Assembly: GCA_019186965.1 (NCBI GenBank) | Contig: JABARV010000018.1 | Coordinates: forward strand, 1 to 64,000 | Origin: Turneriella sp. | GTDB lineage: Bacteria; Spirochaetota; Leptospiria; Turneriellales; Turneriellaceae | Length of the DNA: 64,000 bases | Direction of reading: 5' to 3' | In this document: piece after piece, positions 1 to 64,000 of the stretch | Layout: each line of letters begins with the position of its first letter | How positions within the stretch are numbered: the stretch's first letter is position 1 | The notes under the pieces: generated by a model | The model's input: the letters and a program-made list of their open reading frames with translations, nothing else | Databases searched by the model: none | Told to the model about the DNA's origin: nothing | Translations under genes and position numbers: made by a program

Positions 1-49
1 TAATGTCATTATCCGTCTGTCAAAGAACAAATCTAACTTCTGATTAACC

Positions 50-144
50 GGCCTAAAAGCCATTGGACGCGCCTTACGCGCCAGAAGACCGCTTACCACG
101 AATAGTGGTACTACGCGGAAAGCCACTGTTTGAAGGCCAAACAG
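50..144. other. Cluster of four short hairpins at the left edge
   Basis: Four potential stem-loops follow one another: GGC/GCC at 50-61, TGG-A-CGCG/CGCG-CCA at 64-83, CCGC-TACCAC/GTGGTA-GCGG at 89-118, and a perfect 7-bp CTGTTTG/CAAACAG stem at 126-144. No convincing gene covers 1-235. This could be a small structured RNA, a palindromic repeat, or a terminator region of a gene to the left. I do not recognise tmRNA, RNase P or 6S signatures in it. Confidence 0.4.
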
Positions 145-235
145 ACCGTCAAACAGTATGAGAATTTTTGGAGTAAAAAACTAAAAGCGTTCATAATCCT
201 TGACACGACGCCACCGATGTTCAGGTTTCTTGTAG

Positions 236-1117
236 ATGATTTTGAAAGCAGTTTTTCTCCACAATTTTTTTCTTTCGTTCGTACTCTACACTATATTCCT
301 TTCAGCAACAACGCCTTCAACAGTTCTTGCCGAGAAAAAATATCTTTCTTCTTACGCACACCGCAAGTATATCGAAGAGCGCACCTGTGAAGCTCCACAA
401 AAACTCTCGAAACAGAAAATTCGCCTTAAGAAAATACTGTATGGAAAATCAAAAAAAGGAAGAGCGCTTATCGCGTATATCGTTCCACCCAAGTCAACTA
501 ATGAAGACAAAATAAAAAATGTTTTCATCCTTGCTTCGCAGCACGGCGACGAAAAAAATGCATCTCGCGTACTCGACCTTTTTGTACGCGAACTACGTAC
601 TCTACCAGCATCGTACCGTAACAACCGCCGTATCCTCATAATTCCACTTTATAATCCTGATGGATACCACAACAACGATCGATTCGCAGCAGGAAAGATT
701 GATCTCAACCGTGACTTTCCCAGCTCTAACGGCGCAGAAGGAGCGCCGCACGCGCCAGAAACTAAGGCGTTCATGCGCCTTCTTGAAAAATATCCCGCAA
801 ATTTTATCTACAATATGCACCAACCTTTTCGCGTCGTGCTCCACTACCCCGAAGACTTAGAGCTGGCAAAACCATTTGCAATCATGTCAGATTATCCTCT
901 TAGTTCAAGTGTGGGATACCCTACTCCGGGGTCTTTAGGGACGTGGGCTCGTGAAAAAAAAATTCCAACAATTACGGTAGAGCTTTCGCGCTCGATGCGA
1001 AAAGTGATGACTCCATTTATCTACGAAGAAGTGCGCCTTGCACTTTTCCACTCCGCGTTTGGTTGCATCCCACAAAAAGCAATCGCGTCACGTATTGAAA
1101 AATACCTTCAAGAATAA
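236..1117 (+). CDS. Exported M14-family zinc carboxypeptidase
   Basis: This is a 293-residue protein with an N-terminal signal peptide of about 32 residues, so it should act in the periplasm or outside the cell. The M14 metal site is visible: H103 and E106 in HGDE, the N-R-D-F substrate-binding segment at 158-161, the third ligand H195 in YNMH, and the catalytic glutamate E249 in TVEL. Such enzymes remove C-terminal residues or trim murein peptides (MpaA-like), but the substrate is not evident here. gspK starts two bases after the stop codon, so the gene is probably co-transcribed with the secretion genes. No strong ribosome site precedes the ATG; a weak AGG lies 12 bases upstream. Confidence 0.85.
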   Translation: MILKAVFLHNFFLSFVLYTIFLSATTPSTVLAEKKYLSSYAHRKYIEERTCEAPQKLSKQKIRLKKILYGKSKKGRALIAYIVPPKSTNEDKIKNVFILASQHGDEKNASRVLDLFVRELRTLPASYRNNRRILIIPLYNPDGYHNNDRFAAGKIDLNRDFPSSNGAEGAPHAPETKAFMRLLEKYPANFIYNMHQPFRVVLHYPEDLELAKPFAIMSDYPLSSSVGYPTPGSLGTWAREKKIPTITVELSRSMRKVMTPFIYEEVRLALFHSAFGCIPQKAIASRIEKYLQE

Positions 1118-1118
1118 T

Positions 1119-2192
1119 ATGCACATAAACAAGAAAAAAATTCCACGCTTTTTTCGTATAAAAAAACGAGGAGCCATTATTCTTATTACTACTACTGTTA
1201 TTTTGACCCTTACAACATCTATCGCGCTTCTTTACGTACGCTTTGCGCTGAATGAATACCGAGGTGCTTCAACTGCAGGTAACCGCGAAAAGTCTCTACA
1301 GCTTGCGCAAAGTGGTCTTGAAACGGGAATGCTTCTTTTAACGCGAATTTCTGCCGACACGCTTTACGATTTTGGGATTTTCACTATCGCCCCCACAATT
1401 CCCTTAGGGGGGGGGATGATTACACTTTCGCTGAGCGAAGAAAGCGGAAAGCTCAATGTAAACCGTTTGGTGCGCATGTTTGAAGATAAAACTGATGAGC
1501 GCCAGTTGGAGTACTTCCAACGCCTATCGGTGGCTTTAGGAATACCGGCTGAACTCTGGGACGCGGTAGTCGATTATATCGATGAAAATAATATTCCCAT
1601 GCCTCGCGGTGCGGAGCGCAACGACTACGAAAGGTTAATCCCTCCCAGGCGGATAAAAAACGGAAGGATGCAATCAATCGAAGAACTACTTTTTATACCC
1701 GGATTTGATGCAAAACTTCTTTACGAAGATTCGCGCTCGCTAGACCGGATAAAAAACACCACGACGGCAAGCCTTTCGGATGTCGAAAAAGCCGCTGTTA
1801 CTCCGGCAGATTACATTCTGGCAAATAACATTACAACGTATCTTCCTTATACAGCAGGCACTTCAAGCGATTTAATTAACCTTAACTCCGCCCCATACCA
1901 TGTTCTCCTTGCATTATCCGAGTTTATGACGCCCGCTGCAGCCAAGCGTATCATTACCGAAAGGATAAAACGAGGGGGGCGCTTTAAAAGCGTCGCGGAT
2001 TTGGCGGCGCTACCAGAGTTGCAAATCACGACGACGGGGAGCATTAAGCTTTTTCAAGAAATTTCGACACGGCTAACCGAGCAAAGCCAGCTCTATAAGA
2101 TTGTTGCCGACGCATCCATCGATTCACAAGTAGCTCAGGTTATGGGTGTTTTAGATCCAAATGCGAGAAGGCTCGTTTTTTACGCAGAATGA
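1119..2192 (+). CDS. gspK: Type II secretion minor pseudopilin GspK
   Basis: GspK caps the tip of the type II secretion pseudopilus together with GspI and GspJ. The 357-residue product starts at the ATG two bases after the carboxypeptidase stop; a longer in-frame reading would run back into that gene. It has a short basic leader, a hydrophobic N-terminal helix (about residues 19-42), the ESGKLNVN motif typical of GspK, and the VVDYIDENN...PRGAERNDY region. A helix-hairpin-helix-like C-terminal part contains INLNSAP. gspL follows after 25 bases. GspC to GspJ, apart from K, are not in the window. Confidence 0.88.
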   Translation: MHINKKKIPRFFRIKKRGAIILITTTVILTLTTSIALLYVRFALNEYRGASTAGNREKSLQLAQSGLETGMLLLTRISADTLYDFGIFTIAPTIPLGGGMITLSLSEESGKLNVNRLVRMFEDKTDERQLEYFQRLSVALGIPAELWDAVVDYIDENNIPMPRGAERNDYERLIPPRRIKNGRMQSIEELLFIPGFDAKLLYEDSRSLDRIKNTTTASLSDVEKAAVTPADYILANNITTYLPYTAGTSSDLINLNSAPYHVLLALSEFMTPAAAKRIITERIKRGGRFKSVADLAALPELQITTTGSIKLFQEISTRLTEQSQLYKIVADASIDSQVAQVMGVLDPNARRLVFYAE

Positions 2193-2217
2193 CGTTCCTT
2201 AAATACGATAAATAACT

Positions 2218-3861
2218 ATGGCGCGCACACCCGTCGTCATCGAGATAAATAACTACGAGATCAAAGGTCTTGCGTTTCGCAGCGGCCTTGCAGGCCGCTC
2301 ATTTTTTAACGCCGAGTCGACATTCCTAAGCCCCGATAGGCCAAGCGCAGAACAGGCAGCGGCGTTTGTTGCAGAAAAATATCCTGACGCGATTGGCGTA
2401 TATTTTAACGTACCTTACGAAAGCCTTTTTACGCGTGAGCTCAACTTTCCTTTTGCCGACCGCCGCAAGGTGCGCGAAGTTTTACCCTTTGAACTTGAAC
2501 CACAAATCCCCAACGACTTAGCGGATGTTGTTTTCGATAGCCACCTCGCAACTCCTGTTTCGGGAAACGCAACACGCGCAATTGTCGCTGGCACGCGTAA
2601 AGACGTTCTTATTCCATACTTGGATGAATTCCATAAACTCGCAATTCCTGTTTTGGGAATTTATACTCCGCACGACGCGCTCTACCGTCTGCATCCTTTT
2701 ACAGGGCTTACTTCGTGCATTATGCTACATGTCTCGCGTTTGGTTTCAATTATCGTCATCGTTATCGACGGCGAGTGGCGATTTGCACGCGTGATGCCCG
2801 TAGGTTACGACTGGTTGATTGCCAAGCTCAAAAGCAAATGGAAAAGCGAACCGTCGGATATCCACCGTATCCTTCTCGCGATGCCCGCAACGCTCGACGA
2901 AAGCAGCGATGTAGATGATTTTAAAAAAGCGCATAAAATCACGAACGCAAAATTTAAAATATTAACCGATGCTGTAGATAGTTTTACGCAGGTTATTGGG
3001 CGCGAACTTGCGGCGTCGCTACGCAGTTTGCAGCTTTCTCCCGAAGGCGAGAGTATCGCTTTGGAAAAATCGGATGCAGAAGGTGCTGTAAAAAAAACTT
3101 TTAATCCCGAAGAATTGACCGTTGCTTTAAGCTCTGACCTCAATAACGCAGTGGTGCTTGAAAACGCACTTGCAGCAAAATTAAAATACCAGGTTGAAAA
3201 ATTTCCTTACGAGCGTACTCCGCTCGCTCTTTTAAACCGAGAGCACCTTATTACAATGGGGGGAGCATATTCACAAACTGCGTCGGGAAAACTAAACCTT
3301 CTAAAAGATGATTTAAAAAAGTGGGTAGTTAGTTCTCGCGAAGGCGCCTCGCGGCTCATTTTGTCTCTTACGCTTTCTGCTGTTTTTATTTTTGGCCTTT
3401 CGTATTTTATCGATTTAAAACGGCGCGGCCAAGAAGTGCGTGAATGGGAAAATCGCCAGGCAAAAGTTTTTCAACAATTTTTTCCGGGGATTCCCCTACC
3501 CGATAGCGACTCGTATTTATCCACCGCGATGCAGCTTGTACGCAAAGAAAAACAAAAGACAGAAATTCTCGATAATTTTTTTAACGCACCGCGTCTATCC
3601 GCCGTTTTGGTTGATTTACACCAAAACCTTTCCTCAGATTCACAATTAGAAATTTCGTCTTTTTACTATAGCGACCGTGGCGTAGAAATAAACGGTATTG
3701 TTCCCGACTACGCACGCCTCGAAGATATTAAGCGCTCGCTCTCAAAATCTATACTTTTAACCGAGGTAATCTCTAAAAATGAAAATTCGACCCCTGGCCC
3801 AAACGGACAAAACCGTATTAAATTTACCCTCCTTTGCAAAATAAAAAAGGCGGAGCGCTAA
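2218..3861 (+). CDS. gspL: Type II secretion protein GspL (PilM-like cytoplasmic domain)
   Basis: GspL is an inner-membrane protein that links the secretion ATPase GspE to the periplasmic GspM. The first ~370 residues have the actin/PilM-like fold pattern (early residues VVIEINNYEIKGLAF, then the LPFELE segment after the R-K-V-R-E helix). A single membrane segment lies at about residues 378-396, followed by a ~150-residue periplasmic domain. At 547 residues it is longer than the enterobacterial protein (~400). The order K-L-M-N supports the assignment. The next gene begins three bases after the stop. Confidence 0.85.
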   Translation: MARTPVVIEINNYEIKGLAFRSGLAGRSFFNAESTFLSPDRPSAEQAAAFVAEKYPDAIGVYFNVPYESLFTRELNFPFADRRKVREVLPFELEPQIPNDLADVVFDSHLATPVSGNATRAIVAGTRKDVLIPYLDEFHKLAIPVLGIYTPHDALYRLHPFTGLTSCIMLHVSRLVSIIVIVIDGEWRFARVMPVGYDWLIAKLKSKWKSEPSDIHRILLAMPATLDESSDVDDFKKAHKITNAKFKILTDAVDSFTQVIGRELAASLRSLQLSPEGESIALEKSDAEGAVKKTFNPEELTVALSSDLNNAVVLENALAAKLKYQVEKFPYERTPLALLNREHLITMGGAYSQTASGKLNLLKDDLKKWVVSSREGASRLILSLTLSAVFIFGLSYFIDLKRRGQEVREWENRQAKVFQQFFPGIPLPDSDSYLSTAMQLVRKEKQKTEILDNFFNAPRLSAVLVDLHQNLSSDSQLEISSFYYSDRGVEINGIVPDYARLEDIKRSLSKSILLTEVISKNENSTPGPNGQNRIKFTLLCKIKKAER

Positions 3862-3863
3862 CC

Positions 3864-4394
3864 GTGAGAAAATTTTGGGACTCCCTAAGTTCGCGCGAAC
3901 GCACATACTTAATAATCTTAGGTATTTTTGCCGTGCTTATCGCGCTTTTTTTATCTGCGCGTTCTTTTGCAAATTATATGTCTAGCCTTTCTGAGCGTTC
4001 CCAAAACGCAGAATCGAACACCTCACGCTTGGAAAGTTTAGGCCGAGAGTTCCAAATGCTACAAGCGATGCGTACAGGCGAGTCGCAGCAGCTTGACAAT
4101 ATGCTTTCAACTATAGAGACAATGCTTAAAACGATTGGGCTTCGCGAAAAAGTGGGTAGCCTAACCCCAACGGACACTGTCGTTCAAGACAAATACGTTA
4201 AGCGTGAAGTTAAGGTCACCATAAAAGAAAGCCCCGCAAATTTAGTTTTGGATTTTATACGGCAAATAGAGCAAAATACACAAACGCTTTACAAGGTTGA
4301 AAGCTTCAACTTTAGGCCAGTATTAAAAAAAACAGGCGTTTACGACTTCAACATCTCTATTTCAGGGTTCGAGAAAAAAAATGACAAAAAATGA
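3864..4394 (+). CDS. gspM: Type II secretion protein GspM
   Basis: This is a small bitopic inner-membrane protein: a short cytoplasmic start (FWDSLSSRERTY), one membrane segment at about residues 15-35, then a coiled-coil and ferredoxin-like periplasmic part ending in a beta-rich tail. This is the GspM pattern, and the protein would pair with GspL. I chose the GTG at 3864 because an AAGGCGGAG ribosome site sits just upstream; a TTG at 3834 would overlap gspL. The stop overlaps the gspN start by 14 bases, so the two are probably translationally coupled. Confidence 0.8.
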   Translation: MRKFWDSLSSRERTYLIILGIFAVLIALFLSARSFANYMSSLSERSQNAESNTSRLESLGREFQMLQAMRTGESQQLDNMLSTIETMLKTIGLREKVGSLTPTDTVVQDKYVKREVKVTIKESPANLVLDFIRQIEQNTQTLYKVESFNFRPVLKKTGVYDFNISISGFEKKNDKK

Positions 4395-5304
4395 CCTCGA
4401 AGAAAATTTTTCAGAAGAAGGTTCATCAGCAACCCCTACTCCACCTGCTGCGCCCCAACGTACGCTTTTAGGGACACTTAAGAAATTCTCTCCATGGGGA
4501 GCAGGGCTTCTCGCATTCCTTATAGGGATTATTTTTTTCGCACCTCTCGAATCGTACGCGTACTTGGCGCTACGGCAACTCCAGGGTGATGGAACGCGTA
4601 TTGAAGTAAACGACTTGTCGCTTTCAACGCTTGGGCGCTTCAAAGTACAAGGAATAAAAATACCGCTTACCGCTACGAATAGCAATGAGGGAGTACTTAA
4701 AATTGCCGAAGCCAAGGGAAAAATTTCGTTGTGGAACGCTCTTTTGGGCGACAAATACGATTCGCATACCGAAGCGGTAATTTTTTCTTTCCACAAAGGC
4801 GATTTTACTCTCAAAATAGATTCTCTCGAAATTGATTCGGATATATCCTTAGCTAAATCGGGTGGCACAAACAAAACTATAAGCGGGACTTTCGGATTTA
4901 CCGCTGAATCAGCGCAACTTGTTTATAAGGAAAAAAAATTCTTGAAAGAAGAAATTGTTATTCCCTTCCTAAAAGTCAATTTGAAGTGCCGCGCACAACA
5001 AAACAATATCGCAATAGAAACAGGCGACGCCGTAGGACGCCTCGTCAACGCACAAATACGTGGCAGTATCCAGATGGGACCAACGGCAAACCTGAACATC
5101 GACATAACATTGCGCCCAACAAACGAGTTTTTTGAAAAATACCAAGATAAAGATCCGCGTACGCTTCTTAAATTTGCAGGAATTTTACAAGACGACGATC
5201 GCATTGAACTCAATATCCGTGGCTCGATGGCAGCCCCTGTGGTTACTCCCGTTAAGGTACAGGGCGCGTCGCCTTTTGCGCCAAGTGCACCTGCTACGCC
5301 TTAA
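4381..5304 (+). CDS. gspN: Type II secretion GspN / AsmA-like protein
   Basis: A 307-residue protein with a proline-rich cytoplasmic start, one membrane segment at about residues 40-56, and a long beta-rich periplasmic domain with AsmA/GspN-type phrases such as VNDLSLSTLGRFKVQGI and LNIDITLRPTNEFFEK. GspN is an accessory, often dispensable, secretion component. Placement directly after gspM is the strongest support. The last ~20 residues are Pro/Ala rich. The gene converges on a minus-strand unit two bases away, with no obvious terminator between them. Confidence 0.75.
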   Translation: MTKNDLEENFSEEGSSATPTPPAAPQRTLLGTLKKFSPWGAGLLAFLIGIIFFAPLESYAYLALRQLQGDGTRIEVNDLSLSTLGRFKVQGIKIPLTATNSNEGVLKIAEAKGKISLWNALLGDKYDSHTEAVIFSFHKGDFTLKIDSLEIDSDISLAKSGGTNKTISGTFGFTAESAQLVYKEKKFLKEEIVIPFLKVNLKCRAQQNNIAIETGDAVGRLVNAQIRGSIQMGPTANLNIDITLRPTNEFFEKYQDKDPRTLLKFAGILQDDDRIELNIRGSMAAPVVTPVKVQGASPFAPSAPATP

Positions 5305-5306
5305 AA

Positions 5307-5969
5307 TTAGCGTACTGCTGCTTGCCGTTCTATACTATCTTGGCTTCGCGTCTTTTTAGGCTTTGCTTTAGGATGTTCTATTATTTTTACAAACTGCTGC
5401 CATTTGCGTAACTCATAAGCTTGGTGGTAATGCTTAAGCGACCGTAAATAAAGGTGCGACGCATACAAATAATTACGGTTATTGTACGCGCTAAACGCAC
5501 GTGTTTCATCTTGTTTGCCGACGGCAACGCTCGCTAAAACTTTTTCTTTGGTGTCGGTATCGGTAAATGGCTCCGAGCTTTTTTCGTAATACTGCTTTTG
5601 GTATTTTTCAACCCATTCACGATAAATATCTGCCAAAGCACGGAACTCCACATTAAATTTCTCGTAGGTGTTTTGCGCATTACGTAAAGCACCGTTACGT
5701 TCTGTAGGCTTTGCCGAACGGTACGCAATTAAGCTTTGTTCAAAATTTTCAATCTGCATTTCGATGGCTGTTTGCCGTGCGGAGACAAGTCCTGACTCTT
5801 GAAAGTAGCGCAAATCTTTAATGTACTGCGCTCCCTTGAGTTTAATTTTTTGTATATCAAGCGGCCCCGCTATAACTGGTAAAACGGGCGAGAAGATAAA
5901 AAGTACAACTAAAAAATGGCGCAGAACTTTATGTGACAACTCGTAAAAGGTAAAGTACTTTTTTCGCAT
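5307..5969 (-). CDS. Exported helical protein of unknown function
   Basis: I do not recognise a named family. The ~220-residue product has a signal peptide (hydrophobic HFLVVLFIFSPVLPVIAG) and a mostly helical, charged body rich in Tyr, Gln, Lys and Glu, including a YNNRNYLYASHLYLRSLKHY stretch reminiscent of TPR-like helices. The C-terminus is basic. I start at the ATG at 5969, preceded by a weak TTGGGA site; a TTG 12 bases earlier abuts the upstream stop. It forms a two-gene unit with the next protein, which has a similar build and may be a distant paralogue. Confidence 0.7.
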   Translation of the reverse strand: MRKKYFTFYELSHKVLRHFLVVLFIFSPVLPVIAGPLDIQKIKLKGAQYIKDLRYFQESGLVSARQTAIEMQIENFEQSLIAYRSAKPTERNGALRNAQNTYEKFNVEFRALADIYREWVEKYQKQYYEKSSEPFTDTDTKEKVLASVAVGKQDETRAFSAYNNRNYLYASHLYLRSLKHYHQAYELRKWQQFVKIIEHPKAKPKKTRSQDSIERQAAVR

Positions 5970-5981
5970 GGTATTTCCCAA

Positions 5982-6893
5982 TTACTTTTTTGGCGCTTCC
6001 TTTGGCTTGTTTTCATCCGGTTGATCCATTGCAGGATAATCGGGATTTCTTTTTTTCTTTTCTGGACGCTTTGTTGTCAGCTCTTTGAAGGAGTCTTTGA
6101 GTATAGACCTCTTTTGCCCGGAGATAAGCCCGTAGTTATCGTCGTGGTGCAAGAAAAAGTTCATTCCATCTGTATAGAGTTTACGATTTATTTGGTTAAT
6201 CATATTATTTTTTACACGCTCGTAATCGCGTATTTTTTCATTTTCTTCTTTATTACGCGCTTCATCCCAAGTTTGGGTTTGGTACTCTACTTTGTCTTCA
6301 ATCGGCGTTTTACTTTCAATAAGAGATAAAAATGCAAACCGTTTTGCTCGCCGTGCACGCTTTATTCCATCGATATAATAACGAATTTTATTTGAAAACA
6401 AAAACCGGTTATAGTTGTATCCTTTATCGCGAAACTGCCGCGCTACTTCGACATCACGGTACCCCAACTGTAAAAAGAGCGCAGATTTTCTATCTTTCGA
6501 CTGGATGATAACCGGTGCATTCATATCGAGAAGGGCACGCGAATCCTCAATATACCGTTTTTGCAAAATATCGTAATACAAGTCGAGGAGTATCTCTTGG
6601 CTTAACCGAATTTCTTTGAATGCATCTACGTAGTTACTTTCAAGATAGTATAAATTAGCGTTAAAATAGTGTTGGTTCGCTTCTTTAAGAGATTTTTCAT
6701 TTTCGGGAGAGCCAAAATTAGAAACGCATGTGTTAGCAAACTCCATAAAATAACGGTTATCCCCAATTATTTTTTCGACAAACCCTTGGTCAGGAGTTAC
6801 TGCTTGAAGCGCTGCCGTAAAAGACGCTGCGATAACCAGCAAAAATCGGAATAGCTTATTTAACCGACGCATTTTCCTCCGCGTTGATGGCAC
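5982..6893 (-). CDS. Exported helical protein of unknown function
   Basis: A 303-residue product with an N-terminal signal peptide (LFRFLLVIAASFTAALQA), then long charged helices and a Lys/Pro-rich tail. Repeated short motifs such as ANLYYLESNYVDAFKEIRLS look like tetratricopeptide-type helical pairs, though no clean TPR consensus repeats. No catalytic motif was seen. It is the first gene of a two-gene unit with 5307-5969, ending 12 bases before that start. Both genes converge on gspKLMN, which might hint at an envelope role, but that is only inference. Confidence 0.7.
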   Translation of the reverse strand: MPSTRRKMRRLNKLFRFLLVIAASFTAALQAVTPDQGFVEKIIGDNRYFMEFANTCVSNFGSPENEKSLKEANQHYFNANLYYLESNYVDAFKEIRLSQEILLDLYYDILQKRYIEDSRALLDMNAPVIIQSKDRKSALFLQLGYRDVEVARQFRDKGYNYNRFLFSNKIRYYIDGIKRARRAKRFAFLSLIESKTPIEDKVEYQTQTWDEARNKEENEKIRDYERVKNNMINQINRKLYTDGMNFFLHHDDNYGLISGQKRSILKDSFKELTTKRPEKKKRNPDYPAMDQPDENKPKEAPKK

Positions 6894-6999
6894 AGGGCAG
6901 TAGAAAATATTAACTCACGAACCACTTTCTTTTGCATTTTGCTCCGTATCAAATATCGACGAATATGCTAAATCCTTCAAGCAAAATAATGCTGGATTT

Positions 7000-8136
7000 T
7001 TATTGCGGGAGCTTCTTTTTTAAAATAGAGATTGAATAGGGTTTAGGGGTGAGGAAGCGAGCGCCAGCACGCAACTTATGCGATTTTGTATTCGCATCTA
7101 CCCAAATAATTTCTACAGGAAGCTCTACCAGCTCACCGTCGATATGGAGCGTCAAATCGAAACGATCCCCTGGTTTTGTTTTTGTGTCTAACTCAAAAGA
7201 AATACCATCTACCGATATATCTACCGATTTCCCTTTTAAGGCTTTTCCTTTTTGGATAACTTCAAACTCCCACTTTACTGGATAACGCGCAGTACGGCGT
7301 TTGTTTTGCGAATAGCAAATGATACGATTTTTCCCTGAATACTTTGCAAAATAAAGCATTTGGTCTGCACGCTCCAGAAGTTCGTGCGCCGATTTACCGT
7401 CTTCGGGAAACGTTGTTAAGCCTCCACACAGAGAAAGTTCTGTTCCCGCAATTTTAAGTTTTGCAAATTCGGAGCGAATTTTTTCACTCACAACCATAGC
7501 GCCCTTTGCATCGGTTTCGGGAAAAATAACGGCAAATTCTTCACCTCCAATGCGGCACGGAGTATCTTCCGCACGGATAATTTCTCGAAGCAATTTACCC
7601 AACGCAGAAATAACAGCGTCGCCAGTCGTGTGTCCGTGGGTGTCATTAATTTTTTTAAAGTTATCAATATCGAGAATAAGGAGAGAAAATTGCCTATTAC
7701 GCCGCAACGCTTGTTTTATTTCCCTTTCGAGAGCTGCATCAAAAAAACGGCGGTTAAAAATTCCTGTTAATTCGTCTATTGCCGCTTGCCGTGCTGTTTC
7801 AGCATAAACGCGAATTTCAATAACTTTTGGGTTTTTGAGCTCGTGGCTTTTGTTTACAAAATAATCTACCATTGCAACGCGAAAACCTGTTCCACGCCCA
7901 AGCTTCGATTCTAAAAAATCACGATGGTTGAGTATGTCGTGCCACGTACTTTTTGCTTCGTTCGCATCGAGGCGTAAGTGGCATAAAATATGTAAAAGGC
8001 GTGCATAGATATTCGTCTCTCCCGATTTGAAGAGTGCATCCGCCAAAGCAATCACATTCTCTTCGTTACTATCATCTTCACCAAAAACCTGATTAATTAA
8101 ATCTAGTTCGCTTTGTATTCCCGCCGATGTTCGCAT
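7000..8136 (-). CDS. Diguanylate cyclase with C-terminal PilZ domain
   Basis: This protein is predicted to make cyclic di-GMP from two GTP and also to bind it. Residues 1-115 are a helical region. The GGDEF domain (about 117-275) has an intact active-site GGEEF at 197-201, the LDIDNFKKIND metal motif, and an inhibitory-site RxxD (R188-D191) five residues before GGEEF. Residues 279-378 form a PilZ domain with RRTAR (280-284) and DISVDG (306-311), the two c-di-GMP-binding elements. A membrane anchor is absent, so it should be cytoplasmic. A TTTACA...TAATAA promoter-like pair lies just upstream of the ATG. Confidence 0.9.
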   Translation of the reverse strand: MRTSAGIQSELDLINQVFGEDDSNEENVIALADALFKSGETNIYARLLHILCHLRLDANEAKSTWHDILNHRDFLESKLGRGTGFRVAMVDYFVNKSHELKNPKVIEIRVYAETARQAAIDELTGIFNRRFFDAALEREIKQALRRNRQFSLLILDIDNFKKINDTHGHTTGDAVISALGKLLREIIRAEDTPCRIGGEEFAVIFPETDAKGAMVVSEKIRSEFAKLKIAGTELSLCGGLTTFPEDGKSAHELLERADQMLYFAKYSGKNRIICYSQNKRRTARYPVKWEFEVIQKGKALKGKSVDISVDGISFELDTKTKPGDRFDLTLHIDGELVELPVEIIWVDANTKSHKLRAGARFLTPKPYSISILKKKLPQ

Positions 8137-8255
8137 GGCTTATTATCACATTGACATTTATGGTGTAAAGTGAATGAAAGGCTACGCGGATTGTCGCGGG
8201 TGCCTTATAGATAAAATCACATACGTAAAAGTACGTAGTCGCATAAACAGCGACA

Positions 8256-8281
8256 AAGTTTTTGTTGGCAACAAAAAACTT
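8256..8281. terminator. AT-rich hairpin at the end of the M50-like gene
   Basis: Two 12-base arms (AAGTTTTTGTTG and AACAAAAAACTT) with one internal mismatch fold around a GC dinucleotide and overlap the stop codon of the minus-strand protease gene. Two smaller stems (TACGT/ACGTA and GTCGC/GCGAC) lie at 8222-8254. The T-rich arm makes a terminator plausible, but a clean run of T after the stem is missing. Confidence 0.45.
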
Positions 8282-9101
8282 ATTTGGGTGTACGTCGGCC
8301 TTTATCTTTGAGCCATTCAAGCATTTCGGGAGTAATTTCGATATCGGGATTTTCTTCTTGCCATCTTGCTAAATCCACAGGCTCTTCAATTGCATCATCG
8401 ACTTCAACGTGCAAGGTTGAGCGGACAAGCCTCCAAAAAATATAAATAGAAATCGCACTAATAAAACCTGCTACAAGATACGCCATCGGTTTTACAAGAA
8501 ACGAGTTTCCCAAAAGATAGTTTGCTAAAATTCCTGCATCGGTACGCATAACATCGCCGTGGATAAAGTCGTTTAAGTCGTAGAGCGAATAAAGCGCGGT
8601 GAGGCCACCTAAAAAAAATAGAAGAAAATGGTTTATACGCGGCAATAAAAATGCAGAAAGGATAAGCGAAAGTCCCCAAATACCACTAATGGTATATTTT
8701 AAGAGTTTATCCGAGTAACGGGTAATTCCCGCACCATCGGGAAAAAAACCAAAAAAAATAACAGTGACTCCAACAATTACAGAAATAGTCCGCACATAGC
8801 GCCCCGTGAGCGAAGCACGCAACATTGCTTGTCCCCAAAGGATACTACCAATGTAACCTGCAATAGCGATAATAAAAAAAATCCCTTCCCCATTTGTTGT
8901 ATACGTCGCTCCCGATTCATCCCAGGCAATCGAAATCGCCGACAACCTTCCCCCCGTTATAAGAGCGGCAATTGCGTGTGATGTTTCATGCAAAAAAACG
9001 ACAAAGAGCTTAAAAGGTTTAAGAAGTGGGATGTCCCAAAAAAAGATAAGCAGCACCGCTAAAACTGTCATCGCAAGTAACCTTAAAAAAATAGTTTTCA
9101 T
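8280..9101 (-). CDS. M50-like membrane metalloprotease
   Basis: This is a 273-residue polytopic membrane protein with the zinc-protease motif HETSH (H38-H42) in the second hydrophobic segment, and about six to seven further membrane helices. The spacing and small size fit the M50B-like group rather than RseP site-2 proteases: no PDZ domain is present. A downstream RTDAGILAN segment may supply the third zinc ligand. The C-terminal ~45 residues are acidic and cytoplasmic. The substrate is unknown. The start overlaps the stop of the upstream gene by one base. Confidence 0.75.
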   Translation of the reverse strand: MKTIFLRLLAMTVLAVLLIFFWDIPLLKPFKLFVVFLHETSHAIAALITGGRLSAISIAWDESGATYTTNGEGIFFIIAIAGYIGSILWGQAMLRASLTGRYVRTISVIVGVTVIFFGFFPDGAGITRYSDKLLKYTISGIWGLSLILSAFLLPRINHFLLFFLGGLTALYSLYDLNDFIHGDVMRTDAGILANYLLGNSFLVKPMAYLVAGFISAISIYIFWRLVRSTLHVEVDDAIEEPVDLARWQEENPDIEITPEMLEWLKDKGRRTPK

Positions 9102-9763
9102 TAGCGAACGCGGTAAAGCACTCCCAGGTTAATTTGGAATCGTGTATGGAGTAGAGTAAACGGCGAATAGGTTACGCGCCTACCGGGAAGTAAATTTAAC
9201 CCCAAAATTCCCGTAACATTAAGAAACAAGTTTTCGGTGATACTGGGCGTGTAACGTGCTGCAACGTCTAAAAACAAATGCAAAAAACTTGATTCGGGAA
9301 CTTCGACTCCATGTACGTACATTGGTGTTTCTGTAAGGTTTGTTAGCCCAACGCCAAGCGCGAATGAAGATGCAACCTTGTAATACGAATTTAGCGAAAA
9401 CATTATATGCCACTGTGTGCGCTCCGCCATGTCTATAGAGAACGAATTGACGCTCAACTGCACAAGCTTCTGCAAACCTAAAACACCTTCGAAGATAAAA
9501 GGCAACCAGTGGTATTCTACAGAAAAATTTCCCCCAACTGTTGTATACCTTGCGCTATATTCGCCTTTAGATTTATCGAGGCCATCTTCTATGTGGCTTA
9601 TAACCCCAAGCGCAGAGCCTATATAAATGGGCGCTTCACTTTTCACAAGCAGTGTTTTATTCCACGTATCGTACTCTTTAAAATCGTTTCCCCAAACGCC
9701 ATGCGTAACAAAGAGCAGAAGAAAACACCATCTTTTAATACGCATGCTTTTTATTTTCGACAT
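9101..9763 (-). CDS. Exported protein, probable outer-membrane beta barrel
   Basis: The family is not recognised. The 220-residue product starts with a basic region and a signal peptide ending near THGVWG. The rest alternates polar and hydrophobic residues in about eight beta-strand-like stretches with frequent aromatic residues and Gly, as in small outer-membrane barrels; the final strand is FQINLGVLYRVR. The first ATG at 9763 overlaps the upstream aminopeptidase gene; an ATG at 9745 would give a more compact signal peptide. The coding order suggests translation coupled to its neighbours on both sides. Confidence 0.6.
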   Translation of the reverse strand: MSKIKSMRIKRWCFLLLFVTHGVWGNDFKEYDTWNKTLLVKSEAPIYIGSALGVISHIEDGLDKSKGEYSARYTTVGGNFSVEYHWLPFIFEGVLGLQKLVQLSVNSFSIDMAERTQWHIMFSLNSYYKVASSFALGVGLTNLTETPMYVHGVEVPESSFLHLFLDVAARYTPSITENLFLNVTGILGLNLLPGRRVTYSPFTLLHTRFQINLGVLYRVR

Positions 9764-11082
9764 TGGGCGGTCAAAACTTCGTTTCCTTGGTCTAAAATTA
9801 AAACGTCGTCTTCAATACGAACGCCAATACCGCGCGCTTCATCGCGGATAAAACTATACTCTACAGGGAAATAAAGTCCGGGTTCAACGGTAATCACCAT
9901 CCCTTTTTGTAGGGCACGGCTTTTCCCTTCTACAAAATAATTTCCCACATCGTGTACATCGAGCCCCATGTAGTGCGATGTCCGGTGCATATAAAATAAA
10001 TTGTAGTATTCTCTCTCTTTAATTTCATCGAGCGAGGTAACGTCTACAAGCGTTTTTGCATCCTCCTCTTTGTCCTTTGTACGTAGCGGCACACTCTTAA
10101 AAAAACCCAGACCGAGTAAACCTCGCGATAAAATATCGACAGCGCTTTCGTGTACGCTTTCTATGGAATTTCCTGCGACCGATTTTTGTATCGCCACACG
10201 TTGCGCTTCGAGAACAAGCGCGTAAATATCTTTTTTTAAAGCACTCCCGTTTCCGCCTACGAGGGTCGTGCGCGTTATATCCGACGCATATCCTTTATAT
10301 TCACACCCCGCGTCAATAAGGACGAAATCTCCCAATTCTGCAACTGACTGCGTTGCTTCGTAGTGTAAAATTGTCGCATTTTTTCCTGCAGCTACAATGG
10401 AAGGGTAAGCGAGACGGTCTGCACCTGCGACCATAAATTCGTGTTCAATGAGGGCTTTTAGCGTAAACTCACTTGCGCTTGTTTTTCTTGATTCAATATA
10501 TTCAATAACTTTGTTGTGCGCGTTTGATGAAATTGCAGCAGCTTTGCGCATACACTCCAAATCGTATACGTCTTTGAAAAGGCGGCATTCCTCCAAAAGA
10601 AGCGACGAACGTGTAATTGTTTGCGGAGCCAAAACGCCGCGACGTGCTTTTTGCCGAATACCATTGAGCGTTTTAAAAACTAAAGCATCGCTTACTGCAT
10701 CTGCGCCAAAATTGAAATAAAGTAATTTTTTAGAAACCAAAAGTGTTTGTAAATTTTTTTCCAAATCTTTAGGTTCGTGTATAAATACTTTTTTTAGAGA
10801 GGAAAATAAATTGCGATAAAATTCATGGCCCTTAACAGGGCCCATCCACCTTTCACGTTCGGCGTCACGCCCAAGAGCAAAAATGTGTACTTCCTCGTGC
10901 GTAAGCAGGATAGAGAGTTCTTCTTCATTAACCCCTGTGAGGTATAAAATATCCGAAGATGCCCTGTAAGGATAGTTTGTGTCGTGGTTACGGATACACG
11001 GGGCTTGCGCGGGAATAAATAAAATACTTTCTTCTGCCATTTGTGCGCGTACGCGGCTTAGTCTATCCACAAAAACATCCAT
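9751..11082 (-). CDS. pepP: Xaa-Pro aminopeptidase, M24B family
   Basis: The protein is predicted to release an N-terminal residue preceding proline, in the cytoplasm, using two metal ions. The 443-residue length and two-domain layout match PepP: an N-terminal domain with NYPYRASSDILYLTG, then the pita-bread catalytic domain. The metal ligands are visible in LIDAGCEYKGYASDITRT (two Asp), HRTSHYMGLDVHD (His), ITVEPGLYFP (Glu) and VRIEDDVLI (Glu). It is the first gene of a minus-strand unit that includes the barrel-like and M50-like genes. Confidence 0.92.
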   Translation of the reverse strand: MDVFVDRLSRVRAQMAEESILFIPAQAPCIRNHDTNYPYRASSDILYLTGVNEEELSILLTHEEVHIFALGRDAERERWMGPVKGHEFYRNLFSSLKKVFIHEPKDLEKNLQTLLVSKKLLYFNFGADAVSDALVFKTLNGIRQKARRGVLAPQTITRSSLLLEECRLFKDVYDLECMRKAAAISSNAHNKVIEYIESRKTSASEFTLKALIEHEFMVAGADRLAYPSIVAAGKNATILHYEATQSVAELGDFVLIDAGCEYKGYASDITRTTLVGGNGSALKKDIYALVLEAQRVAIQKSVAGNSIESVHESAVDILSRGLLGLGFFKSVPLRTKDKEEDAKTLVDVTSLDEIKEREYYNLFYMHRTSHYMGLDVHDVGNYFVEGKSRALQKGMVITVEPGLYFPVEYSFIRDEARGIGVRIEDDVLILDQGNEVLTAQCRK

Positions 11083-11187
11083 ACTTCACTTGGCCTAACT
11101 TAAAAAGGGAGCGTAAAGCAGATTCACATTTTAGAGGTTACAAGACAGATTCTATTGTCGCCCACTCTCTAAGTTTAGGGATAGCGT

Positions 11188-12714
11188 ATGCCAAATTCGC
11201 ACTGGTTCGACTCGATAGAAAAAGAATTCGCCAATAAAATCGCTTCATCCCCCGTTAAAGTACGCCTTATTGCATACACAGAACATCCTTTCGATATTGC
11301 AGCCGCTTCTGCACGTACGTGCTACAGCTCAAAAGGACTTCTACTCCCAGAAGACATGCGCAAAAGCGAAAAATCTGCAGCGATTAGCCACAAAGTTGCA
11401 CGCGCAACGTTAAAGTCGGGACACCACACAACGCGACAACACGCACACTTTGTTTTTGGGCTTGAAAATGTTTCACGGCAAGTTATTTGGCAAATTCTAC
11501 ACGCGCATCCGTACTATAACTCTGAGCAAGTTTCGCAGCGGTACGTCCCCATCAAAAATGACCGCGCATGGTACACCCTACCCACATCGATTAAAGAAAA
11601 TCCAGAAGTACACGCCTTTCACGAAAAAGCATTTAGCACATACACAGCGCTTATAGAAACGCTAAAGCCTGTTGTCGAAGAAATTTACTTTTCAATCCAT
11701 AAGTTAAAAGCGCGTAACAAAGAAGCGTGGGCAAGCGATATACAAAAACGCTGCATGGAGGTAGCGCGTTATGTAATGCCTGTTTCAACAGCCGCATACC
11801 TTTACCACAGCGTAAGCGCACTTACGCTAATGCGGTACTCTCGTATGCTTTTATGGTCAAATTACGAGGAGTTTATTGTACTTGCGTGCAAAATGTTTGC
11901 GCTTATTAGAGAAGTAGACCCCGACCTTTTTGATGAATTCCCGGAACCCCTTCGTGTACCGGAGCGAATATTCGATACAAAAGAAGCGCTCGAGAAAAAC
12001 CAAGCGTTCGACAAAAAATTAGGCGCACGGCCTGCAAAGCTATGTTCCTCGTCCCTCGATGCAATACGGCATTTAAGTGGCGAAACACTTTCCCACGCGC
12101 TTTCTCCTGCAAAAAATACGCTTCTGGGCGATGTATTTTATCCAGGAACCCTCGACGAAACTTCGCGCCTTTTAAACCATGCCCACTTTACGTTCTTCAA
12201 AAAACTTTCACACACAGCCGATTCGCAGGAGCAGCGCCACCGCACCCTTCCGGGAAACAGGCCACATTTGGCGGCACAAGTTTCTCTCGAAAACGACTAC
12301 ATAGTTCCAAAACTCCTTTTACAATCAAGCCAAGCACAAAAACTATACACCGAATTTCTCGAACAAAATTTTGATCTCGTACGGCAGCTATGGAAAAACA
12401 CAGCTATCAAGCGCGAAGATATAACGTATGTACTTCCAAACGCATTCCCCATCCGCTACATGGAATCAGGAGATGTATTCAACTTTTACCACAAATGGAA
12501 AGCACGGCTTTGTTACAACGCGCAGGAAGAAATTTTCCACTCTGCGTATGCCGAAGTTTCCGAAGTACGCGAAGTTTGGCCAGAGCTTGGAAAGTATTTA
12601 GGCCCCCCTTGCTTTGTTCGGGAGTTTTTAAAACCACGATGCCCCGAAGGCGACCATTTTTGTGGAATCAAAGTTTGGCAACTTCCCTTTGAAGAATACC
12701 AAAGGATTATTTAA
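11188..12714 (+). CDS. thyX: FAD-dependent thymidylate synthase, tandem two-domain form
   Basis: ThyX makes dTMP from dUMP using methylene-tetrahydrofolate, NADPH and FAD. The 508-residue length is about twice the usual ThyX and like the long form known in Chlamydia. Domain 1 (residues ~22-240) has ARTCYSS and SEQVSQRY, but the first part of the RHR-x7-S signature reads A106-H107-P108, with S116 kept. Domain 2 (~330-505) keeps RHR at 350-352 but has H360 in place of the serine; YNAQEEI near residue 450 matches the C-terminal ThyX helix. The start follows an AGGG site. The gene ends in a 4-base convergent overlap with the dehydrogenase gene. Which domain carries the active site is unclear. Confidence 0.85.
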   Translation: MPNSHWFDSIEKEFANKIASSPVKVRLIAYTEHPFDIAAASARTCYSSKGLLLPEDMRKSEKSAAISHKVARATLKSGHHTTRQHAHFVFGLENVSRQVIWQILHAHPYYNSEQVSQRYVPIKNDRAWYTLPTSIKENPEVHAFHEKAFSTYTALIETLKPVVEEIYFSIHKLKARNKEAWASDIQKRCMEVARYVMPVSTAAYLYHSVSALTLMRYSRMLLWSNYEEFIVLACKMFALIREVDPDLFDEFPEPLRVPERIFDTKEALEKNQAFDKKLGARPAKLCSSSLDAIRHLSGETLSHALSPAKNTLLGDVFYPGTLDETSRLLNHAHFTFFKKLSHTADSQEQRHRTLPGNRPHLAAQVSLENDYIVPKLLLQSSQAQKLYTEFLEQNFDLVRQLWKNTAIKREDITYVLPNAFPIRYMESGDVFNFYHKWKARLCYNAQEEIFHSAYAEVSEVREVWPELGKYLGPPCFVREFLKPRCPEGDHFCGIKVWQLPFEEYQRII

Positions 12715-13754
12715 AGCGACGGATTATACGCAAAGAGTGTATCAAAAAACCGTGGCTCTATACGGGGAAAGTTTACTCGAAAATCTGCTTGTTCATCCAC
12801 GTTATATTCGTGGAATTCTTTACGCCAAAAATAATTATCGCGTATGGCGTTAAATTTTTCAACTTGTTTGGACAAATTTTCGCTTTCATGTTTAATATTC
12901 CAAGTACGTGATTTGGGATAATAATTTTGCAAGTCCATTCCAGGAAAAAGCGCAGATATACCACGGTAAATTCCGCCAAGCCTACCAAGTGTTGAATACC
13001 CTGCAATGTGCGGTGTTGAAAATTTTGCCTGCTTTAAATCTTTTGCATAAGGGGGCTCTATTGGGTATACGTCTTGCGCGAGAAGTTCTACAAACGGATG
13101 CTCATGGATGCGAGAGTAAAAACCTATATCCCAAATTTTACCGCGACAACTTTGTACAATACGGATTCTCTTTTGGACCGGTGTAAAGTATCCTTTATTT
13201 AACATTTTCTCTGTTGCAAATTTTTCTACAGTGGTTAAAGGAACATGAAACGTCACAAAATCACACTGGAGGACATCTGTAAGAGCGTTGGATGCAGGCA
13301 AAAATGGATCGTAGAAAAGTACATCCACATTTACTTGTCTTAAGAAATCAACAACTCGGCTTCCAATGCGCCCTTTTCCCACAACCCCCACACGGTGCTC
13401 TTGGGGATTAAAACCACCAAAAAGCAAAGCTTGCATTACATAGTCAAAGACAGCTTGCGCATTCGCACCTTCTCCAGTAACAAGTTTGGTATCCCGTTTC
13501 TTAAGAGCACCAATGTCGATATTATCAGAGCCTGTCGATACAAGCGCTGCCAAATGTAAGTTTGGTAAATAGGTTAATACCTCGCTATCTAAAGTAAAAT
13601 TCGCACGAAAAAAAATCGCATAAGTCTTATCGTGTTCTAAAAATATTTTTAGTGCAGACTTTTTATCTGTGGGAAAGCGTACAATAGAACATCCCTCTTC
13701 TTTTAAAGCAGAAAAAAAAATATCAGGAATGCCTTCTTGAAAAAGAATTTCCAC
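12711..13754 (-). CDS. pdxB: D-2-hydroxyacid dehydrogenase, PdxB-like
   Basis: An NAD-dependent oxidoreductase of the D-isomer-specific 2-hydroxyacid family. The nucleotide-binding loop reads VGVVGKGRIGSRV. The catalytic set is visible as Arg in QSCRGKIWD, Glu in DVYPIEPP and His in PHIAGYSTLG. The HIAGYS-x-x-G form and a C-terminal extension of ~80 residues resemble erythronate-4-phosphate dehydrogenase (PdxB) of vitamin B6 synthesis. Specificity is inferred and other hydroxyacids are possible. The start is GTG, immediately after the stop of the upstream ABC ATPase gene, so the two are co-transcribed. Confidence 0.75.
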   Translation of the reverse strand: MEILFQEGIPDIFFSALKEEGCSIVRFPTDKKSALKIFLEHDKTYAIFFRANFTLDSEVLTYLPNLHLAALVSTGSDNIDIGALKKRDTKLVTGEGANAQAVFDYVMQALLFGGFNPQEHRVGVVGKGRIGSRVVDFLRQVNVDVLFYDPFLPASNALTDVLQCDFVTFHVPLTTVEKFATEKMLNKGYFTPVQKRIRIVQSCRGKIWDIGFYSRIHEHPFVELLAQDVYPIEPPYAKDLKQAKFSTPHIAGYSTLGRLGGIYRGISALFPGMDLQNYYPKSRTWNIKHESENLSKQVEKFNAIRDNYFWRKEFHEYNVDEQADFRVNFPRIEPRFFDTLFAYNPSL

Positions 13755-14450
13755 TTATTTTAAATGAGCGCTAATTTTACCGCTACGCATTTCAAAGACA
13801 GAAGTAGCGTCCGAAGCAAATTTATTGTCGTGCGTAACAAGAAGAATTCCTTTGCCGCGAACATGTTCTTCTTGAAACAATTTTTTTACACGCAAAACAG
13901 ATTCCGGATCCAAATCTCCCGAAGGTTCATCGGCTAAAATAAACGAAGAATCTTTTATTAACGCACGCGCAATCGCAGTTTTTTGGAGCTGCCCCCCCGA
14001 AAGTTTTCCTGGAAAAGCTGATAGAAGAGGATACAAATCAAGCGCTGCAGATAAATGCTTTAACCGCGCATTATAATTTTCGTCAATTTGCCCGTGCGCG
14101 GCTACATACGAAAAGCGCAAATTTTCTTCGACCGTAAAACGCGAAAGCATTTCCGAAAATTGAAAAATGATACCAAAATATTTTGCACGGATTTTTGCCT
14201 GCCGCGCCCTACTCGACCTATTGAGGCGGTACTTATCGACAAAAATGTCTCCTTTGCGTAGGGTAATTAAACCAGCGATTGCTGTAACAAGGGTGCTTTT
14301 TCCGCTTCCCGAAGGCCCCACAATTGCGACGTAGTTATTTTCGTTTATATCAAGCGTTACTCCGTTAAGCGCATTCACCTCTTCACTAGCACTCAAGAAA
14401 GGCCCTGCCGCCTGTGTGTACGCAATATGCACGTCGCTAATCCGAATCAT
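13755..14450 (-). CDS. ABC transporter ATP-binding protein, LolD/MacB type
   Basis: A complete 231-residue ATPase: Walker A GPSGSGKST, Q-loop IIFQFSEML, signature LSGGQ, Walker B FILADEPSGDLD and the switch His in LLVTHD. The DEPSGDLD form and overall length are typical of the LolD/MacB/FtsE group, which drives lipoprotein release or efflux. No permease gene lies next to it, so the partner is unknown. It heads a minus-strand pair with the PdxB-like gene. A 74-bp gap separates it from a divergent plus-strand gene. Confidence 0.85.
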   Translation of the reverse strand: MIRISDVHIAYTQAAGPFLSASEEVNALNGVTLDINENNYVAIVGPSGSGKSTLVTAIAGLITLRKGDIFVDKYRLNRSSRARQAKIRAKYFGIIFQFSEMLSRFTVEENLRFSYVAAHGQIDENYNARLKHLSAALDLYPLLSAFPGKLSGGQLQKTAIARALIKDSSFILADEPSGDLDPESVLRVKKLFQEEHVRGKGILLVTHDNKFASDATSVFEMRSGKISAHLK

Positions 14451-14524
14451 GGATGCAAAAAGTTATGTCTCATTACTCAGTCAAATAGAATACAAAATTT
14501 TATCAATAACTCCGATATACGTGT

Positions 14525-15154
14525 ATGGACATTTCTATACTAAAACAGCTCGAAGAACGTGGCGCACACGCACACCTTGAAAAATACCTAACAGGAGAAG
14601 CAATCCAAGCACGCGACGTTGCCGCTTTTAAATACGGCTCTGCATATTTTGTCCGCCGCGGAAAACCAACGCAATCCCTCGAATGCTATTCGTACTACCT
14701 TAATTTTCAGAAAGATACCTCCCCCGACCCCGAAGCTGTTGCGATGGCAATGGAAATGGCGTTCCGCTTACAAAAATTTAATCTTGTACGCGACTATCTA
14801 TTCAGCCTACCACCAAAAGTACGCGAAAAACTTTCGAACCAGACGCTTACCATTGCAATACATAGTTTTATTCAGCTAAAGCAAGTTGAAGAAGCGGATA
14901 AAATTACGGCATTCCTACGTAACCGCAGCGGGCTTAATAAACTCCCCACTTTTGAGGGACTTATAAAAGAGCGCTTTGGGTCAGCACAAAAAGCAAAGGA
15001 GTTTATCCAAAAAAATGCCGACAAATCCGCAGCAGAGGATTCGGCTACAGATGTTAGCCAATCAATTTCGCTTGCCCTAGCTTATATGATTGAAAATAAT
15101 TTCAAAGCCGCTGAAAAAATTTTGTTAGCGTGCAAAAGTCGCGTTGCAGCTTAA
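14525..15154 (+). CDS. Helical TPR-like protein of unknown function
   Basis: A 209-residue protein that is almost wholly alpha-helical, with no signal peptide or membrane segment. Spaced A/Y/L residues (AFKYGSAYFVRRGKPTQSLECYSYYL and later ALAYMIENNFKAAEKILLACK) look like three or four degenerate tetratricopeptide repeats, suggesting a protein-binding scaffold. The final repeat is preceded by an Asp/Ser-rich linker. The gene stands alone, divergent from the LolD-like gene and converging on hemN after 14 bases. No specific function can be assigned. Confidence 0.65.
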   Translation: MDISILKQLEERGAHAHLEKYLTGEAIQARDVAAFKYGSAYFVRRGKPTQSLECYSYYLNFQKDTSPDPEAVAMAMEMAFRLQKFNLVRDYLFSLPPKVREKLSNQTLTIAIHSFIQLKQVEEADKITAFLRNRSGLNKLPTFEGLIKERFGSAQKAKEFIQKNADKSAAEDSATDVSQSISLALAYMIENNFKAAEKILLACKSRVAA

Positions 15155-15168
15155 TCTTACATTCTTTT

Positions 15169-16536
15169 TTAAATTGCTTTTGAAAAAGCTTTTCTTTCGC
15201 CTACTTTACGGTACGCATCAAATACCGATGCAATATGCCGGATAATAAAACTACCGCTCTCGGTTGTTTCAAATCCTGAAGTCGTAAAAACACCATGCCC
15301 CTCGTCTACAAATTCTTGTAGCTTTTCTAACTCTGGAGCAAAATAGTCGGTAAAAATAATTTTGAATTCCTTTTCTACTTTTTCAAACTGGAGAGAAAAA
15401 TTCGACATAAGCATAGTGATAACTTCTTGCCGCAACCTGTCGTCGTGAGTCATTACATAACCTTTTTCAAACCATCCGCTTTGTGTCTCTATTGTATTTC
15501 GATAAGACGAAAGCTTAACGTGGTTTTGCATGTAAACGCCTGAAACAAACCCAATCGCACTTGTACCAAACGCAAGCATATCGAGCGTCTTTTGTGTTGT
15601 GTACCCCATAAAATTACGGTGGAGTGTTTTTTCACGAAACGCTTTAGTGAGCGTGTCGTCTTGAAGGCCAAAATGATCCATACCAATTTGTTCGTACCCA
15701 AACGAAGCAAAGCTTTCACGCGCAGCTAAATAAATCTTTAATTTCTCCGATGGTTCTGTAAGCGCGTTTTTATCAAGACGCCTTTGGTGGTGTTTAAGCC
15801 ATGGAATGTACGCGAAACTAAAAAGCGCGATACGGTCAGGATTAACTTCACGGATAAAATCTAAGTTGTACTTGTAACTGGAAAGCGTTTGGTGCGGAAG
15901 CCCGTAAATTAAATCTATATTAACAGAAGAAAATTTAAGGTCGCGGCTTTCGCGCACGACACGACGGATTAAGTCGATATCTTGCGGGCGGTTGACTGCT
16001 TCTAAAACTTTCGGAGTAACATCTTGGACACCGTAACTTACCCTATTAAAACCAAGCGAACGTAGGTGCCCCAAATATCCTTTGGGTAAATACATGGGAT
16101 CGAGCTCAACAGAAATTTCTGCGTCGGGTACAAAACTAAAATATTTCTTTAGCTCTCGAAAAATGATGTCCCAATCGGGAAGGCGTAAAAAATTCGGAGT
16201 ACCTCCGCCAAAGTGTAACTGACTCACTTGGGGCTTATAACCTAATATTGCAGTCTTAATCCGCATCTCTTCAGCGATAAGGGGGATGTATCTATCTAAA
16301 ATATCTTTGCGCCGTGAAAGGAGCACATTGCACCCGCAATAGAGGCATTGGTTTTCGCAAAAAGGCAAATGGATATAAACGCTAATCGCCTTTTCTCTAT
16401 TACACTGCGCGTAACTTTTTTGGAGCTCCTGATCCTCGAGTGTTGTAAATTCTAATGCGGTTGGGTACGATGTATACCGAGGTACCGGCGAATCGTAGCG
16501 GAGTATTAGCTTCTCCACCGTTTGGCTATCGAGCAT
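15169..16536 (-). CDS. hemN: Oxygen-independent coproporphyrinogen III dehydrogenase
   Basis: A radical-SAM enzyme converting coproporphyrinogen III to protoporphyrinogen IX in haem synthesis without oxygen. The 455-residue length is that of true HemN. The [4Fe-4S] motif is C60-x3-C64-x2-C67-G-C69, the last Cys being typical of HemN rather than HemW. The N-terminal trip-wire region YDSPVPRYTSYPTALEF and the glycine-rich GGGTPNFL motif are also present. No haem gene neighbours are visible. A 31-bp repeat array lies upstream of its start. Confidence 0.93.
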   Translation of the reverse strand: MLDSQTVEKLILRYDSPVPRYTSYPTALEFTTLEDQELQKSYAQCNREKAISVYIHLPFCENQCLYCGCNVLLSRRKDILDRYIPLIAEEMRIKTAILGYKPQVSQLHFGGGTPNFLRLPDWDIIFRELKKYFSFVPDAEISVELDPMYLPKGYLGHLRSLGFNRVSYGVQDVTPKVLEAVNRPQDIDLIRRVVRESRDLKFSSVNIDLIYGLPHQTLSSYKYNLDFIREVNPDRIALFSFAYIPWLKHHQRRLDKNALTEPSEKLKIYLAARESFASFGYEQIGMDHFGLQDDTLTKAFREKTLHRNFMGYTTQKTLDMLAFGTSAIGFVSGVYMQNHVKLSSYRNTIETQSGWFEKGYVMTHDDRLRQEVITMLMSNFSLQFEKVEKEFKIIFTDYFAPELEKLQEFVDEGHGVFTTSGFETTESGSFIIRHIASVFDAYRKVGERKAFSKAI

Positions 16537-16663
16537 GGGTTATTTTTCAAAAATATAACCGGCGTCAAGAAGGCGATACGGTTATGTCTGTTACTTATCG
16601 GCAGCGTAAAGTGGTTGCATCGTTTTTTGCAAACAAAAACAAAGCTGGAGCTATGTGTCTCGT

Positions 16664-16781
16664 ATTATGTCACATTAGGGGATAACTACCTCACATTATG
16701 TCACATTAGGGAATAACTACCTCACATTATGTCACATTAGGGAATAACTACCTCATATTATGTCACATTAGCGGATGACTA
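16664..16781. repeat. 31-bp tandem repeat array, copy A (four units)
   Basis: Four head-to-tail units with an exact 31-base period begin at 16664, 16695, 16726 and 16757; the last is truncated and diverged. Each starts ATTATGTCACATTAGGG and continues with ATAACTACCTCA. There are no spacers, so this is not a CRISPR. The array fills most of the 314-bp gap between hemN and the flbB-like gene; the rest of that gap shows no gene. A second array with the same unit, orientation and copy number lies at 25911-26022. Multiple short repeats of this kind occur at ends of IS21-family elements, but no transposase is near. Confidence 0.93.
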
Positions 16782-16850
16782 TACTTCCGATTGGATTAGG
16801 CTCCAAAACACCATTTTCTCCAAAAAGTAAACGTATTTGTAAGCTTACTC

Positions 16851-17537
16851 CTACGGAGCAGTATCAGGAAGCGCGGGCGCAGTTTGGGGTTGCGCTATAG
16901 CAGGTGTGTCTAACTGTGCACTTTCTTCTTCAATCGCGTTTGGATTAGTGAGAGCAGGCAGCATCATTTTGCGCGTAATTTCTGCACGCCTATCGGCAGG
17001 GAAAAGCGTTAACAAGTATGGTACAATTGACGCATTGCCTTCCAATTCGGCGTCTTTGTCCATCTGCCGCATTACGTCGATGATGTCAAAATCGCGCCAC
17101 GCTTGCATCATCTCTTGCGCTTTTTGGGGCGGCATATTGCGTACTTTTTCAGACAAATCTTTCACTTTTTTTTGCCTGTCATCCCATTCTTTTTGCATGA
17201 GTGTAAATTTTTCTTTTTCGGCTTTAAGAGCAGCGCGGGCTTCATCTAACTCGCGACGCGCTTCATCACTATTTGACTTTTGGTCTTTAAATTCCGCTTC
17301 CCGTTTTGCAAGGGCTTCTTCGCGCTCGATAAGCTTTTGCTCCCATTTTTGGAATTCTACTTTTTCTACCTCGGTCGGGTATTCTTTATCTTCTACGCGT
17401 AATGGATTTTTAGGTTGAAGGAAAGGAAAAATATCCGCTGCACGAACAATTCCCATTGTATTGAGTGCATAAAAAATACCGCCAGAAAAAATAAAGATAA
17501 GCAAAAGCAAAAAAATTACAAATCGTTTATGGTTCAT
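16851..17537 (-). CDS. flbB: FlbB/MotE-like periplasmic flagellar protein
   Basis: A 228-residue protein with one N-terminal membrane segment (about residues 6-26), a long coiled coil (about 60-140, rich in E/K/R/A), and a conserved C-terminal segment with MPPQKAQEMMQAW and ADRRAEITRKMM, as in the MotE/MgtE-N-like family. In Borrelia, flbB lies directly after fliJ (flbA) in the same operon and its product helps build the motor collar. Position here is the same apart from one tiny gene. The tail is Pro/Ala/Gln rich. The start overlaps the upstream small gene by four bases (ATGA). Confidence 0.8.
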   Translation of the reverse strand: MNHKRFVIFLLLLIFIFSGGIFYALNTMGIVRAADIFPFLQPKNPLRVEDKEYPTEVEKVEFQKWEQKLIEREEALAKREAEFKDQKSNSDEARRELDEARAALKAEKEKFTLMQKEWDDRQKKVKDLSEKVRNMPPQKAQEMMQAWRDFDIIDVMRQMDKDAELEGNASIVPYLLTLFPADRRAEITRKMMLPALTNPNAIEEESAQLDTPAIAQPQTAPALPDTAP

Positions 17538-17773
17538 AACCTCTCCATTGGACTACTCGTGTTCCATTTCTCTTCGCACTGCGTAACATTTTCGTGCGGC
17601 GCTTCAATAGATTGCAACAACCTACGGTTGCGCACCACGCACGCCCCCACGTTGTCGATATTGCGTACAAGGCACTGTATTTCTTTTTTTAAAACTCGTA
17701 AATTCTGCCAAATGTCCGCCGCTGAAAAACGTAATTTTGTAAAAGCTTTTTTTACTTGCGTTGGGTAGTTCAT
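17534..17773 (-). CDS. Small protein of 79 residues between fliJ and flbB
   Basis: Not a recognised family. The gene overlaps the fliJ stop by four bases and the flbB start by four bases (ATGA at both joints), which strongly suggests a real, translationally coupled operon member. The product is soluble, helical, with two N-terminal basic segments and three Cys residues (C34, C45, C66); there is no signal peptide. A role as a FliJ- or FlbB-associated motility factor is inference from position only. Confidence 0.6.
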   Translation of the reverse strand: MNYPTQVKKAFTKLRFSAADIWQNLRVLKKEIQCLVRNIDNVGACVVRNRRLLQSIEAPHENVTQCEEKWNTSSPMERL

Positions 17774-18213
17774 CTAAGTAGACTCCTTTGGTCATTCGCT
17801 TCGTCTAAAATCTTTTGCTCTTCTCTCTCGTGTTCTTGTTTGTGCTCGGCGACTTTTCTCTCGCGTAAAATTTCTACCACGCGCCTATCTTTTCGTGCGG
17901 CGTTATACGCATTCCGCTTTTCTGTAACTTCGCCTTCCATCTGCTCCAACTGGCGCGTAGCGTTATCGCTACGGCGTTTAAGCGCAGCGAGAAAATCGTA
18001 CATATCTTTTACTTGGTTAATACGCGTTTCCTGTGTACGAAAATGGTCTTGCTGCGTTTGTAGCATCGAATTATATTGGTTATTAAACGCTTGTTGCTCT
18101 TCACGGTATGCGTTCACACGGCGCATTACCTGTGCAAGTTCGCCTAACTTACGTTGTTCGTGCGCTTTTTTTACCTTCAAGTAGCCTTCGAGCGCGAATT
18201 TAAATTTTTTCAA
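17770..18213 (-). CDS. fliJ: Flagellar export protein FliJ
   Basis: FliJ is the coiled-coil stalk that turns with the FliI export ATPase and helps deliver substrates to the flagellar export gate. The 147-residue product is a continuous charged coiled coil starting MKKFKFALEGYLKVKK, typical of FliJ. The start is a TTG that overlaps the fliI stop (TTGA) and is preceded by a strong GGAGGG ribosome site, which decides this start. Known as flbA in Borrelia. Confidence 0.88.
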   Translation of the reverse strand: MKKFKFALEGYLKVKKAHEQRKLGELAQVMRRVNAYREEQQAFNNQYNSMLQTQQDHFRTQETRINQVKDMYDFLAALKRRSDNATRQLEQMEGEVTEKRNAYNAARKDRRVVEILRERKVAEHKQEHEREEQKILDEANDQRSLLR

Positions 18214-19622
18214 TTAACCCTCCGCATAACTTGGCTACCTTTTGCACGTAACGGGAGGAGAGTTTCACGCAACAGACGGCGTGTTTCGTCAAAAGTTAAT
18301 TGTTCGTTTGGGCTCTGCCGTAAAAATTTACGCATCGGTTCGCGAAGAAGTATCGCGCTATCGATAACTGGATCTGCGCCCCGTGCATAAGCCCCCAAGT
18401 TAATCGTCTCTTCGTTTTCTTTATACGCCGTATAAATTTCACGAAAATCCTGCGCTGCCTTTAGGTGGTCTTTGTCGATAACCTGCACCATTGTACGGCT
18501 AATCGAATCGGCGACATCAATTGCAGGGTAATGGTTTTGGCTATTAAGCCTACGCGAAAGGGTTATATGTCCGTCTAAAACCCCGCGTGCAGTATCTGCA
18601 ATGGGTTCGTTCATATCGTCACCTTCGACAAGAACTGTATAAACTCCGGTAATTGTGCCTTTAGGCGTGGTTCCTGCGCGTTCCATAAGATTAGGAATCA
18701 TAGAAAAAACAGAAGGCGGATATCCTCTTGTCGCCGCTGGCTCTCCGCGTGAAAGTCCAATTTCTCGTTGTGCGTGCGCCAAACGCGTTACGGAGTCCAT
18801 CATCAAAAGAACATTTTTTCCTAAATCGCGAAAATACTCAGCGATTGTAGTTGCAAGGTAGCCCGCACGCACGCGGTTCATGGGAGATTCTGATGCAAGC
18901 GAAGTTACAACAACAGACTTCTTGCGCCCACTTTCTCCCAATTGTTCTTGGATAAATTCATTTACTTCGCGGCCACGCTCCCCAATGAGCGCAATCACGT
19001 TTACATCGGCGGTCGAATACTTGGCAATCATCCCCAAAAGCGTCGACTTACCCACGCCAGAACCTGCAAAAATTCCGATACGTTGTCCCAAACCAATTGT
19101 TAAAAGAGCGTCGATTGCTTTAACCCCTGTCACAAGCGGCGTACGGATCAATGGTCTCGAAAGGGGATCGGGAACTTCGGCGTATAGGCTATGGGGAACC
19201 CCTTCCACAAGCATACCTCGGTTATCAATGGGGCGTCCCAAACCGTCGATAACGCGTCCCAATACAGCAGGGGTTAAAGAGACAGCAGGCATGTTTCCTG
19301 TCGAGACAACGCGGCTTCCTGGAGAAACCCCTACAATTTTTTCAAGCGGCGCAAGGATAACCGTACTGTCGCGAAAGCCGACAACTTCGGCAAGGACATA
19401 GCTTTCTATCTGGTCTTTCGCGTGCCGAGTAAAGCGTTCAAGCGTCGCGTTTACTTCGATATGGCATAGCTCTCCCAAACGTACTTCGGGGCCACGCGAG
19501 AGGATAACATTTCCTTGTATTTCCAAAACCGAACCTAACGAACGGATAGTTTCGGTCTTCTGGATTATGTCTCTATATTTATTAAGAAGGTTTACCTCTT
19601 TGCCGACGTTTCTTGCTATCAT
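18210..19622 (-). CDS. fliI: Flagellum-specific ATP synthase FliI
   Basis: FliI is the hexameric ATPase of the flagellar type III export apparatus. The 470-residue protein has Walker A AGSGVGKST, the IGERGREVNEF segment, Walker B VLLMMDSVTR, and the RGEPAATRGYPPSVFS stretch conserved in FliI/YscN enzymes. The length is normal. fliH ends two bases before the start, and the stop overlaps the fliJ start, so fliH-fliI-fliJ are closely coupled. Confidence 0.96.
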   Translation of the reverse strand: MIARNVGKEVNLLNKYRDIIQKTETIRSLGSVLEIQGNVILSRGPEVRLGELCHIEVNATLERFTRHAKDQIESYVLAEVVGFRDSTVILAPLEKIVGVSPGSRVVSTGNMPAVSLTPAVLGRVIDGLGRPIDNRGMLVEGVPHSLYAEVPDPLSRPLIRTPLVTGVKAIDALLTIGLGQRIGIFAGSGVGKSTLLGMIAKYSTADVNVIALIGERGREVNEFIQEQLGESGRKKSVVVTSLASESPMNRVRAGYLATTIAEYFRDLGKNVLLMMDSVTRLAHAQREIGLSRGEPAATRGYPPSVFSMIPNLMERAGTTPKGTITGVYTVLVEGDDMNEPIADTARGVLDGHITLSRRLNSQNHYPAIDVADSISRTMVQVIDKDHLKAAQDFREIYTAYKENEETINLGAYARGADPVIDSAILLREPMRKFLRQSPNEQLTFDETRRLLRETLLPLRAKGSQVMRRVN

Positions 19623-19624
19623 AA

Positions 19625-20548
19625 TTATAGTGGTTTTGCGTCGCGGATTGCCTGCTCAATCTCTTTAAGCTGCGTCGAGATACGTGCGTCGATTGCGCCA
19701 ACGTCGGTTTCGATAATGACCCCGCCACGGTCGACACGCGAGTCTTCGTAGATATTGACCTTGCGCAAAGATTCCATCATTTTGACGATTTCGTCTTTGT
19801 GCGCTGTGGTAAGTTCCAAGTCGGCGAAGTTGACGCGGATATCGATACGGTCGCGTTCTTTGATTCGCGCCAAACCTTCACGGATGTTATTAAGTACAAC
19901 TTCTTTACGTTCAATAATTTCGTCTTTGATAACTTTACGCGCAATCATAAGAATCATCTCGACCATAAGCTTTTCCGATTCCTTGATAATTTGTTCACGC
20001 ACATCAATGGCGTTACCCAAGATGGTCCCCAAACGGTCGATAAGGCGGCGCACCTCGCCCATACCTTCTTTATAACCCTGTTCGCGCCCTGCGTTGTAGC
20101 CTTTTTGGTACGCTTCGTGGTTAATATCTTGGACGCGTAGCTCGGCCTCTTTAACCATCCGCTCGACTTCGAGCTTGGCACGTTCAATAATTTGGTTTGA
20201 TTGTAGCCTTGCAGATTCTTCTTCTTTGCGTGCTTTCTCTTTTGCGTCTTGGATTAGGCGGAATGCCTCTGCCTTACCCTCTTCGCTAATACGCTGCGCG
20301 TCTTTTTCCGCTTCTTTCTGGCGAACTTTTATTTCTTGTTCTGTCTCGTCTCTATACCTTTGGAGCTCGGCCTCAATTTCTTCAATGGAAGGCCCAGTGT
20401 ATTGCTCGACAATGTTTCCCTCGGCGTCGAGCTCGAACTCTGCCAATTCGTCTAATTGCTGGAATTTTTTATACCTGTCGGGTAAATCTAAAACAATCGC
20501 CGAGTTTTGCTTTTGGATTTCGTTATTGTTAAATACCAGACGTGACAT
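19625..20548 (-). CDS. fliH: Flagellar assembly protein FliH
   Basis: FliH binds FliI and couples it to the C-ring. The 307-residue protein has a spirochaete-style N-terminus (MSRLVFNNNEIQKQN), a long coiled coil of about residues 60-170 very rich in E, K and Q with AYQKGYNAGREQGYKEG glycine-spaced repeats, and a V-type ATPase subunit E-like C-terminal domain (about 190-305). An 86-bp gap with a strong hairpin separates it from fliG upstream. Confidence 0.9.
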   Translation of the reverse strand: MSRLVFNNNEIQKQNSAIVLDLPDRYKKFQQLDELAEFELDAEGNIVEQYTGPSIEEIEAELQRYRDETEQEIKVRQKEAEKDAQRISEEGKAEAFRLIQDAKEKARKEEESARLQSNQIIERAKLEVERMVKEAELRVQDINHEAYQKGYNAGREQGYKEGMGEVRRLIDRLGTILGNAIDVREQIIKESEKLMVEMILMIARKVIKDEIIERKEVVLNNIREGLARIKERDRIDIRVNFADLELTTAHKDEIVKMMESLRKVNIYEDSRVDRGGVIIETDVGAIDARISTQLKEIEQAIRDAKPL

Positions 20549-20569
20549 AATTCAGTTTTTTTCTCTCGT

Positions 20570-20593
20570 AGAGGCGCAAATTTTTGCGCCTCT
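20570..20593. promoter_or_regulatory. Strong hairpin between fliG and fliH
   Basis: A perfect 11-bp stem (AGAGGCGCAAA pairing with TTTGCGCCTCT) with a two-base centre lies in the 86-bp gap between fliG and fliH. On the coding strand it is followed by ACGAGAG and a run of A, not T, so it is not a typical terminator. It could be a processing or stability element that sets different levels of FliG and FliH, or a partial attenuator. Confidence 0.6.
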
Positions 20594-20634
20594 ATGTATG
20601 ATAAATATCGACCACCGTGTAGCCATTCTCAATC

Positions 20635-21651
20635 CTATTGGACTAATTCGTCCTCTCCTGCACGCGCAACCACAATCTCGCCATCTTCTTCGAGCTTACG
20701 GATAATATTGACGATTTTTTGCTGCGCTTCTTCCACGTCTTTTAAGCGGATTGGTCCCATAAATTCCATATCTTCTCGCAAAAGCGCCGATGCACGTTTC
20801 GACATGTTGCGAAAAATTTTCTCCTGCACCTCTGTATCGACGGCCTTCAATGCTTTTGCCAAATCTTGGTTGTCGAGTTCGCGTAAAACTTTTTGTATCG
20901 CTTTGTCGTCCAAAAGAACAATGTCTTCGAACACGAACATTTTCTTTTTGATTTCTTCTGCAAGCTCTGGATCTTCTTCTTCAAGAGCTTCGATAATTGA
21001 TTTTTCTGTCGAACGGTCGACGTTGTTTAAGACCTCGACCACAACGTCGACGCCACCAGCCATGGTATAGTCTTCGTTCGAAATTGTCGAAAGCTTACGC
21101 TCCAACACCCGTTCTACCTCACGCAACACCTCGGGTGACGTACGATCCATTTTAGCGATGCGCCGCGTCACATCTGCCTGAATTTCGTGCGGCAATTCCC
21201 GCATAATGAGCGCGGCCTTTGGCGCATCCAAGTACGAAAGGATGAGTGCAATTGTTTGCGGATGTTCGTTTTGTATAAAGTTTAAAAGTTGCGAAGGGTC
21301 TTGCCTACGTACAAAGTCAAAAGGGCGAACCTGTAAAGACGATGTTAAACGGTTAACAATGTCGGTTGCCCTTTGGCTACCCAACGCCTTTTCGAGAATG
21401 GAACGCGCTTGTTCAATACCGCCGCGCGAAATAAATTCCTGAGCCATCATAAGCTCTTGGAACTCTTGCAATACTTTTTCTTTATCTTCTGGACGGATTT
21501 TATCCAGACGCGCAATCTCGTAGGTTATCGTATCTACATCCGCCTCGGAAAGGCGTTTCATAATATCGGCGGCAACCTCAGGACCAACCGTTAAGAGGAA
21601 AATCGCGGCTTTTTGTTTGCCGCTAAATTCCGATTTAGCGCCTGTACTCAC
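20635..21651 (-). CDS. fliG: Flagellar motor switch protein FliG
   Basis: FliG sits on the MS-ring, contacts the stator and transmits torque. The 338-residue product has the N-terminal FliF-binding domain (KQKAAIFLLTVGPEVAADIMK), the EHPQ motif in the middle domain (NFIQNEHPQTIALIL) and the C-terminal torque helix region with charged residues (LLDDKAIQKVLRELDNQDLAKALK). The start is GTG, fixed by a perfect AGGAGG site six bases upstream. The C-terminus is about 10 residues longer than typical FliG. Confidence 0.96.
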   Translation of the reverse strand: MSTGAKSEFSGKQKAAIFLLTVGPEVAADIMKRLSEADVDTITYEIARLDKIRPEDKEKVLQEFQELMMAQEFISRGGIEQARSILEKALGSQRATDIVNRLTSSLQVRPFDFVRRQDPSQLLNFIQNEHPQTIALILSYLDAPKAALIMRELPHEIQADVTRRIAKMDRTSPEVLREVERVLERKLSTISNEDYTMAGGVDVVVEVLNNVDRSTEKSIIEALEEEDPELAEEIKKKMFVFEDIVLLDDKAIQKVLRELDNQDLAKALKAVDTEVQEKIFRNMSKRASALLREDMEFMGPIRLKDVEEAQQKIVNIIRKLEEDGEIVVARAGEDELVQ

Positions 21652-21702
21652 GTATCGCCTCCTATTTTTGTAACTCCAACGGTGTTAACGCGTTTTGCCA
21701 TG

Positions 21703-23400
21703 TCAATCCTCTGCGAGCCAAGTTTTTAAGAGTTGGACTACATCTTCTGGACGTTCTTTTGCCAAGTTAATTGCATTTTCAATCATCGCACGCCGAGCCT
21801 GTTCTTCAATCGAAAGCTCTACTTCAACCCCTTCTTCTTCGATTGCCCTAAGCGCTGCATCGCGCATCATCGCTTGGCGTGCCGCCAACTCTTCTTCGCG
21901 TAAGCGGCGGCGGCGCTCAATTTCACGTTTGATGAAAATGTACGCAACGTACGCGATTGCAAGGGCGATAAGGGTAATTAAAATTCCAACGAGAAGTTTA
22001 CGCCGCGCAATTTGGGCACGTAGCTCTTCGTCTTCTGCTTCAAATTGTTTGCTGCGGTCGATTTGCAAATGCTTGACTGAAATTTGGTCTCCGCGACCAA
22101 TATCAAAACCTATCGATTTTTTAAGTACGTCTGTAACTTTTAGTAGCTCCTCATCGGTAACGCCCAAATATTTACGCTCATACCCCGATTGGTCTGGCTT
22201 AACACCCAAACGCTCCCATTTACCGTCTAAAAGGACAGCGAGGTTAACGCGCTCAAGCTCCCAAGGTTGCTTTTTAATTTTGCGGTGCGTTTCGTTAAAT
22301 TTATTATTCTTGATCGTTTCTTTTTTAACATATTTTGCTTTTTGGTAATCGCGGTCTTTATACCCTGGCGGAATATTGGGTTCTGTTCCCGCAGGACCTT
22401 CGGGAGTAAAACCGTTACCGTCAAATTCTTCGGTTGTTGTTTTGGAAGATACCTCTAAAGAATCTTTCACTTCGCGTTCTGAATATGGAGTGCGTGGATC
22501 GTCAGGCGTCATGACAACTGGCTCGACTTCGTTTCTTTCGAGCTCTTCTTTATCCCACCTAAGTTTTGCCTCCAAGCGTACAACGTCGTAACGGTCGCCA
22601 TAGACACCTTCGCCGTAAAATTTCGTAAGCGATTTGCGGATATCTGACAAGAGGCGCACACGCTGGCTTTCTTGGATGCGGAGCTTAGCTTCCACGTCTT
22701 TTATTTCCGCTTTTTGCTTATCAATTTCATTGTCAAAATCGTTGATGACATCGCCGTCGGGGCCTGCGATAGTTACGTTTTCTTTTTTAAGTCCCGGCAC
22801 AGAACGCGCAACGAGCGTTTCAATACCTTTAATTTCTTTTGTTGAAAGCTTTTCAACACCTGGTTTATATTCAAGGAGGATTGCTGCCGTTACGGGTTCT
22901 GTTTTTTCTTGGAACAATTCCTCTGCTGGAAACGCTAAGTTAACCTGCGCACGCTCAACTCCTTTAACTTGGCGGAGCGTATTTGCCAGCGCACCCGAAA
23001 GTGCACGCTGCTTTTTGATATCTTTCTCGAATTGCGTCTCTGACCATTTGTCGATATCAAAAAGTTCCCAACCGTGCACCCCTTGCGGAATTAAATTTTC
23101 CTGTGCAAGGGCGACCATCGCCGCGTTTCTTTTATCGGGTGAAATGAAAATTGTATCTGTGCCAGACGTGGTATAGTGGAATCCCATTTCGCCAAGCTTG
23201 TTGGTAACTGCCGCAAAATCTTTAGTTTCCATGTTTTTGAAGAGAACAACATTCGATTTTTCTGAAGAGACGCTCCCTATAATTACAAGCGCGATGACGA
23301 CAACGGCTGCGGCAGAACCCAGAATAATTTTTTTTGTGGCGTCTAATTTGCTTGTAAGTTCTTTTAAACGGTCCAGTAAATTTTTCAGAAACGGCGGCAT
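21703..23400 (-). CDS. fliF: Flagellar MS-ring protein FliF
   Basis: FliF forms the membrane ring that starts basal-body assembly. The 565-residue protein has two membrane segments (about residues 25-45 and 470-490), the YscJ-like ring domains between (GWELFDIDKWSETQFEK; VERAQVNLAFP), a variable charged periplasmic region at about 290-380, and the C-terminal FliG-binding tail (RPEDVVQLLKTWLAED). AGGAG precedes the ATG. The next gene upstream, fliE, is 145 bp away. Confidence 0.96.
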   Translation of the reverse strand: MPPFLKNLLDRLKELTSKLDATKKIILGSAAAVVVIALVIIGSVSSEKSNVVLFKNMETKDFAAVTNKLGEMGFHYTTSGTDTIFISPDKRNAAMVALAQENLIPQGVHGWELFDIDKWSETQFEKDIKKQRALSGALANTLRQVKGVERAQVNLAFPAEELFQEKTEPVTAAILLEYKPGVEKLSTKEIKGIETLVARSVPGLKKENVTIAGPDGDVINDFDNEIDKQKAEIKDVEAKLRIQESQRVRLLSDIRKSLTKFYGEGVYGDRYDVVRLEAKLRWDKEELERNEVEPVVMTPDDPRTPYSEREVKDSLEVSSKTTTEEFDGNGFTPEGPAGTEPNIPPGYKDRDYQKAKYVKKETIKNNKFNETHRKIKKQPWELERVNLAVLLDGKWERLGVKPDQSGYERKYLGVTDEELLKVTDVLKKSIGFDIGRGDQISVKHLQIDRSKQFEAEDEELRAQIARRKLLVGILITLIALAIAYVAYIFIKREIERRRRLREEELAARQAMMRDAALRAIEEEGVEVELSIEEQARRAMIENAINLAKERPEDVVQLLKTWLAED

Positions 23401-23423
23401 AGTGTACTCCTTTAGTCCTCTTT

Positions 23424-23435
23424 ATTATGTCACAT
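23424..23435. repeat. Isolated half of the 31-bp repeat unit
   Basis: The 12-base start of the repeat unit (ATTATGTCACAT) appears once in the 145-bp gap between fliE and fliF, in the same orientation as both arrays. The rest of the unit is missing and no gene is visible in this gap. It may be a solo binding site or chance. Confidence 0.4.
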
Positions 23436-23545
23436 CTTTTTTGAAAATGATAAACCTAATACTATTGAAAATTTGTGCCCCAACCCAAAAGTTCGTGCAC
23501 ACGCTTCTAAAACCTTTTTTGGTAGATTCGTCTTACCCATTTCCA

Positions 23546-23890
23546 TTACCTTAAATTGGAAAGCTCGCGGTATGTACGCACCGCAAGGTCTGCAATATTT
23601 TTTACAAGCGTCAGCGACATCCGCGCTTTTTCTGCTTGTATCATAAGTGTATGCGCTTCGACTCCTGTAGGGTCGGAAACAACTTTTTGCCCAAGCATTT
23701 CGGCGTTTACTTGCTGGTCGTTTACTTTTTCGAGCGCCATAACAAGAGCATCGGTAAAGTTTTTTGCGGCGTCTTCTCCCATAACTTTTATCGCACGGCC
23801 ATTGTTGTGGAGTGGGCTTGTTGTTTTTAAAGCAACGTAGTCTCCTTTGGCGTTATTTTGGTTGAAAAAATTTTCTGTAATGGGCAACAT
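23546..23890 (-). CDS. fliE: Flagellar hook-basal body adaptor FliE
   Basis: FliE joins the MS-ring to the proximal rod. The 114-residue product carries the conserved C-terminal motif VHTLMIQAEKARMSLTLVKNIADLAVRTYREL-type helix, with GVEAHTLMIQ and TYRELSNLR recognisable here. The length is normal. It lies 17 bases after flgC in the operon. Confidence 0.93.
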   Translation of the reverse strand: MLPITENFFNQNNAKGDYVALKTTSPLHNNGRAIKVMGEDAAKNFTDALVMALEKVNDQQVNAEMLGQKVVSDPTGVEAHTLMIQAEKARMSLTLVKNIADLAVRTYRELSNLR

Positions 23891-23907
23891 ACTTTACCTC
23901 GTTATTT

Positions 23908-24366
23908 CTACGCTCTTCCTATTTGCATTGCGGCTTGGAACATTGACTTAGCTCCTTGGATTACTTGCGAGTTGGCTTCGTAGCTTCTACTTGCGGAAAT
24001 CATATCGACCATCTCGGAGACAATATCGACATTAGGATACTCGACATACCCCTTTTTAGGGCCAACCTTGATTGCGTCTGGATGCGAAGGGTCGTATACC
24101 ATGCGCATGGGAGACGTTTCGTCGCGCTCTATTTTAAGGACGCGCACTCCTTCGCCATCCCCCGCACGCAAACCAAAGGGATACACAGGGGATTTCCAGC
24201 GGGTGCGCGTGTTAACAGGCTGGAGGACAACGCGGCGGCGGTGGTATGCGCCATCCCCTTCATTTGTGCGCGTTGTTGTTGCGTTTGCAATATTGTTTGA
24301 GATGACATCCATCTTGAGGCGTTGCGCCGTAAGCCCTGTCGATGCAATATTTATAGATTCAAACAT
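23908..24366 (-). CDS. flgC: Flagellar basal-body rod protein FlgC
   Basis: FlgC is a proximal rod subunit. The N-terminal rod signature STGLTAQRLKMDVISNNIANA and the C-terminal helix VDIVSEMVDMISASRSYEAN are both clear. The 152-residue length is normal. The start codon overlaps the flgB stop by one base (TAATG), indicating coupled translation. Confidence 0.96.
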   Translation of the reverse strand: MFESINIASTGLTAQRLKMDVISNNIANATTTRTNEGDGAYHRRRVVLQPVNTRTRWKSPVYPFGLRAGDGEGVRVLKIERDETSPMRMVYDPSHPDAIKVGPKKGYVEYPNVDIVSEMVDMISASRSYEANSQVIQGAKSMFQAAMQIGRA

Positions 24367-24800
24367 TATGCTACCCTATTTACAATACCAATTGTACGGA
24401 AGTTATGGCTTAGGAGGTTCGTAAGGGCTTGGTATGTCATCATATTTTTAGTTTGTTCGGCGACTTCGTGTTCGGGATCGACATTGTTGCCATCGTTACG
24501 CATTGTGCTTAAGTAATCGATTTGTGGCCGCGCCTTAACATCGTGTATGTCGCGGGTACGGTAAAAAGGGATGTGCCTTTCGTCGTCAAGGCGTGCAGGG
24601 ATTGCGTTTTCTGCCACGTCTTTTTCGGTTTCGATGACGCGCCTAAGTTCTGCCTCAAAAGTTACTTCGCTACGCTTAAAATGCGGAGTATCTGCGTTGG
24701 CTAAATTATCTGCAAATACTTTATGTCTCATCTGTGCAACGTCTAGACCCTTCTCGAGAAGGTATGTAGTGCGCCCCCATAATCCTGTTTCAGTAATCAT
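24366..24800 (-). CDS. flgB: Flagellar basal-body rod protein FlgB
   Basis: FlgB is the first proximal rod subunit. The 144-residue product shows RHKVFADNLANADTPHFKRSEVTFE near the N-terminus and a C-terminal MTYQALTNLLSHNFRTI helix. It is preceded by a GTGAGG ribosome site. In most spirochaetes flgB opens the operon; here a PIN-domain gene ends only 12 bases upstream, so transcription may enter from the toxin-antitoxin pair. Confidence 0.95.
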   Translation of the reverse strand: MITETGLWGRTTYLLEKGLDVAQMRHKVFADNLANADTPHFKRSEVTFEAELRRVIETEKDVAENAIPARLDDERHIPFYRTRDIHDVKARPQIDYLSTMRNDGNNVDPEHEVAEQTKNMMTYQALTNLLSHNFRTIGIVNRVA

Positions 24801-24812
24801 ATTGCCTCACGT

Positions 24813-25388
24813 TTATGGTATCGGCCATCTGCCTAAATCTCCCGAGGGATTTTCTGTGGAAGTTATCGATTCACCAGATGTACCTTTTGTGCGGGGTAAA
24901 TCTGACTGGGTTGTCGAGCCCCTACCTATAAAGCTTGCCGGAGTAAAGACAGCAACGTGCGCACCTGCGCGTTCGAGCATCGCGGGGTCCAAACTTACAA
25001 GAACCCCACCCGAAAGGCGTGCCGCTACGGTGTAAATTGCGTCCGAAACACGTAGAGTACTTTGGTCTGCAAGCTCGCACGCTGCACGCGTAAGGGCACT
25101 ATCGGCATCGAGCCAACGCACATTTTCGGCAATCGCCCATTGGCGTGCAAGCGTCGCGTAAACAGATTTCACGTTTAAAAGAGCGCGCAAAGCAACGATA
25201 AGCTCTAAAAGGAAAAGCCGAGGCAGAAAAAGTTCGTACCCCTCTGCAAGGACATGCCGCAAAAATTGCCTTGCTTCGTTTGCCCCTTCGGTTTTTTCTA
25301 GCGCCGCAAGATAAACACTTGCATCAATGGTAAGGCGGCGCACCTGCGCAGCAGCGGGATAACTATACTCGGACGGGTTTTCAGCCAT
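24813..25388 (-). CDS. vapC: PIN-domain protein, VapC-like toxin
   Basis: A PIN-fold ribonuclease candidate. The four acidic residues are present: D22 (TIDASVYLA), E62 (LLELIVAL), D116 (RVSDAIYT) and D134 (VSLDPAML). VapC toxins cut RNA and are held in check by a cognate antitoxin. The 191-residue length exceeds usual VapC (~130) because of an extra N-terminal ~18 residues and a Ser/Thr-rich tail from about 150. The gene overlaps vapB by eight bases and ends 12 bases before flgB. Its base composition looks richer in G+C than the flagellar genes. Confidence 0.75.
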   Translation of the reverse strand: MAENPSEYSYPAAAQVRRLTIDASVYLAALEKTEGANEARQFLRHVLAEGYELFLPRLFLLELIVALRALLNVKSVYATLARQWAIAENVRWLDADSALTRAACELADQSTLRVSDAIYTVAARLSGGVLVSLDPAMLERAGAHVAVFTPASFIGRGSTTQSDLPRTKGTSGESITSTENPSGDLGRWPIP

Positions 25389-25677
25389 TTGTCTCCTTGC
25401 CTTCTATAGGAGCACCCCAATGCGTAGAAGCACGGTGGTCTAAAAGATTTTCTAGAAGACTATTCGAGCCGCCTTTTACCTGCCCGCTCAGTTCACTGAG
25501 TGACTCCATAAATTCGTCGATACGGACGCTACCCGCCTGGCTAAGAGCGCTATCGGCACGGTTGAGTTCCCGCGTGAGGCCAGCAACAACCATATCGCGA
25601 AACTTTACGCCTCTGAGCGCTGCTTCGGCCTTCGCTTTACGGTAAATATCCACCGGAAGATCTATGGTGGTTCGCAT
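25381..25677 (-). CDS. vapB: Ribbon-helix-helix antitoxin, VapB-like
   Basis: The N-terminal ~40 residues (MRTTIDLPVDIYRKAKAEAA...) have the ribbon-helix-helix DNA-binding pattern of antitoxins, and the C-terminal half, which is Ser/Gly rich with a hydrophobic SLLENLLDH stretch, would bind the toxin. It is the first gene of the unit. Upstream is an AT-rich TTTACA...TAAATA promoter-like pair at about 25680-25710. VapB proteins usually repress their own promoter. Pairing with 24813-25388 is supported by the eight-base overlap. Confidence 0.75.
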   Translation of the reverse strand: MRTTIDLPVDIYRKAKAEAALRGVKFRDMVVAGLTRELNRADSALSQAGSVRIDEFMESLSELSGQVKGGSNSLLENLLDHRASTHWGAPIEGKETNG

Positions 25678-25836
25678 AAAAGCATATTTATGATATCGTG
25701 AGTATATGTAAAGATTTTTTTATGTTTTTAGGAAAAACTGAAAAGCTGTGTTACTTGGACATCTGCTGACTTGAGGACGAACTTCAGCGCGGTGCGCCTT
25801 TTCCTCTGTCTGTATTCGGCATTCTGCTCTGCGCGC

Positions 25837-25866
25837 TTCATAGCTCTGTTTTTCCATAGCTATGAA
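25837..25866. repeat. Hairpin containing a dispersed 22-bp sequence
   Basis: A 9-bp stem (TTCATAGCT/AGCTATGAA) encloses CTGTTTTTCC. The 22 bases at 25843-25864 recur exactly on the opposite strand at 52070-52091, and 17 of them recur near 41624-41640. The surrounding 403-bp gap (25678-26080) otherwise holds the second 31-bp repeat array and no visible gene. Confidence 0.55.
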
Positions 25867-25910
25867 GAAAAAACCGCGCCTAACTTTTCCCAACGGGTCC
25901 AGAATTTTAG

Positions 25911-26022
25911 ATTATGTCACATTACGGGATAACTACCTCATATTATGTCACATGAGGGGATAACTACCTCTTATTATGTCACATTAAGGAATAACTACCT
26001 CATGTTATGTCACATGAGGGGA
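25911..26022. repeat. 31-bp tandem repeat array, copy B (four units)
   Basis: Units begin at 25911, 25942, 25973 and 26004 with an exact 31-base period and the same consensus start (ATTATGTCACAT) and ACTACCTCAT ending as the array at 16664. Units 2 and 4 carry TGA in place of TTA after CACA. Orientation is the same as array A, 9.2 kb away. The array lies between the vapBC-flagellar operon promoter region and the end of the truncated barrel gene. Confidence 0.93.
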
Positions 26023-26080
26023 GCAAGGATGACCGAGTAGCACCTTCAGGTTTTAGCACTAAAAGTGCTTCATGGCCCTA

Positions 26081-27286
26081 TCATTTGATTACATACTCAA
26101 CGCCAATTGTGCCGCGAAAGTAGGTCAGGTTCTCTCCGCTATAGATATAGCTGCCCGATGCCACGGTCACTAGAAGATGCCAAGGCGATCGGCGGCCAAG
26201 CCTGAAATAGTTGTTCACGCCTAGCTCAGGGGCAAAGCCTACGGTCTGCAAAAAAGCGGTATTGATCTGCCGAAAAAAGCGCTGGTAATGCGTCGTATAA
26301 CCAACAAAAGGCGCCAACGCGTAGACGCGCCCAAATTGAAAGACACGATCGAAGCGTACACCGCCGCCCAGCGTCAACAAATGAATTTTCACCTTGGTGG
26401 GATTATCGGCGAGATACTGCGCCATTTCTCCCTGCGCGTAACCCGCGTGCATCGTCATAGCCCAACGCATCTGCCATGGAAGAAATTGCCAACGTCCCGG
26501 TGTGATGCCCGCTTCGAGAAATCCATAACCGCGCATGGCATCGAGCTGCAGCTTAGATCCGGGTTCTATGGCACTAGGGTTGGATTGACCTAAGACATTG
26601 AAGCTTTGCATGTGAGGATAGCCCGTCGCCACCCACCAGCGTGCGACGATTGGGCCACGCGGGTCGGGGGTTTTAAACCGCACGGTGTACGCGACCGCAT
26701 CCGGTTTTTTCGATGCGGCGATTTTCATCACCGGCTCGTGCCCGGTAATGGCGCATTCGTCTCCCTTACATTCGAATTTTTCCGTTGCAATATGCGGAGT
26801 TTTTCTGTCGCCCCAATACTGGTACTCGTACCGGATTTTCGAAAATTCTTTTAAGTCGTCGTACGTCATCGGCACTTCGTATTCAAAGGTATCGATATCG
26901 AATGCGGGGCTGAGTTTCAGGCCTACGAAATACAGGTCGTCCAAAAATCCTTTAGGAGGATTTTCCAAGCGCTGTATTAATTTTTCGAGTCTATTGTCAC
27001 GCTTGAAACTTTCCGCATCGAGCGGTTTGAGTTTCGCCACAAGTTCGTCGGAAATCGAGAGCGCGAGGCGAGCAACGGTATCGAAGATCTCGGCGTTTAT
27101 TGGCGCGTCTTCTTTGTGCACAACCACAGATTGTTTCTCCAATGCATCGACGCCGTCGGCTTCAAACGACACGATTTCCTTCTTACCCTCTTTGCGCACA
27201 CTGAAGCGCCCGACGACGGCGACTTCGCAGTTAAGCCGCGCGGCAAAAGCCGATGCATTCTTGGCGTCGAGATTCTGGAATCTCAT
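26081..27286 (-). CDS. Probable N-terminally truncated outer-membrane protein
   Basis: The 401-residue product lacks a signal peptide and begins in what looks like the middle of a TolB/FlgO-like domain (AARLNCEVAVVGRFSV... to about residue 90). Next comes a soluble beta domain (about 110-235) with two nearby cysteines (C173, C178), then a C-terminal ~170 residues with alternating, Gly/aromatic-rich strands ending GTIGVEYVIK, as in a beta barrel. The export signal and first domain half seem to be lost. The GAGGG ribosome site lies inside a 14-bp hairpin. Base composition looks richer in G+C than neighbours. Function unknown. Confidence 0.6.
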   Translation of the reverse strand: MRFQNLDAKNASAFAARLNCEVAVVGRFSVRKEGKKEIVSFEADGVDALEKQSVVVHKEDAPINAEIFDTVARLALSISDELVAKLKPLDAESFKRDNRLEKLIQRLENPPKGFLDDLYFVGLKLSPAFDIDTFEYEVPMTYDDLKEFSKIRYEYQYWGDRKTPHIATEKFECKGDECAITGHEPVMKIAASKKPDAVAYTVRFKTPDPRGPIVARWWVATGYPHMQSFNVLGQSNPSAIEPGSKLQLDAMRGYGFLEAGITPGRWQFLPWQMRWAMTMHAGYAQGEMAQYLADNPTKVKIHLLTLGGGVRFDRVFQFGRVYALAPFVGYTTHYQRFFRQINTAFLQTVGFAPELGVNNYFRLGRRSPWHLLVTVASGSYIYSGENLTYFRGTIGVEYVIK

Positions 27287-27291
27287 ATTTC

Positions 27292-27325
27292 TTACCCTCG
27301 GCGGAAAAATATCCGCCGAGGGTAA
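27292..27325. promoter_or_regulatory. Perfect 14-bp hairpin covering a ribosome binding site
   Basis: Arms TTACCCTCGGCGGA and TCCGCCGAGGGTAA pair perfectly around a six-base loop. On the minus strand the 3' arm ends GAGGGTAA, and the ATG of the downstream gene follows six bases later, so the likely ribosome site is locked in the stem. There is no run of T on either strand, which argues against an intrinsic terminator. Confidence 0.6.
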
Positions 27326-27385
27326 AACGCTTTAAGTTGCGTACGATGCTGTCGGGAATACGTTGAACCGTGCCGAATACCTACT

Positions 27386-28669
27386 CTACTTTGTAGCGGG
27401 ACACTTAAGGCCAAGGTAGTTACACGCAAACCGAAAAATATCTTTTGTATAACGTATTTTATAAACCCGCTCTTTATGCGGGGTAAATGCAATGGCAACT
27501 GTTTGCATATCTTTACGCTCGGGTAAAAAACCGTGCGTATGCCCTGTTACTTTAGGAGAATATACCTCTTTACCCGCCCACGAACGCGAAAGCAATACCT
27601 GTGCGCGAGCAACCAGAAAGAGCTCTGCGTTTCTATCGTATTTTTTTTGTAAGCGTTCAAAATCTGCATGGCCTCTATCGACAACATCTATATCGGGGCA
27701 TGATTCCTTAATATTTTTTTTAAATTGGTCTATTGGAAATGGCGTGGTATCTCCATTGTGCAAAAGCCTCGCAACGCCGCCTGCGGTATCAAAAAAGTAA
27801 CTCCAACTTTGTACTTTACTCTCGATGAATCCCATACCATGCAAAATGGTATTTGGAAAACACATTCCTTTAAAAGTTGTAAAGCCATGGTCGGAAACAA
27901 TAAGAAGCGCCGTATGCAATTCTTTTTTCCGATAAATTTCCTTAAGAAATTTTTCAATTTCAACGCCAAGTAACTCCAAGTGTTCAAGCGCACTTTTGCT
28001 ATACTCTCCATTAGCATGCTGTATTGAATCGAGGCCAGGAGTATAAAGCAGCATTAAATTAGGTTTTTTTTTCTGCCAAATATATTTGGCTACACGGATG
28101 CGATCTATATCACTCGAATACTCGGTAAGCGAAATTTGTGTATTCCTCTCCACCTCGCGATAAAGCGTAGGGGTTGAAAGCACGCGCATGAGTTTTATTT
28201 CTTCTTCACCTTTTGCCCTATCAAATTGGGGAAAATGGTAGTGGATTCGGCGCATATCCATCATCGTAACAGGCCACAGAATATTAGCGACGCGTTTTTT
28301 TTGTTCGCGTACAATATCCCACAACGGCTTTTTACGGATGTCTTCTGTAAACCAAGTCCATCCATTCTTTGAAAGGTTAAACGGATCGACGGGATGGTTT
28401 CCATAAAGCCCGTGGAGCGCGGTATCAAATCCCGTTACCATTGCCGTGTGTGCAGGATACGTTAACGCAGGAATTGTTGTTTCGACAGGATTAAAAACTA
28501 TTCCCCGTTTAAGCAGCCTTTGCCACACTGCGCTTTTTTGGATAACAGGGTTAGATAAATATCCTGCTGCAAAACCGTCGATGGACCAAATAATCAGCCT
28601 ATTTTTTTTGGCCGAAAGCGGCGTTATTGTACTAATAACTACACAGAAAACAAAAAATAGACGCGCCAT
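27386..28669 (-). CDS. Exported type I phosphodiesterase / nucleotide pyrophosphatase family protein
   Basis: An alkaline-phosphatase-superfamily metal enzyme. A signal peptide (VFCVVISTITPLSA) is followed by the first metal motif in IIWSIDGFAAGYL (Asp), the nucleophile Thr in IPALTYPAHTAM, and later metal ligands in YTPGLDSIQHANG and LLIVSDHGF; a last His is in VTGHTHGFLP. This is the pattern of autotaxin/NPP-like phosphodiesterases acting in the periplasm; the substrate is unknown. Its ATG overlaps the stop of the MetS-like gene (TAATG), so it is in the transporter operon. Confidence 0.85.
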   Translation of the reverse strand: MARLFFVFCVVISTITPLSAKKNRLIIWSIDGFAAGYLSNPVIQKSAVWQRLLKRGIVFNPVETTIPALTYPAHTAMVTGFDTALHGLYGNHPVDPFNLSKNGWTWFTEDIRKKPLWDIVREQKKRVANILWPVTMMDMRRIHYHFPQFDRAKGEEEIKLMRVLSTPTLYREVERNTQISLTEYSSDIDRIRVAKYIWQKKKPNLMLLYTPGLDSIQHANGEYSKSALEHLELLGVEIEKFLKEIYRKKELHTALLIVSDHGFTTFKGMCFPNTILHGMGFIESKVQSWSYFFDTAGGVARLLHNGDTTPFPIDQFKKNIKESCPDIDVVDRGHADFERLQKKYDRNAELFLVARAQVLLSRSWAGKEVYSPKVTGHTHGFLPERKDMQTVAIAFTPHKERVYKIRYTKDIFRFACNYLGLKCPATK

Positions 28670-28767
28670 TATTTTCCGTCGGTAATCGCACGGTACATAC
28701 TATAAATGAAAAAGGTAGTTACCGCCGAAACAGAAAAAACCATTACAATCCAACCAGCTGTTGTCAT
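28669..28767 (-). CDS. metS: MetS-type small subunit of an NSS transporter
   Basis: This 32-residue reading frame is one membrane helix: MTTAGWIVMVFSVSAVTTFF followed by IYSMYRAI and a polar end. It starts by overlapping the transporter stop (ATGA) and its stop overlaps the next ATG (TAATG), so both joints are translationally coupled. Tiny single-helix subunits next to NSS transporters are known as MetS, first described with the methionine transporter MetP of Corynebacterium glutamicum. The size, topology and position all fit. It is too short for ordinary gene calling. Confidence 0.85.
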   Translation of the reverse strand: MTTAGWIVMVFSVSAVTTFFIYSMYRAITDGK

Positions 28768-30329
28768 TGTGCCACCTTCCGCGCATCGCGCTTTTTCCAA
28801 TTGAGTACTGCAAAGTGTGTGAGGATAAGGAAAAAAACAAGCACTCCAAGCAAAAAGAACAGAGAAATTTGCGTCACAGGATTTGTTTCAAGCTTTGCCC
28901 ACTGCTCAGGAAGTTTTTGTATACACCAAAAAACAAACACAATCCCTAAAAACGTGGGTGAAACGTATTTTATAAGGAAGGGTAAAACTTTAGGAATACG
29001 CATGTGTGCGCCGTGTTTCGCTTCTTCGATAACTTTATCTACCCCAAAAATCCATCCCGCGACAATAACTTGAAGAAGAGCGAGAAGAAAAATAAAAAAT
29101 GTTCCCGCCCAAAAATCCATTGTATCGAGTGCTTCAAGACCTGCCGAGTAATAAACGACAAAAAGTGAACCTAAAAGGGTAATCACGAGGAGCAACGCCG
29201 AACTATATTTGCGTTTGAGGTGAAGCCCCTCTTCAAGGAATGCAATTCCAGGTTGTATCATAGAAACCGAACTTGTAATCGCCGCAATAAAGAGAAGAAA
29301 AAACCACAGCGCTCCAAAAAATTGCCCTAAAGGCATGTGCGCAAAAACTGCAGGAAGAGACACAAAGCCTAAAGCAAACGTACTTCCGATTCCCGCTGCG
29401 CCTAAAAAGACAAAAGCGGCGGGCACGGTAATTAATCCGCCAAGCGCAACTTCGGCAAATTCGTTCCCTGCTGCAGAAGTTGTCGCCGAACGTACGATAT
29501 CTACCTTACGGTTAAGGTAGCTTGCGTAGTTTATAATGACGCCAAAGCCTACAGAGAGCGAAAAAAATATTTGCCCTGCTGCATCCATCCAAAGCTGTGC
29601 GTTTGCAAGCGAGGTAAAAATACCTTGTTGCGGTGGGTTCCACAAATGCCCCAAACCGTTAAGGACATTACGCTCGGGAAAATTGGGGTTTGGCGTACCT
29701 AAAGTTAGTACGCGCACAAGAACAAGAACTGCAATTAAAAGAAGAAGCGGCATTCCCCAACGGCTAATACGTTCAATGCCGGATATACCGTTGTAAACAA
29801 AAAAGAAATTGAGAAAATAACAGACAAGAAGCGAAATAACAGCGGGAGACATCCCTAAAAAAAGTGTACCATTTGCGGATGCACCCGTAAAATTTTCAAA
29901 AAAGCCCTTGTAGAGTGTAACGTCTTGCCCTAAATTTAAAGCACCCGCAAGAAACCCCCATGCGTAGTAAAGGCACCACGCTTCAATAAAAACATAGTAC
30001 ATATAAATGCCGACGGGAACAATCAGCCCCAAGACCCCTAAATACGGCGCGGCTTTGTTTTTCCAAAGGACACGAAAAATTCCAGGAGCGCTATGGTAAC
30101 CGTGCTGACCGCCGTAGCGTGCAAGCGCCCATTCTGCGTAAGCGACGGGAAGCCCCAAAAGTAAAAATGCAATAAAATACGGAATCATAAATGTACCGCC
30201 GCCGTACTTTGCGGCAAGCCCGGGAAAGCGGAGAAAGTTACCGAGCCCAACGGCAGAACCCGTAACGGCTAAAATGATACCGAGCCTACCGCCCCACTCA
30301 TCTGTTTTTGACATCTTGGTAGTTTTCAT
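28764..30329 (-). CDS. NSS-family sodium-dependent amino-acid transporter
   Basis: The 521-residue protein has about 11-12 membrane segments and the NSS hallmark near the start (GGRLGIILAVTGSAVGLGNFLRFP) with a Gly-rich unwound TM1, then YGGGTFMIPYF. NSS carriers (LeuT, MetP) import amino acids with sodium. With the adjacent MetS-like subunit this is probably a MetP-type carrier for methionine, alanine or similar, although the substrate cannot be fixed from sequence. It heads a three-gene unit with metS and a phosphodiesterase, divergent from a dead gene. Confidence 0.9.
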   Translation of the reverse strand: MKTTKMSKTDEWGGRLGIILAVTGSAVGLGNFLRFPGLAAKYGGGTFMIPYFIAFLLLGLPVAYAEWALARYGGQHGYHSAPGIFRVLWKNKAAPYLGVLGLIVPVGIYMYYVFIEAWCLYYAWGFLAGALNLGQDVTLYKGFFENFTGASANGTLFLGMSPAVISLLVCYFLNFFFVYNGISGIERISRWGMPLLLLIAVLVLVRVLTLGTPNPNFPERNVLNGLGHLWNPPQQGIFTSLANAQLWMDAAGQIFFSLSVGFGVIINYASYLNRKVDIVRSATTSAAGNEFAEVALGGLITVPAAFVFLGAAGIGSTFALGFVSLPAVFAHMPLGQFFGALWFFLLFIAAITSSVSMIQPGIAFLEEGLHLKRKYSSALLLVITLLGSLFVVYYSAGLEALDTMDFWAGTFFIFLLALLQVIVAGWIFGVDKVIEEAKHGAHMRIPKVLPFLIKYVSPTFLGIVFVFWCIQKLPEQWAKLETNPVTQISLFFLLGVLVFFLILTHFAVLNWKKRDARKVAQ

Positions 30330-30363
30330 TTTCCATAGAGTGGGTCAAGAACTAAGGAGCCTC

Positions 30364-31128
30364 ATGCGCCAATCTACTTTACGATGGATAAAAAAATTAA
30401 ATGCTGCCGAGAGCTACCATGAAAAAAGTAGAGGCCGTTATGGAGCCTGTGCGCCAACTCGCTGTAGCAATTTTTTTGCAAATTTTTGTACGCTATTTTG
30501 CACAAATTCCTCCGCGAATTGCACCAATTCGCTCTGCAAGAGGCGAGGACGCCCAAATTTGTGCAAAATTTCGCATTTTTAAGCGAACCGCGTACAAAAA
30601 TTTGCAAAAAAATTGCCTCTTTATTAACGCTGCGCGATTTGGCGCACAGGCTCTATGCTATTCCCAGTAATGTTATCTATGCAGAAATTTTAAGCCCAAA
30701 AATCGCTGAAAACTTATGGCGTTTTTTGATAAATCAACGCTAAACACTATTCGAATTTGTTTGCGCGAAATTCTTGTAAATGCCATTGAACACAGAAATT
30801 TAGCTGTCAACTTCGAAGAAAAATCAAAAGCAATCGTAGAACAAGATTATATGGAATTTCTTATAAAAAGGCAAAGGGAACCTATTTACGCAAAAAAGAA
30901 AGTATACATTGACTACTTTATTAACAACAACCTATTTTATTTTCGTATTGCCGACGAAGGGGAAGGTTTTGATCACAAGTCTTTTATTGCACGCGAAAAA
31001 AAACGCCTCGCGAAGATATGCTCGAGCACGGACGAGAAATTCTAATGGCGTACAATATTTTTGATACTGTCGCTTACAACGAAGAAGGGAACCAAGTTAC
31101 TTTAACAAAAAAAATCTCCGTTAACTAA
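30364..31128 (+). pseudogene. Broken anti-sigma-type histidine-kinase-like ATPase gene
   Basis: An intact AAGGAG ribosome site precedes the ATG. The frame runs to ...SRGRY, is split by a 211-bp palindromic element at 30443-30653, and resumes in the same frame after removal of the element and one TATG copy (RY then AIPSNVIYAEI). It then shifts at a six-T run (30722-30727) and again at an eight-A run (30996-31003); each needs one extra base to restore the frame. The rebuilt ~180-residue protein has the N-box LREILVNAIEH, the FEEKSKAI segment, DEGEGFDH and a final LEHGREILMAYNIFDTVAYN, typical of RsbW/SpoIIAB-like ATPases of spirochaetes. The end overlaps the DUF115 gene by eight bases. Confidence 0.85.
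30443..30653. mobile_element. Palindromic miniature element 1a inside the ATPase pseudogene
   Basis: Ends are near-perfect inverted copies of GAGCCTGTGCGCCAA, and further inside are inverted GCAAATTTTTGTACGC segments, giving a long imperfect hairpin. The direct flanks are TATG on both sides, and deleting the element plus one TATG restores the host reading frame, so this is an insertion. No transposase is encoded. The same ends occur at 57128-57243, and its core matches the element at 38338-38585. Confidence 0.88.
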
Positions 31129-32896
31129 CTTTTTTAACCCAGTGTGCAACCGCACGCGCTGCACGCGCCATCGCTCGGTAGAATTCTACAGCATCCACGT
31201 CTGCTCCTTCTTCCGTTATTTTCAAAATAATTGCTTGTGCATTAAGAGATATAATATCTTTTGCAAAACCTAATGCTCTAAATTTTTCATCATTTTTATT
31301 TAACAAAGACAAATCTGTAGCTGTTGGATTTTTTTTTGCTGCAAGATTTAAATTATCTTTTAAAAGACGCTCAGCCTTTCTCAAATCTTCCCACAAAGAG
31401 GATAAAGGCTTTAGTAGACTTTTCTCTGGATTTGGCAAAGTAGGTTTTGGGGATGGATTTACTCCCTTAAGCGCAGCACCTAGAGAAAGGTGTTCATATC
31501 CTTTAAGAAAAGCTCCTGCATGCGTTGCATTAATAAGGCGTATTTTTTCTTTATCAATATTCTGTACTTGCATTTCAAACCAATCACAAAACATTAAAAG
31601 TTTTCCATTGGTGCGTACCATATCTCCTTGAATACCGCGCCTCCATTCTGTACGCATCGCCATCATTTGCCGCCAATTGTGGCGCTCAAAACCTTGAAGA
31701 CGATTATTTCTGATAAATACCTGTTCTTCTAAAACGGCTCCTTTAACGTGCGCTTGGCGGTTGCTAAACGAAAGGTCTTGTCCCACAAGAATAAGCCGAG
31801 CTAAATTTTTTTCACTACGTAAAGAAAGCCATTGCCGCGCAACGTCAAACGCATTTGTCGAAACGGAACCACCATGTGCAACATCGCCGCGGTCCATCGT
31901 CCGAAAATAGCTATCCGCCAAAAAAACATTGTTCCAAAAAACGGTGCGCGTACCCAAGCGTTTTATCTGCCGCAAAATGGGAGGACAAACTACGGGGTCA
32001 ACAACCCAAGTAGCGCGTGCCGCAAGAGAGGTTTGTGCAAAATAATGGTTTACCCACTGCGGATCTGCAGAAAAAACAAAATCGGCAAAAACCCCTGTCT
32101 TCGCAAGAGGAATAAACGCAGTATCGGCGGCAAAAAGAATAAATGAATCACGATATTTTTTTAATTCGCTAAAAGAATATGAGAGCGAAGGTCCTGCACC
32201 TGCAACGACAATTACTTCTGGCGCGGGTTTAGTTAAAAGAGAGGACAACGTTATTCCATCTTGCATCGCAAGGCGGTTTAAAAAAATATTTTTATTCCAC
32301 AGCGCTTGGAATTTGATTATTGTCGCCTGGTTCACCGAACGCTTTTCGAAAAGTTGAGTAACTCTTTCGTATGCACGCGTAAGTTGCGCTTTGTTTAATT
32401 CGTGTACAATTGTGTGGTAATAAATTTGCGTTCGCTTAAGATTTTTACCTTGCAACCACGGTAAAATTTCTTCCAAAGCATCGAAACGTTCTAAAGAATT
32501 AAAAAAAAGAGTAATTTTTCCTGAAAACTTTTTAAAGGATCCATTTAAAAAAAATGCAGCCAAAAGATAAGTATCGCTTTCTATAAGCAGCACCGATTTT
32601 ACACGCTTATCGAGCACTTCTAAAAAATATCCGGCTCCCAAAGATAAAGCAATTATAGATTCTGCGGAAGAAAATTCTCGTGCACTACGCTCTGCTTCTC
32701 GTTGTGGATTTCTTTGCGAATGTAAAAATTTTCCTTTAAATGCCCAAGAACCAGATTTAAGACCTAATTCCAAAGAGGAAATATCTAAAGACGAAAGTGA
32801 CTCCCAAAGTTTTTCTTTAGAAAACTCACCTAAAATACTATGGCGGGATAGAAAGTCTGCTACATTTTCAAAAAAGAGAGACTTAAGGTCTTTCAT
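31121..32896 (-). CDS. DUF115 / MAF-like motility-associated protein
   Basis: A 591-residue cytoplasmic protein of the DUF115 (MptE-like) family. The family core is visible: IALSLGAGYFLEVL (about 85-100) and the nucleotide/sugar-binding region VIVVAGAGPSLSYSFSELKKYRDSFILFAADTAF (about 225-260), then FVFSADPQW and the GGSVSTNAFDVARQW segment. Members act in flagellin glycosylation (Maf) or as pterin pyrophosphokinases. In a spirochaete, modification of flagellar filament proteins is plausible but unproven here. It overlaps serB by four bases. Confidence 0.78.
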   Translation of the reverse strand: MKDLKSLFFENVADFLSRHSILGEFSKEKLWESLSSLDISSLELGLKSGSWAFKGKFLHSQRNPQREAERSAREFSSAESIIALSLGAGYFLEVLDKRVKSVLLIESDTYLLAAFFLNGSFKKFSGKITLFFNSLERFDALEEILPWLQGKNLKRTQIYYHTIVHELNKAQLTRAYERVTQLFEKRSVNQATIIKFQALWNKNIFLNRLAMQDGITLSSLLTKPAPEVIVVAGAGPSLSYSFSELKKYRDSFILFAADTAFIPLAKTGVFADFVFSADPQWVNHYFAQTSLAARATWVVDPVVCPPILRQIKRLGTRTVFWNNVFLADSYFRTMDRGDVAHGGSVSTNAFDVARQWLSLRSEKNLARLILVGQDLSFSNRQAHVKGAVLEEQVFIRNNRLQGFERHNWRQMMAMRTEWRRGIQGDMVRTNGKLLMFCDWFEMQVQNIDKEKIRLINATHAGAFLKGYEHLSLGAALKGVNPSPKPTLPNPEKSLLKPLSSLWEDLRKAERLLKDNLNLAAKKNPTATDLSLLNKNDEKFRALGFAKDIISLNAQAIILKITEEGADVDAVEFYRAMARAARAVAHWVKKVS

Positions 32897-33783
32897 ACAG
32901 AGCTTATTGTATTCAATATCTGTTCCACAAGGCGTAAATTACGTTCAAAGACTGCAGCGAAAGTAATTTTTAAAAGCGCAGGTTTTGCGCAAAAAGCAAT
33001 CCCAACTCCGCTGGTATTAAGCATATCGATGTCATTTGCGCCATCCCCAACCGCGCATGCCTCTTTGAGATTAATCCCATGCATACGCGCCAAGTCTTTA
33101 AGGATTTGGCGCTTTTTTTCTCTATTTATAACCTCTCCTGTGGTACACCCTGTAAGTTTCCCATTTATAACTTCCAGTTTGTTGGCAAACTGCCCTGTTA
33201 ATTTTAAGTTCTGTACAATTTTTTCGGTAAAATAAGAAAATCCTCCCGAAACAAGGTATGAAAAAATTCCACACGAGTTTAAATATTCGATAAATTCACG
33301 TGCGCCACGTGTATACGTAAGCTTCTTTTCAAAAATTTCGGGAAAAACATTTTCGGAAAGTCCTTTAAGAAGACGAACGCGTTCTTTGAGAGCTTCGTTA
33401 AAATCCAACTCTCCCCGCATGGCTCTTTCAGTAATTGTAGCTACTTGTTCTTTTACATTCGCGTACACCGCAAGTTCGTCAATTACCTCCTCGTTAATAA
33501 ATGTCGAGTCGGTATCTAAAACCACAAGTTTTATCGGTTTAAGCTCTTTGCCTAAAATTGCATACGCGCAAAGGTGGTTAGCTTCACCCAAAACTATACC
33601 ACGAACCAATGTTTTGTTTTCTACGCTAAAGATTATTTTTGAGTATAAAGCCGCGCCCAACGAAAAAGATTGCTTTTTTTTTTCAATGCCTCCAAAAGAC
33701 TTTTTTTCAATTAAACTTTTTTGTATCCGCGTAAACACCGCATCGGAATTTTCACGTGCGATTAAGATAAGCCGCGTACGCAT
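32893..33783 (-). CDS. serB: Phosphoserine phosphatase
   Basis: HAD-family enzyme that completes serine synthesis by hydrolysing phosphoserine. Motif I reads LDTDSTFI (nucleophile and general acid Asp), motif II is LVSGGFSYF, the Lys of motif III is in the NREKKRQIL region, and motif IV is VGDGANDIDML. An N-terminal ~85-residue regulatory-like extension precedes the HAD domain. I start at the ATG at 33783 (TGAGGATG joint with bamA); a TTG six bases earlier is also possible. The gene is closely coupled to bamA upstream and to the DUF115 gene downstream. Confidence 0.92.
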   Translation of the reverse strand: MRTRLILIARENSDAVFTRIQKSLIEKKSFGGIEKKKQSFSLGAALYSKIIFSVENKTLVRGIVLGEANHLCAYAILGKELKPIKLVVLDTDSTFINEEVIDELAVYANVKEQVATITERAMRGELDFNEALKERVRLLKGLSENVFPEIFEKKLTYTRGAREFIEYLNSCGIFSYLVSGGFSYFTEKIVQNLKLTGQFANKLEVINGKLTGCTTGEVINREKKRQILKDLARMHGINLKEACAVGDGANDIDMLNTSGVGIAFCAKPALLKITFAAVFERNLRLVEQILNTISSV

Positions 33784-33785
33784 CC

Positions 33786-36515
33786 TCAAAAGCGGCGGTC
33801 GCCGATACCAAACACAAATTCAAAACCGCTTTGATCTGGGTGGTTTATAAACCAACCTGCGTGTTCATCCCATAGAAGCCTTTTCGCTAAATAAATGCGC
33901 AGCGGCAGAATGGGAATTTGGAGTCGAAAACCAAAACCCCAACTATAACGAAAATAACCCAAAGAAAAATTACGTGCGTTAAGACTCGAATCGTTGTACG
34001 CTTGGACAAGCGTGGGTTGCGCAGACGCAGCAAACGCGTATTCTGATGGATTTTGGTAGAGAGCGCCTGCGTCGAAAAAAAGTACAAGCCAAAAAAGAGA
34101 AGGCTCCACCGGAACGCGTATCTCCGATCCGAAAAGAACGCGGTGGCTTCCCCCGTTTCTCCACGTTGCTCCTGCTTGGTCGGTATTTCCATTCTTGTCA
34201 ATACCGTAAAAACTATCAAAGAGAGTCCATCCGCGCAAGCTCTCGTACCCACCTAAGAAAAGCCTGTCTTGGTATTCGACATAAGGGTTAACGGAATTAT
34301 TTTGACTTCCCCAGAAAGGCGAGGTAGGCTGCGTAAATGTTGCAGACGCACGTATCTCTTGCACGATACGCCAACGGCGTAGAACATTTTTACGAATCAT
34401 ATTGAAGAAAGTAAAGTCCATCATCCACCAAAAAAAATCTACCTGCGGATAATACCGCATAAAGTGGTCTTGCCCACCTAAAATGTTACCCACAAAATCG
34501 TGAGAGAGTTCAAAACGCAAGCCACGCGTTGTATTAAAAATATTATCGCGGTTATCGTAGTAAATACCGTTGGTGATCATATTTTTAAACTGCCAACCGC
34601 GTTGCACCAAAAGAAAAACAGAATCGTCAACCATACTCGACGCATTTGCTGCAACAGAAACCTGCGGCGAATACCTGTGGTAATGCCCCCAGTTGACCAA
34701 GAAGCGGTGGCCGATACCAATAGTAAACCCGACTGTATTGAGGTTGTATGTAGACGATTCGTCATTGGTTGCAATATTAATGGACCCCGCAAGTACACGA
34801 CGGCTAATATAAAATGCAGAAAGCGAAAGCGACCAAGGCTTATCGAAAAGCCACGGCTCTGTCCACGACGCTTCGAGCATTGTACGCAAAGGACCAAACT
34901 CTACACGCCCCGAAATACGTTGCCCTGTTCCGTTAAGGTTGTTTTCTGCAACTTCGGTAAAAATAGAAAACCCTGTATTTGTGCCATACCCTCCCCCCAA
35001 GGAAATGGTTCCCGTGGGTTGCTCTTCTACATCGATGACAAGGTTCATTTTACCTTCGGCAGACCCGGGGCGTGCATCAACATTTACTTCTTTAAAAAAT
35101 TGTAAGTTCATGACGCGTTCGCGTGAACGCTGCACAAGTTCAGAATTGAAAAGTTCTCCTTCTTTAACCAAAAGCTCTCGACGGATAACTTTATCAAGAG
35201 TTTTTTTGTTACCCTTAACGATAATGTTCTCGATGTAACCTTTGTCCCCTTCGGCGATGGTAAAGCGCGTGTGTATAAATTTTTTACCGCGCAATTCTGG
35301 ATTATTTTTTAGTACTTTAGTAAGCCTATCCAAGTTATAGTAGTCGATTTTATTTTTTTCTGCTTCTTTCTGTTGTGGGGAATTACGTTTTTCCTCGATT
35401 GCTTCTTCGGTTAAAAGAATAATTGTCCGTTCGGGTTGTACACGTGCGTAAATATACCCTTCTTGCGAATAGAGGTAGTTTACAACGCCACGGTCACGCA
35501 TAAATTTACCGTAATCAAAAACTGTCCCCACATCGCTTCGCGTGTACTCAAAAAATTCTTCGACATGGTCTTTACTAAAAAGCTGTTTTTTTGTCGTTGG
35601 GTTAAGAAATCTTTCGTCCCATTCAAGGTCGTAACCGTCAAAAAAGTATTGTTCCCCTTCTTTAACTTTGTACGTGATTACAATAACACGCTCTTCCTGT
35701 GTTTTTGGATTTTTCCAGCGGTAGTCGTACCGTGCGTCTTCTAGCTCAACATCTAAAAACCCCTGTGTCTTATAGAACTCAAGAATAGCATTTTTATCTT
35801 TTTCAAAAGTTTCGCTTTTGAAGGTTCCATCCGCAATAAACCCGTCTTCTTCCAATTCCATAATCGAACGTACGTCTTCGGGGTCGACCTTCGTTACGCC
35901 TACAAGGTTAATTTTGGCAATTTTTATTTGCTCACCTTCATCGACGACAAACGTGATGCTGATTGTATTTTTCTCCTTATCGATTTCGCTACGCCGCACG
36001 CGTACGCTCGCATTAAATAACCCTTTTTCACGGTACTTACCGATAATTTTTTGTATCGAATCAGAAAGTTTACGTTCGGTAAAAATATCGTCTTCTTTAA
36101 GTGGAATTGCCTGCTGGACATCCGTTGCAGAAAGTTCTTCAAGCCCAAGAAAGCCAATTTCGCGCACACGTGGACGCTCCTCCAAAATAAACGTGAGCGA
36201 TACGCCCCCTTCGACTTCTTCTCCTTCGACGCGCACGTACGCAAAAGAACCTTCGCTAAAAAGTGCCTTTATATCGCCGTTCAAAAGGGGCAATGTAAGA
36301 ACCTGCCCTTCTTTCACTTGGATTATATCTCGGTAGAGGGTATCTCGCGAAACGTGGATATTCCCTTTAAAGGCAATACTCATAATTTTTTTGCCAATAA
36401 AACGCTCTGCCTGCGCGTAAAGGCTCAAATGCGTTGAAACCGCGAAAAACAAAGCCATAAAAAAGGCTGATATGGGAATCCAAGAGGATTTAGTAAATTG
36501 TACTATTTTACGCAA
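33786..36515 (-). CDS. bamA: Outer-membrane assembly factor BamA (Omp85)
   Basis: BamA folds barrel proteins into the outer membrane. The 909-residue protein has a signal peptide (cut near SLYAQA), about five POTRA domains (about residues 40-470, e.g. ISITFVVDEGEQIKIAKINLVG and FTIAEGDKGYIENIIVKGNKKT), then a 16-strand barrel with LGGGYGTNTGFS. The conserved loop-6 VRGF-like motif reads LRGW (GGYESLRGW), and the final strand ends FVFGIGDRRF. The start is a TTG; no better upstream codon gives a full signal peptide. Confidence 0.93.
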   Translation of the reverse strand: MRKIVQFTKSSWIPISAFFMALFFAVSTHLSLYAQAERFIGKKIMSIAFKGNIHVSRDTLYRDIIQVKEGQVLTLPLLNGDIKALFSEGSFAYVRVEGEEVEGGVSLTFILEERPRVREIGFLGLEELSATDVQQAIPLKEDDIFTERKLSDSIQKIIGKYREKGLFNASVRVRRSEIDKEKNTISITFVVDEGEQIKIAKINLVGVTKVDPEDVRSIMELEEDGFIADGTFKSETFEKDKNAILEFYKTQGFLDVELEDARYDYRWKNPKTQEERVIVITYKVKEGEQYFFDGYDLEWDERFLNPTTKKQLFSKDHVEEFFEYTRSDVGTVFDYGKFMRDRGVVNYLYSQEGYIYARVQPERTIILLTEEAIEEKRNSPQQKEAEKNKIDYYNLDRLTKVLKNNPELRGKKFIHTRFTIAEGDKGYIENIIVKGNKKTLDKVIRRELLVKEGELFNSELVQRSRERVMNLQFFKEVNVDARPGSAEGKMNLVIDVEEQPTGTISLGGGYGTNTGFSIFTEVAENNLNGTGQRISGRVEFGPLRTMLEASWTEPWLFDKPWSLSLSAFYISRRVLAGSINIATNDESSTYNLNTVGFTIGIGHRFLVNWGHYHRYSPQVSVAANASSMVDDSVFLLVQRGWQFKNMITNGIYYDNRDNIFNTTRGLRFELSHDFVGNILGGQDHFMRYYPQVDFFWWMMDFTFFNMIRKNVLRRWRIVQEIRASATFTQPTSPFWGSQNNSVNPYVEYQDRLFLGGYESLRGWTLFDSFYGIDKNGNTDQAGATWRNGGSHRVLFGSEIRVPVEPSLFWLVLFFDAGALYQNPSEYAFAASAQPTLVQAYNDSSLNARNFSLGYFRYSWGFGFRLQIPILPLRIYLAKRLLWDEHAGWFINHPDQSGFEFVFGIGDRRF

Positions 36516-36580
36516 GAGAACCTAAACCAGAACTTTGTCGAAAACCTTTTTTCGAGAGAGGGCGTCAACGCTTCGATAAG

Positions 36581-36736
36581 GGACGCGCGATATATCAGGT
36601 GGGGACAATAGTTTTTTCTAATACACTCTGATGGGTGTTAATGGCAAAAGCCTCGCAATTTGAAGACAAATTGCTGCTAAAGCGGTGAAGACACCTGCTT
36701 TTGCCATTAACACCCCCACCTGATATATCGTGCGCC
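36581..36736. mobile_element. 156-bp palindromic miniature element with 10-bp target duplication
   Basis: CTTCGATAAG occurs directly before (36571-36580) and directly after (36737-36746) the element. Its ends share CGATATATCAGGTGGGG in inverted order, and a second inverted pair, GGGTGTTAATGGCAAAAGC, lies inside, with a CAAATTG loop region. No coding capacity is visible. The 266-bp gap between bamA and the acyltransferase gene consists mostly of this element. It shares no ends with the other palindromic elements in the window, so it is a separate family. Confidence 0.9.
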
Positions 36737-36781
36737 CTTCGATAAGACTTGACGTTCGTAATAATTACGCGCCTTTGCTCT

Positions 36782-38059
36782 ATGGCTAAAATTGCAGTAA
36801 TGACACAGCTTTCCCCTACAATGAAAGAAGGAGTTTTTGTCGACTGGCAAAAAAGCGAAGGCGATACGGTTAAACCCGGCGACATTCTCGCTTCGATTGA
36901 AACCGATAAAGCGGTAATGGAATTAGAGGCATTTGATGGAGGAATGTTGCTCAAAAAAATAGCAGCCAAGGGAGATAAAATTCCCGTAGGTGGAGCTATT
37001 GGGGTTATAGGCGCAAAGGACGAAAATATCGAAAACCTTCTAAAGGAAATCCAAAGCCATACTTTAAACCCCTCCCCCCTCCCAAAAACCGAGGAGCAAA
37101 AAATAATCCCCGATGCTAAAAATGCAAACACCGGTCCATCCACCCTTGTAACGCCGCAGCAACTGGCCACCCCCTCTAATGTTACCGGCCGCACCAAAGC
37201 CTCGCCGCTTGCTAAAAAAATTGCTGCACAGGAAGGAATTACTCTGGAAAAAATCCACGGCTCGGGTCCTGGCGGGCGCATTGTAAGCCGCGATTTGGTA
37301 TCCCACCAAAATACAACGCCAACACCACTGGGTACAAGGGTTCCCGACACACGTATCGAAATTACTCCGATGCGTAAAACGATTGCCGAAAGGCTTTCCA
37401 TTGCAAAGCAAACTGTTCCCCACTTTTATCTATCGCGTACGCTAAATGCAACACGCCTTTTAAGAGTGCGCCAAGAAATAAACGCAGCCCTCGCAAATTT
37501 TTTGCCGGAAGAAAGGTTACAAAACGGCTATCCTGAAAAAATTTCTGTGAACGATTTCATCCTAACCGCCGTCGCGCAAAGCCTCAAAATGCATCCCGAA
37601 TTTTTAAGGCAATGGAATGGGGATAGTATTTTAAAACGTGGCAATATAGACGTCGGTTTTGCGGTAAGTTTAGACGATGGACTCATTACTCCTGTTATCC
37701 GAAACGCAGACGTGCATAATCTTTTTACAACTGCATCTTTAGCGCGAGAATTGGGAAACCGTGCGCGGGCGCGAAAACTTAAAATAGAAGAATACACCGA
37801 CGGCGTTTTTACCGTTACCAATTTGGGGATGTTGGCTGTAACTTCTTTTGACGCAATTATCAACACTCCCGAATCGGCTATTCTTGCGGTGGGGACAAAT
37901 GAGAGACGCCCCTACGAAGGAGAAAATGGCGGATTACTTTTTGGCGATTTTTTAACGCTTAACTTGGCGTGCGACCACCGGGTTATCGACGGAGCGACAG
38001 GTGCAAAATTTTTAATTACCTTAACGCGGTTTTTAGAAAACCCAGGGTTAATACGCTAA
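36782..38059 (+). CDS. Dihydrolipoamide acyltransferase (E2) of a 2-oxoacid dehydrogenase complex
   Basis: A 425-residue E2: one lipoyl domain (residues 1-80, lipoyl Lys K43 in ETDKAVME), an alanine/proline-poor linker, an E3-binding domain (about 138-172, ASPLAKKIAAQEG...GSGPGGRI) and the catalytic domain ending with HRVIDGATGAKF (H-x3-D-G). It transfers the acyl group to CoA; pyruvate is the likely substrate because of the KIAVMTQLSPTM start, seen in PdhC-type proteins. E1 and E3 genes are not adjacent, which is unusual. An ATG 34 bases after the target duplication of the palindromic element begins the gene. Confidence 0.88.
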   Translation: MAKIAVMTQLSPTMKEGVFVDWQKSEGDTVKPGDILASIETDKAVMELEAFDGGMLLKKIAAKGDKIPVGGAIGVIGAKDENIENLLKEIQSHTLNPSPLPKTEEQKIIPDAKNANTGPSTLVTPQQLATPSNVTGRTKASPLAKKIAAQEGITLEKIHGSGPGGRIVSRDLVSHQNTTPTPLGTRVPDTRIEITPMRKTIAERLSIAKQTVPHFYLSRTLNATRLLRVRQEINAALANFLPEERLQNGYPEKISVNDFILTAVAQSLKMHPEFLRQWNGDSILKRGNIDVGFAVSLDDGLITPVIRNADVHNLFTTASLARELGNRARARKLKIEEYTDGVFTVTNLGMLAVTSFDAIINTPESAILAVGTNERRPYEGENGGLLFGDFLTLNLACDHRVIDGATGAKFLITLTRFLENPGLIR

Positions 38060-38071
38060 AAGTTTGGAAAC

Positions 38072-38290
38072 CTAGTCTTTCCACTGGATACATTCACCAG
38101 GGCAATCGTCGATAGATTCCTGCACCTTCGTGTAATCTTCTTCGGCAACAACGGCATCATTAACATTTGCGCCATCGTTGTGTGTTTCTGCAAGATCGTC
38201 ACTATCCATGCGAAAATATTTAGGGAGCGTGTCGGAACAAAGACTACAGCTCGTGCAATCGTCTTTAATGATATGGACTTTCCTGCTCAT
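38072..38290 (-). CDS. Single-cluster [4Fe-4S] ferredoxin
   Basis: A 72-residue electron carrier. One cluster motif is visible: C-TS-C-SL-C (three Cys spaced CxxCxxC around residues 12-18) with the fourth Cys in DDCPGECIQW near the end; one more Cys follows. The acidic middle (DDLAETHNDGANVNDAV) resembles the Thermotoga-type ferredoxins. It converges on the acyltransferase gene 12 bases away, and could accept electrons from oxidoreductases, but no partner is nearby. Confidence 0.88.
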   Translation of the reverse strand: MSRKVHIIKDDCTSCSLCSDTLPKYFRMDSDDLAETHNDGANVNDAVVAEEDYTKVQESIDDCPGECIQWKD

Positions 38291-38337
38291 TTCGTCGAAG
38301 ACAAAATTTTAGATACCGCGTCAATCTTGTCCTATGT

Positions 38338-38585
38338 GGGTAGGCCGGAACTCGCGAAGCCAAGATAGAGAGCAAATTTTTCGCACATTTTGAGGCGCGG
38401 TTCGTTCAAAAATACGAAATTTTGCACAAATTCCAATAGCGTGCAGAGCAAATCGGCAACGATTTGCCGTCGGCCAAAGCGCCGCCGCCCTCACGGCGTT
38501 GCACGCCGCTTTGGCGGAGGAATTTGTGCAAAATAGCGATTCAAAATGTGCGGAAAATTTGCCTCAGCGAGTTCCAGCCTACCCG
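38338..38585. mobile_element. Palindromic miniature element 2 at the 3' end of the phosphatase gene
   Basis: The ends are an 18-bp inverted repeat with one mismatch (GGGTAGGCCGGAACTCGC at 38338-38355 and its partner at 38567-38584). Flanks CCTATGT and CCTATAT suggest a 7-bp target duplication with one change. Inside are hairpins (GCAAATCG/CGATTTGC; CCAAAGCG/CGCTTTGG). A 25-base stretch at 38514-38538 is identical, inverted, to 30491-30515 of element 1a, and 38397-38432 resembles 30556-30591. The element fills most of the gap between the ferredoxin and phosphatase genes. Confidence 0.8.
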
Positions 38586-40852
38586 CCTATATCTACACTT
38601 TTCAAAAAACTATCTAAATGTGCCGCATTTTTTTGAATTTCTGCGTTTTCTGGGTCTAAAGAAAGCGCCTTTTCCATAGCGTACCTTGCACTCGCGTATT
38701 TACCGACGTTGAGCGACGCTATTGATAAATTGTTGAATGCAAGCGCATAATTGCCGCGTAAATTAACCGCTTCACGCGCATATTTTTCCGCGTTGATAAA
38801 ACTCTTTTTAAGAATCGCAATTGAACTTAAATAGTAAAAAATTTCAGCATCTTGCCGGTTAAGCTCGAGTGACAACTTCAAGTACCGTTCTGCCGCCTCA
38901 ATGTTGCCAAGGTCAAAATGTACTACCGCTGCCGTTTTAAGCGCAGAGAGATTTTTTCCATAAAGCCCAATTGCGTTATCCAAAATTTTTATTCCTTCCT
39001 TGGCGTTCCCAGCTTCGATAAGGCGGTTTGCACTCGCAACAAGGCGTAGAAATTCTGAGTATTCGGGATTTACTTCGACCATAAGGAGTGAAATATCGTC
39101 GTTGGGCTGAGTTCCTTCGGAAAATTTGAATACTTCCCCCACTACATAAGAGATTACTTCTTCGGCAGGAAGGCGGCTTGAATCTTTTAACAGTTCATCA
39201 AAGCGTAGATTCCCAAATTCTTCTCCTTCTTTATTTCTTATTTCGATAAGTCCATCTGTATAAAGAAAAAGACGATCCCCTGCGTTAAGCCTTCCTGCTT
39301 TTTCTGCATAACTTTCGTTTGCTTCGCTCATTGCTCCGACAAAAAGGCCAGCGGTATCTAGCGATTCTATTTGCACGACTGGAGAATTTTCTTCTACATC
39401 CTCTTTATTTAAATCTGGCTCTGGTGTTTTTCGAATAATTTTTGCGTGTTGGTGCGACGCGTTGCCAAAAAGGAATTGGTGCGTATCGTCGATTGTTAAA
39501 TAAAACGCGGTTAGATAGTCCTGTGTTGTTACAATTTCCAAAAGTTGGTTATTGACTTCACGAAAAGTCTGTACCGGCGAATGTGTGTTTTGTGCAGCGC
39601 GGGCAAACGCTACTTTTGCCATCGTCGTTATAAGCGCAGCAGGAACTCCATGCCCCGATACATCGGCCATAAGAATTCCCAGGCGGTTACCTTGCGCAGG
39701 AAATACATCGTAGTAGTCTCCCGAGACTTTTTCCATCGGTAAATAGTAGCTCGAAAATTTTAACCCATTCCATTCTTCAATTCTTGTTGGGATAATCCCT
39801 TTTTGTATCTCTGCCGCAAAATCTAACTCCATTTGGATAAGGCGGTCCTTTTCATTGAGAGCCTCGTTCGCCGCAGTTAACTCAACGGTGCGTTGCTCTA
39901 CTTTTTGCTCCAGGTTATGCTGGTAATCTCGAATGGTACTCATCGCGGTGTTTAACCCAGTTGCAACATTGATGAACTCAGCATCGAGAGCTTCTGGAAA
40001 AAGCATCGTATGCTTCCCTTCGTGGATACCTTGCGCAGTTTCGCCGATTTCACGTAATGCCTGTAAAATAACAGAAAAAAGCATGAATGCCATTGCAGCC
40101 GCAATAGCAACCGCAAAAAGAGAAAAACGCACAAGAACAGAGAAACTAACCTCGTAATAAATCATAAAGTTCGCGACGAATAACGTTGCAACCATTATAG
40201 ATATAAAAAAGAGAACCTTTGAGCGCACCGTCGAAAGCGAAATTTCCTTAAATTCTACTTTCTTTGCATACATTATTTCTTTAACGCGGCGGCGCATTTG
40301 CCCTGTTACAATTTCCGTAATAATTGCTGTGTACCCGCCGTGGATAAAAGCGGCAACGACGGCGATTACTCCAACTTGCACGAGGTTTGCGACGGGAAAA
40401 TTTTGGTAGAGTACTAAATAAATCGCCATCACTAAAATTATTATAAGTACCATTGCCACCGACATAAGAACGTTGTCGCGAGGTAAATAGCACAACCTAT
40501 GGTAGAGTGTTCGGTATTCGTCGGCGTTTAGGTTATCTTTAACCTCTACGCTAAACCACGACGCGCCGCGTACAATCGACCGGTTTAGAATCCGCATAGA
40601 TTTCGTTACACCACTAAAACCGATTTTGTGGAGTAACCCAAACCAAACCCCATGCGTAAATACCGTGATTGTTGCTGTTGTTGCGACCACGGCAAGTAAC
40701 TCGGTAAATGCCGGTAATTTAAGTGTATAGCTAAAATAAATAACGAAAACAAAGGTGATAATTGCGGCATAAAATGCGCTCGACGCAGCGCTTGCGCCGT
40801 ACGAAACCGTATTTGAAATAAAGTAGATCCCCTTGAGAAAAAGCTGGCGCAT
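38579..40852 (-). CDS. Membrane SpoIIE/RsbU-type serine phosphatase with TPR tail
   Basis: A 757-residue signalling protein. About six N-terminal membrane helices (residues 20-265) are followed by a HAMP-like and coiled-coil linker (about 270-345, ending TVELTAANEAL), a PP2C/SpoIIE phosphatase domain (about 350-590, GDYYDVFPAQGNRLGILMADVSGHG with the metal Asp, and later NDDISLLMVEV), then four TPR-like repeats to the end. Such enzymes dephosphorylate anti-anti-sigma factors. The stop codon TAG lies within the terminal repeat of a mobile element, so the original C-terminus may have been longer. Confidence 0.85.
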   Translation of the reverse strand: MRQLFLKGIYFISNTVSYGASAASSAFYAAIITFVFVIYFSYTLKLPAFTELLAVVATTATITVFTHGVWFGLLHKIGFSGVTKSMRILNRSIVRGASWFSVEVKDNLNADEYRTLYHRLCYLPRDNVLMSVAMVLIIILVMAIYLVLYQNFPVANLVQVGVIAVVAAFIHGGYTAIITEIVTGQMRRRVKEIMYAKKVEFKEISLSTVRSKVLFFISIMVATLFVANFMIYYEVSFSVLVRFSLFAVAIAAAMAFMLFSVILQALREIGETAQGIHEGKHTMLFPEALDAEFINVATGLNTAMSTIRDYQHNLEQKVEQRTVELTAANEALNEKDRLIQMELDFAAEIQKGIIPTRIEEWNGLKFSSYYLPMEKVSGDYYDVFPAQGNRLGILMADVSGHGVPAALITTMAKVAFARAAQNTHSPVQTFREVNNQLLEIVTTQDYLTAFYLTIDDTHQFLFGNASHQHAKIIRKTPEPDLNKEDVEENSPVVQIESLDTAGLFVGAMSEANESYAEKAGRLNAGDRLFLYTDGLIEIRNKEGEEFGNLRFDELLKDSSRLPAEEVISYVVGEVFKFSEGTQPNDDISLLMVEVNPEYSEFLRLVASANRLIEAGNAKEGIKILDNAIGLYGKNLSALKTAAVVHFDLGNIEAAERYLKLSLELNRQDAEIFYYLSSIAILKKSFINAEKYAREAVNLRGNYALAFNNLSIASLNVGKYASARYAMEKALSLDPENAEIQKNAAHLDSFLKSVDIGG

Positions 40853-40858
40853 CTTATA

Positions 40859-42328
40859 CTATACCCTACCATTATCGGCTTCGTGAGAAGTCAACCTAAC
40901 ATTGGTAAATTCAGGCAAAGGTTGCAAAGCAACCTTTGCCTGAGTATTAAATGCAGCTAAGCGTTCGTGAGAAGCGACCACAAGTGCCGACTGGCTAGGA
41001 ATTTTTGTGAGATGCGATAAGACCAATGCAAACATTTTTTCGCTTAACGCAAGAAATCCCTCGTCGATGAGATAAAGTGGTGCGGGCAACAAAAATGCAC
41101 GGGCAAAAAGAACGCGCGTTTTTTCTCCTTCTGAAAGCGTGTTAAAGCGACGCGGCAAAAAATCCACGAGCTGAAAACTTTCGATAATGGCGTTGCTCTC
41201 CTTAGGAAGCTCTACGGCATAATCGTAAATCGACATCGAATAGCGCGAAGCAAACACGTCGCGCACCGTCATCTCTGGTGGGTAATACGTAAAATGCTGC
41301 GCGGACACGTATGCGATGCGCGCCCAAAGCGTACTTTTCTCCTCGTGCTGAAGGGCGCCCTTAAAATGCAAATGCCCCTTACCCCACACAGGGTAAAAAT
41401 CGCCGTGCAGGATGCGCAACAGCGTTGTTTTTCCCGAACCATTGGGACCGGTGACGAGCCAACGGTCGCCTTCACGGAGGGTGAAGTTTAAGTCCTTAAA
41501 AATGAGGGTAAAGTCATGGTAAAAATCAGCGTTTTGGATTTCTACCAGCGTGTTTTGTGAAGTGCAGTGAGGGGGGTGTCTAAAAAGTCCCAGATCTGTT
41601 GCAGGGCGACGTACAGCTAAGCCCTGTTTTTCCATAGCTACAACACGCCCCTCGGCTACGCGCCATACCCGATTGTACCCCATCGCCTCTGTACGTTCCC
41701 TATCGTGCTCGGCAAAAACAACCGCCGACGGTGCTATCAAGTTTTGGATGAACGCGACAACTTTTTGTACCGCTTCGGGAGCTAATGAATTTAATACTTC
41801 ATCAAAAAGGTATAGCCGCCTCTCGTGGAGCACCATCCGTGCGAGTGTGCAAAGCCGCATCTCACCTAAAGAAAGCGTACGCACCAAACGATTCTCTAAA
41901 TACTCCAGAGAAAAAATTGACAGTGCCGCTCTAACTTTTGGGACGTCGAACGCTTCTACCTCCCGATAGAGGAAATCCTGGCCATCCAGATGGCCTAGCA
42001 AAAATTCACGCACCGTGCTCTTGTGATGGATTTTTTTAAGCCGCTCGTCTTCGTCGCGGCTGATGAGTGCAATGTTTTTACGCGCTTGCCGGAAATCAAC
42101 TGCCGGTGGAGCATCCCACGCATACGCGCGTGTGCCGGTGTTGTTGTGCGGATGGAGACGCCCCGCCATGAGCAACAGCAACGAGCTTTTGCCAGCGCCG
42201 TTTTCTCCTTCTAAATGGACGCGATCGCCTTCAAAAACGGAAAGCGTTACCCCACCCAGAAGCTCTTTTCCGGCACGTGCGAGGGTGACACCGGTGAACG
42301 AAAGGAGAGGGAGGGGATCGTCGCTCAA
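40859..42328 (-). CDS. Fused double ABC ATPase (ModF-like)
   Basis: Two ATPase domains in one 489-residue chain. Domain 1 has Walker A EGENGAGKSS, signature LSLGE and Walker B LYLFDEVLNSL; domain 2 has GPNGSGKTT, LSEGE and LYLIDEGFLAL. Both switch histidines are present (EHDRE and SHERL). This matches the ModF/PhrA group and also double ATPases that energise ECF-type importers. The TTG start follows immediately after the upstream membrane-protein gene, so these two genes form a unit. No other permease gene is adjacent. Confidence 0.8.
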   Translation of the reverse strand: MSDDPLPLLSFTGVTLARAGKELLGGVTLSVFEGDRVHLEGENGAGKSSLLLLMAGRLHPHNNTGTRAYAWDAPPAVDFRQARKNIALISRDEDERLKKIHHKSTVREFLLGHLDGQDFLYREVEAFDVPKVRAALSIFSLEYLENRLVRTLSLGEMRLCTLARMVLHERRLYLFDEVLNSLAPEAVQKVVAFIQNLIAPSAVVFAEHDRERTEAMGYNRVWRVAEGRVVAMEKQGLAVRRPATDLGLFRHPPHCTSQNTLVEIQNADFYHDFTLIFKDLNFTLREGDRWLVTGPNGSGKTTLLRILHGDFYPVWGKGHLHFKGALQHEEKSTLWARIAYVSAQHFTYYPPEMTVRDVFASRYSMSIYDYAVELPKESNAIIESFQLVDFLPRRFNTLSEGEKTRVLFARAFLLPAPLYLIDEGFLALSEKMFALVLSHLTKIPSQSALVVASHERLAAFNTQAKVALQPLPEFTNVRLTSHEADNGRV

Positions 42329-42850
42329 CTACGTTGCATTCGCCGTCGACGCTGTAAATCTCCGCTTTACGAAAAAATAATACAGTGTAAAAAGTGAACC
42401 ACTAAAAACTAAATCCCCCGCCAGAGAATTTTTGAAAAACGGGAGCGCCATAGTATAACAGGTGAGAAGCCCTTCAAGAGTATAGGGATACATACCGGTC
42501 ATTAAAAAGACACCGAAGTTGGTAATAATAAAGAAGAGAACGCTACCGCTTATTGCCATCGCTGCAATTTTAAGCGGTGAGCGTTTTTCACGCAAGAAAA
42601 AGCCCAAAACACCTGCCAATGCCATCGAAGCATAGACAAAAGGGAGGGTTGAATGGAGACCCAAAAAAATATCGGACACTGCCATCGCTAAAATTGCAAC
42701 AGCGATACCGAGGTAACGGTTAAAGAACACCGCTGCGCCAAAAAGGGCAACGCTCATCACCGGTGAAAAATTCATCGGATGCGAAAAAAAGCGTGTCGCT
42801 GCGACGGCAGCGATAAGACCAAGAACAACGAGAACATTTCGTGCTTTCAT
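42329..42850 (-). CDS. DUF6580-like small membrane protein, possible ECF S-component
   Basis: A 173-residue protein with about five to six membrane helices and a conserved R-F-F-SHPMNFSPVMSVALFGAAVFF segment near the N-terminus, as in DUF6580/QueT-like substrate-binding components of ECF transporters. It directly precedes the double ABC ATPase gene (TAG then TTG). A vitamin or metal importer made of this protein and the ATPase is an inference; the usual T-component is missing. Confidence 0.65.
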   Translation of the reverse strand: MKARNVLVVLGLIAAVAATRFFSHPMNFSPVMSVALFGAAVFFNRYLGIAVAILAMAVSDIFLGLHSTLPFVYASMALAGVLGFFLREKRSPLKIAAMAISGSVLFFIITNFGVFLMTGMYPYTLEGLLTCYTMALPFFKNSLAGDLVFSGSLFTLYYFFVKRRFTASTANAT

Positions 42851-42891
42851 GCTTCAGCTTTAAGGAAAGAAAGAGGCCGTCAAGGTGAATA

Positions 42892-44175
42892 CTAAAACGA
42901 AATATCCCACTGCGCGCGGTAACGTTCTTCGGTCGCGTATCCTCCTGTAAGGTTTTTTAAGCGGTGGTGCGTCACCTCAAGTGAAATTTTATTCAAATGG
43001 CCTCGCTCAAACCAATTCAATACCCCCGAGTACTCTTCTTGATACACACCCACATTCTTTGAGTTGGTATCGATAAACGAAAATCGTGCGGCGGTTTCCA
43101 ATTGTGGAGGAATAAAACTCAGCACGGTATGCGGAAAGACACCTGCTTGCAGAAGCGCACCCCACAGTTGCGCTTCTGGAAGAATACCCGCTCTGTCTAT
43201 GATACGTTTTGCATGCGTCTCTTGCTTGAAATAAAAACCTTTATACACCGAGCGCATCTCGAAAACCGCTTGGTCTATTTGATAGCTTCCCATAGGCTTT
43301 CCCGCTACAAGCGTATATGCACTGGCCCCGGGTAAAGTACGGCAGCTTACCGCGTCTGTTTCAAACGCAGTGCAGTTGCTGCGGTTGGTCGCTGCAGCGA
43401 GTGCAAAATTGAGCATAAAGCGGGGGGTAAATTTGTAATCGCTTTGGCTAAATTTTATGATTCCCCCTACTGCGTTCCACTGCAATCGCGCCGCGTACAT
43501 GAGGTTTTCGTCGTCGTTCAAACGCTCCCCCACACCGTGTCCGGTAAAAATACCAAGCACATAATTAAAGTCGGCGGCGGTATTTTCAAAGAAACGCCCC
43601 AGAAGTTGTATACCTTGCTGACGATCGACGGTAAAAAGGTCGTTCAGGATTGAGCGGTTAACAAACTGTTGATACCCCGATGACGAGACCCGTTCGTCGT
43701 TGTAGATAACTTTAGCGCGACCAATGCGCAACGTCAGCCAAGCGAAGCGGTCTAACGTAATATGAAAATCACGCAAGACCGGCTGCGACCAATCGTATTG
43801 GATATAAAATTTAATCCACGGTTTATACGCGTGGCCTGCCAGCTTTAACCGCGCACGACGCACCATGAAAGATTGCGTGTTCTGTTTTAGACCCGCCACG
43901 CTACGCGGGTCGGCATCGAAGGGGCCTGCATACCTAAACTGCAAGCGGTGCAGCATGGAAAGCGAGTAATCACCGGCGCTAAAGGTGATGCCGTCATCGG
44001 TATAAGAAACAAAGTCCGGCTTGAGCGAGTTACTCTCTTTTGTTTCTTCTTTATTCTTTTCTATCGCCTCTGTCGTTGGCGTACCGGCGTTGCGTTCGCT
44101 GGAACGCGCTTCTGAAACTAAAAGCACGAAGAAGGCAAGCGCAATGCTATGGTAGAGTGTTCTTGTTGTTATCAT
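42892..44175 (-). CDS. Phosphate-selective porin, OprO/OprP family
   Basis: A 427-residue outer-membrane barrel. After a signal peptide (IALAFFVLLVSEA) and a Glu/Lys-rich linker come FSAGDYSLSMLHRLQFRY, SFMVRRARLKLAGHAYKPWIKFYIQYD and the RIGRAKVIYNDERVSSSGYQQFVNRS segment, all typical of porin P/O. These porins admit phosphate or polyphosphate. An operator-like dyad lies 52-85 bases upstream, matching one before pstS, so the porin is probably induced with the Pst importer. The start has an AGGAAAA ribosome site. Confidence 0.88.
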   Translation of the reverse strand: MITTRTLYHSIALAFFVLLVSEARSSERNAGTPTTEAIEKNKEETKESNSLKPDFVSYTDDGITFSAGDYSLSMLHRLQFRYAGPFDADPRSVAGLKQNTQSFMVRRARLKLAGHAYKPWIKFYIQYDWSQPVLRDFHITLDRFAWLTLRIGRAKVIYNDERVSSSGYQQFVNRSILNDLFTVDRQQGIQLLGRFFENTAADFNYVLGIFTGHGVGERLNDDENLMYAARLQWNAVGGIIKFSQSDYKFTPRFMLNFALAAATNRSNCTAFETDAVSCRTLPGASAYTLVAGKPMGSYQIDQAVFEMRSVYKGFYFKQETHAKRIIDRAGILPEAQLWGALLQAGVFPHTVLSFIPPQLETAARFSFIDTNSKNVGVYQEEYSGVLNWFERGHLNKISLEVTHHRLKNLTGGYATEERYRAQWDISF

Positions 44176-44226
44176 TTATTTTTCCTACTGAGGTTACATT
44201 TCCTAAAGGGAGAATAATACGTATAC

Positions 44227-44260
44227 AACATTTTGTTATTTAGCGAAATATAAACATGTT
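44227..44260. promoter_or_regulatory. Operator-like dyad upstream of the porin gene
   Basis: The 34-base dyad has AACATTTTGTTATTT on the left and AAATATAAACATGTT on the right around AGCG, with 11 of 15 positions symmetric. The same sequence, on the opposite strand, recurs before pstS at 44669-44701, sharing an identical ATATTTCGCTA core. A TATTAT -10-like box lies between it and the porin start. Confidence 0.65.
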
Positions 44261-44615
44261 ATTCTACTTGCCCCATTCGACTATTGATTTTATCTAAAAA
44301 ATCAAAATCTAAATTGAGAGTTTCATCGCCATCAAAAAATGTCTTGAGCTCTGCGTAGATAATCCCCCCCAAGTTATTGTTATCGTAAAGCTTAGGATGG
44401 ATACAGTACTCCACCCAGCGTCCTTGTTTATTATCTAACACTAAATCCGAATCGCGCAGAATCGAAAGGTGTTGTGAAATTGTAGGCATAGAGAGGCGGA
44501 GCATGAGTTTTATATCATTCACTACCAGAGCACGGCGCGAGAGTAGCGCAAGAATACGCAGGCGTTGTTTGTCGGAAAGAGCCTTAAACATACGTTCGTA
44601 TTCGCGTAATTGCAT
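44259..44615 (-). CDS. ArsR-family transcriptional repressor
   Basis: A winged-helix regulator of about 118 residues (from the ATG at 44615; a TTG at 44654 would give 131). The signature is ALSDKQRLRILALLSRRALVVNDIKLMLRLSMPTISQHLSILRDSDLVLDNKQGRWVEYCI, with the recognition helix MPTISQHLSIL. There is no cysteine-based metal site in the usual CVC position, so the signal is not obviously a metal. Divergent from pstS and just upstream of the porin, between two matching operator-like dyads; it is the best local candidate for binding them. Confidence 0.85.
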   Translation of the reverse strand: MQLREYERMFKALSDKQRLRILALLSRRALVVNDIKLMLRLSMPTISQHLSILRDSDLVLDNKQGRWVEYCIHPKLYDNNNLGGIIYAELKTFFDGDETLNLDFDFLDKINSRMGQVE

Positions 44616-44668
44616 AATTAACGAATTGTCTAAGTTAAGTACCGTGTCAAACAATGCACACAGCTCTC

Positions 44669-44701
44669 AACGTATAGATATTTCGCTATTTACCTAAATG
44701 T
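44669..44701. promoter_or_regulatory. Operator-like dyad upstream of pstS
   Basis: A 33-base sequence, from AACGTATAGATATTTCG to CCTAAATGT, that matches the inverted porin operator at most positions, including an exact ATATTTCGCTA core and a final AAATGT. It is 38 bases before the pstS ATG and 53 bases before the arsR ATG, so it could serve both promoters. Confidence 0.65.
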
Positions 44702-44739
44702 GGATATACAAATAGACTAACCTAATTTTCGTGACCGCA

Positions 44740-45615
44740 ATGAAAAAACTTACAGCAACGATAGGACTACTCTTCCTCGCGCTCCTTGCGTGTAGCCGCA
44801 AAAACAACACACTCAAAATTGCCGGCTCCGACACCATGGTACAAATTGGGCAGCACCTTGCTAAAGCATACATGCAACAAGACCCCCAAAAGCTCATTTC
44901 CATCCAAGGCGGTGGAAGCGGCACCGGTATCGCGGCACTCCTTAATGGCTCAACCGACATTGCCAGTGCATCGCGGGAAATGAAACCGGAAGAATTGATG
45001 CGGGCGCAACAACGCGGGATTACAGTCAAAGAATACGTTATTGCAAATGACGCGTTAGTCATTGCCGTCCATCCCTCGAACAAAATTTCAAAACTCACTA
45101 TCGAGCAACTGAGCGGTATTTACGCCGGTAAAATTACCAACTGGAGCGCGTTGGGCGGTGACAACAAACCCATTCTTGCAATCTCCCGCGACAGCAACTC
45201 GGGTACACACGTTTATTTCAAAGACGAAGTGCTGCGTCAAGGGAAGACGGTAAATAAAGGAGAGAAATCCACCGACCCACTCGCCCGTTTAGAATTTGGT
45301 AAAAATGTTACTTTCGCCGTGTCTTCACAAGCGATTAGCGATCAAGTTAAAGTCAATACGGCCGCTATTGGCTACTTGGGCATCGGCTGGGCGGCGGAAG
45401 GGGTTAAATCTGTTACAATTAGCCGAGACGGCAAGGCGTTTTACGCACCCACTTTGGAAAATACAGTGCAAGGAAAGTATCCCCTTGCCCGCGGATTACA
45501 AATGTACGTCGCTGTAAAGGAAGACCAAAAGGCCATTGAGTTTATGAATTTTGTACTCAGTCCTGAAGGGCAAAAAATTGTTCAAGAGCAGGGCTTTATA
45601 CCGGTCAAGAAATAG
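44740..45615 (+). CDS. pstS: Phosphate-binding lipoprotein PstS
   Basis: The high-affinity phosphate receptor of the Pst ABC importer. The ATG at 44740 gives a lipoprotein signal with lipobox LLAC (Cys at about residue 19), anchoring it to the membrane. Phosphate-binding motifs are visible: KIAGSDTMVQIG, GGGSGTGIAALLNGSTDIASASR and SRDSNSGTH. A GTG nine bases earlier is in frame but offers no better ribosome site. It is the first gene of pstSCAB-phoU, with three bases to pstC. Confidence 0.93.
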   Translation: MKKLTATIGLLFLALLACSRKNNTLKIAGSDTMVQIGQHLAKAYMQQDPQKLISIQGGGSGTGIAALLNGSTDIASASREMKPEELMRAQQRGITVKEYVIANDALVIAVHPSNKISKLTIEQLSGIYAGKITNWSALGGDNKPILAISRDSNSGTHVYFKDEVLRQGKTVNKGEKSTDPLARLEFGKNVTFAVSSQAISDQVKVNTAAIGYLGIGWAAEGVKSVTISRDGKAFYAPTLENTVQGKYPLARGLQMYVAVKEDQKAIEFMNFVLSPEGQKIVQEQGFIPVKK

Positions 45616-45618
45616 GTT

Positions 45619-46503
45619 ATGAAAAAGCGCAATCGACTTAGCGAAATCCTTGTAGAAAAAGGAGTCATAAGACTCGCCGGTTACACGGCAGTCGTTGTTC
45701 TCCTTTTAATTCTCTTTTTCATGTTCCGCGAAGGCACTCCTTTTTTAGAAACGTATTCCATCTCCAGTTTTCTTTTCAAGAACGAGTGGTTCCCCCTCTC
45801 GGATCGCTATGGCATGCTACCGCTCATCACCGGCAGCGCCATGGTCACTTTGGTGGCACTCTCCTTTTCTATCCCACTTTCTTTCGCCACCGCTATATTT
45901 ATGTCCGAGCTGGCGCCGCCAGCGGTGCGCAACACTCTGAAGCTATCGATTGAAGTCCTCTCGTCGATCCCTTCGGTTGTGTTTGGTTTTTTAGGCATCA
46001 TCTTCGTTGGCCCATATATTCAAAAAGCATTCCATCTCACAACGGGGCTCAACGCATTCACCGCCGGCATCTTGCTCGCGTTCATGGCGCTGCCCACCAT
46101 TGCGAGCATTGCCGACGAATCACTACAAGCCGTGCCTAGAAATCTCAAAGAGGCCTCTTTGGCGCTGGGAGCAAACCGCATACAGACAATCCTACGCGTC
46201 ACTTTCCCGGCCGCTTCTTCCGGTATTATCGCCGGCGTTATGTTGGGGGTGGGACGCGTCTTAGGAGAAACAATGACGGTCATGATGGTCGCCGGTGGTT
46301 CTGCGCAAATTGCACTTTCGCCCATGGCGCCTGTGCGCACGATGACTGGCACCATCGCCTCAGAGATGGGTGAGGTGGTAACCGGAGACGTGCACTACCG
46401 TGCACTTTTTATGATAGGGTTGTTGCTTTTTGTCATCACATTGACTATCAATACATTGAGCGGCATCATCATTGAGCGCATTCGGCAGAGGCAAGGCGTA
46501 TGA
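45619..46503 (+). CDS. pstC: Phosphate ABC transporter permease PstC
   Basis: One of the two membrane subunits of the Pst channel: 294 residues, about six helices, with the EAA-like cytoplasmic loop EASLALGANRIQTILRVTFPAASSGIIAGVMLGVGR. PstC and PstA pair to form the phosphate path. The stop overlaps the pstA start by four bases. Confidence 0.92.
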   Translation: MKKRNRLSEILVEKGVIRLAGYTAVVVLLLILFFMFREGTPFLETYSISSFLFKNEWFPLSDRYGMLPLITGSAMVTLVALSFSIPLSFATAIFMSELAPPAVRNTLKLSIEVLSSIPSVVFGFLGIIFVGPYIQKAFHLTTGLNAFTAGILLAFMALPTIASIADESLQAVPRNLKEASLALGANRIQTILRVTFPAASSGIIAGVMLGVGRVLGETMTVMMVAGGSAQIALSPMAPVRTMTGTIASEMGEVVTGDVHYRALFMIGLLLFVITLTINTLSGIIIERIRQRQGV

Positions 46504-47357
46504 TAAAACGCACGACACGTATCGGTGATGTCTTCGGCTACGCCGTTATCTACTCGTTGACCGCAATTACATTTATCCCGCTTTTAGCGTTTATAGTTTA
46601 TATCGTTGCCAAAGGCATCGGCCGCATCGATTTAGATTTCCTCTTCGGCGCATCGTCTTCTTTGGAAAGTGGCGGCATTTTCGCGCCATTATACGGTACA
46701 ATAATACTAACGCTCCTGTCGCTTTTATTCTCTGTCCCCATTGCACTTTTTGCGGCGATTTATTTATCCGAGTACGCCCGTAAAAATCGCTGGTTTGCCA
46801 TCATCGAATTGACGATTGTGAACTTAGCGGGAGTACCCTCGGTGGTGTACGGTCTTTTCGGACTCGGCTTATTCGTCGTGTTCTTCGGTTTTGGTAAATC
46901 GTTATTGGCGGGTGCCCTCACCATGGCTTGCATGTCGCTTCCCCTCCTTATTACTGTCTTTTATCAGGCACTCAAAGCCGTACCCAACACACTCAGGGAG
47001 GCGTCGCTTTCCCTCGGCGCAAGCAAACTGGCGACGGCGTTCCGCGTCGTGGTGCCGACAGCAACACCGGGGATATTCACCGGTGTCATCCTTGCGACCG
47101 CGCGTATCGCCGGTGAAACCGCGCCCGTCCTTTTTACCGTGGCGGCGTATTACATGCCACAGTTGCCACAAAGCGTTTACGACCAATCGATGCTCCTCTC
47201 GTACCATCTATACGCTTTAAGTACGCAAAACAGCGCCGCCAGCGAAGAACAAAAATTTGCCGTCACTTTGGTGCTCGTCACTCTGGTTTTACTCGTCAAC
47301 GCGCTTGCAATTTTAGGCCGCGCCCGCGCGCGCAAAAAAATTGGAAATCTGGAATAA
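46500..47357 (+). CDS. pstA: Phosphate ABC transporter permease PstA
   Basis: The partner of PstC, 285 residues with six membrane helices and the loop REASLSLGASKLATAFRVVVPTATPGIFTGVILATARIAGETAP that docks onto PstB. The RIAGETAP ending of this loop is typical of PstA. ATGA overlap upstream, three bases to pstB downstream. Confidence 0.92.
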   Translation: MIKRTTRIGDVFGYAVIYSLTAITFIPLLAFIVYIVAKGIGRIDLDFLFGASSSLESGGIFAPLYGTIILTLLSLLFSVPIALFAAIYLSEYARKNRWFAIIELTIVNLAGVPSVVYGLFGLGLFVVFFGFGKSLLAGALTMACMSLPLLITVFYQALKAVPNTLREASLSLGASKLATAFRVVVPTATPGIFTGVILATARIAGETAPVLFTVAAYYMPQLPQSVYDQSMLLSYHLYALSTQNSAASEEQKFAVTLVLVTLVLLVNALAILGRARARKKIGNLE

Positions 47358-47360
47358 TAT

Positions 47361-48137
47361 ATGGAAACACAAAACGAAACAGCCCCTATCTTAACGCTGC
47401 GCAATTTGAACATGCGCTACGGTGAAAAAAAGGCCCTCACCGACATCAATATGGATATTTTACCGCGCTCCATCACCGCCTTCATTGGACCTTCCGGTTG
47501 CGGTAAATCTTCACTTTTGCGCTGCTTTAACCGCATGAACGACTTAATTGAAAACGCATTAGTTACCGGTGAAATCCTTTTCGACGGCCAACTCAACATC
47601 AACGATGCGAAAATTGACGTCACTCAGTTGAGACGTAAAATTGGTATGGTCTTTCAAAAGCCCAACCCTTTTCCAAAGTCGATTTATGAAAACATTGCGT
47701 ATGGCATCCGTGTCGCCGCCAAGAGTACAAAATCAGAAATCGACGATCGTGTCGAAGATGCTCTGAAAAAAGTGGGTTTATGGAAAGAAGTCGCCGACCG
47801 CTTAAAAGATGCGGGGACCCGTCTTTCAGGCGGGCAAGCGCAGCGGCTATGTATCGCCCGCACCATAGCGACACGCCCTGAAATTATTTTGATGGACGAA
47901 CCGACGAGCGCTTTAGACCCTTTGAGCACGCAAACGGTCGAAGAGCTCACGCTCGAACTCAAAGAAAACTACACTGTTGTCATAGTTACTCACAACATGC
48001 AACAGGCAGCACGGATTTCAGACAACACCGCATTCTTTTTACACGGCGAGCTTATTGAGTACAGCCCAACAAAGCTGATGTTCACCCGCCCCAACAACAA
48101 ACGCACCGAAGATTATATCACAGGGAGATTCGGATGA
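47361..48137 (+). CDS. pstB: Phosphate ABC transporter ATPase PstB
   Basis: The ATPase of the Pst importer, 258 residues. Walker [18 protein letters not shown] (PstB-specific), Q-loop [20 protein letters not shown], signature LSGGQAQRL, Walker [13 protein letters not shown] and switch VTHNMQQA are all present. The NRMNDLI and PNPFP stretches distinguish PstB from other ABC ATPases. Confidence 0.96.
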
Positions 48138-48194
48138 GATTCAAAGCAAGCACAATTCCAAAATTCGCTACACTTTCAGAAAGGAGTCTTTCGT

Positions 48195-48845
48195 ATGTTA
48201 ATTATTGAAAAAGCGCTTAAACAATTACGCGAAAATTTGCACGCGATGACAGAGGTCGTCATCGACATGCTCGAAATGGTCGTCGTTTCACTTGACAAAG
48301 GAAATTTAGAAGACTTAGAAAATATTTTCAAACAGGATAAGTATTTAGACCAGCTTGAAAAATCTCTCGACCGGCAATCCATGGAGCTTTTGGCGCTTAT
48401 CAACCCCCACGCTTCAGATTTGCGCTTTGTCTTTTCTGTTATCAAGACAAACGGCAATCTGGAGCGCATGGGCGATGAAATGAAAAACGTCGCGCGTGAA
48501 GCAAAAAATCTGAAAGGAAAAATCCCCGATGAACTGAAAGAGTTGGCGCGCCTTGTTTTTGAGATGTCTAAAAAGACTTTTCTTGCATTGGCACAAAGCG
48601 ACGCAAAGCTGTCGATGAATATCATTTTAGAAGACGACACCATCGACACTTTGGAATACAACATTGTCACAAAATATCCTCAACTCGATATTGCTTTAAC
48701 GGCAAAGGCTCTCGAGCGTATCGCCGACCACGCCACCAACATCGCAGAGAGCATCATCTATTCTGTCGAAGGGGTCGATGTTCGGCACGAGAATACAATC
48801 AAACAACGGGCTTTTGAAAAAGAATACACGTCGCCACTCCCATAG
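48195..48845 (+). CDS. phoU: Phosphate-transport regulator PhoU
   Basis: PhoU signals phosphate sufficiency and restrains Pst activity. The 216-residue helical protein holds two three-helix repeats, each with an E/D-x3-D metal-type signature (VIKTNGNLERMGDEMKNVA and ALERIADHATNIAESI). An AGGAG site precedes the ATG. Its last 47 bases run opposite to the end of the menaquinone methyltransferase gene. No sensor kinase or response regulator gene of the PhoR/PhoB type lies nearby. Confidence 0.92.
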   Translation: MLIIEKALKQLRENLHAMTEVVIDMLEMVVVSLDKGNLEDLENIFKQDKYLDQLEKSLDRQSMELLALINPHASDLRFVFSVIKTNGNLERMGDEMKNVAREAKNLKGKIPDELKELARLVFEMSKKTFLALAQSDAKLSMNIILEDDTIDTLEYNIVTKYPQLDIALTAKALERIADHATNIAESIIYSVEGVDVRHENTIKQRAFEKEYTSPLP

Positions 48846-49548
48846 AGAAAGCGCGAGTTTCCAACGTCGTAAAGCCAGCGCTTTCGCATTCGTGGATTAA
48901 ATCTTCGACAGTGACAAAACGCTCTACCGACTCTGGCAAATATCTGTACGCTTCTTTATCGCGGCTAATTAAAGCGCCAATGGAAGGTAAAATTTTTTGA
49001 AAATAAATATTAAAAAAGAATGCGGGGATTTTTTTCTCCATTGGAGTAAATTCAAGAATGGCAAAATATCCCCCTGGTTTTAGCACGCGATAAATTTCTT
49101 TAAATGCGTAGTTGCGTTCAGCAACATTGCGGATACCAAAAGCAATCATCGCGTGAGAACAAAGATTATCTTTAAGGGGCAACTCTTCGCCGAACGATTC
49201 TAAAAAGTAGCACCGCGTCGTGTTGTACCGTAATTTGGCCTCTGCACGGTGCAGCATTTGCCGCGAAGGGTCAACAGCAAAAATGGTACGTACTTCGTGT
49301 TTTGTTGCTTCTTCCGAAAGGTCTCCTGTACCACACGCTAAATCGAGAAGTACCGAATCTCTTCGGAGCTTAAGGAGCTGGATTGTTGCTTTGCGCCACC
49401 TGCGATCGATGCCAAAGGAAAGTAGGTGGTTTAGAAGATCGTACGTCGGAGCAATGCGGTTAAACATACCGCGTACAGTAGCGCGTTTTTCCACACTATT
49501 TGCCATGCGTATGGGCAACTTAAAAAATGGCAACGTATCGTCATTCAT
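48799..49548 (-). CDS. menG: Demethylmenaquinone methyltransferase
   Basis: SAM-dependent methyltransferase of the UbiE/MenG family, making menaquinone for respiration. The 249-residue protein shows FNRIAPTYDLLNHLLSFGIDRRWR, motif I LDLACGTGDLS, GIRNVAERNYAFKEIYRVLKPGG and LEFTPMEKK. Spirochaetes of this type use menaquinone, so MenG is the likelier name than UbiE. It converges on phoU with a 47-base coding overlap. Confidence 0.93.
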   Translation of the reverse strand: MNDDTLPFFKLPIRMANSVEKRATVRGMFNRIAPTYDLLNHLLSFGIDRRWRKATIQLLKLRRDSVLLDLACGTGDLSEEATKHEVRTIFAVDPSRQMLHRAEAKLRYNTTRCYFLESFGEELPLKDNLCSHAMIAFGIRNVAERNYAFKEIYRVLKPGGYFAILEFTPMEKKIPAFFFNIYFQKILPSIGALISRDKEAYRYLPESVERFVTVEDLIHECESAGFTTLETRAFSMGVATCILFQKPVV

Positions 49549-49629
49549 TGAGCTTCGTCGTTGTCGGCGTATTTCGATTAAAAACTGAGACAGTCTATTG
49601 CTATTAAATTGCCGAAATTAAGGATAGTC

Positions 49630-50841
49630 ATGGATATAAATTCACGCCCGTTTTCTTTTGTCTTCGTTATGGCTTTCGTGTCGCTTTACAGTAGCATGAC
49701 ATGCCTTCGTTCGAACATTAAAAATATAAATCCTATAGTGCAAAATTTTAGTAACAAAACAAGTGCTCAAATCTTCACAACCAAAACAAGTGGAGAAACT
49801 ACCGCACTTGCAAATATCGTCTCAGAAACTCATAATACCCCGAAAGAAGCTCAAGAAAAAAATTCTATACAGAAAAAAATAAATTCCAGAGTAAATCAGA
49901 CAAATAGCACATTATTTCCTTTTCTTAAAAAATTACGTGAGTTTCGTTTATCGTGGGCGAATTTCCCCATAAAGCGTCCTGCTTTCATTAAGGGGATTTA
50001 TCTTACTAATGCAACCGCTATTAGTACAAAATCGCTTAAACACTTTGTCGACCGTAGCCGCAAATACGGTCTCAACACGCTTGTAATAGACACGCAGGGT
50101 AAAATGCTCACCCGCGAACAAATTTCTTATATCAAGTCGAATGGAATTTATCCCATTGCGCGTGTTGTCTGTTTTGATCTCGGCCTTAAAGAAAAATATC
50201 CTAATAAAGCGCATTTAGATAGCATAATGCAAGAGGTTGAAAACGCAGCTAAAGCGGGGTTTCAAGAAGTGCAACTCGACTACATCCGGTACGCGGATGA
50301 GCCAAAACTATTACGCCTTCCACTAAAATTTAAATACGAACAAATCAACCACGTCTTAAGCCGTGCGCGCCGCCTAACCGATTCTTTAGGGGTCGAATTA
50401 GGCGCGGATGTTTTTGGGCGCATTACGTTAAACGAGCACGACCAAATTGGGCAAAGGCTTGAAATCTTTGGCGATCACGTACACAACCTCTACCCCATGG
50501 TATACCCTTCGCATTACTACGGCGACCCTGAAAAAATAGCTGATCCTTACGGTACAGTTAAAGAAGGCGTCGAAAACTCCAAAGAGCGCATTCCAAAAAC
50601 GCGTATCATTCCGTGGATACAAGGTTTTGCGATGAAAATTAAAGAATCAGGGCTTTCTTTACCCGAGTACATATTGAAGCAACTTTACGCAGTCGATGAC
50701 GCCAAGGGCGATGGCTATGTCGTGTGGAATGCGCGTAACGACTACACATCGACATGGAAAGCAATTAAAGAATACGACCGCTTAGTTGAGACGCGGAAAA
50801 AAACACACCCCCATTCAAAACTCTCCCGTAGTTCGGGTTAA
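49630..50841 (+). CDS. DUF4015 putative glycoside-hydrolase-like protein
   Basis: The 403-residue product starts at the ATG at 49630, preceded by AAGGA; an earlier TTG has no such site. A hydrophobic start with a possible lipobox (SSMTC) suggests export or membrane anchoring. After a low-complexity Thr/Asn/Lys linker (about 30-110) comes a TIM-barrel-like domain with FIKGIYLTNATAIS, LNTLVIDTQGK, YPIARVVCF, EVQLDYIRYADE and WIQGFAM, characteristic of DUF4015. The acidic LDYIRYADE strand end may be catalytic. The substrate, perhaps an envelope glycan, is unknown. It abuts rsmI (TAATG). Confidence 0.82.
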   Translation: MDINSRPFSFVFVMAFVSLYSSMTCLRSNIKNINPIVQNFSNKTSAQIFTTKTSGETTALANIVSETHNTPKEAQEKNSIQKKINSRVNQTNSTLFPFLKKLREFRLSWANFPIKRPAFIKGIYLTNATAISTKSLKHFVDRSRKYGLNTLVIDTQGKMLTREQISYIKSNGIYPIARVVCFDLGLKEKYPNKAHLDSIMQEVENAAKAGFQEVQLDYIRYADEPKLLRLPLKFKYEQINHVLSRARRLTDSLGVELGADVFGRITLNEHDQIGQRLEIFGDHVHNLYPMVYPSHYYGDPEKIADPYGTVKEGVENSKERIPKTRIIPWIQGFAMKIKESGLSLPEYILKQLYAVDDAKGDGYVVWNARNDYTSTWKAIKEYDRLVETRKKTHPHSKLSRSSG

Positions 50842-51530
50842 TGCCAGAAGAAAAAAAACATACAGGTACTCTTTATTCGGTAGCAGTGCCAATTGGAAAC
50901 GCTACTGATATTTCTGAGCGTGCGCACACGACCTTATCTGTTGTGGATTTTATCGCCTGTGAAGATACGCGCAAAACCTTGGAGCTATTGCGCCGTGCGC
51001 GAATTGAAACTAAAGCGCGGCTTTTGGTACACAACCCTTTTGGCGAAGCAAAAAGCGCCGAAGGGCTGTTAAAGCTTCTATACGAAGGGAAAAATATTGC
51101 GCTGGTTTCGGATGCAGGAACGCCGCGGCTTTCTGACCCAGGTTCCCGTATACTGCGCTTAGCTTTTACTGAAAAAATTCCAGTCGTGCCTATTCCTGGC
51201 GCGGCAGCACTCACAACGCTTTTAAGTATCACCCCTTTCTCCGTTGACCCTTTTGTGTTTTTGGGATTTCTTTCTCCCAAAAGCGGGAGGCGGCAAAACG
51301 AACTTAAGAAATATTTAGATTTTGAAGGAGCAATTGCGCTCTACGAATCGGTACACCGTATTGAAAAATCCCTTGCCGATATTTGTGACATCTACCCCGA
51401 TGCAGAAATTCTCATTGGTCGTGAAATGACTAAAACGCACGAAGAATTTTTTTTAGGTAGCACTCTGGAAGCAACTTCTTGGGTACAGGGTAAACACGGG
51501 GAGTTTGCACTCATTTTTCGTAAAAAATAA
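50841..51530 (+). CDS. rsmI: 16S rRNA 2'-O-ribose C1402 methyltransferase RsmI
   Basis: Tetrapyrrole-methylase-fold enzyme that methylates C1402 of 16S rRNA. Diagnostic segments are VAVPIGNATDISERAHTTL, CEDTRKT, LVSDAGTPRLSDPGSRI and PIPGAAALTTLLSITPF, with EFFLGS toward the end. Length 229 residues, slightly shorter than the E. coli protein (286) because the C-terminal extension is missing. The ATG overlaps the upstream stop by one base. Confidence 0.93.
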   Translation: MPEEKKHTGTLYSVAVPIGNATDISERAHTTLSVVDFIACEDTRKTLELLRRARIETKARLLVHNPFGEAKSAEGLLKLLYEGKNIALVSDAGTPRLSDPGSRILRLAFTEKIPVVPIPGAAALTTLLSITPFSVDPFVFLGFLSPKSGRRQNELKKYLDFEGAIALYESVHRIEKSLADICDIYPDAEILIGREMTKTHEEFFLGSTLEATSWVQGKHGEFALIFRKK

Positions 51531-51531
51531 A

Positions 51532-51562
51532 AAGTTTCTTAAAAAACTTCGTCTTTTATTTT
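51532..51562 (+). terminator. Weak intrinsic terminator after rsmI
   Basis: A six-base stem (AAGTTT/AAACTT) follows the rsmI stop by one base and is followed by a T-rich run (CTTTTATTTT). The stem is short and AT-rich, so this is only a likely terminator; it would also shield the convergent PepSY gene. Confidence 0.35.
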
Positions 51563-51575
51563 ATAGTGAGAGTGG

Positions 51576-52289
51576 TTAAAATTTATTTTTTCTTTTAAAT
51601 CTACGCCACCAAATAAGAATTCCTGTAATAACCAAGAAAAGGAGAGAGGCTCCAGGAATTATCGTCAGTTCTTTTTTTGTCCCAAAAAACTCCAACTGGT
51701 GTAATTTTTGCATGAGAAACAGAAAACGCCGCGATGGGCTTGACTCTTCGATAATTTCACCCGAACTACGATCGATAAAAATTTCTATCGTTTCACTTCC
51801 CGTAAACACAACGCGATAAACATTGTTTACTTTGCGGCCTTTGCGGTGGGTATAAACATCGAGAGCCTCAGCTGACTTGAAAACTGTGTCTTGAGGCACG
51901 TATTGCGAGGCAATTTCAACCGCAAATTTTTCATCGATGGGGCTTAAAATATTCCCTGTTACAGCGTCCATCAACGCCTTTTTCTGTTTCTTTCCTTCGT
52001 TAAACGTGGCTAAGTAGGTAAGCTTCGAAGCCTCTGCACGTAAAACAAGCGACTCAACCCCTTTTCCTCCATAGCTATGGAAAAACAGAGCAAATTTATT
52101 AAGTGCGTCCGCGCTTGTTACCTTTGTCTTAGTTAAGAAAGGCGCTTCAATTCCACGCTTTTTCTTGAGATAGCCCTCGCTAAAGTAAAGGTGCGTGGAG
52201 TACGCCCATAAAATTCCTGTTAACGCACTTACTGCCAAAAAGATAGTAGAAAAAACGCCAACGTAACGGTGCCACTTCGTTATTTTCAT
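51576..52289 (-). CDS. PepSY-associated membrane protein
   Basis: A 237-residue protein with an N-terminal membrane helix (about residues 10-32, W-H-R-Y-V-G-V-F start typical of PepSY-TM proteins), a periplasmic PepSY-like region with the DRSSGEIIEE segment, and a C-terminal helix (about 208-228) followed by basic residues. Such proteins often accompany siderophore receptors and may reduce or handle iron at the inner membrane. It starts within the DUF4198 stop (ATGA) and is last in the iron-uptake unit. Confidence 0.8.
   Translation of the reverse strand: MKITKWHRYVGVFSTIFLAVSALTGILWAYSTHLYFSEGYLKKKRGIEAPFLTKTKVTSADALNKFALFFHSYGGKGVESLVLRAEASKLTYLATFNEGKKQKKALMDAVTGNILSPIDEKFAVEIASQYVPQDTVFKSAEALDVYTHRKGRKVNNVYRVVFTGSETIEIFIDRSSGEIIEESSPSRRFLFLMQKLHQLEFFGTKKELTIIPGASLLFLVITGILIWWRRFKRKNKF
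52070..52091. repeat. 22-bp dispersed sequence inside the PepSY gene
   Basis: On the minus strand this reads GCTCTGTTTTTCCATAGC plus TATG and is identical to 25843-25864, where it is intergenic. It contains the palindrome CATAGCTATG. Here it encodes ALFFHSY within a normal-looking frame. Confidence 0.55.
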
Positions 52290-52960
52290 TCTACGACAAA
52301 AGTGTATGTAGCGCGGTGGCGTATAGCTTCATACGATTTACCGTCAAATTTCCCTTGTGCTTTTTCGGTGTAAATAACTTCGAGCACATACTCGCCCGTC
52401 CATGGTAGCGACAGGCTAATCTTGCCGTCTTTGTCGGTGCGGTATTCTTTCGTCCATGTATTGGGAGCATAAAGAGAAACTTTTGCCTTTTCAAGCCCTT
52501 TACCGCGAAACAAAACTTGCATGGTGTTTTTCGTGTTTGCGACGGGCAAAATATCTAAAAGCATCGCCGCTTTTTGTGGCGAGCTTGCACGGTGCGTACC
52601 AAAGCGGGCGTAGTAATGGGGTTTCACAATCCCCAAGCCAAACTTGGTCAAATCTGCTACGGGCATCGCCTGCGTTTCTGCGTACACACTCATTGCATTC
52701 GGCTGCGTTTCAAGTCCCAAATAGTGGGATGTCCTCTTGACTGCGCTTTTTTTCAGCGTGCCTTGTGCATCTACTGTATGCGCTTTGAGCCCAATTACTT
52801 TATCGAGCTTACCCGGAGATACTTCGCGCTCGTTGTCTTCGACGCCGCCAAAATAGACTTTCGCTTCGTGGCCTTTATCGTACTCAATCCATATATAGTG
52901 CGCGTGGAGAGAGAGCGGCAGCATGAATAACACCGCCATATACAAATAATTTTTTTTCAT
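52286..52960 (-). CDS. DUF4198 exported metal-uptake accessory protein
   Basis: A 224-residue periplasmic protein with signal peptide (YMAVLFMLPLSLHA) and the family start HYIWIEY, an aromatic-rich first strand, then Ig-like beta segments (VLFRGKGLEKAKVSLYAPN, DGKISLSLPWTGEYVLEVIY). DUF4198 proteins occur beside TonB-dependent receptors for iron, nickel or cobalt. It is encoded downstream of the receptor, behind a strong palindrome, and four bases into pepSY. The bound ligand is not known. Confidence 0.8.
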   Translation of the reverse strand: MKKNYLYMAVLFMLPLSLHAHYIWIEYDKGHEAKVYFGGVEDNEREVSPGKLDKVIGLKAHTVDAQGTLKKSAVKRTSHYLGLETQPNAMSVYAETQAMPVADLTKFGLGIVKPHYYARFGTHRASSPQKAAMLLDILPVANTKNTMQVLFRGKGLEKAKVSLYAPNTWTKEYRTDKDGKISLSLPWTGEYVLEVIYTEKAQGKFDGKSYEAIRHRATYTFVVE

Positions 52961-52982
52961 CAGTTACTCCTTAAATTAATAT

Positions 52983-53012
52983 AAATTTACCGCAGCGCGC
53001 TGCGGTAAATTT
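52983..53012. terminator. Perfect 30-bp palindrome after the TonB receptor gene
   Basis: AAATTTACCGCAGCG and its exact complement CGCTGCGGTAAATTT abut each other eight bases after the receptor stop. On the coding strand it continues into ATATTAATTT, so it can act as an intrinsic terminator or a partial one that lowers expression of the DUF4198-PepSY pair relative to the receptor. Confidence 0.65.
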
Positions 53013-53020
53013 TAAGAATC

Positions 53021-55222
53021 TTATAGCGATGCCTTTGCCGAAATAATCACGTTGAAGGGTTCGCCGGGCATCGCTCCCGCAAAAGACGGCGAGGTGTAAT
53101 ACACTTCGTTGGTGATGTTGCGGAAGTTGACTTGAGCCTGCCACTTTTCTTTTTTATAGAAGAGCACTGCATCGGCGACAACGTAACCCGGCACTTGCAT
53201 GAGGTTTTTTATATCGACGTACACCGCCGATTTATACGTGGGGCCTCCGCCAAAACCTAAACCTTTGAAAAGACCACTCTGGATTTGGTACGTCGCCCAA
53301 AGCGAGCCCGCGTACTGTGGAATGTTTTGCGGTGTTTTGCCGTGAAGGTCGACAGCGTTCACTCCCGTGCCCGTTGACTCTGTGATTACTTTAGAATCCA
53401 TGAGCGCCGAGTTAAAAATAATCCAAAGACCGGCAACGGGACTACCCGAAATATCCAGTTCAATACCATCGGTGCGCCTTTTGCCACCTAAAAAATTAAC
53501 ATTCCCGTTGGTGTCGGTAAAGGCATAGTTCGCGCGGGTAGTCCTAAAAACCGCCAAGTTGGTTTGGAGTTTGTCCTTAAAGAGCGAAAGCTTATTTCCC
53601 AATTCTATTTGTGACGACGTTTCGGGGTTGGTGTATAGATACGGAGCCTCGGTATTGGCAGCGATGTAACGCCCTTCGGAGTAACCGCCATAAAAAGAAG
53701 ATATTTCCCACGGTTGGTATACAAGCCCCGCTTGGTAACTGACAAGATCCCGCGCCATGCTGATGGTGCGCTCTTGCACGGTGTTATTTCCCGGTTGGGT
53801 TCCAATCCCTTTGTCAGAGGCGTCAACGTGGTCTAAGCGCACGCCTGCACGCGCTTTCACGTATTTTGAAAACGCAACTTGTTCTTGTGCGTACGCGCTG
53901 GTGGTGATGAGCTCGACCAAACGGTCAAAATTTTGTGTTTTTGTAAGGCTCTTATAATCGCTTTCGGTCGGGTATGGATTGGAAAGGCCGATTGCCGCTA
54001 AAGGTTTATACGAATCGCGTGCGGTATTCATTTTTGCATACTCAAATTCAAAGCCCGTGAGCACGGTGTGCGCCAAAGGTCCAGTATTAAATTTGAACAC
54101 CGCTTCGTTTTGGTGCAGCACCGTTTGGATTTTATCGTTTTGCACACGCGCGTCGCGGTTTGTCACGGTGTCATTCGTGTTGACGGTGATACTCGCGTTA
54201 CGCACCATTGCAATCGAACGGTCGTCGTAAATCAACGTGGAGCGCAACTTAAAATGCTCGTTGAATTTACCTTCGTAAAGCGCAGAGATACGGTTGATGG
54301 TTTGTTCTGCGGTATTGAAGGGGGAATAGTACGTGCGTGATGGGCTACCTGAGACAAGATTATTACTTTTATCAAATAAGATACCGTAGTTATCGGGACG
54401 TGTTTTAATGTTACGGAAATCGTAATCCAAAGTGAGCGCATGTTTTTCGGTGAACTTCCACGTCACCGTCGGCAACACTTCGATAATTTCCCGCGAGAGC
54501 CCGCGATAGCCGTCGGTTTTGTAGTACCCTGCGTTCATCCGTGTGAGGAGTTGATTGTTGACGAGTGGAGTTCCCACATCGGCGGCAAGGCGGTACATAT
54601 TCCAAAAACCAGTCATCCCTTCGACAGAGGCGTGCGCGTGGTCGAGCGGTTTTTTGGTGGTAATGTTGATTGCCCCCCCGGGCTCGTTGCGGCCATAGAG
54701 TGCAGAGCCTGGTCCCTTCAAGACTTCCACCGATTCAACATCGGTCATCGTGCGCATGTAACCATTGAACGCAGCGCCGTCGGAGAAGCCGTCACGCAAA
54801 AAACGCATATTGAGACCACGGATGGTGTAACTATCTGCCAAACCGTAACCACCCCCCAACTGTGGATTGACGCCGCTCACGTTTTTGACCATCGAATTCA
54901 TATCGACCGCCATCTGTTCTTCGATGATTTCTTTAGGTACGGTGATAATCGATGCTGGTGTGTCGTGGATCGGCACATCGGTTTTGGATCCCGTTACCTT
55001 ACTTTCTGCCTGAACAACCACTTCGTCGAGCGCGGTTTCACTCATGCCCCCTTCTGCTGGGGTCGTTGCGCCCACTGGGTTATCCATACCTTCTTTGGAA
55101 ACGCCTGCTCCTTCTTTAGCTTCCGCTTTCTTATCGACTTTTGGCTGCGGTTTTGCAACCAATGCAGCCGCCAAGGCAAGCGGGATAACTATCCCACTTA
55201 TCCATTTTATTTTGATTCTCAT
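53021..55222 (-). CDS. TonB-dependent siderophore receptor
   Basis: A 733-residue outer-membrane receptor. Signal peptide (IVIPLALAAALVAKP), a Lys/Glu linker, then the TonB box-like TALDEVVVQA, plug domain (about 85-215) with PASIITVPKEIIEEQ and the KGPGSALYGRNEPGGAINITTKKPL motif, then a 22-strand barrel ending FNVIISAKASL. Phrases such as YTIRGLNMRFLRDGF indicate the siderophore subfamily. The ATG at 55222 sits ten bases after GAGGAG and is preferred to a TTG six bases earlier. It is energised by the TonB-ExbBD genes upstream. Confidence 0.93.
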   Translation of the reverse strand: MRIKIKWISGIVIPLALAAALVAKPQPKVDKKAEAKEGAGVSKEGMDNPVGATTPAEGGMSETALDEVVVQAESKVTGSKTDVPIHDTPASIITVPKEIIEEQMAVDMNSMVKNVSGVNPQLGGGYGLADSYTIRGLNMRFLRDGFSDGAAFNGYMRTMTDVESVEVLKGPGSALYGRNEPGGAINITTKKPLDHAHASVEGMTGFWNMYRLAADVGTPLVNNQLLTRMNAGYYKTDGYRGLSREIIEVLPTVTWKFTEKHALTLDYDFRNIKTRPDNYGILFDKSNNLVSGSPSRTYYSPFNTAEQTINRISALYEGKFNEHFKLRSTLIYDDRSIAMVRNASITVNTNDTVTNRDARVQNDKIQTVLHQNEAVFKFNTGPLAHTVLTGFEFEYAKMNTARDSYKPLAAIGLSNPYPTESDYKSLTKTQNFDRLVELITTSAYAQEQVAFSKYVKARAGVRLDHVDASDKGIGTQPGNNTVQERTISMARDLVSYQAGLVYQPWEISSFYGGYSEGRYIAANTEAPYLYTNPETSSQIELGNKLSLFKDKLQTNLAVFRTTRANYAFTDTNGNVNFLGGKRRTDGIELDISGSPVAGLWIIFNSALMDSKVITESTGTGVNAVDLHGKTPQNIPQYAGSLWATYQIQSGLFKGLGFGGGPTYKSAVYVDIKNLMQVPGYVVADAVLFYKKEKWQAQVNFRNITNEVYYTSPSFAGAMPGEPFNVIISAKASL

Positions 55223-55280
55223 TCTCAATAATCTCCTCTATTGTTTACTTTTATAACTACCTAAAAGTAGCACGTTTCTA

Positions 55281-55313
55281 GCAAATGTTTCGTGCATCGT
55301 ACGCAACATTTGC
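55281..55313. terminator. Hairpin between tonB and the receptor gene
   Basis: Arms GCAAATGTT and AACATTTGC, with an inner CGT/ACG pair, fold in the 142-bp gap after tonB. A smaller ATAGTC/GACTAT stem lies at 55337-55356. Neither is followed by a clear T run, so they may be terminators, processing sites or protein-binding dyads. Confidence 0.4.
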
Positions 55314-55370
55314 CATATACGCTTTTTTAGCTATATCATAGTCGCGCCAGGGACTATATATAGCACCATA

Positions 55371-55985
55371 TTATTTTAATTCAAACCGTATCGGTAGGCG
55401 CACCTTGCACGCCACCGCATTCCCCTCGTTGTCGTACGCGGGACTAAACCGAGCCACGCGGATTTTTGCCAGTGCCACTTCGTTGAGTGCGCTGTACGCG
55501 CCTTCGAGGAGCTGCGCATCCAACACTTTACCCTCTTCATCGATGATGACACTCAACACCACCCTGCCGTCTTTACCTTGTTGGCGCGCAACCAACGGAT
55601 AGTCATTCGCGGTGATAAAGTTCCCGACCCACTTGGGTTTGCGCGCTGCGTCCGAAGCAGCGATAAATTCGCCAAAGCCTGCGTGCGCCTCGGGGCATTT
55701 ACCACGGCACACATTCGCTTCTTGCGGCAGTTCTTTTTTTTGCTCGGGGGCCTTCATAAGTGTGCGCTGTTTTTTTAGTAGATACCAATCGTCGTCCACC
55801 TCTGCGGCACTCAGTGCAGCCGATGAGCGCACAACCAACGGTGCTTGCGATAGTTCCACTTCGGTTAAATGCCGGTGCTTCGACATGGTCATCCAGACAT
55901 AAAACGATGTACCCGCTGTGGCGTGCAGTGCCACCGAGCTTAAAAGTGCGCTCGACACGAGTTTGCTATAGAGACTTCCCAACAT
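55371..55985 (-). CDS. tonB: Energy transducer TonB
   Basis: TonB spans the periplasm and passes energy from ExbBD to outer-membrane receptors. The 204-residue protein has an N-terminal membrane segment (about 12-32), a short central linker with few Pro residues, and a C-terminal TonB domain with ITANDYPLVARQQGKDGRVVLSVIIDEEGKV and VARFSPAYDNEGNAV. It follows exbD by eight bases. Confidence 0.9.
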   Translation of the reverse strand: MLGSLYSKLVSSALLSSVALHATAGTSFYVWMTMSKHRHLTEVELSQAPLVVRSSAALSAAEVDDDWYLLKKQRTLMKAPEQKKELPQEANVCRGKCPEAHAGFGEFIAASDAARKPKWVGNFITANDYPLVARQQGKDGRVVLSVIIDEEGKVLDAQLLEGAYSALNEVALAKIRVARFSPAYDNEGNAVACKVRLPIRFELK

Positions 55986-55993
55986 TTTCCCCC

Positions 55994-56392
55994 CTATTTT
56001 TCCGAAGAGAGTGCCACACGAGTCACTCCCGCTGCTTTAATCGTATCTAAAATGGTAACGACGTTTTTATACACCAATGCTTCATCGGCTGCGACCACCA
56101 CGCGCACGCCTGGATTTAATTGTGCTTCGCGCGCCATCGCTGCTTTAAGGCCATTCATATCCACTTTTTGGTTCATGAGGCGGATTTCCCCTTCTTTAGA
56201 GTACGTCACCGTGATTGCCGGTGTCGGCACCAGCTCTGCAGCCGCCGCTTTAGGCAAATGCACTTTGAGTCCTTCTTCGGTGACAAAATGCGCAGTCACC
56301 ATGAAGATAATAAGGAGCACCAAGGTGATGTCCACAAGCGGCGTGACGTTGATGCCACTGACGATGCCGTCTTCGGTGTCGTCGTTCATCAT
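55994..56392 (-). CDS. exbD: Biopolymer transport protein ExbD
   Basis: Small proton-channel subunit of the TonB motor. The single N-terminal membrane helix contains the essential Asp in TPLVDITLVLLIIFMV, then comes the periplasmic domain with VKVHLPKA-like and VVVAADEALVYKNVV segments. Length 132 residues, normal. Its start overlaps the exbB stop (ATGA). Confidence 0.93.
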   Translation of the reverse strand: MMNDDTEDGIVSGINVTPLVDITLVLLIIFMVTAHFVTEEGLKVHLPKAAAAELVPTPAITVTYSKEGEIRLMNQKVDMNGLKAAMAREAQLNPGVRVVVAADEALVYKNVVTILDTIKAAGVTRVALSSEK

Positions 56393-57030
56393 GGCACATT
56401 TTCTCCTTGTGCATCTTCAGCATTCAAATACACTTGCATGAGGTGCATGATCGCCTGCGTGTTTTGCACGCGCCGCTTGAGCCGTGTTTGAAAATAATTG
56501 TTTGCAACCACGGCGGGGATAGCTAAAAGAATACCAAACGCTGTCGCGATGAGAGCGACCGAAATACCCGACATCACCACCGACACCCCCGATTGGCCGG
56601 CGACGCCCAAATCGTGAAAAGCTTTGATGACACCCAAAACCGTTCCCAAAAGGCCGACGAATGGGGCGTTATTTCCCATCGTTGCGAGCACGATGAGATT
56701 TTTTTCAAAATGCGCACGCTCTAAGACGAGCGCCGACTGCATCGCCTCTTGGACGGACGTTGCGCCTTTGGTAAAATGGGAAAGCCCAGCGCGTGTCACC
56801 CTAGCTTCCAACGCTGCGTGTGTATTACAGAATTCAAGTGCACCTTTTGTGTCGTGTTTTTCTAAAAGTGATTTTACTGCGGCAAAAAAACTCGCAAAGT
56901 CGAGTTTATTTTTATGGAAAACACGAAAACGGTCGATCATCACCGCGACCGAATAAATACTCGCGAAGAGTAAAATCCAGAGCACCCAGACATCCCCCAC
57001 GAGTGCAATTTTCTTAAAGACTTGGTCCAT
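56389..57030 (-). CDS. exbB: Biopolymer transport protein ExbB (MotA/TolQ family)
   Basis: Ring-forming subunit of the TonB motor, 213 residues with three membrane helices (about 14-34, 115-140 and 150-175). The family segments are NNAPFVGLLGTVLGVIKAFHDLG and ISVALIATAFGILLAIPAVVANNYF. It is the first gene of exbB-exbD-tonB and has a Fur-like box 22 bases upstream of its ATG. Confidence 0.93.
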   Translation of the reverse strand: MDQVFKKIALVGDVWVLWILLFASIYSVAVMIDRFRVFHKNKLDFASFFAAVKSLLEKHDTKGALEFCNTHAALEARVTRAGLSHFTKGATSVQEAMQSALVLERAHFEKNLIVLATMGNNAPFVGLLGTVLGVIKAFHDLGVAGQSGVSVVMSGISVALIATAFGILLAIPAVVANNYFQTRLKRRVQNTQAIMHLMQVYLNAEDAQGENVP

Positions 57031-57051
57031 ATCCGCTACACTAAAAGCAAG

Positions 57052-57066
57052 TGATAATCATTCTCA
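57052..57066 (-). promoter_or_regulatory. Fur-like 7-1-7 operator before exbB
   Basis: TGATAAT-C-ATTCTCA is symmetric at six of seven positions around its centre, matching the classical Fur 7-1-7 box. A TATAAT element lies beside it on the exbB strand. Iron-dependent repression of the exbBD-tonB operon is therefore likely, though other Fur-family repressors bind similar boxes. Confidence 0.75.
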
Positions 57067-57127
57067 CTATAAATTATAGATGCCACGTCAAATAGTTTTT
57101 TGCTTTTGCTTATTGGGAAGGTACATT

Positions 57128-57243
57128 GAGCCTGTGCGCCAACTCCAAAATCAAAAATTTAACTTAAGCTACGATAAGTTATACGAAGTTAAGCTCATTT
57201 TTGGCGTTAAAAAATGACAAAAAATGAGTTGGCGCACAGGCTC
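57128..57243. mobile_element. Palindromic miniature element 1b
   Basis: A 116-bp element with 18-bp inverted ends GAGCCTGTGCGCCAACTC, the same as element 1a at 30443, flanked by ATT on both sides. The interior (AAAATTTAACTTAAGC and an AAGTTAAGC partner) differs from 1a. It lies between exbB and argB, ending 30 bases before the argB stop. Confidence 0.88.
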
Positions 57244-57273
57244 ATTACAGCAAAGCCCAGAGGAATACTGGTA

Positions 57274-58176
57274 TTATGGTTGGACAACCATTGTACCTAC
57301 GCCGTTATCGGTAAAAATCTCCAAGAGCAACGCATGTGGCACACGGCCGTCTATAATATGCGCGGCAGTTACTCCGCTATCCACCGCATTTTTAGCGCAA
57401 TTTGTTTTTGGGATCATTCCCCCCGAAATTACTCCGTCTTTTTGCAATGAATTAACTTCCTGGGGAGACAAGCGCGTAAGGGTTTTGCCGTCTTGCATTA
57501 CCCCTGGAGTATCTGTAAGAAGCAGGAGTTTTTCTGCACTAAGCGCAGAGGCGATTGCTCCCGCCATTGTGTCTGCGTTGACGTTCATCGCATATCCGTC
57601 TTTATCAAAACCTACGGGCGCTATAACAGGGATAAATCCCCCTTGTTTTAAAGTGGTAAGGACTCCTATATTGATGTCTTTAGGCGCAACGGTTCCCACG
57701 CGTCCCAAATCGATGGAAACAGTTTTTCCCTCTTCTTGTTTTGTGAGGTGGTGCCTGTGCGCTAGCGCAAGAGAACCATCCCTACCCGAAATACCTACAG
57801 CTTTACCACCTGCACGCGCAATTTGTGCGACAATTTTTTTATTCACATCGCCTGCTAAAACCATTTCAACAGTCGCCATTTCGCTATCACCCGTAACGCG
57901 GTGCCCGTCAATAAAAGTCGACTCTACGCCCAAGCGCCCTAAAAGCTGGTTTATTTGTGGCCCACCGCCGTGCACAATTACCGGATCAATTCCGCAAAGT
58001 TTTAAGAGGACAACGTCTTGCGCGAATTTTGCGCTTAGGTCTGCTTTTTCCATCGCCGCGCCGCCATATTTTATAACAATCGTTTTCCCCGAAAAACGCT
58101 GTATATAGGGAAGGGCTTCAAGGAGGGTTTCAATACGCTCGGGCGAAGGAGCGTTTTGAGGTTCCACAGCAATCAC
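57274..58176 (-). CDS. argB: Acetylglutamate kinase
   Basis: Second enzyme of arginine synthesis, phosphorylating N-acetylglutamate. The 300-residue product has VIKYGGAAM (ATP-binding Lys), LLKLCGIDPVIVHGGGPQIN (acetylglutamate site), ISGRDGSL, and VNADTMAGAIASALSAEKLLLLTDTPGV. The N-terminal ~25-residue helix is typical of the hexameric, arginine-inhibited form. The start is GTG. No other arg genes are adjacent. Confidence 0.95.
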   Translation of the reverse strand: MIAVEPQNAPSPERIETLLEALPYIQRFSGKTIVIKYGGAAMEKADLSAKFAQDVVLLKLCGIDPVIVHGGGPQINQLLGRLGVESTFIDGHRVTGDSEMATVEMVLAGDVNKKIVAQIARAGGKAVGISGRDGSLALAHRHHLTKQEEGKTVSIDLGRVGTVAPKDINIGVLTTLKQGGFIPVIAPVGFDKDGYAMNVNADTMAGAIASALSAEKLLLLTDTPGVMQDGKTLTRLSPQEVNSLQKDGVISGGMIPKTNCAKNAVDSGVTAAHIIDGRVPHALLLEIFTDNGVGTMVVQP

Positions 58177-58191
58177 GTTTTAATAATGAAG

Positions 58192-58521
58192 TTATTTTTT
58201 CTTTGCCGAAGCTTTTTTTGCAACTGGCTTTGCGCTTTGGGTTTGTTTTTTTGCCGCTGGTTTTGCCTTTGCGCGTGGGGCTGTAATTTGCTTTTGCGAA
58301 ACTGCGGCTTCTTCGGCCTGAGGAGTTACATCGCGTTCAACATCGTGCACACGCGTTTCCGTTGGTTCGTTTTGTCCGTTCATTCCACGGCGGAACTCGT
58401 GGATTCCCGCACCCAAGCCACGCGCAAGCTCTGGCAATTTTTTACCCCCAAAAAGAAGCAGAATGATAACCACGAGGAAAATCATCTCGCCCAAGTTAGG
58501 CATGCCAATTAAGAAGACCAT
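58192..58521 (-). CDS. tatA: Sec-independent translocase protein TatA
   Basis: Pore-forming subunit for export of folded proteins. N-terminal membrane helix (GEMIFLVVIILLLF) followed by the amphipathic hinge FGGKKLPELARGLGAGIHEFRRG, diagnostic of TatA/E. The C-terminus is long, Lys/Ala rich and acidic in the middle (109 residues in total). Two in-frame ATGs (58521 and 58503) are possible. TatC and TatB genes are not in the window. Confidence 0.9.
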   Translation of the reverse strand: MVFLIGMPNLGEMIFLVVIILLLFGGKKLPELARGLGAGIHEFRRGMNGQNEPTETRVHDVERDVTPQAEEAAVSQKQITAPRAKAKPAAKKQTQSAKPVAKKASAKKK

Positions 58522-58568
58522 AGCGGAGAAAAAACCCTAAATGACACCTTGTAAAGTAAAATACACTT

Positions 58569-59639
58569 TTACGAGCCCATTACACGGACAAGCTGCACCA
58601 TTTCGGGAGACACCATACGCACCCCTTGCGTTGCTTCGCTTAAGTACGCGGGAACAATGTTGCCGGCACGCATTGCGGTAAAAACTCCTGTCATCCGGTT
58701 TTTTAGAAACCGTACCGCAGCCTCTCCCATACGCGAGCCCCATACCCTATCGTACGAAGTGGGTGACCCGCCGCGCTGTATATGCCCTAAAACCGACACG
58801 CGTATATTCATTCCCAACCGTGGGCGCAAAACCTCTGCCCAATGGAATGCGGGAGATTCCTCTACCGTAAGCGCTGCTTTAACCGTCGGGTCGGGAGCGG
58901 CTGCACGCACCTGCTGCGCGTGGGGCTGAGCGCCCGAATTACACTCAGCGCCTTCTGCAACAACGATAATACCGAAACGCTTACCGCGTTTTCTTCCTTC
59001 TTCAAGGCGTTTTGCAAATTCTTCTACATCGAGTTTTTCTTCAGGAATAATGACGTCCTCTGCACCGGAAGCAATCGCCACAGACAAAGCAATCTGCCCC
59101 GATTTTCGTCCCATAACTTCGACAAAAAAAATGCGCCCGTGCGAAAGTGCAGTATCGCGCAGCTTGTCGATTGCTTCAACCGCCGTTTGCACAGCCGTGT
59201 CAAAACCAATTGTATATTCAGTTCCGGGAATATCGTTGTCGATAGTTCCTGGAATACCAACAAGTTGGCCTTTGTAGTACTCAGACAATTCCATTAAGCC
59301 GCGAAACGAACCGTCGCCTCCTAAAACGCAAAGAGCGTCTATTTTTTTTGCGTTAAGGTTGGCGGCCGCTTTTTCAAGCCCTTTTGGCGTTTGGAATTCC
59401 GCAGAGCGGGCAGTACCTAAAAAGGTTCCCCCTTTATCTATAATAAGTCCTACATCGCGTGAAGATAACTCTTTAAAATCATTTTCGAGTAACCCCGCAA
59501 GGCCATTATGCACACCCACAACTTGGTAGTGCTCCCACAACGCGGAACGGACAAACGCACGCAAAACAGCGTTCATACCTGGGGAGTCTCCTCCTGAAGA
59601 CAATACTGCAACGCGTTTATCGTCGCTACGGCTACCCAT
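58569..59639 (-). CDS. pfkA: ATP-dependent 6-phosphofructokinase
   Basis: Key glycolytic kinase. Motifs: GGDSPGMNAV (ATP site), LGGDGSFRG (with the Gly that favours ATP over pyrophosphate), PGTIDNDIPGTEYTIGFDTA (catalytic), VEVMGRKSGQIAL and GHIQRGGSPTSYDR. The 356-residue length is slightly above the 320 of E. coli because of a linker near residue 235 (NSGAQPHAQQVRAAAPD). The start overlaps the stop of the upstream hydratase gene by eight bases. Confidence 0.93.
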   Translation of the reverse strand: MGSRSDDKRVAVLSSGGDSPGMNAVLRAFVRSALWEHYQVVGVHNGLAGLLENDFKELSSRDVGLIIDKGGTFLGTARSAEFQTPKGLEKAAANLNAKKIDALCVLGGDGSFRGLMELSEYYKGQLVGIPGTIDNDIPGTEYTIGFDTAVQTAVEAIDKLRDTALSHGRIFFVEVMGRKSGQIALSVAIASGAEDVIIPEEKLDVEEFAKRLEEGRKRGKRFGIIVVAEGAECNSGAQPHAQQVRAAAPDPTVKAALTVEESPAFHWAEVLRPRLGMNIRVSVLGHIQRGGSPTSYDRVWGSRMGEAAVRFLKNRMTGVFTAMRAGNIVPAYLSEATQGVRMVSPEMVQLVRVMGS

Positions 59640-60450
59640 GGGCGCCTCCTTTTAAAATCTGGAGAAAGGGCTTTGTATCCACACTATCAAACCGTGGACG
59701 CCTTTTTTCTACAATGGATAACAACCCCTCTTGTGTAACAGGGCTTGTCACGTAGTGTGCTAGCGTTGCTGCGTCTCCACTTTGCAGGGCTTCAAAAAGT
59801 GTCCGGTACGGTTCTATACGCGCACGTTTCATTCCCACTAAAACTTGCAGCGGACTTCTTGCAAGCTTCTCCGCAAATTTCTGCGTTTCTTCAAGAAGCA
59901 TTGTTTCGTCGAAAAGTTTATCGACAAGACCAATTTGGAGCGCTTCTGTTCCTTTAAGAGATTTACCCGCAAAAAGGATGTCGCGTGTTTTTTGTACGCC
60001 AATAAGGTCTTTCATGTAATACGCGACAAATGCGGGGAAATTCATCCCTAAAAGCGCTTCTGGAAAACCTAACCGTGCGTTAGCTTCGCTCATAAAACGC
60101 CAGTCGGCAAAAAGCGCAAACACCGCCCCCGCCCCCATCGCATGGCCGTTGAGGCAGGCGATAATTGGCTTTTGCAAAAAGAAGTATTGCATCGCTGTTT
60201 TGTTTATAAGCTTGCACGTCTCTAAATTTTCGTCGTAACTTTTTTTTAAAAAAAGCGAAGGTTCAAATCCATTGGAAAAATATCCTGAATCGTTACCAAC
60301 AACGAAAATAACGCTAACCGCACTGTCGTTTTCTAATTTTTCCAGCTGAGATGCAAAAGCCTCAAAGGTATCGTGCGTAAGCGTGTTTGCTATATTATGG
60401 TTAATTTTTAATTTTGCAACGCGGTTAGTTATAGTACACTCAAGCCCCAC
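59632..60450 (-). CDS. Enoyl-CoA hydratase/isomerase family protein
   Basis: Crotonase-fold enzyme of about 272 residues. The oxyanion-hole segments are CLNGHAMGAGAVFALFADWRF and GFPEALLGMNFP; the Glu in GFPEA is a likely catalytic residue, but the first catalytic Glu of true hydratases is not clearly placed, so an isomerase or other crotonase activity is possible. GTG start with an AAGGA site 10 bases upstream. It overlaps pfkA, which suggests co-transcription. Confidence 0.82.
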   Translation of the reverse strand: MGLECTITNRVAKLKINHNIANTLTHDTFEAFASQLEKLENDSAVSVIFVVGNDSGYFSNGFEPSLFLKKSYDENLETCKLINKTAMQYFFLQKPIIACLNGHAMGAGAVFALFADWRFMSEANARLGFPEALLGMNFPAFVAYYMKDLIGVQKTRDILFAGKSLKGTEALQIGLVDKLFDETMLLEETQKFAEKLARSPLQVLVGMKRARIEPYRTLFEALQSGDAATLAHYVTSPVTQEGLLSIVEKRRPRFDSVDTKPFLQILKGGAHG

Positions 60451-60467
60451 GATAATTTAATCCTTCG

Positions 60468-62543
60468 CTAAAATTTTTCGTACTCGCCTGTTGCTTGGAT
60501 AAACTCGTCTGTCGACTCATGCTTTTGCGGCGATACCGCACTCGTGTTCGTTGCCACAGGTGTGCCTATTGCGCTTCGCGTGGTTAAATTTGCTTTCGCC
60601 AGGCTCTTTGCTTTTTCTTTTCCCGTTGAAGACGGCATAGCCTGTGTAGATACTTTCGATTCTTCGCGCTCGAAAGTAAAAAACTTCAAATTTTCCATAA
60701 GGAGCGAAGTTTGCGAGCTCATTTGTTCTGCAGTCGCCGCTAATTCTTCTGCTGCCGACGCAGTTTGCTCCGTTGTTTGGTTGAGCCTTCCCATACTTTC
60801 GTTAATTTGCTTTGCGGCTAAATCTTGTTCTTCGGAAGCTTTACGTATAGCGACAACTTTTGTCGCCGTTTCTTGCATCGAATTGGTAATAAGCGAAAGC
60901 GACGAAGCCGCAGTTGCCGATATTTGCGAACTTTCGTGCAAAAGCCCTTGGATTTGTTTTGCCGCTTGCCCGCTTGTATCGGCAAGTTTACCTACCTCAG
61001 TTGCAACCACAGCAAACCCCCTGCCGTGTTCTCCCGCCCTCGCTGCTTCAATTGTTGCGTTTAATGCCAACAAGTTGGTTTGCGACGCAATCTCTTGCAC
61101 AATTTGGATACGCTCCGAAATTATGCGCATCGATTCGACCGCTTTAAGTACATTTTCTGCTCCGTGCCGCGTGTTCTCCATTGCGACATTCGCGGTTTTG
61201 TCGGTTTCAATCGCGTTATTCGCGTTGCTACCAATAAGGTTGACCATTTCACCCAACGCCGCGCCTGTTTCTTCGACATGCGCGGCTTGGTCCATCGCGC
61301 CGTTATTGAGCATCTCTGCGGTACTTGCCACTTGCTGCGACGCCAACGAAATTTCTGCAGCGCTTTGGTGTACAAGTTGCAAAACTTCACGCAATTTATT
61401 TACCGTTTTTTGGAGCGATGCTAGAAAAACAGCAATTTCATCTGTACCTTCAATATCAATCTTTTGCTCCAAATTTCCTTCGGAAAGTCCCGTAGAAATA
61501 GTAATCGCTTGGGTAAGCGAGCGCATAATATGGTGGAAAATTACAAAACCAATAAAAAAGGAAATTAGGATACCCAAAATGGTTAGGATAAGGACAGTCC
61601 ACTGGCGCAAAAGCATCATGCTATGCCGCTTCTCCAGATTTTCAAGAATGGTTGTATTCCCCATGCGGAGTAAATCGTGTACCGCATCTATATATTTTGT
61701 AATTGCTACCGAATACGCTGGTGCATCGCCCGTACGCCCCAGCCCTTGCGAGATAAGAGATTTATACAGAGTATCGAACGCCTGCGATAAATTTATTTCT
61801 TTGGTAGCCAACTCGTCAAGCTTTGCCGCAAGGATAGGATTGTATTCCGCAACAAGCTTAATCGATTTGTGAATCCATGCTTCACGGTATTTCGCGGTTG
61901 AGTAAAGACCATGAAGCGCACCCAATACAACCTCGTTCCTGTTTCCAGTCCTGAGAATCGCCGTCCCGTTAGCTCTTAACTGCCCAAGCACCTCACTTAA
62001 AGGTGCCGCAACCTTTTGTGTCATTTCGACTAAGTAGTATACTTCCGCATGTGGGGTTAAATCTAATAGAGACTTCTCCGACACGGCAGCAATAAATTGG
62101 AGCAATTGTTCGCTTGTGTTTGTGTGCAATTGTATAAGTTTCTGCTTGTCGACAGTTATCGGTTGGCTAAGGAGATACTCCACCTTCGCCTTAGAATCTG
62201 CAAACACAGCTTCAACGTTAAAGCGCCGCGATAAGGCACTGTTCACCGCGATAATTTCAGCGAGGGCTTTTTTGGCTTCTTCGGTCTCCGTCTTATACTC
62301 GTTTGTAAACGCCTCTCCTCCGACATAAAGAGCGCCGAAGGCACGCCTTTTTTGTACGTGGTAAAGCAACTGTTGCAATGGCGACAGGTATTGCATCCCT
62401 CCCATCTCCAAGCGCGACATGTGCAAGCCATCTGCCGTTTCTATATAAAACTGGGTTGTCAAATACCCCAACGGCAAAAGGATTGTTACCACTGCAATTA
62501 GCATTTTGGTGCTTATTTTTAGGTTGCTTAGAAAGGCTCTCAT
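60468..62543 (-). CDS. Methyl-accepting chemotaxis protein
   Basis: A 691-residue membrane receptor. First membrane helix at about 12-32, a large periplasmic helical sensor (about 35-310) with a [19 protein letters not shown] segment, second helix at about 314-336, HAMP (about 338-390), then the signalling domain with the hairpin tip [39 protein letters not shown]. The tail after 620 is Ser/Thr/Lys rich and has no CheR-binding pentapeptide. The ligand cannot be predicted. It signals to CheA and the flagellar switch. Confidence 0.93.
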
Positions 62544-62638
62544 TGTATTATTTTCGGCTATACTGGCTCTTCAATTGAGATATACTGTAACTCTTTAATT
62601 CGTTGACGACGTTTTTTCACACCGCACCTTATCCACGC

Positions 62639-63013
62639 ATGCAAATTATTTCAACCAATAACGCCCCCGCCGCAGTAGGTCCCTATTCGCAGGCAATCCG
62701 TACAGCGAATATAGTTTTTCTCTCTGGCCAAATTCCGCTCGACCCGCAATCGGGTGGACTTGTAGAAGGCGACATAACGAAACAAACCGAACGGGTACTC
62801 GAAAACCTAAAAGCCGTGTGCGAGGCTGCGGGAGGTAGTCTTGAAAAAGTTACCAAGTGTACTGTTTTTTTAACAGACCTCAAAAACTTCCAAGCAATGA
62901 ATGGGGTGTACTCTCGGTATTTTAGCACCCATAAACCTGCGCGTTCGACAATTGGGGTTGCTGCACTACCCAAAGACGCACAGGTTGAAATTGAAGCTAT
63001 TATGGTGGTATAG
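62639..63013 (+). CDS. ridA: RidA-family imine/enamine deaminase
   Basis: RidA hydrolyses reactive 2-aminoacrylate and similar imines made by PLP enzymes. The 124-residue product starts at the ATG at 62639 (MQIISTNNAPAAVGPYSQAI); a TTG 36 bases earlier adds residues not found in the family. The substrate Arg is in KPARSTIGVAALPKDAQVEIEAI, and FLSGQIPLDPQSG is also typical. Confidence 0.94.
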   Translation: MQIISTNNAPAAVGPYSQAIRTANIVFLSGQIPLDPQSGGLVEGDITKQTERVLENLKAVCEAAGGSLEKVTKCTVFLTDLKNFQAMNGVYSRYFSTHKPARSTIGVAALPKDAQVEIEAIMVV

Positions 63014-63027
63014 TTTTTAAAAGCCTA

Positions 63028-64000
63028 ATGCCTCGATTCGCCTGTTTTTGTTTCTTTGCATTTAGTTTTAACGCCCTTTATCCCGTTACTACTTTTAAAG
63101 ATGCAATACGCAATTTTGCAAGTCCACAAAATGGCGTTACCCTACTAAAAGAAAGCGCAAATTTACTCTACCTCGCTAGCGAGAAGATTACGTACGACGA
63201 CAAAAGTAAAAATTTTTTCCATTTCATGAATAATGCACTGGAAGATTTCGACTTTGCACGTATCTACAACAGTCCATTTTTAAATTTAGATTCTACCGGA
63301 TTTAAAACAATAGCGCTTACAGGAAAACACTACAAAGATAAGTATGTAGTCTCTTTTGGAAAAACGCAGGCATTAGATACCTTTGGCGATACATCTGCCG
63401 AATACCGGATGCGCCAAAATATACAACCTACGCAAACAGCATACACTACACAGATCGAGTTAACGACGAATCTTGCGAAATTTGACGCACGTAGTTTTGT
63501 GCGCCTTATAGAATCCCTTCTTTCAATTTACGATGCGGAAAACTCCATAGCGATAAAGACTCCACGCACGGGATTTTTTCCGCAAATTGGCGCTCCCGAA
63601 CGGCACGTTCTTGATTTAGCTGCACACGATTTTCCGCAAACGACACAGCTTTTTGCAGATGTCCTTGAGCTAAAGAGTTTTGTATCCCTAAAAGAATTTA
63701 ATAAAAAGCGCTATACCGAAATTGCTATCCGTGGGCATTTTCGTATGGACTCAATAAAAAAACAATTCCCCCATTTCTACGAGTACTTGCGTAGTATAAA
63801 AAATTTATTTACATTAGAGCTTTATATAAATGACAAAAAAGGACAAAACCTTTTTACAGCAATCCTTAACACGCAACAGGAAGAGTTCTTTTTGGGTTTT
63901 TCAACCGCAAACGGAAAAATTCTTCCCAAAAATTCCAAAGGCGAAGTCGCGTTTAAAGATGCGTTTTCTTTAACAGAAAAAGGCAGCCAAAAACTCTACG
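63028..64000 (+). CDS. Exported protein of unknown function, cut by the window end
   Basis: An open frame of at least 324 codons from the ATG at 63028, 15 bases after ridA, to the end of the window without a stop. The start, MPRFACFCFFAFSFNALYPV, looks like a signal peptide. The body is soluble, with Phe/Tyr/Lys-rich strands and helices and the phrase FKTIALTGKHYKDKYVVSFGK; I recognise no family and see no catalytic motif. Confidence 0.75.
   Translation, partial: MPRFACFCFFAFSFNALYPVTTFKDAIRNFASPQNGVTLLKESANLLYLASEKITYDDKSKNFFHFMNNALEDFDFARIYNSPFLNLDSTGFKTIALTGKHYKDKYVVSFGKTQALDTFGDTSAEYRMRQNIQPTQTAYTTQIELTTNLAKFDARSFVRLIESLLSIYDAENSIAIKTPRTGFFPQIGAPERHVLDLAAHDFPQTTQLFADVLELKSFVSLKEFNKKRYTEIAIRGHFRMDSIKKQFPHFYEYLRSIKNLFTLELYINDKKGQNLFTAILNTQQEEFFLGFSTANGKILPKNSKGEVAFKDAFSLTEKGSQKLY

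Follow-up and report, generated by a model that had tools for sequence, protein, structure and literature searches.

A predicted palindromic operator at phosphate-starvation genes of Turneriella-type spirochaetes and its likely link to an ArsR-family repressor

Introduction

Phosphate starvation is generally taught to be under the control of PhoB-type two-component systems, a scheme from which control by a single ArsR-type repressor would depart. The PHO boxes of these systems are 11-nt direct repeats (PMC4415409). ArsR control of a pst gene has been described in Agrobacterium tumefaciens 5A, where ArsR1 acts as repressor on pstS1 and phoB1, both part of an arsenic island, and responds to As(III) regardless of phosphate (PMC7965956); the actual phosphate response of this organism is governed by another locus, pho/pst2 (PMC7965956). 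For another member of the family, ArArsR of Arsenicibacter rosenii, the binding site has been mapped by DNase I footprinting to TTTTATCGTAATATTGCGATCACAATC, which contains the spaced motif TCG-N8-CGA (PMC11868830). A search of the open-licence literature found neither a Turneriella phosphate regulon nor an ArsR protein replacing PhoB.

Here, we describe a locus in a stretch of 64,000 nucleotides (hereafter the window; contig JABARV010000018.1) from the genome of a Turneriella sp. (G000), in which an ArsR-type gene is placed between a porin gene and pstS, and we compare it with genomes of the Turneriella family, of the phylum and with the systems above. The family consists of free-living spirochaetes.

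Results

An ArsR-family protein without arsenic ligands next to pst genes

The ArsR-type gene (44259..44615, minus strand, ATG at 44615) encodes a protein of 118 aa, which is assigned to the ArsR-family repressors by its winged-helix domain (Pfam HTH_5, E 1.3e-10, over the cut-off), its orthologues, a ligand alignment and its predicted fold. Its PDB profile matches are HlyU, CzrA and SmtB, and the predicted structure (mean pLDDT 89) shows the ArsR/SmtB fold, resembling SqrR, HlyU and CzrA. On one side lies the gene of an OprP-like porin (42892..44175, minus strand; Pfam Porin_O_P, E 1.2e-9), on the other pstS for the phosphate-binding protein (44740..45615, plus strand; Pfam PBP_like_2), whose orthologues are found beside or near the ArsR gene in three relatives; both are predicted targets. 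Further along the plus strand we find pstC (45619..46503), pstA (46500..47357) and pstB (47361..48137), identified as open reading frames with conserved synteny, and phoU (48195..48845; Pfam PhoU, E 2.3e-30).

The alignment shows that the cysteines of arsenic sensing are missing. The Cys32-x-Cys34 ligands of arsenic-responsive ArsR proteins (type 1, R773-like), placed where the DNA-binding domain begins, are absent from all ten family orthologues; the As(III) ligand motif LCVC has become LVVN in the window protein and its nine orthologues (10/10), and where arsenic-type relatives read LCVCEI, all ten read LVVNDI. The window protein retains a single, unconserved cysteine. With LVVN in place of LCVC and no conserved cysteine, it is unlikely to act as a thiol-based arsenic sensor, and a repressor of this family without cysteine ligands must read another signal. 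Reading of the alignment also showed the SmtB/CzrA-type alpha-5 metal-sensor pattern, D-x-H...H-x2-H/E in the last helix, to be absent, and no arsB, ACR3, arsC, arsD or arsA neighbour was recognisable among the open reading frames read at 38-54 kb of the window.

Orthologues occur at 82-88% in five relatives, among them G005 (chromosome of 4,384,015 bp), which we take to be Turneriella parva DSM 21527; T. parva is cultivable. Four more, at about 60%, are found in other genera of the Turneriella family, and G000 itself has three further, weaker ArsR matches. The arsR gene adjoins pstS or lies very near it in G000, G002, G004 and G005, is not beside pst in G006 or G007, and has no close pstS in the outer genera; in G008, G011 and G012 it adjoins a SpoIIE gene that has a copy of the palindrome described below in front of it or one gene upstream. 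In four genomes the arsR gene itself is next to a copy of the palindrome or only a short way from one. SpoIIE-type phosphatase genes following phoU or neighbouring arsR, with the palindrome in front or one gene upstream, were seen at L022:11903-13252, L027:6037-8154 and L028:7303-9636, and a role of these phosphatases in signalling is conceivable.

Two matching palindromes in front of the porin gene and pstS

A sequence-only reading of the window had described two matching, oppositely oriented dyads of 33-34 bp that flank the ArsR-type gene, the first preceding the porin gene and the second pstS, and that share a core and an AAATGT end. Arrangement and sequence held: ATATTTCGCTA and AAATGT are present in both sites in the same register, and, each read towards its own gene, the sites are identical at 20/24 positions. 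The length did not hold, the unit being a symmetrical inverted repeat of 20-24 bp with the consensus ATATTTCGTTAATTAACGAAATAT; since it is a palindrome, the opposite orientation of the two copies matters only relative to the promoters.

The porin-side copy, ATATTTCGCTAAATAACAAAATGT (44228..44251, minus strand), scores 31.5 bits against a position weight matrix and is the top profile match in the 3.08-Mb genome (E 0.0018); the pstS-side copy, ATATTTCGCTATTTACCTAAATGT (44678..44701, plus strand), scores 28.6 bits and ranks second (E 0.0068). The profile was built from 31 sites and both copies were in the training set. When the two intergenic stretches were shuffled 150 times (Markov), 18/24 identities were reached once and 20 never, and about 0.0008 pairs at 19/24 or more are expected under independence. 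All further matches in G000 have E-values of 0.13 and above and lie inside genes; those in a glmS-like gene and others were set aside as chance, as were intragenic matches at lpxC-like and efflux genes in control genomes. The search for further dyad copies in the genome, which the earlier reading had named as a check, yielded no other convincing site, and the regulon of G000 is supported at two promoters only. These two sites are probably the strongest operators of the ArsR-type repressor in this genome, a prediction for which there are no binding data.

A weak palindrome, ACAATTCGTTAATTATGCAATTAC (44606..44629, minus strand; 12.9 bits), covers the ArsR start codon and is not conserved at such strength in relatives. 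It leaves autoregulation possible in G000; conserved autoregulation of arsR was rejected, as the weak site is present in G000 and G004 only and in no other relative.

The palindrome marks phosphate genes across the Turneriella family

In a first survey, consisting of a pattern search with one mismatch followed by reading of the contexts, we found the palindrome at pstS, pstC, PiT, a glycosyltransferase gene, an acyltransferase/acetyltransferase gene, a SpoIIE-domain gene preceding a metallophosphatase and others. By Pfam, the target products comprise PHO4 phosphate transporters, polyphosphate kinase, Porin_O_P, PBP_like_2 and an OlsF-like domain pair. The site before pstS is conserved in G002, G004, G005 and G006, and further copies in Turneriella-type spirochaetes precede the genes of an ornithine-lipid synthase and of a PlcP/Agt-like set for lipid remodelling, which we take to be OlsF, PlcP and Agt from their domain content and from the known lipid remodelling under phosphate starvation.

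A second, function-first check took protein families, rather than the motif, as its starting point. For the long PiT subtype, a site was present in front in 5/5 genomes (17-30 bits), compared to 0/7 for short PiT, and for the two-domain OlsF-type lipid synthase in 7/7 (16-28 bits), compared to 0/5 for other Acetyltransf_5 proteins. Each of six Turneriella-type genomes (G000, G001, G002, G004, G005, G006) has one porin with a site, their remaining porins having none; the start of Agt-like genes could be read in seven genomes, and five of these have a site there, one of the five being weak; the PPK1 gene of G011 has one as well. Many of these sites lie outside the training set, namely those of PiT in G008, G009 and G012, of the lipid synthase in G002, G003, G009 and G011, of porins in G001, G002, G005 and G006, and of PPK in G011. 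With a reversed matrix, the 159 kb of function-first loci gave no match at 12 bits or more, against 25 real ones, and 432 kb of sequence gave none at 14 bits or more, against 68; as the latter sequence was chosen largely for motif matches, the count of 68 is inflated.

The predicted operator is hence common to phosphate-uptake and phosphorus-sparing genes of the family, as in a phosphate-starvation regulon. We regard the motif, the places where it occurs and the phosphate genes that it marks as firm; they are shown by sequence, in the absence of expression data. The regulon had earlier been read as local, which is partly correct: in relatives the sites are scattered round the genome, and G000 has only two convincing ones. 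No close Agt homologue was found in G000, and its sole Acetyltransf_5 protein is of the other kind and has no site.

In G001, G003 and G010, all 83-84% complete, we found no ArsR orthologue even though sites are present. The reading of these genomes as evidence against ArsR was set aside for G001, whose contig breaks inside pstC and loses the part of the operon in which pstS and arsR would lie; G010 remains unexplained.

Several observations were made alongside. The long PiT-type transporters (PHO4 genes of G009, G010, G008, G012 and G011; L197-L201) measure about 750-880 aa, extend at the C terminus past the transporter part, and differ from the 330-aa form in Turneriella. At L082:1425-5198, and also in G002 and G003, a long near-perfect palindrome (AACATTTCGT...ACGAAATGTT) lies between divergent genes for an RPE65-type oxygenase and an FMN oxidoreductase. 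Variants of the form TTAG...CTAA are found at TonB/ExbBD, a TonB-dependent receptor and a second pstS-like gene (L186:1538-10977 in G005; L093 in G001), and could possibly be read by a related regulator.

Promoter geometry

At pstS, porin, pstC and PiT genes, a TWTAC-like -10 element follows the palindrome after 2-5 bp, so that the palindrome covers the -35 element and the spacer. In the window, the inferred -10 elements are TATACG for the porin (44220..44225, minus strand, 2 bp after the palindrome) and TATACA for pstS (44705..44710, plus strand, 3 bp after it), both at the conserved position; neither was called when the region was scanned for generic sigma-70 promoters and terminators, the yield of which did not exceed chance. 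At agt and olsF, in most genomes, an upstream TTGAC box is spaced such that the -10 element falls inside the palindrome, and the start codon usually follows the palindrome at about 10 bp. In a minority of targets, namely PPK, one porin and one SpoIIE gene, the palindrome is directly followed by a TTGAC box, an ambiguous arrangement that is open to an activator as well. While this geometry is shown by the sequences, the mode of action is inferred: a palindrome over -35 or -10 elements would fit repression, which we regard as likely without binding or expression data.

The same predicted operator at arsenic loci outside the family

Among 198 genomes of the phylum, nine outside the family have a match at E 0.01 or better, against about two expected; none of the sites at ArsR loci outside the family was in the training set. 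In two distant spirochaetes, G050 and G083, the best genome-wide match lies between an ArsR gene of the LCVCEI type and a divergent ACR3-type permease gene, and their second ArsR loci carry the related sequences ATATTTCGTATAATATAGAAATAT and ATATTTCGAATAATATAGAAATAT. In G076, the best genome-wide match is found before pstS in an ars island, and in G198 the site follows a truncated ArsR-like frame at a distance of 83 bp; the five remaining matches are chance-like or unexplained. Given some four ArsR genes in a genome, the presence of one within 1 kb of two or three out of nine matches is, by our estimate, far beyond chance. On this sequence evidence, the link of the palindrome to ArsR-type proteins is independent of the Turneriella family.

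The G076 cluster (L245) comprises pstSCAB, a gene for a PhoU-like protein that is extended at its C terminus, two arsR genes and arsD-like and arsA-like genes. Near-perfect ATATTTCGATATTT(A/T)TCGAAATAT palindromes were also noted in two genomes of another family, at L248:1631 (G181) and L247:6000 (G198).

No PhoB above the cut-off

None of 14 genomes, all 13 family genomes included, contains a PhoB protein over the cut-off of NCBIfam TIGR02154. This absence is shown for the cut-off, which is strict: it was passed in only 2/14 control genomes, and a divergent PhoB can fall below it. Those of the best-matching response regulators that we inspected, together with the kinases next to them, resemble KdpE, CreB, CpxR and CusR. 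The window sites are no PHO box of 11-nt direct repeats, the motif there being an inverted repeat. On the cut-off, repeat symmetry and promoter position, we rejected PhoB as the binder.

Discussion

We propose that the window ArsR is likely to be the repressor of a phosphate-starvation regulon, in place of PhoB; binding, repression and a signal that tracks phosphate are all inferred, as there are no biochemical or expression data. In this model, both palindromes would serve as operators for the ArsR-family protein whose gene they flank; we regard this protein as the probable binder and repression as the probable mode. Under sufficient phosphate, an ArsR dimer on the palindrome would block RNA polymerase, at the -35 element and spacer of pstS and the porin gene and at the -10 element of agt and olsF in relatives. 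Under starvation, it would be released, switching on genes for uptake (porin, Pst, PiT), polyphosphate and phosphorus-sparing lipids. The repressor may descend from an arsenic-type ArsR, or share its operator, having lost the cysteine ligands. Several points count against the model: sites without an ArsR orthologue in G001, G003 and G010, the position of arsR away from pst in G006 and G007, the weakness of the possible autoregulatory site, and the TTGAC boxes that follow the palindrome in a minority of targets.

That an ArsR-like repressor acts instead of PhoB had been suggested from the window alone. The comparative evidence supports this, because the motif is found family-wide at phosphate genes, the operator recurs at unrelated arsenic ArsR genes, no PhoB passes the cut-off and the promoter geometry is repressor-like; binding and expression data are lacking. 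It had also been said that the idea would fall if the dyad were the Pho box of the lineage, bound by PhoB. The findings do not bear this out, the motif being an inverted repeat and no PhoB being over the cut-off.

The alternative that survives best, though we consider it unlikely, is that the palindrome is an ArsR-family operator read by an arsenic-responsive paralogue, which would make pst and porin arsenic genes, as for Agrobacterium ArsR1. In its favour, the arsenic ArsR genes of G050 and G083 have the same operator, G000 has three further, if weaker, ArsR matches, and ArsR1 represses pstS1 by As(III), not phosphate (PMC7965956). However, it is the cysteine-less ArsR that the sites flank, rather than a paralogue; in relatives, the target genes serve to save phosphorus (olsF, agt, PPK, PiT); and none of the family sites inspected belongs to an efflux locus with ACR3 or arsR.

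Less probable still is a PhoB-type response regulator that binds the dyads as an activator, which would make them the PHO boxes of the lineage. The targets are indeed classical Pho regulon genes, and the site takes the place of the -35 box in pstS-type promoters. Against this stand the inverted repeat in place of 11-nt direct repeats (PMC4415409), the lack of a PhoB over the cut-off in 13 family genomes, with the inspected regulators being KdpE-, CreB-, CpxR- or CusR-like, the position over the -10 element and start at agt and olsF, which is ill-suited to an activator, and the presence of the same motif at arsenic ArsR/ACR3 loci. Equally improbable is an activating or dual-mode ArsR that binds just upstream of or at the -35 element in starvation, which would suit the few palindromes that directly precede a TTGAC box (PPK, one SpoIIE gene, one porin), but not those over the -10 element and start at agt and olsF; ArsR proteins are, moreover, generally repressors.

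Returning to the repressor model, a bolder reading would be that a one-component ArsR-family protein, having lost its arsenic ligands and kept an arsenic-type operator, replaced PhoB-PhoR as master regulator of the Turneriella family and senses a phosphate-linked intracellular signal via a new site. We lean towards this reading, if only by a narrow margin. If true, it would show how the sensor of a toxic analogue was turned into a nutrient sensor, using what looks like the operator of an arsenic operon. It would also provide a predicted regulon for a group on whose regulation very few data exist, and would raise the question of which signal a cysteine-less ArsR senses.

ArsR control of Pst had been said to be new if confirmed, which has to be qualified, as arsenic islands offer a partial precedent (PMC7965956). 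As is predicted for the window protein, Agrobacterium ArsR1 is an ArsR-family repressor bound before pstS, in an island with pst genes (PMC7965956); unlike ArsR1, the window ArsR has no cysteine ligands, no PhoB over the cut-off is found alongside, and the target set includes lipid remodelling, PiT and PPK. Where pst genes lie in arsenic islands, as in G076, the same operator precedes pstS and ArsR genes are part of the cluster, as in the window; the island ArsR proteins, however, have kept their cysteines and adjoin ars genes, of which none was recognisable at the window locus. ArArsR resembles the family system in the TCG-N8-CGA spacing, A+T-rich middle and -35 overlap of its site, but controls arsenic genes and binds As(III) via cysteines (PMC11868830). 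The PhoB-PhoR regulon, finally, has the same kinds of target genes as the palindrome set, while its regulator is a two-component activator on direct repeats and that of the Turneriella family, as proposed here, a one-component repressor on a palindrome (PMC4415409).
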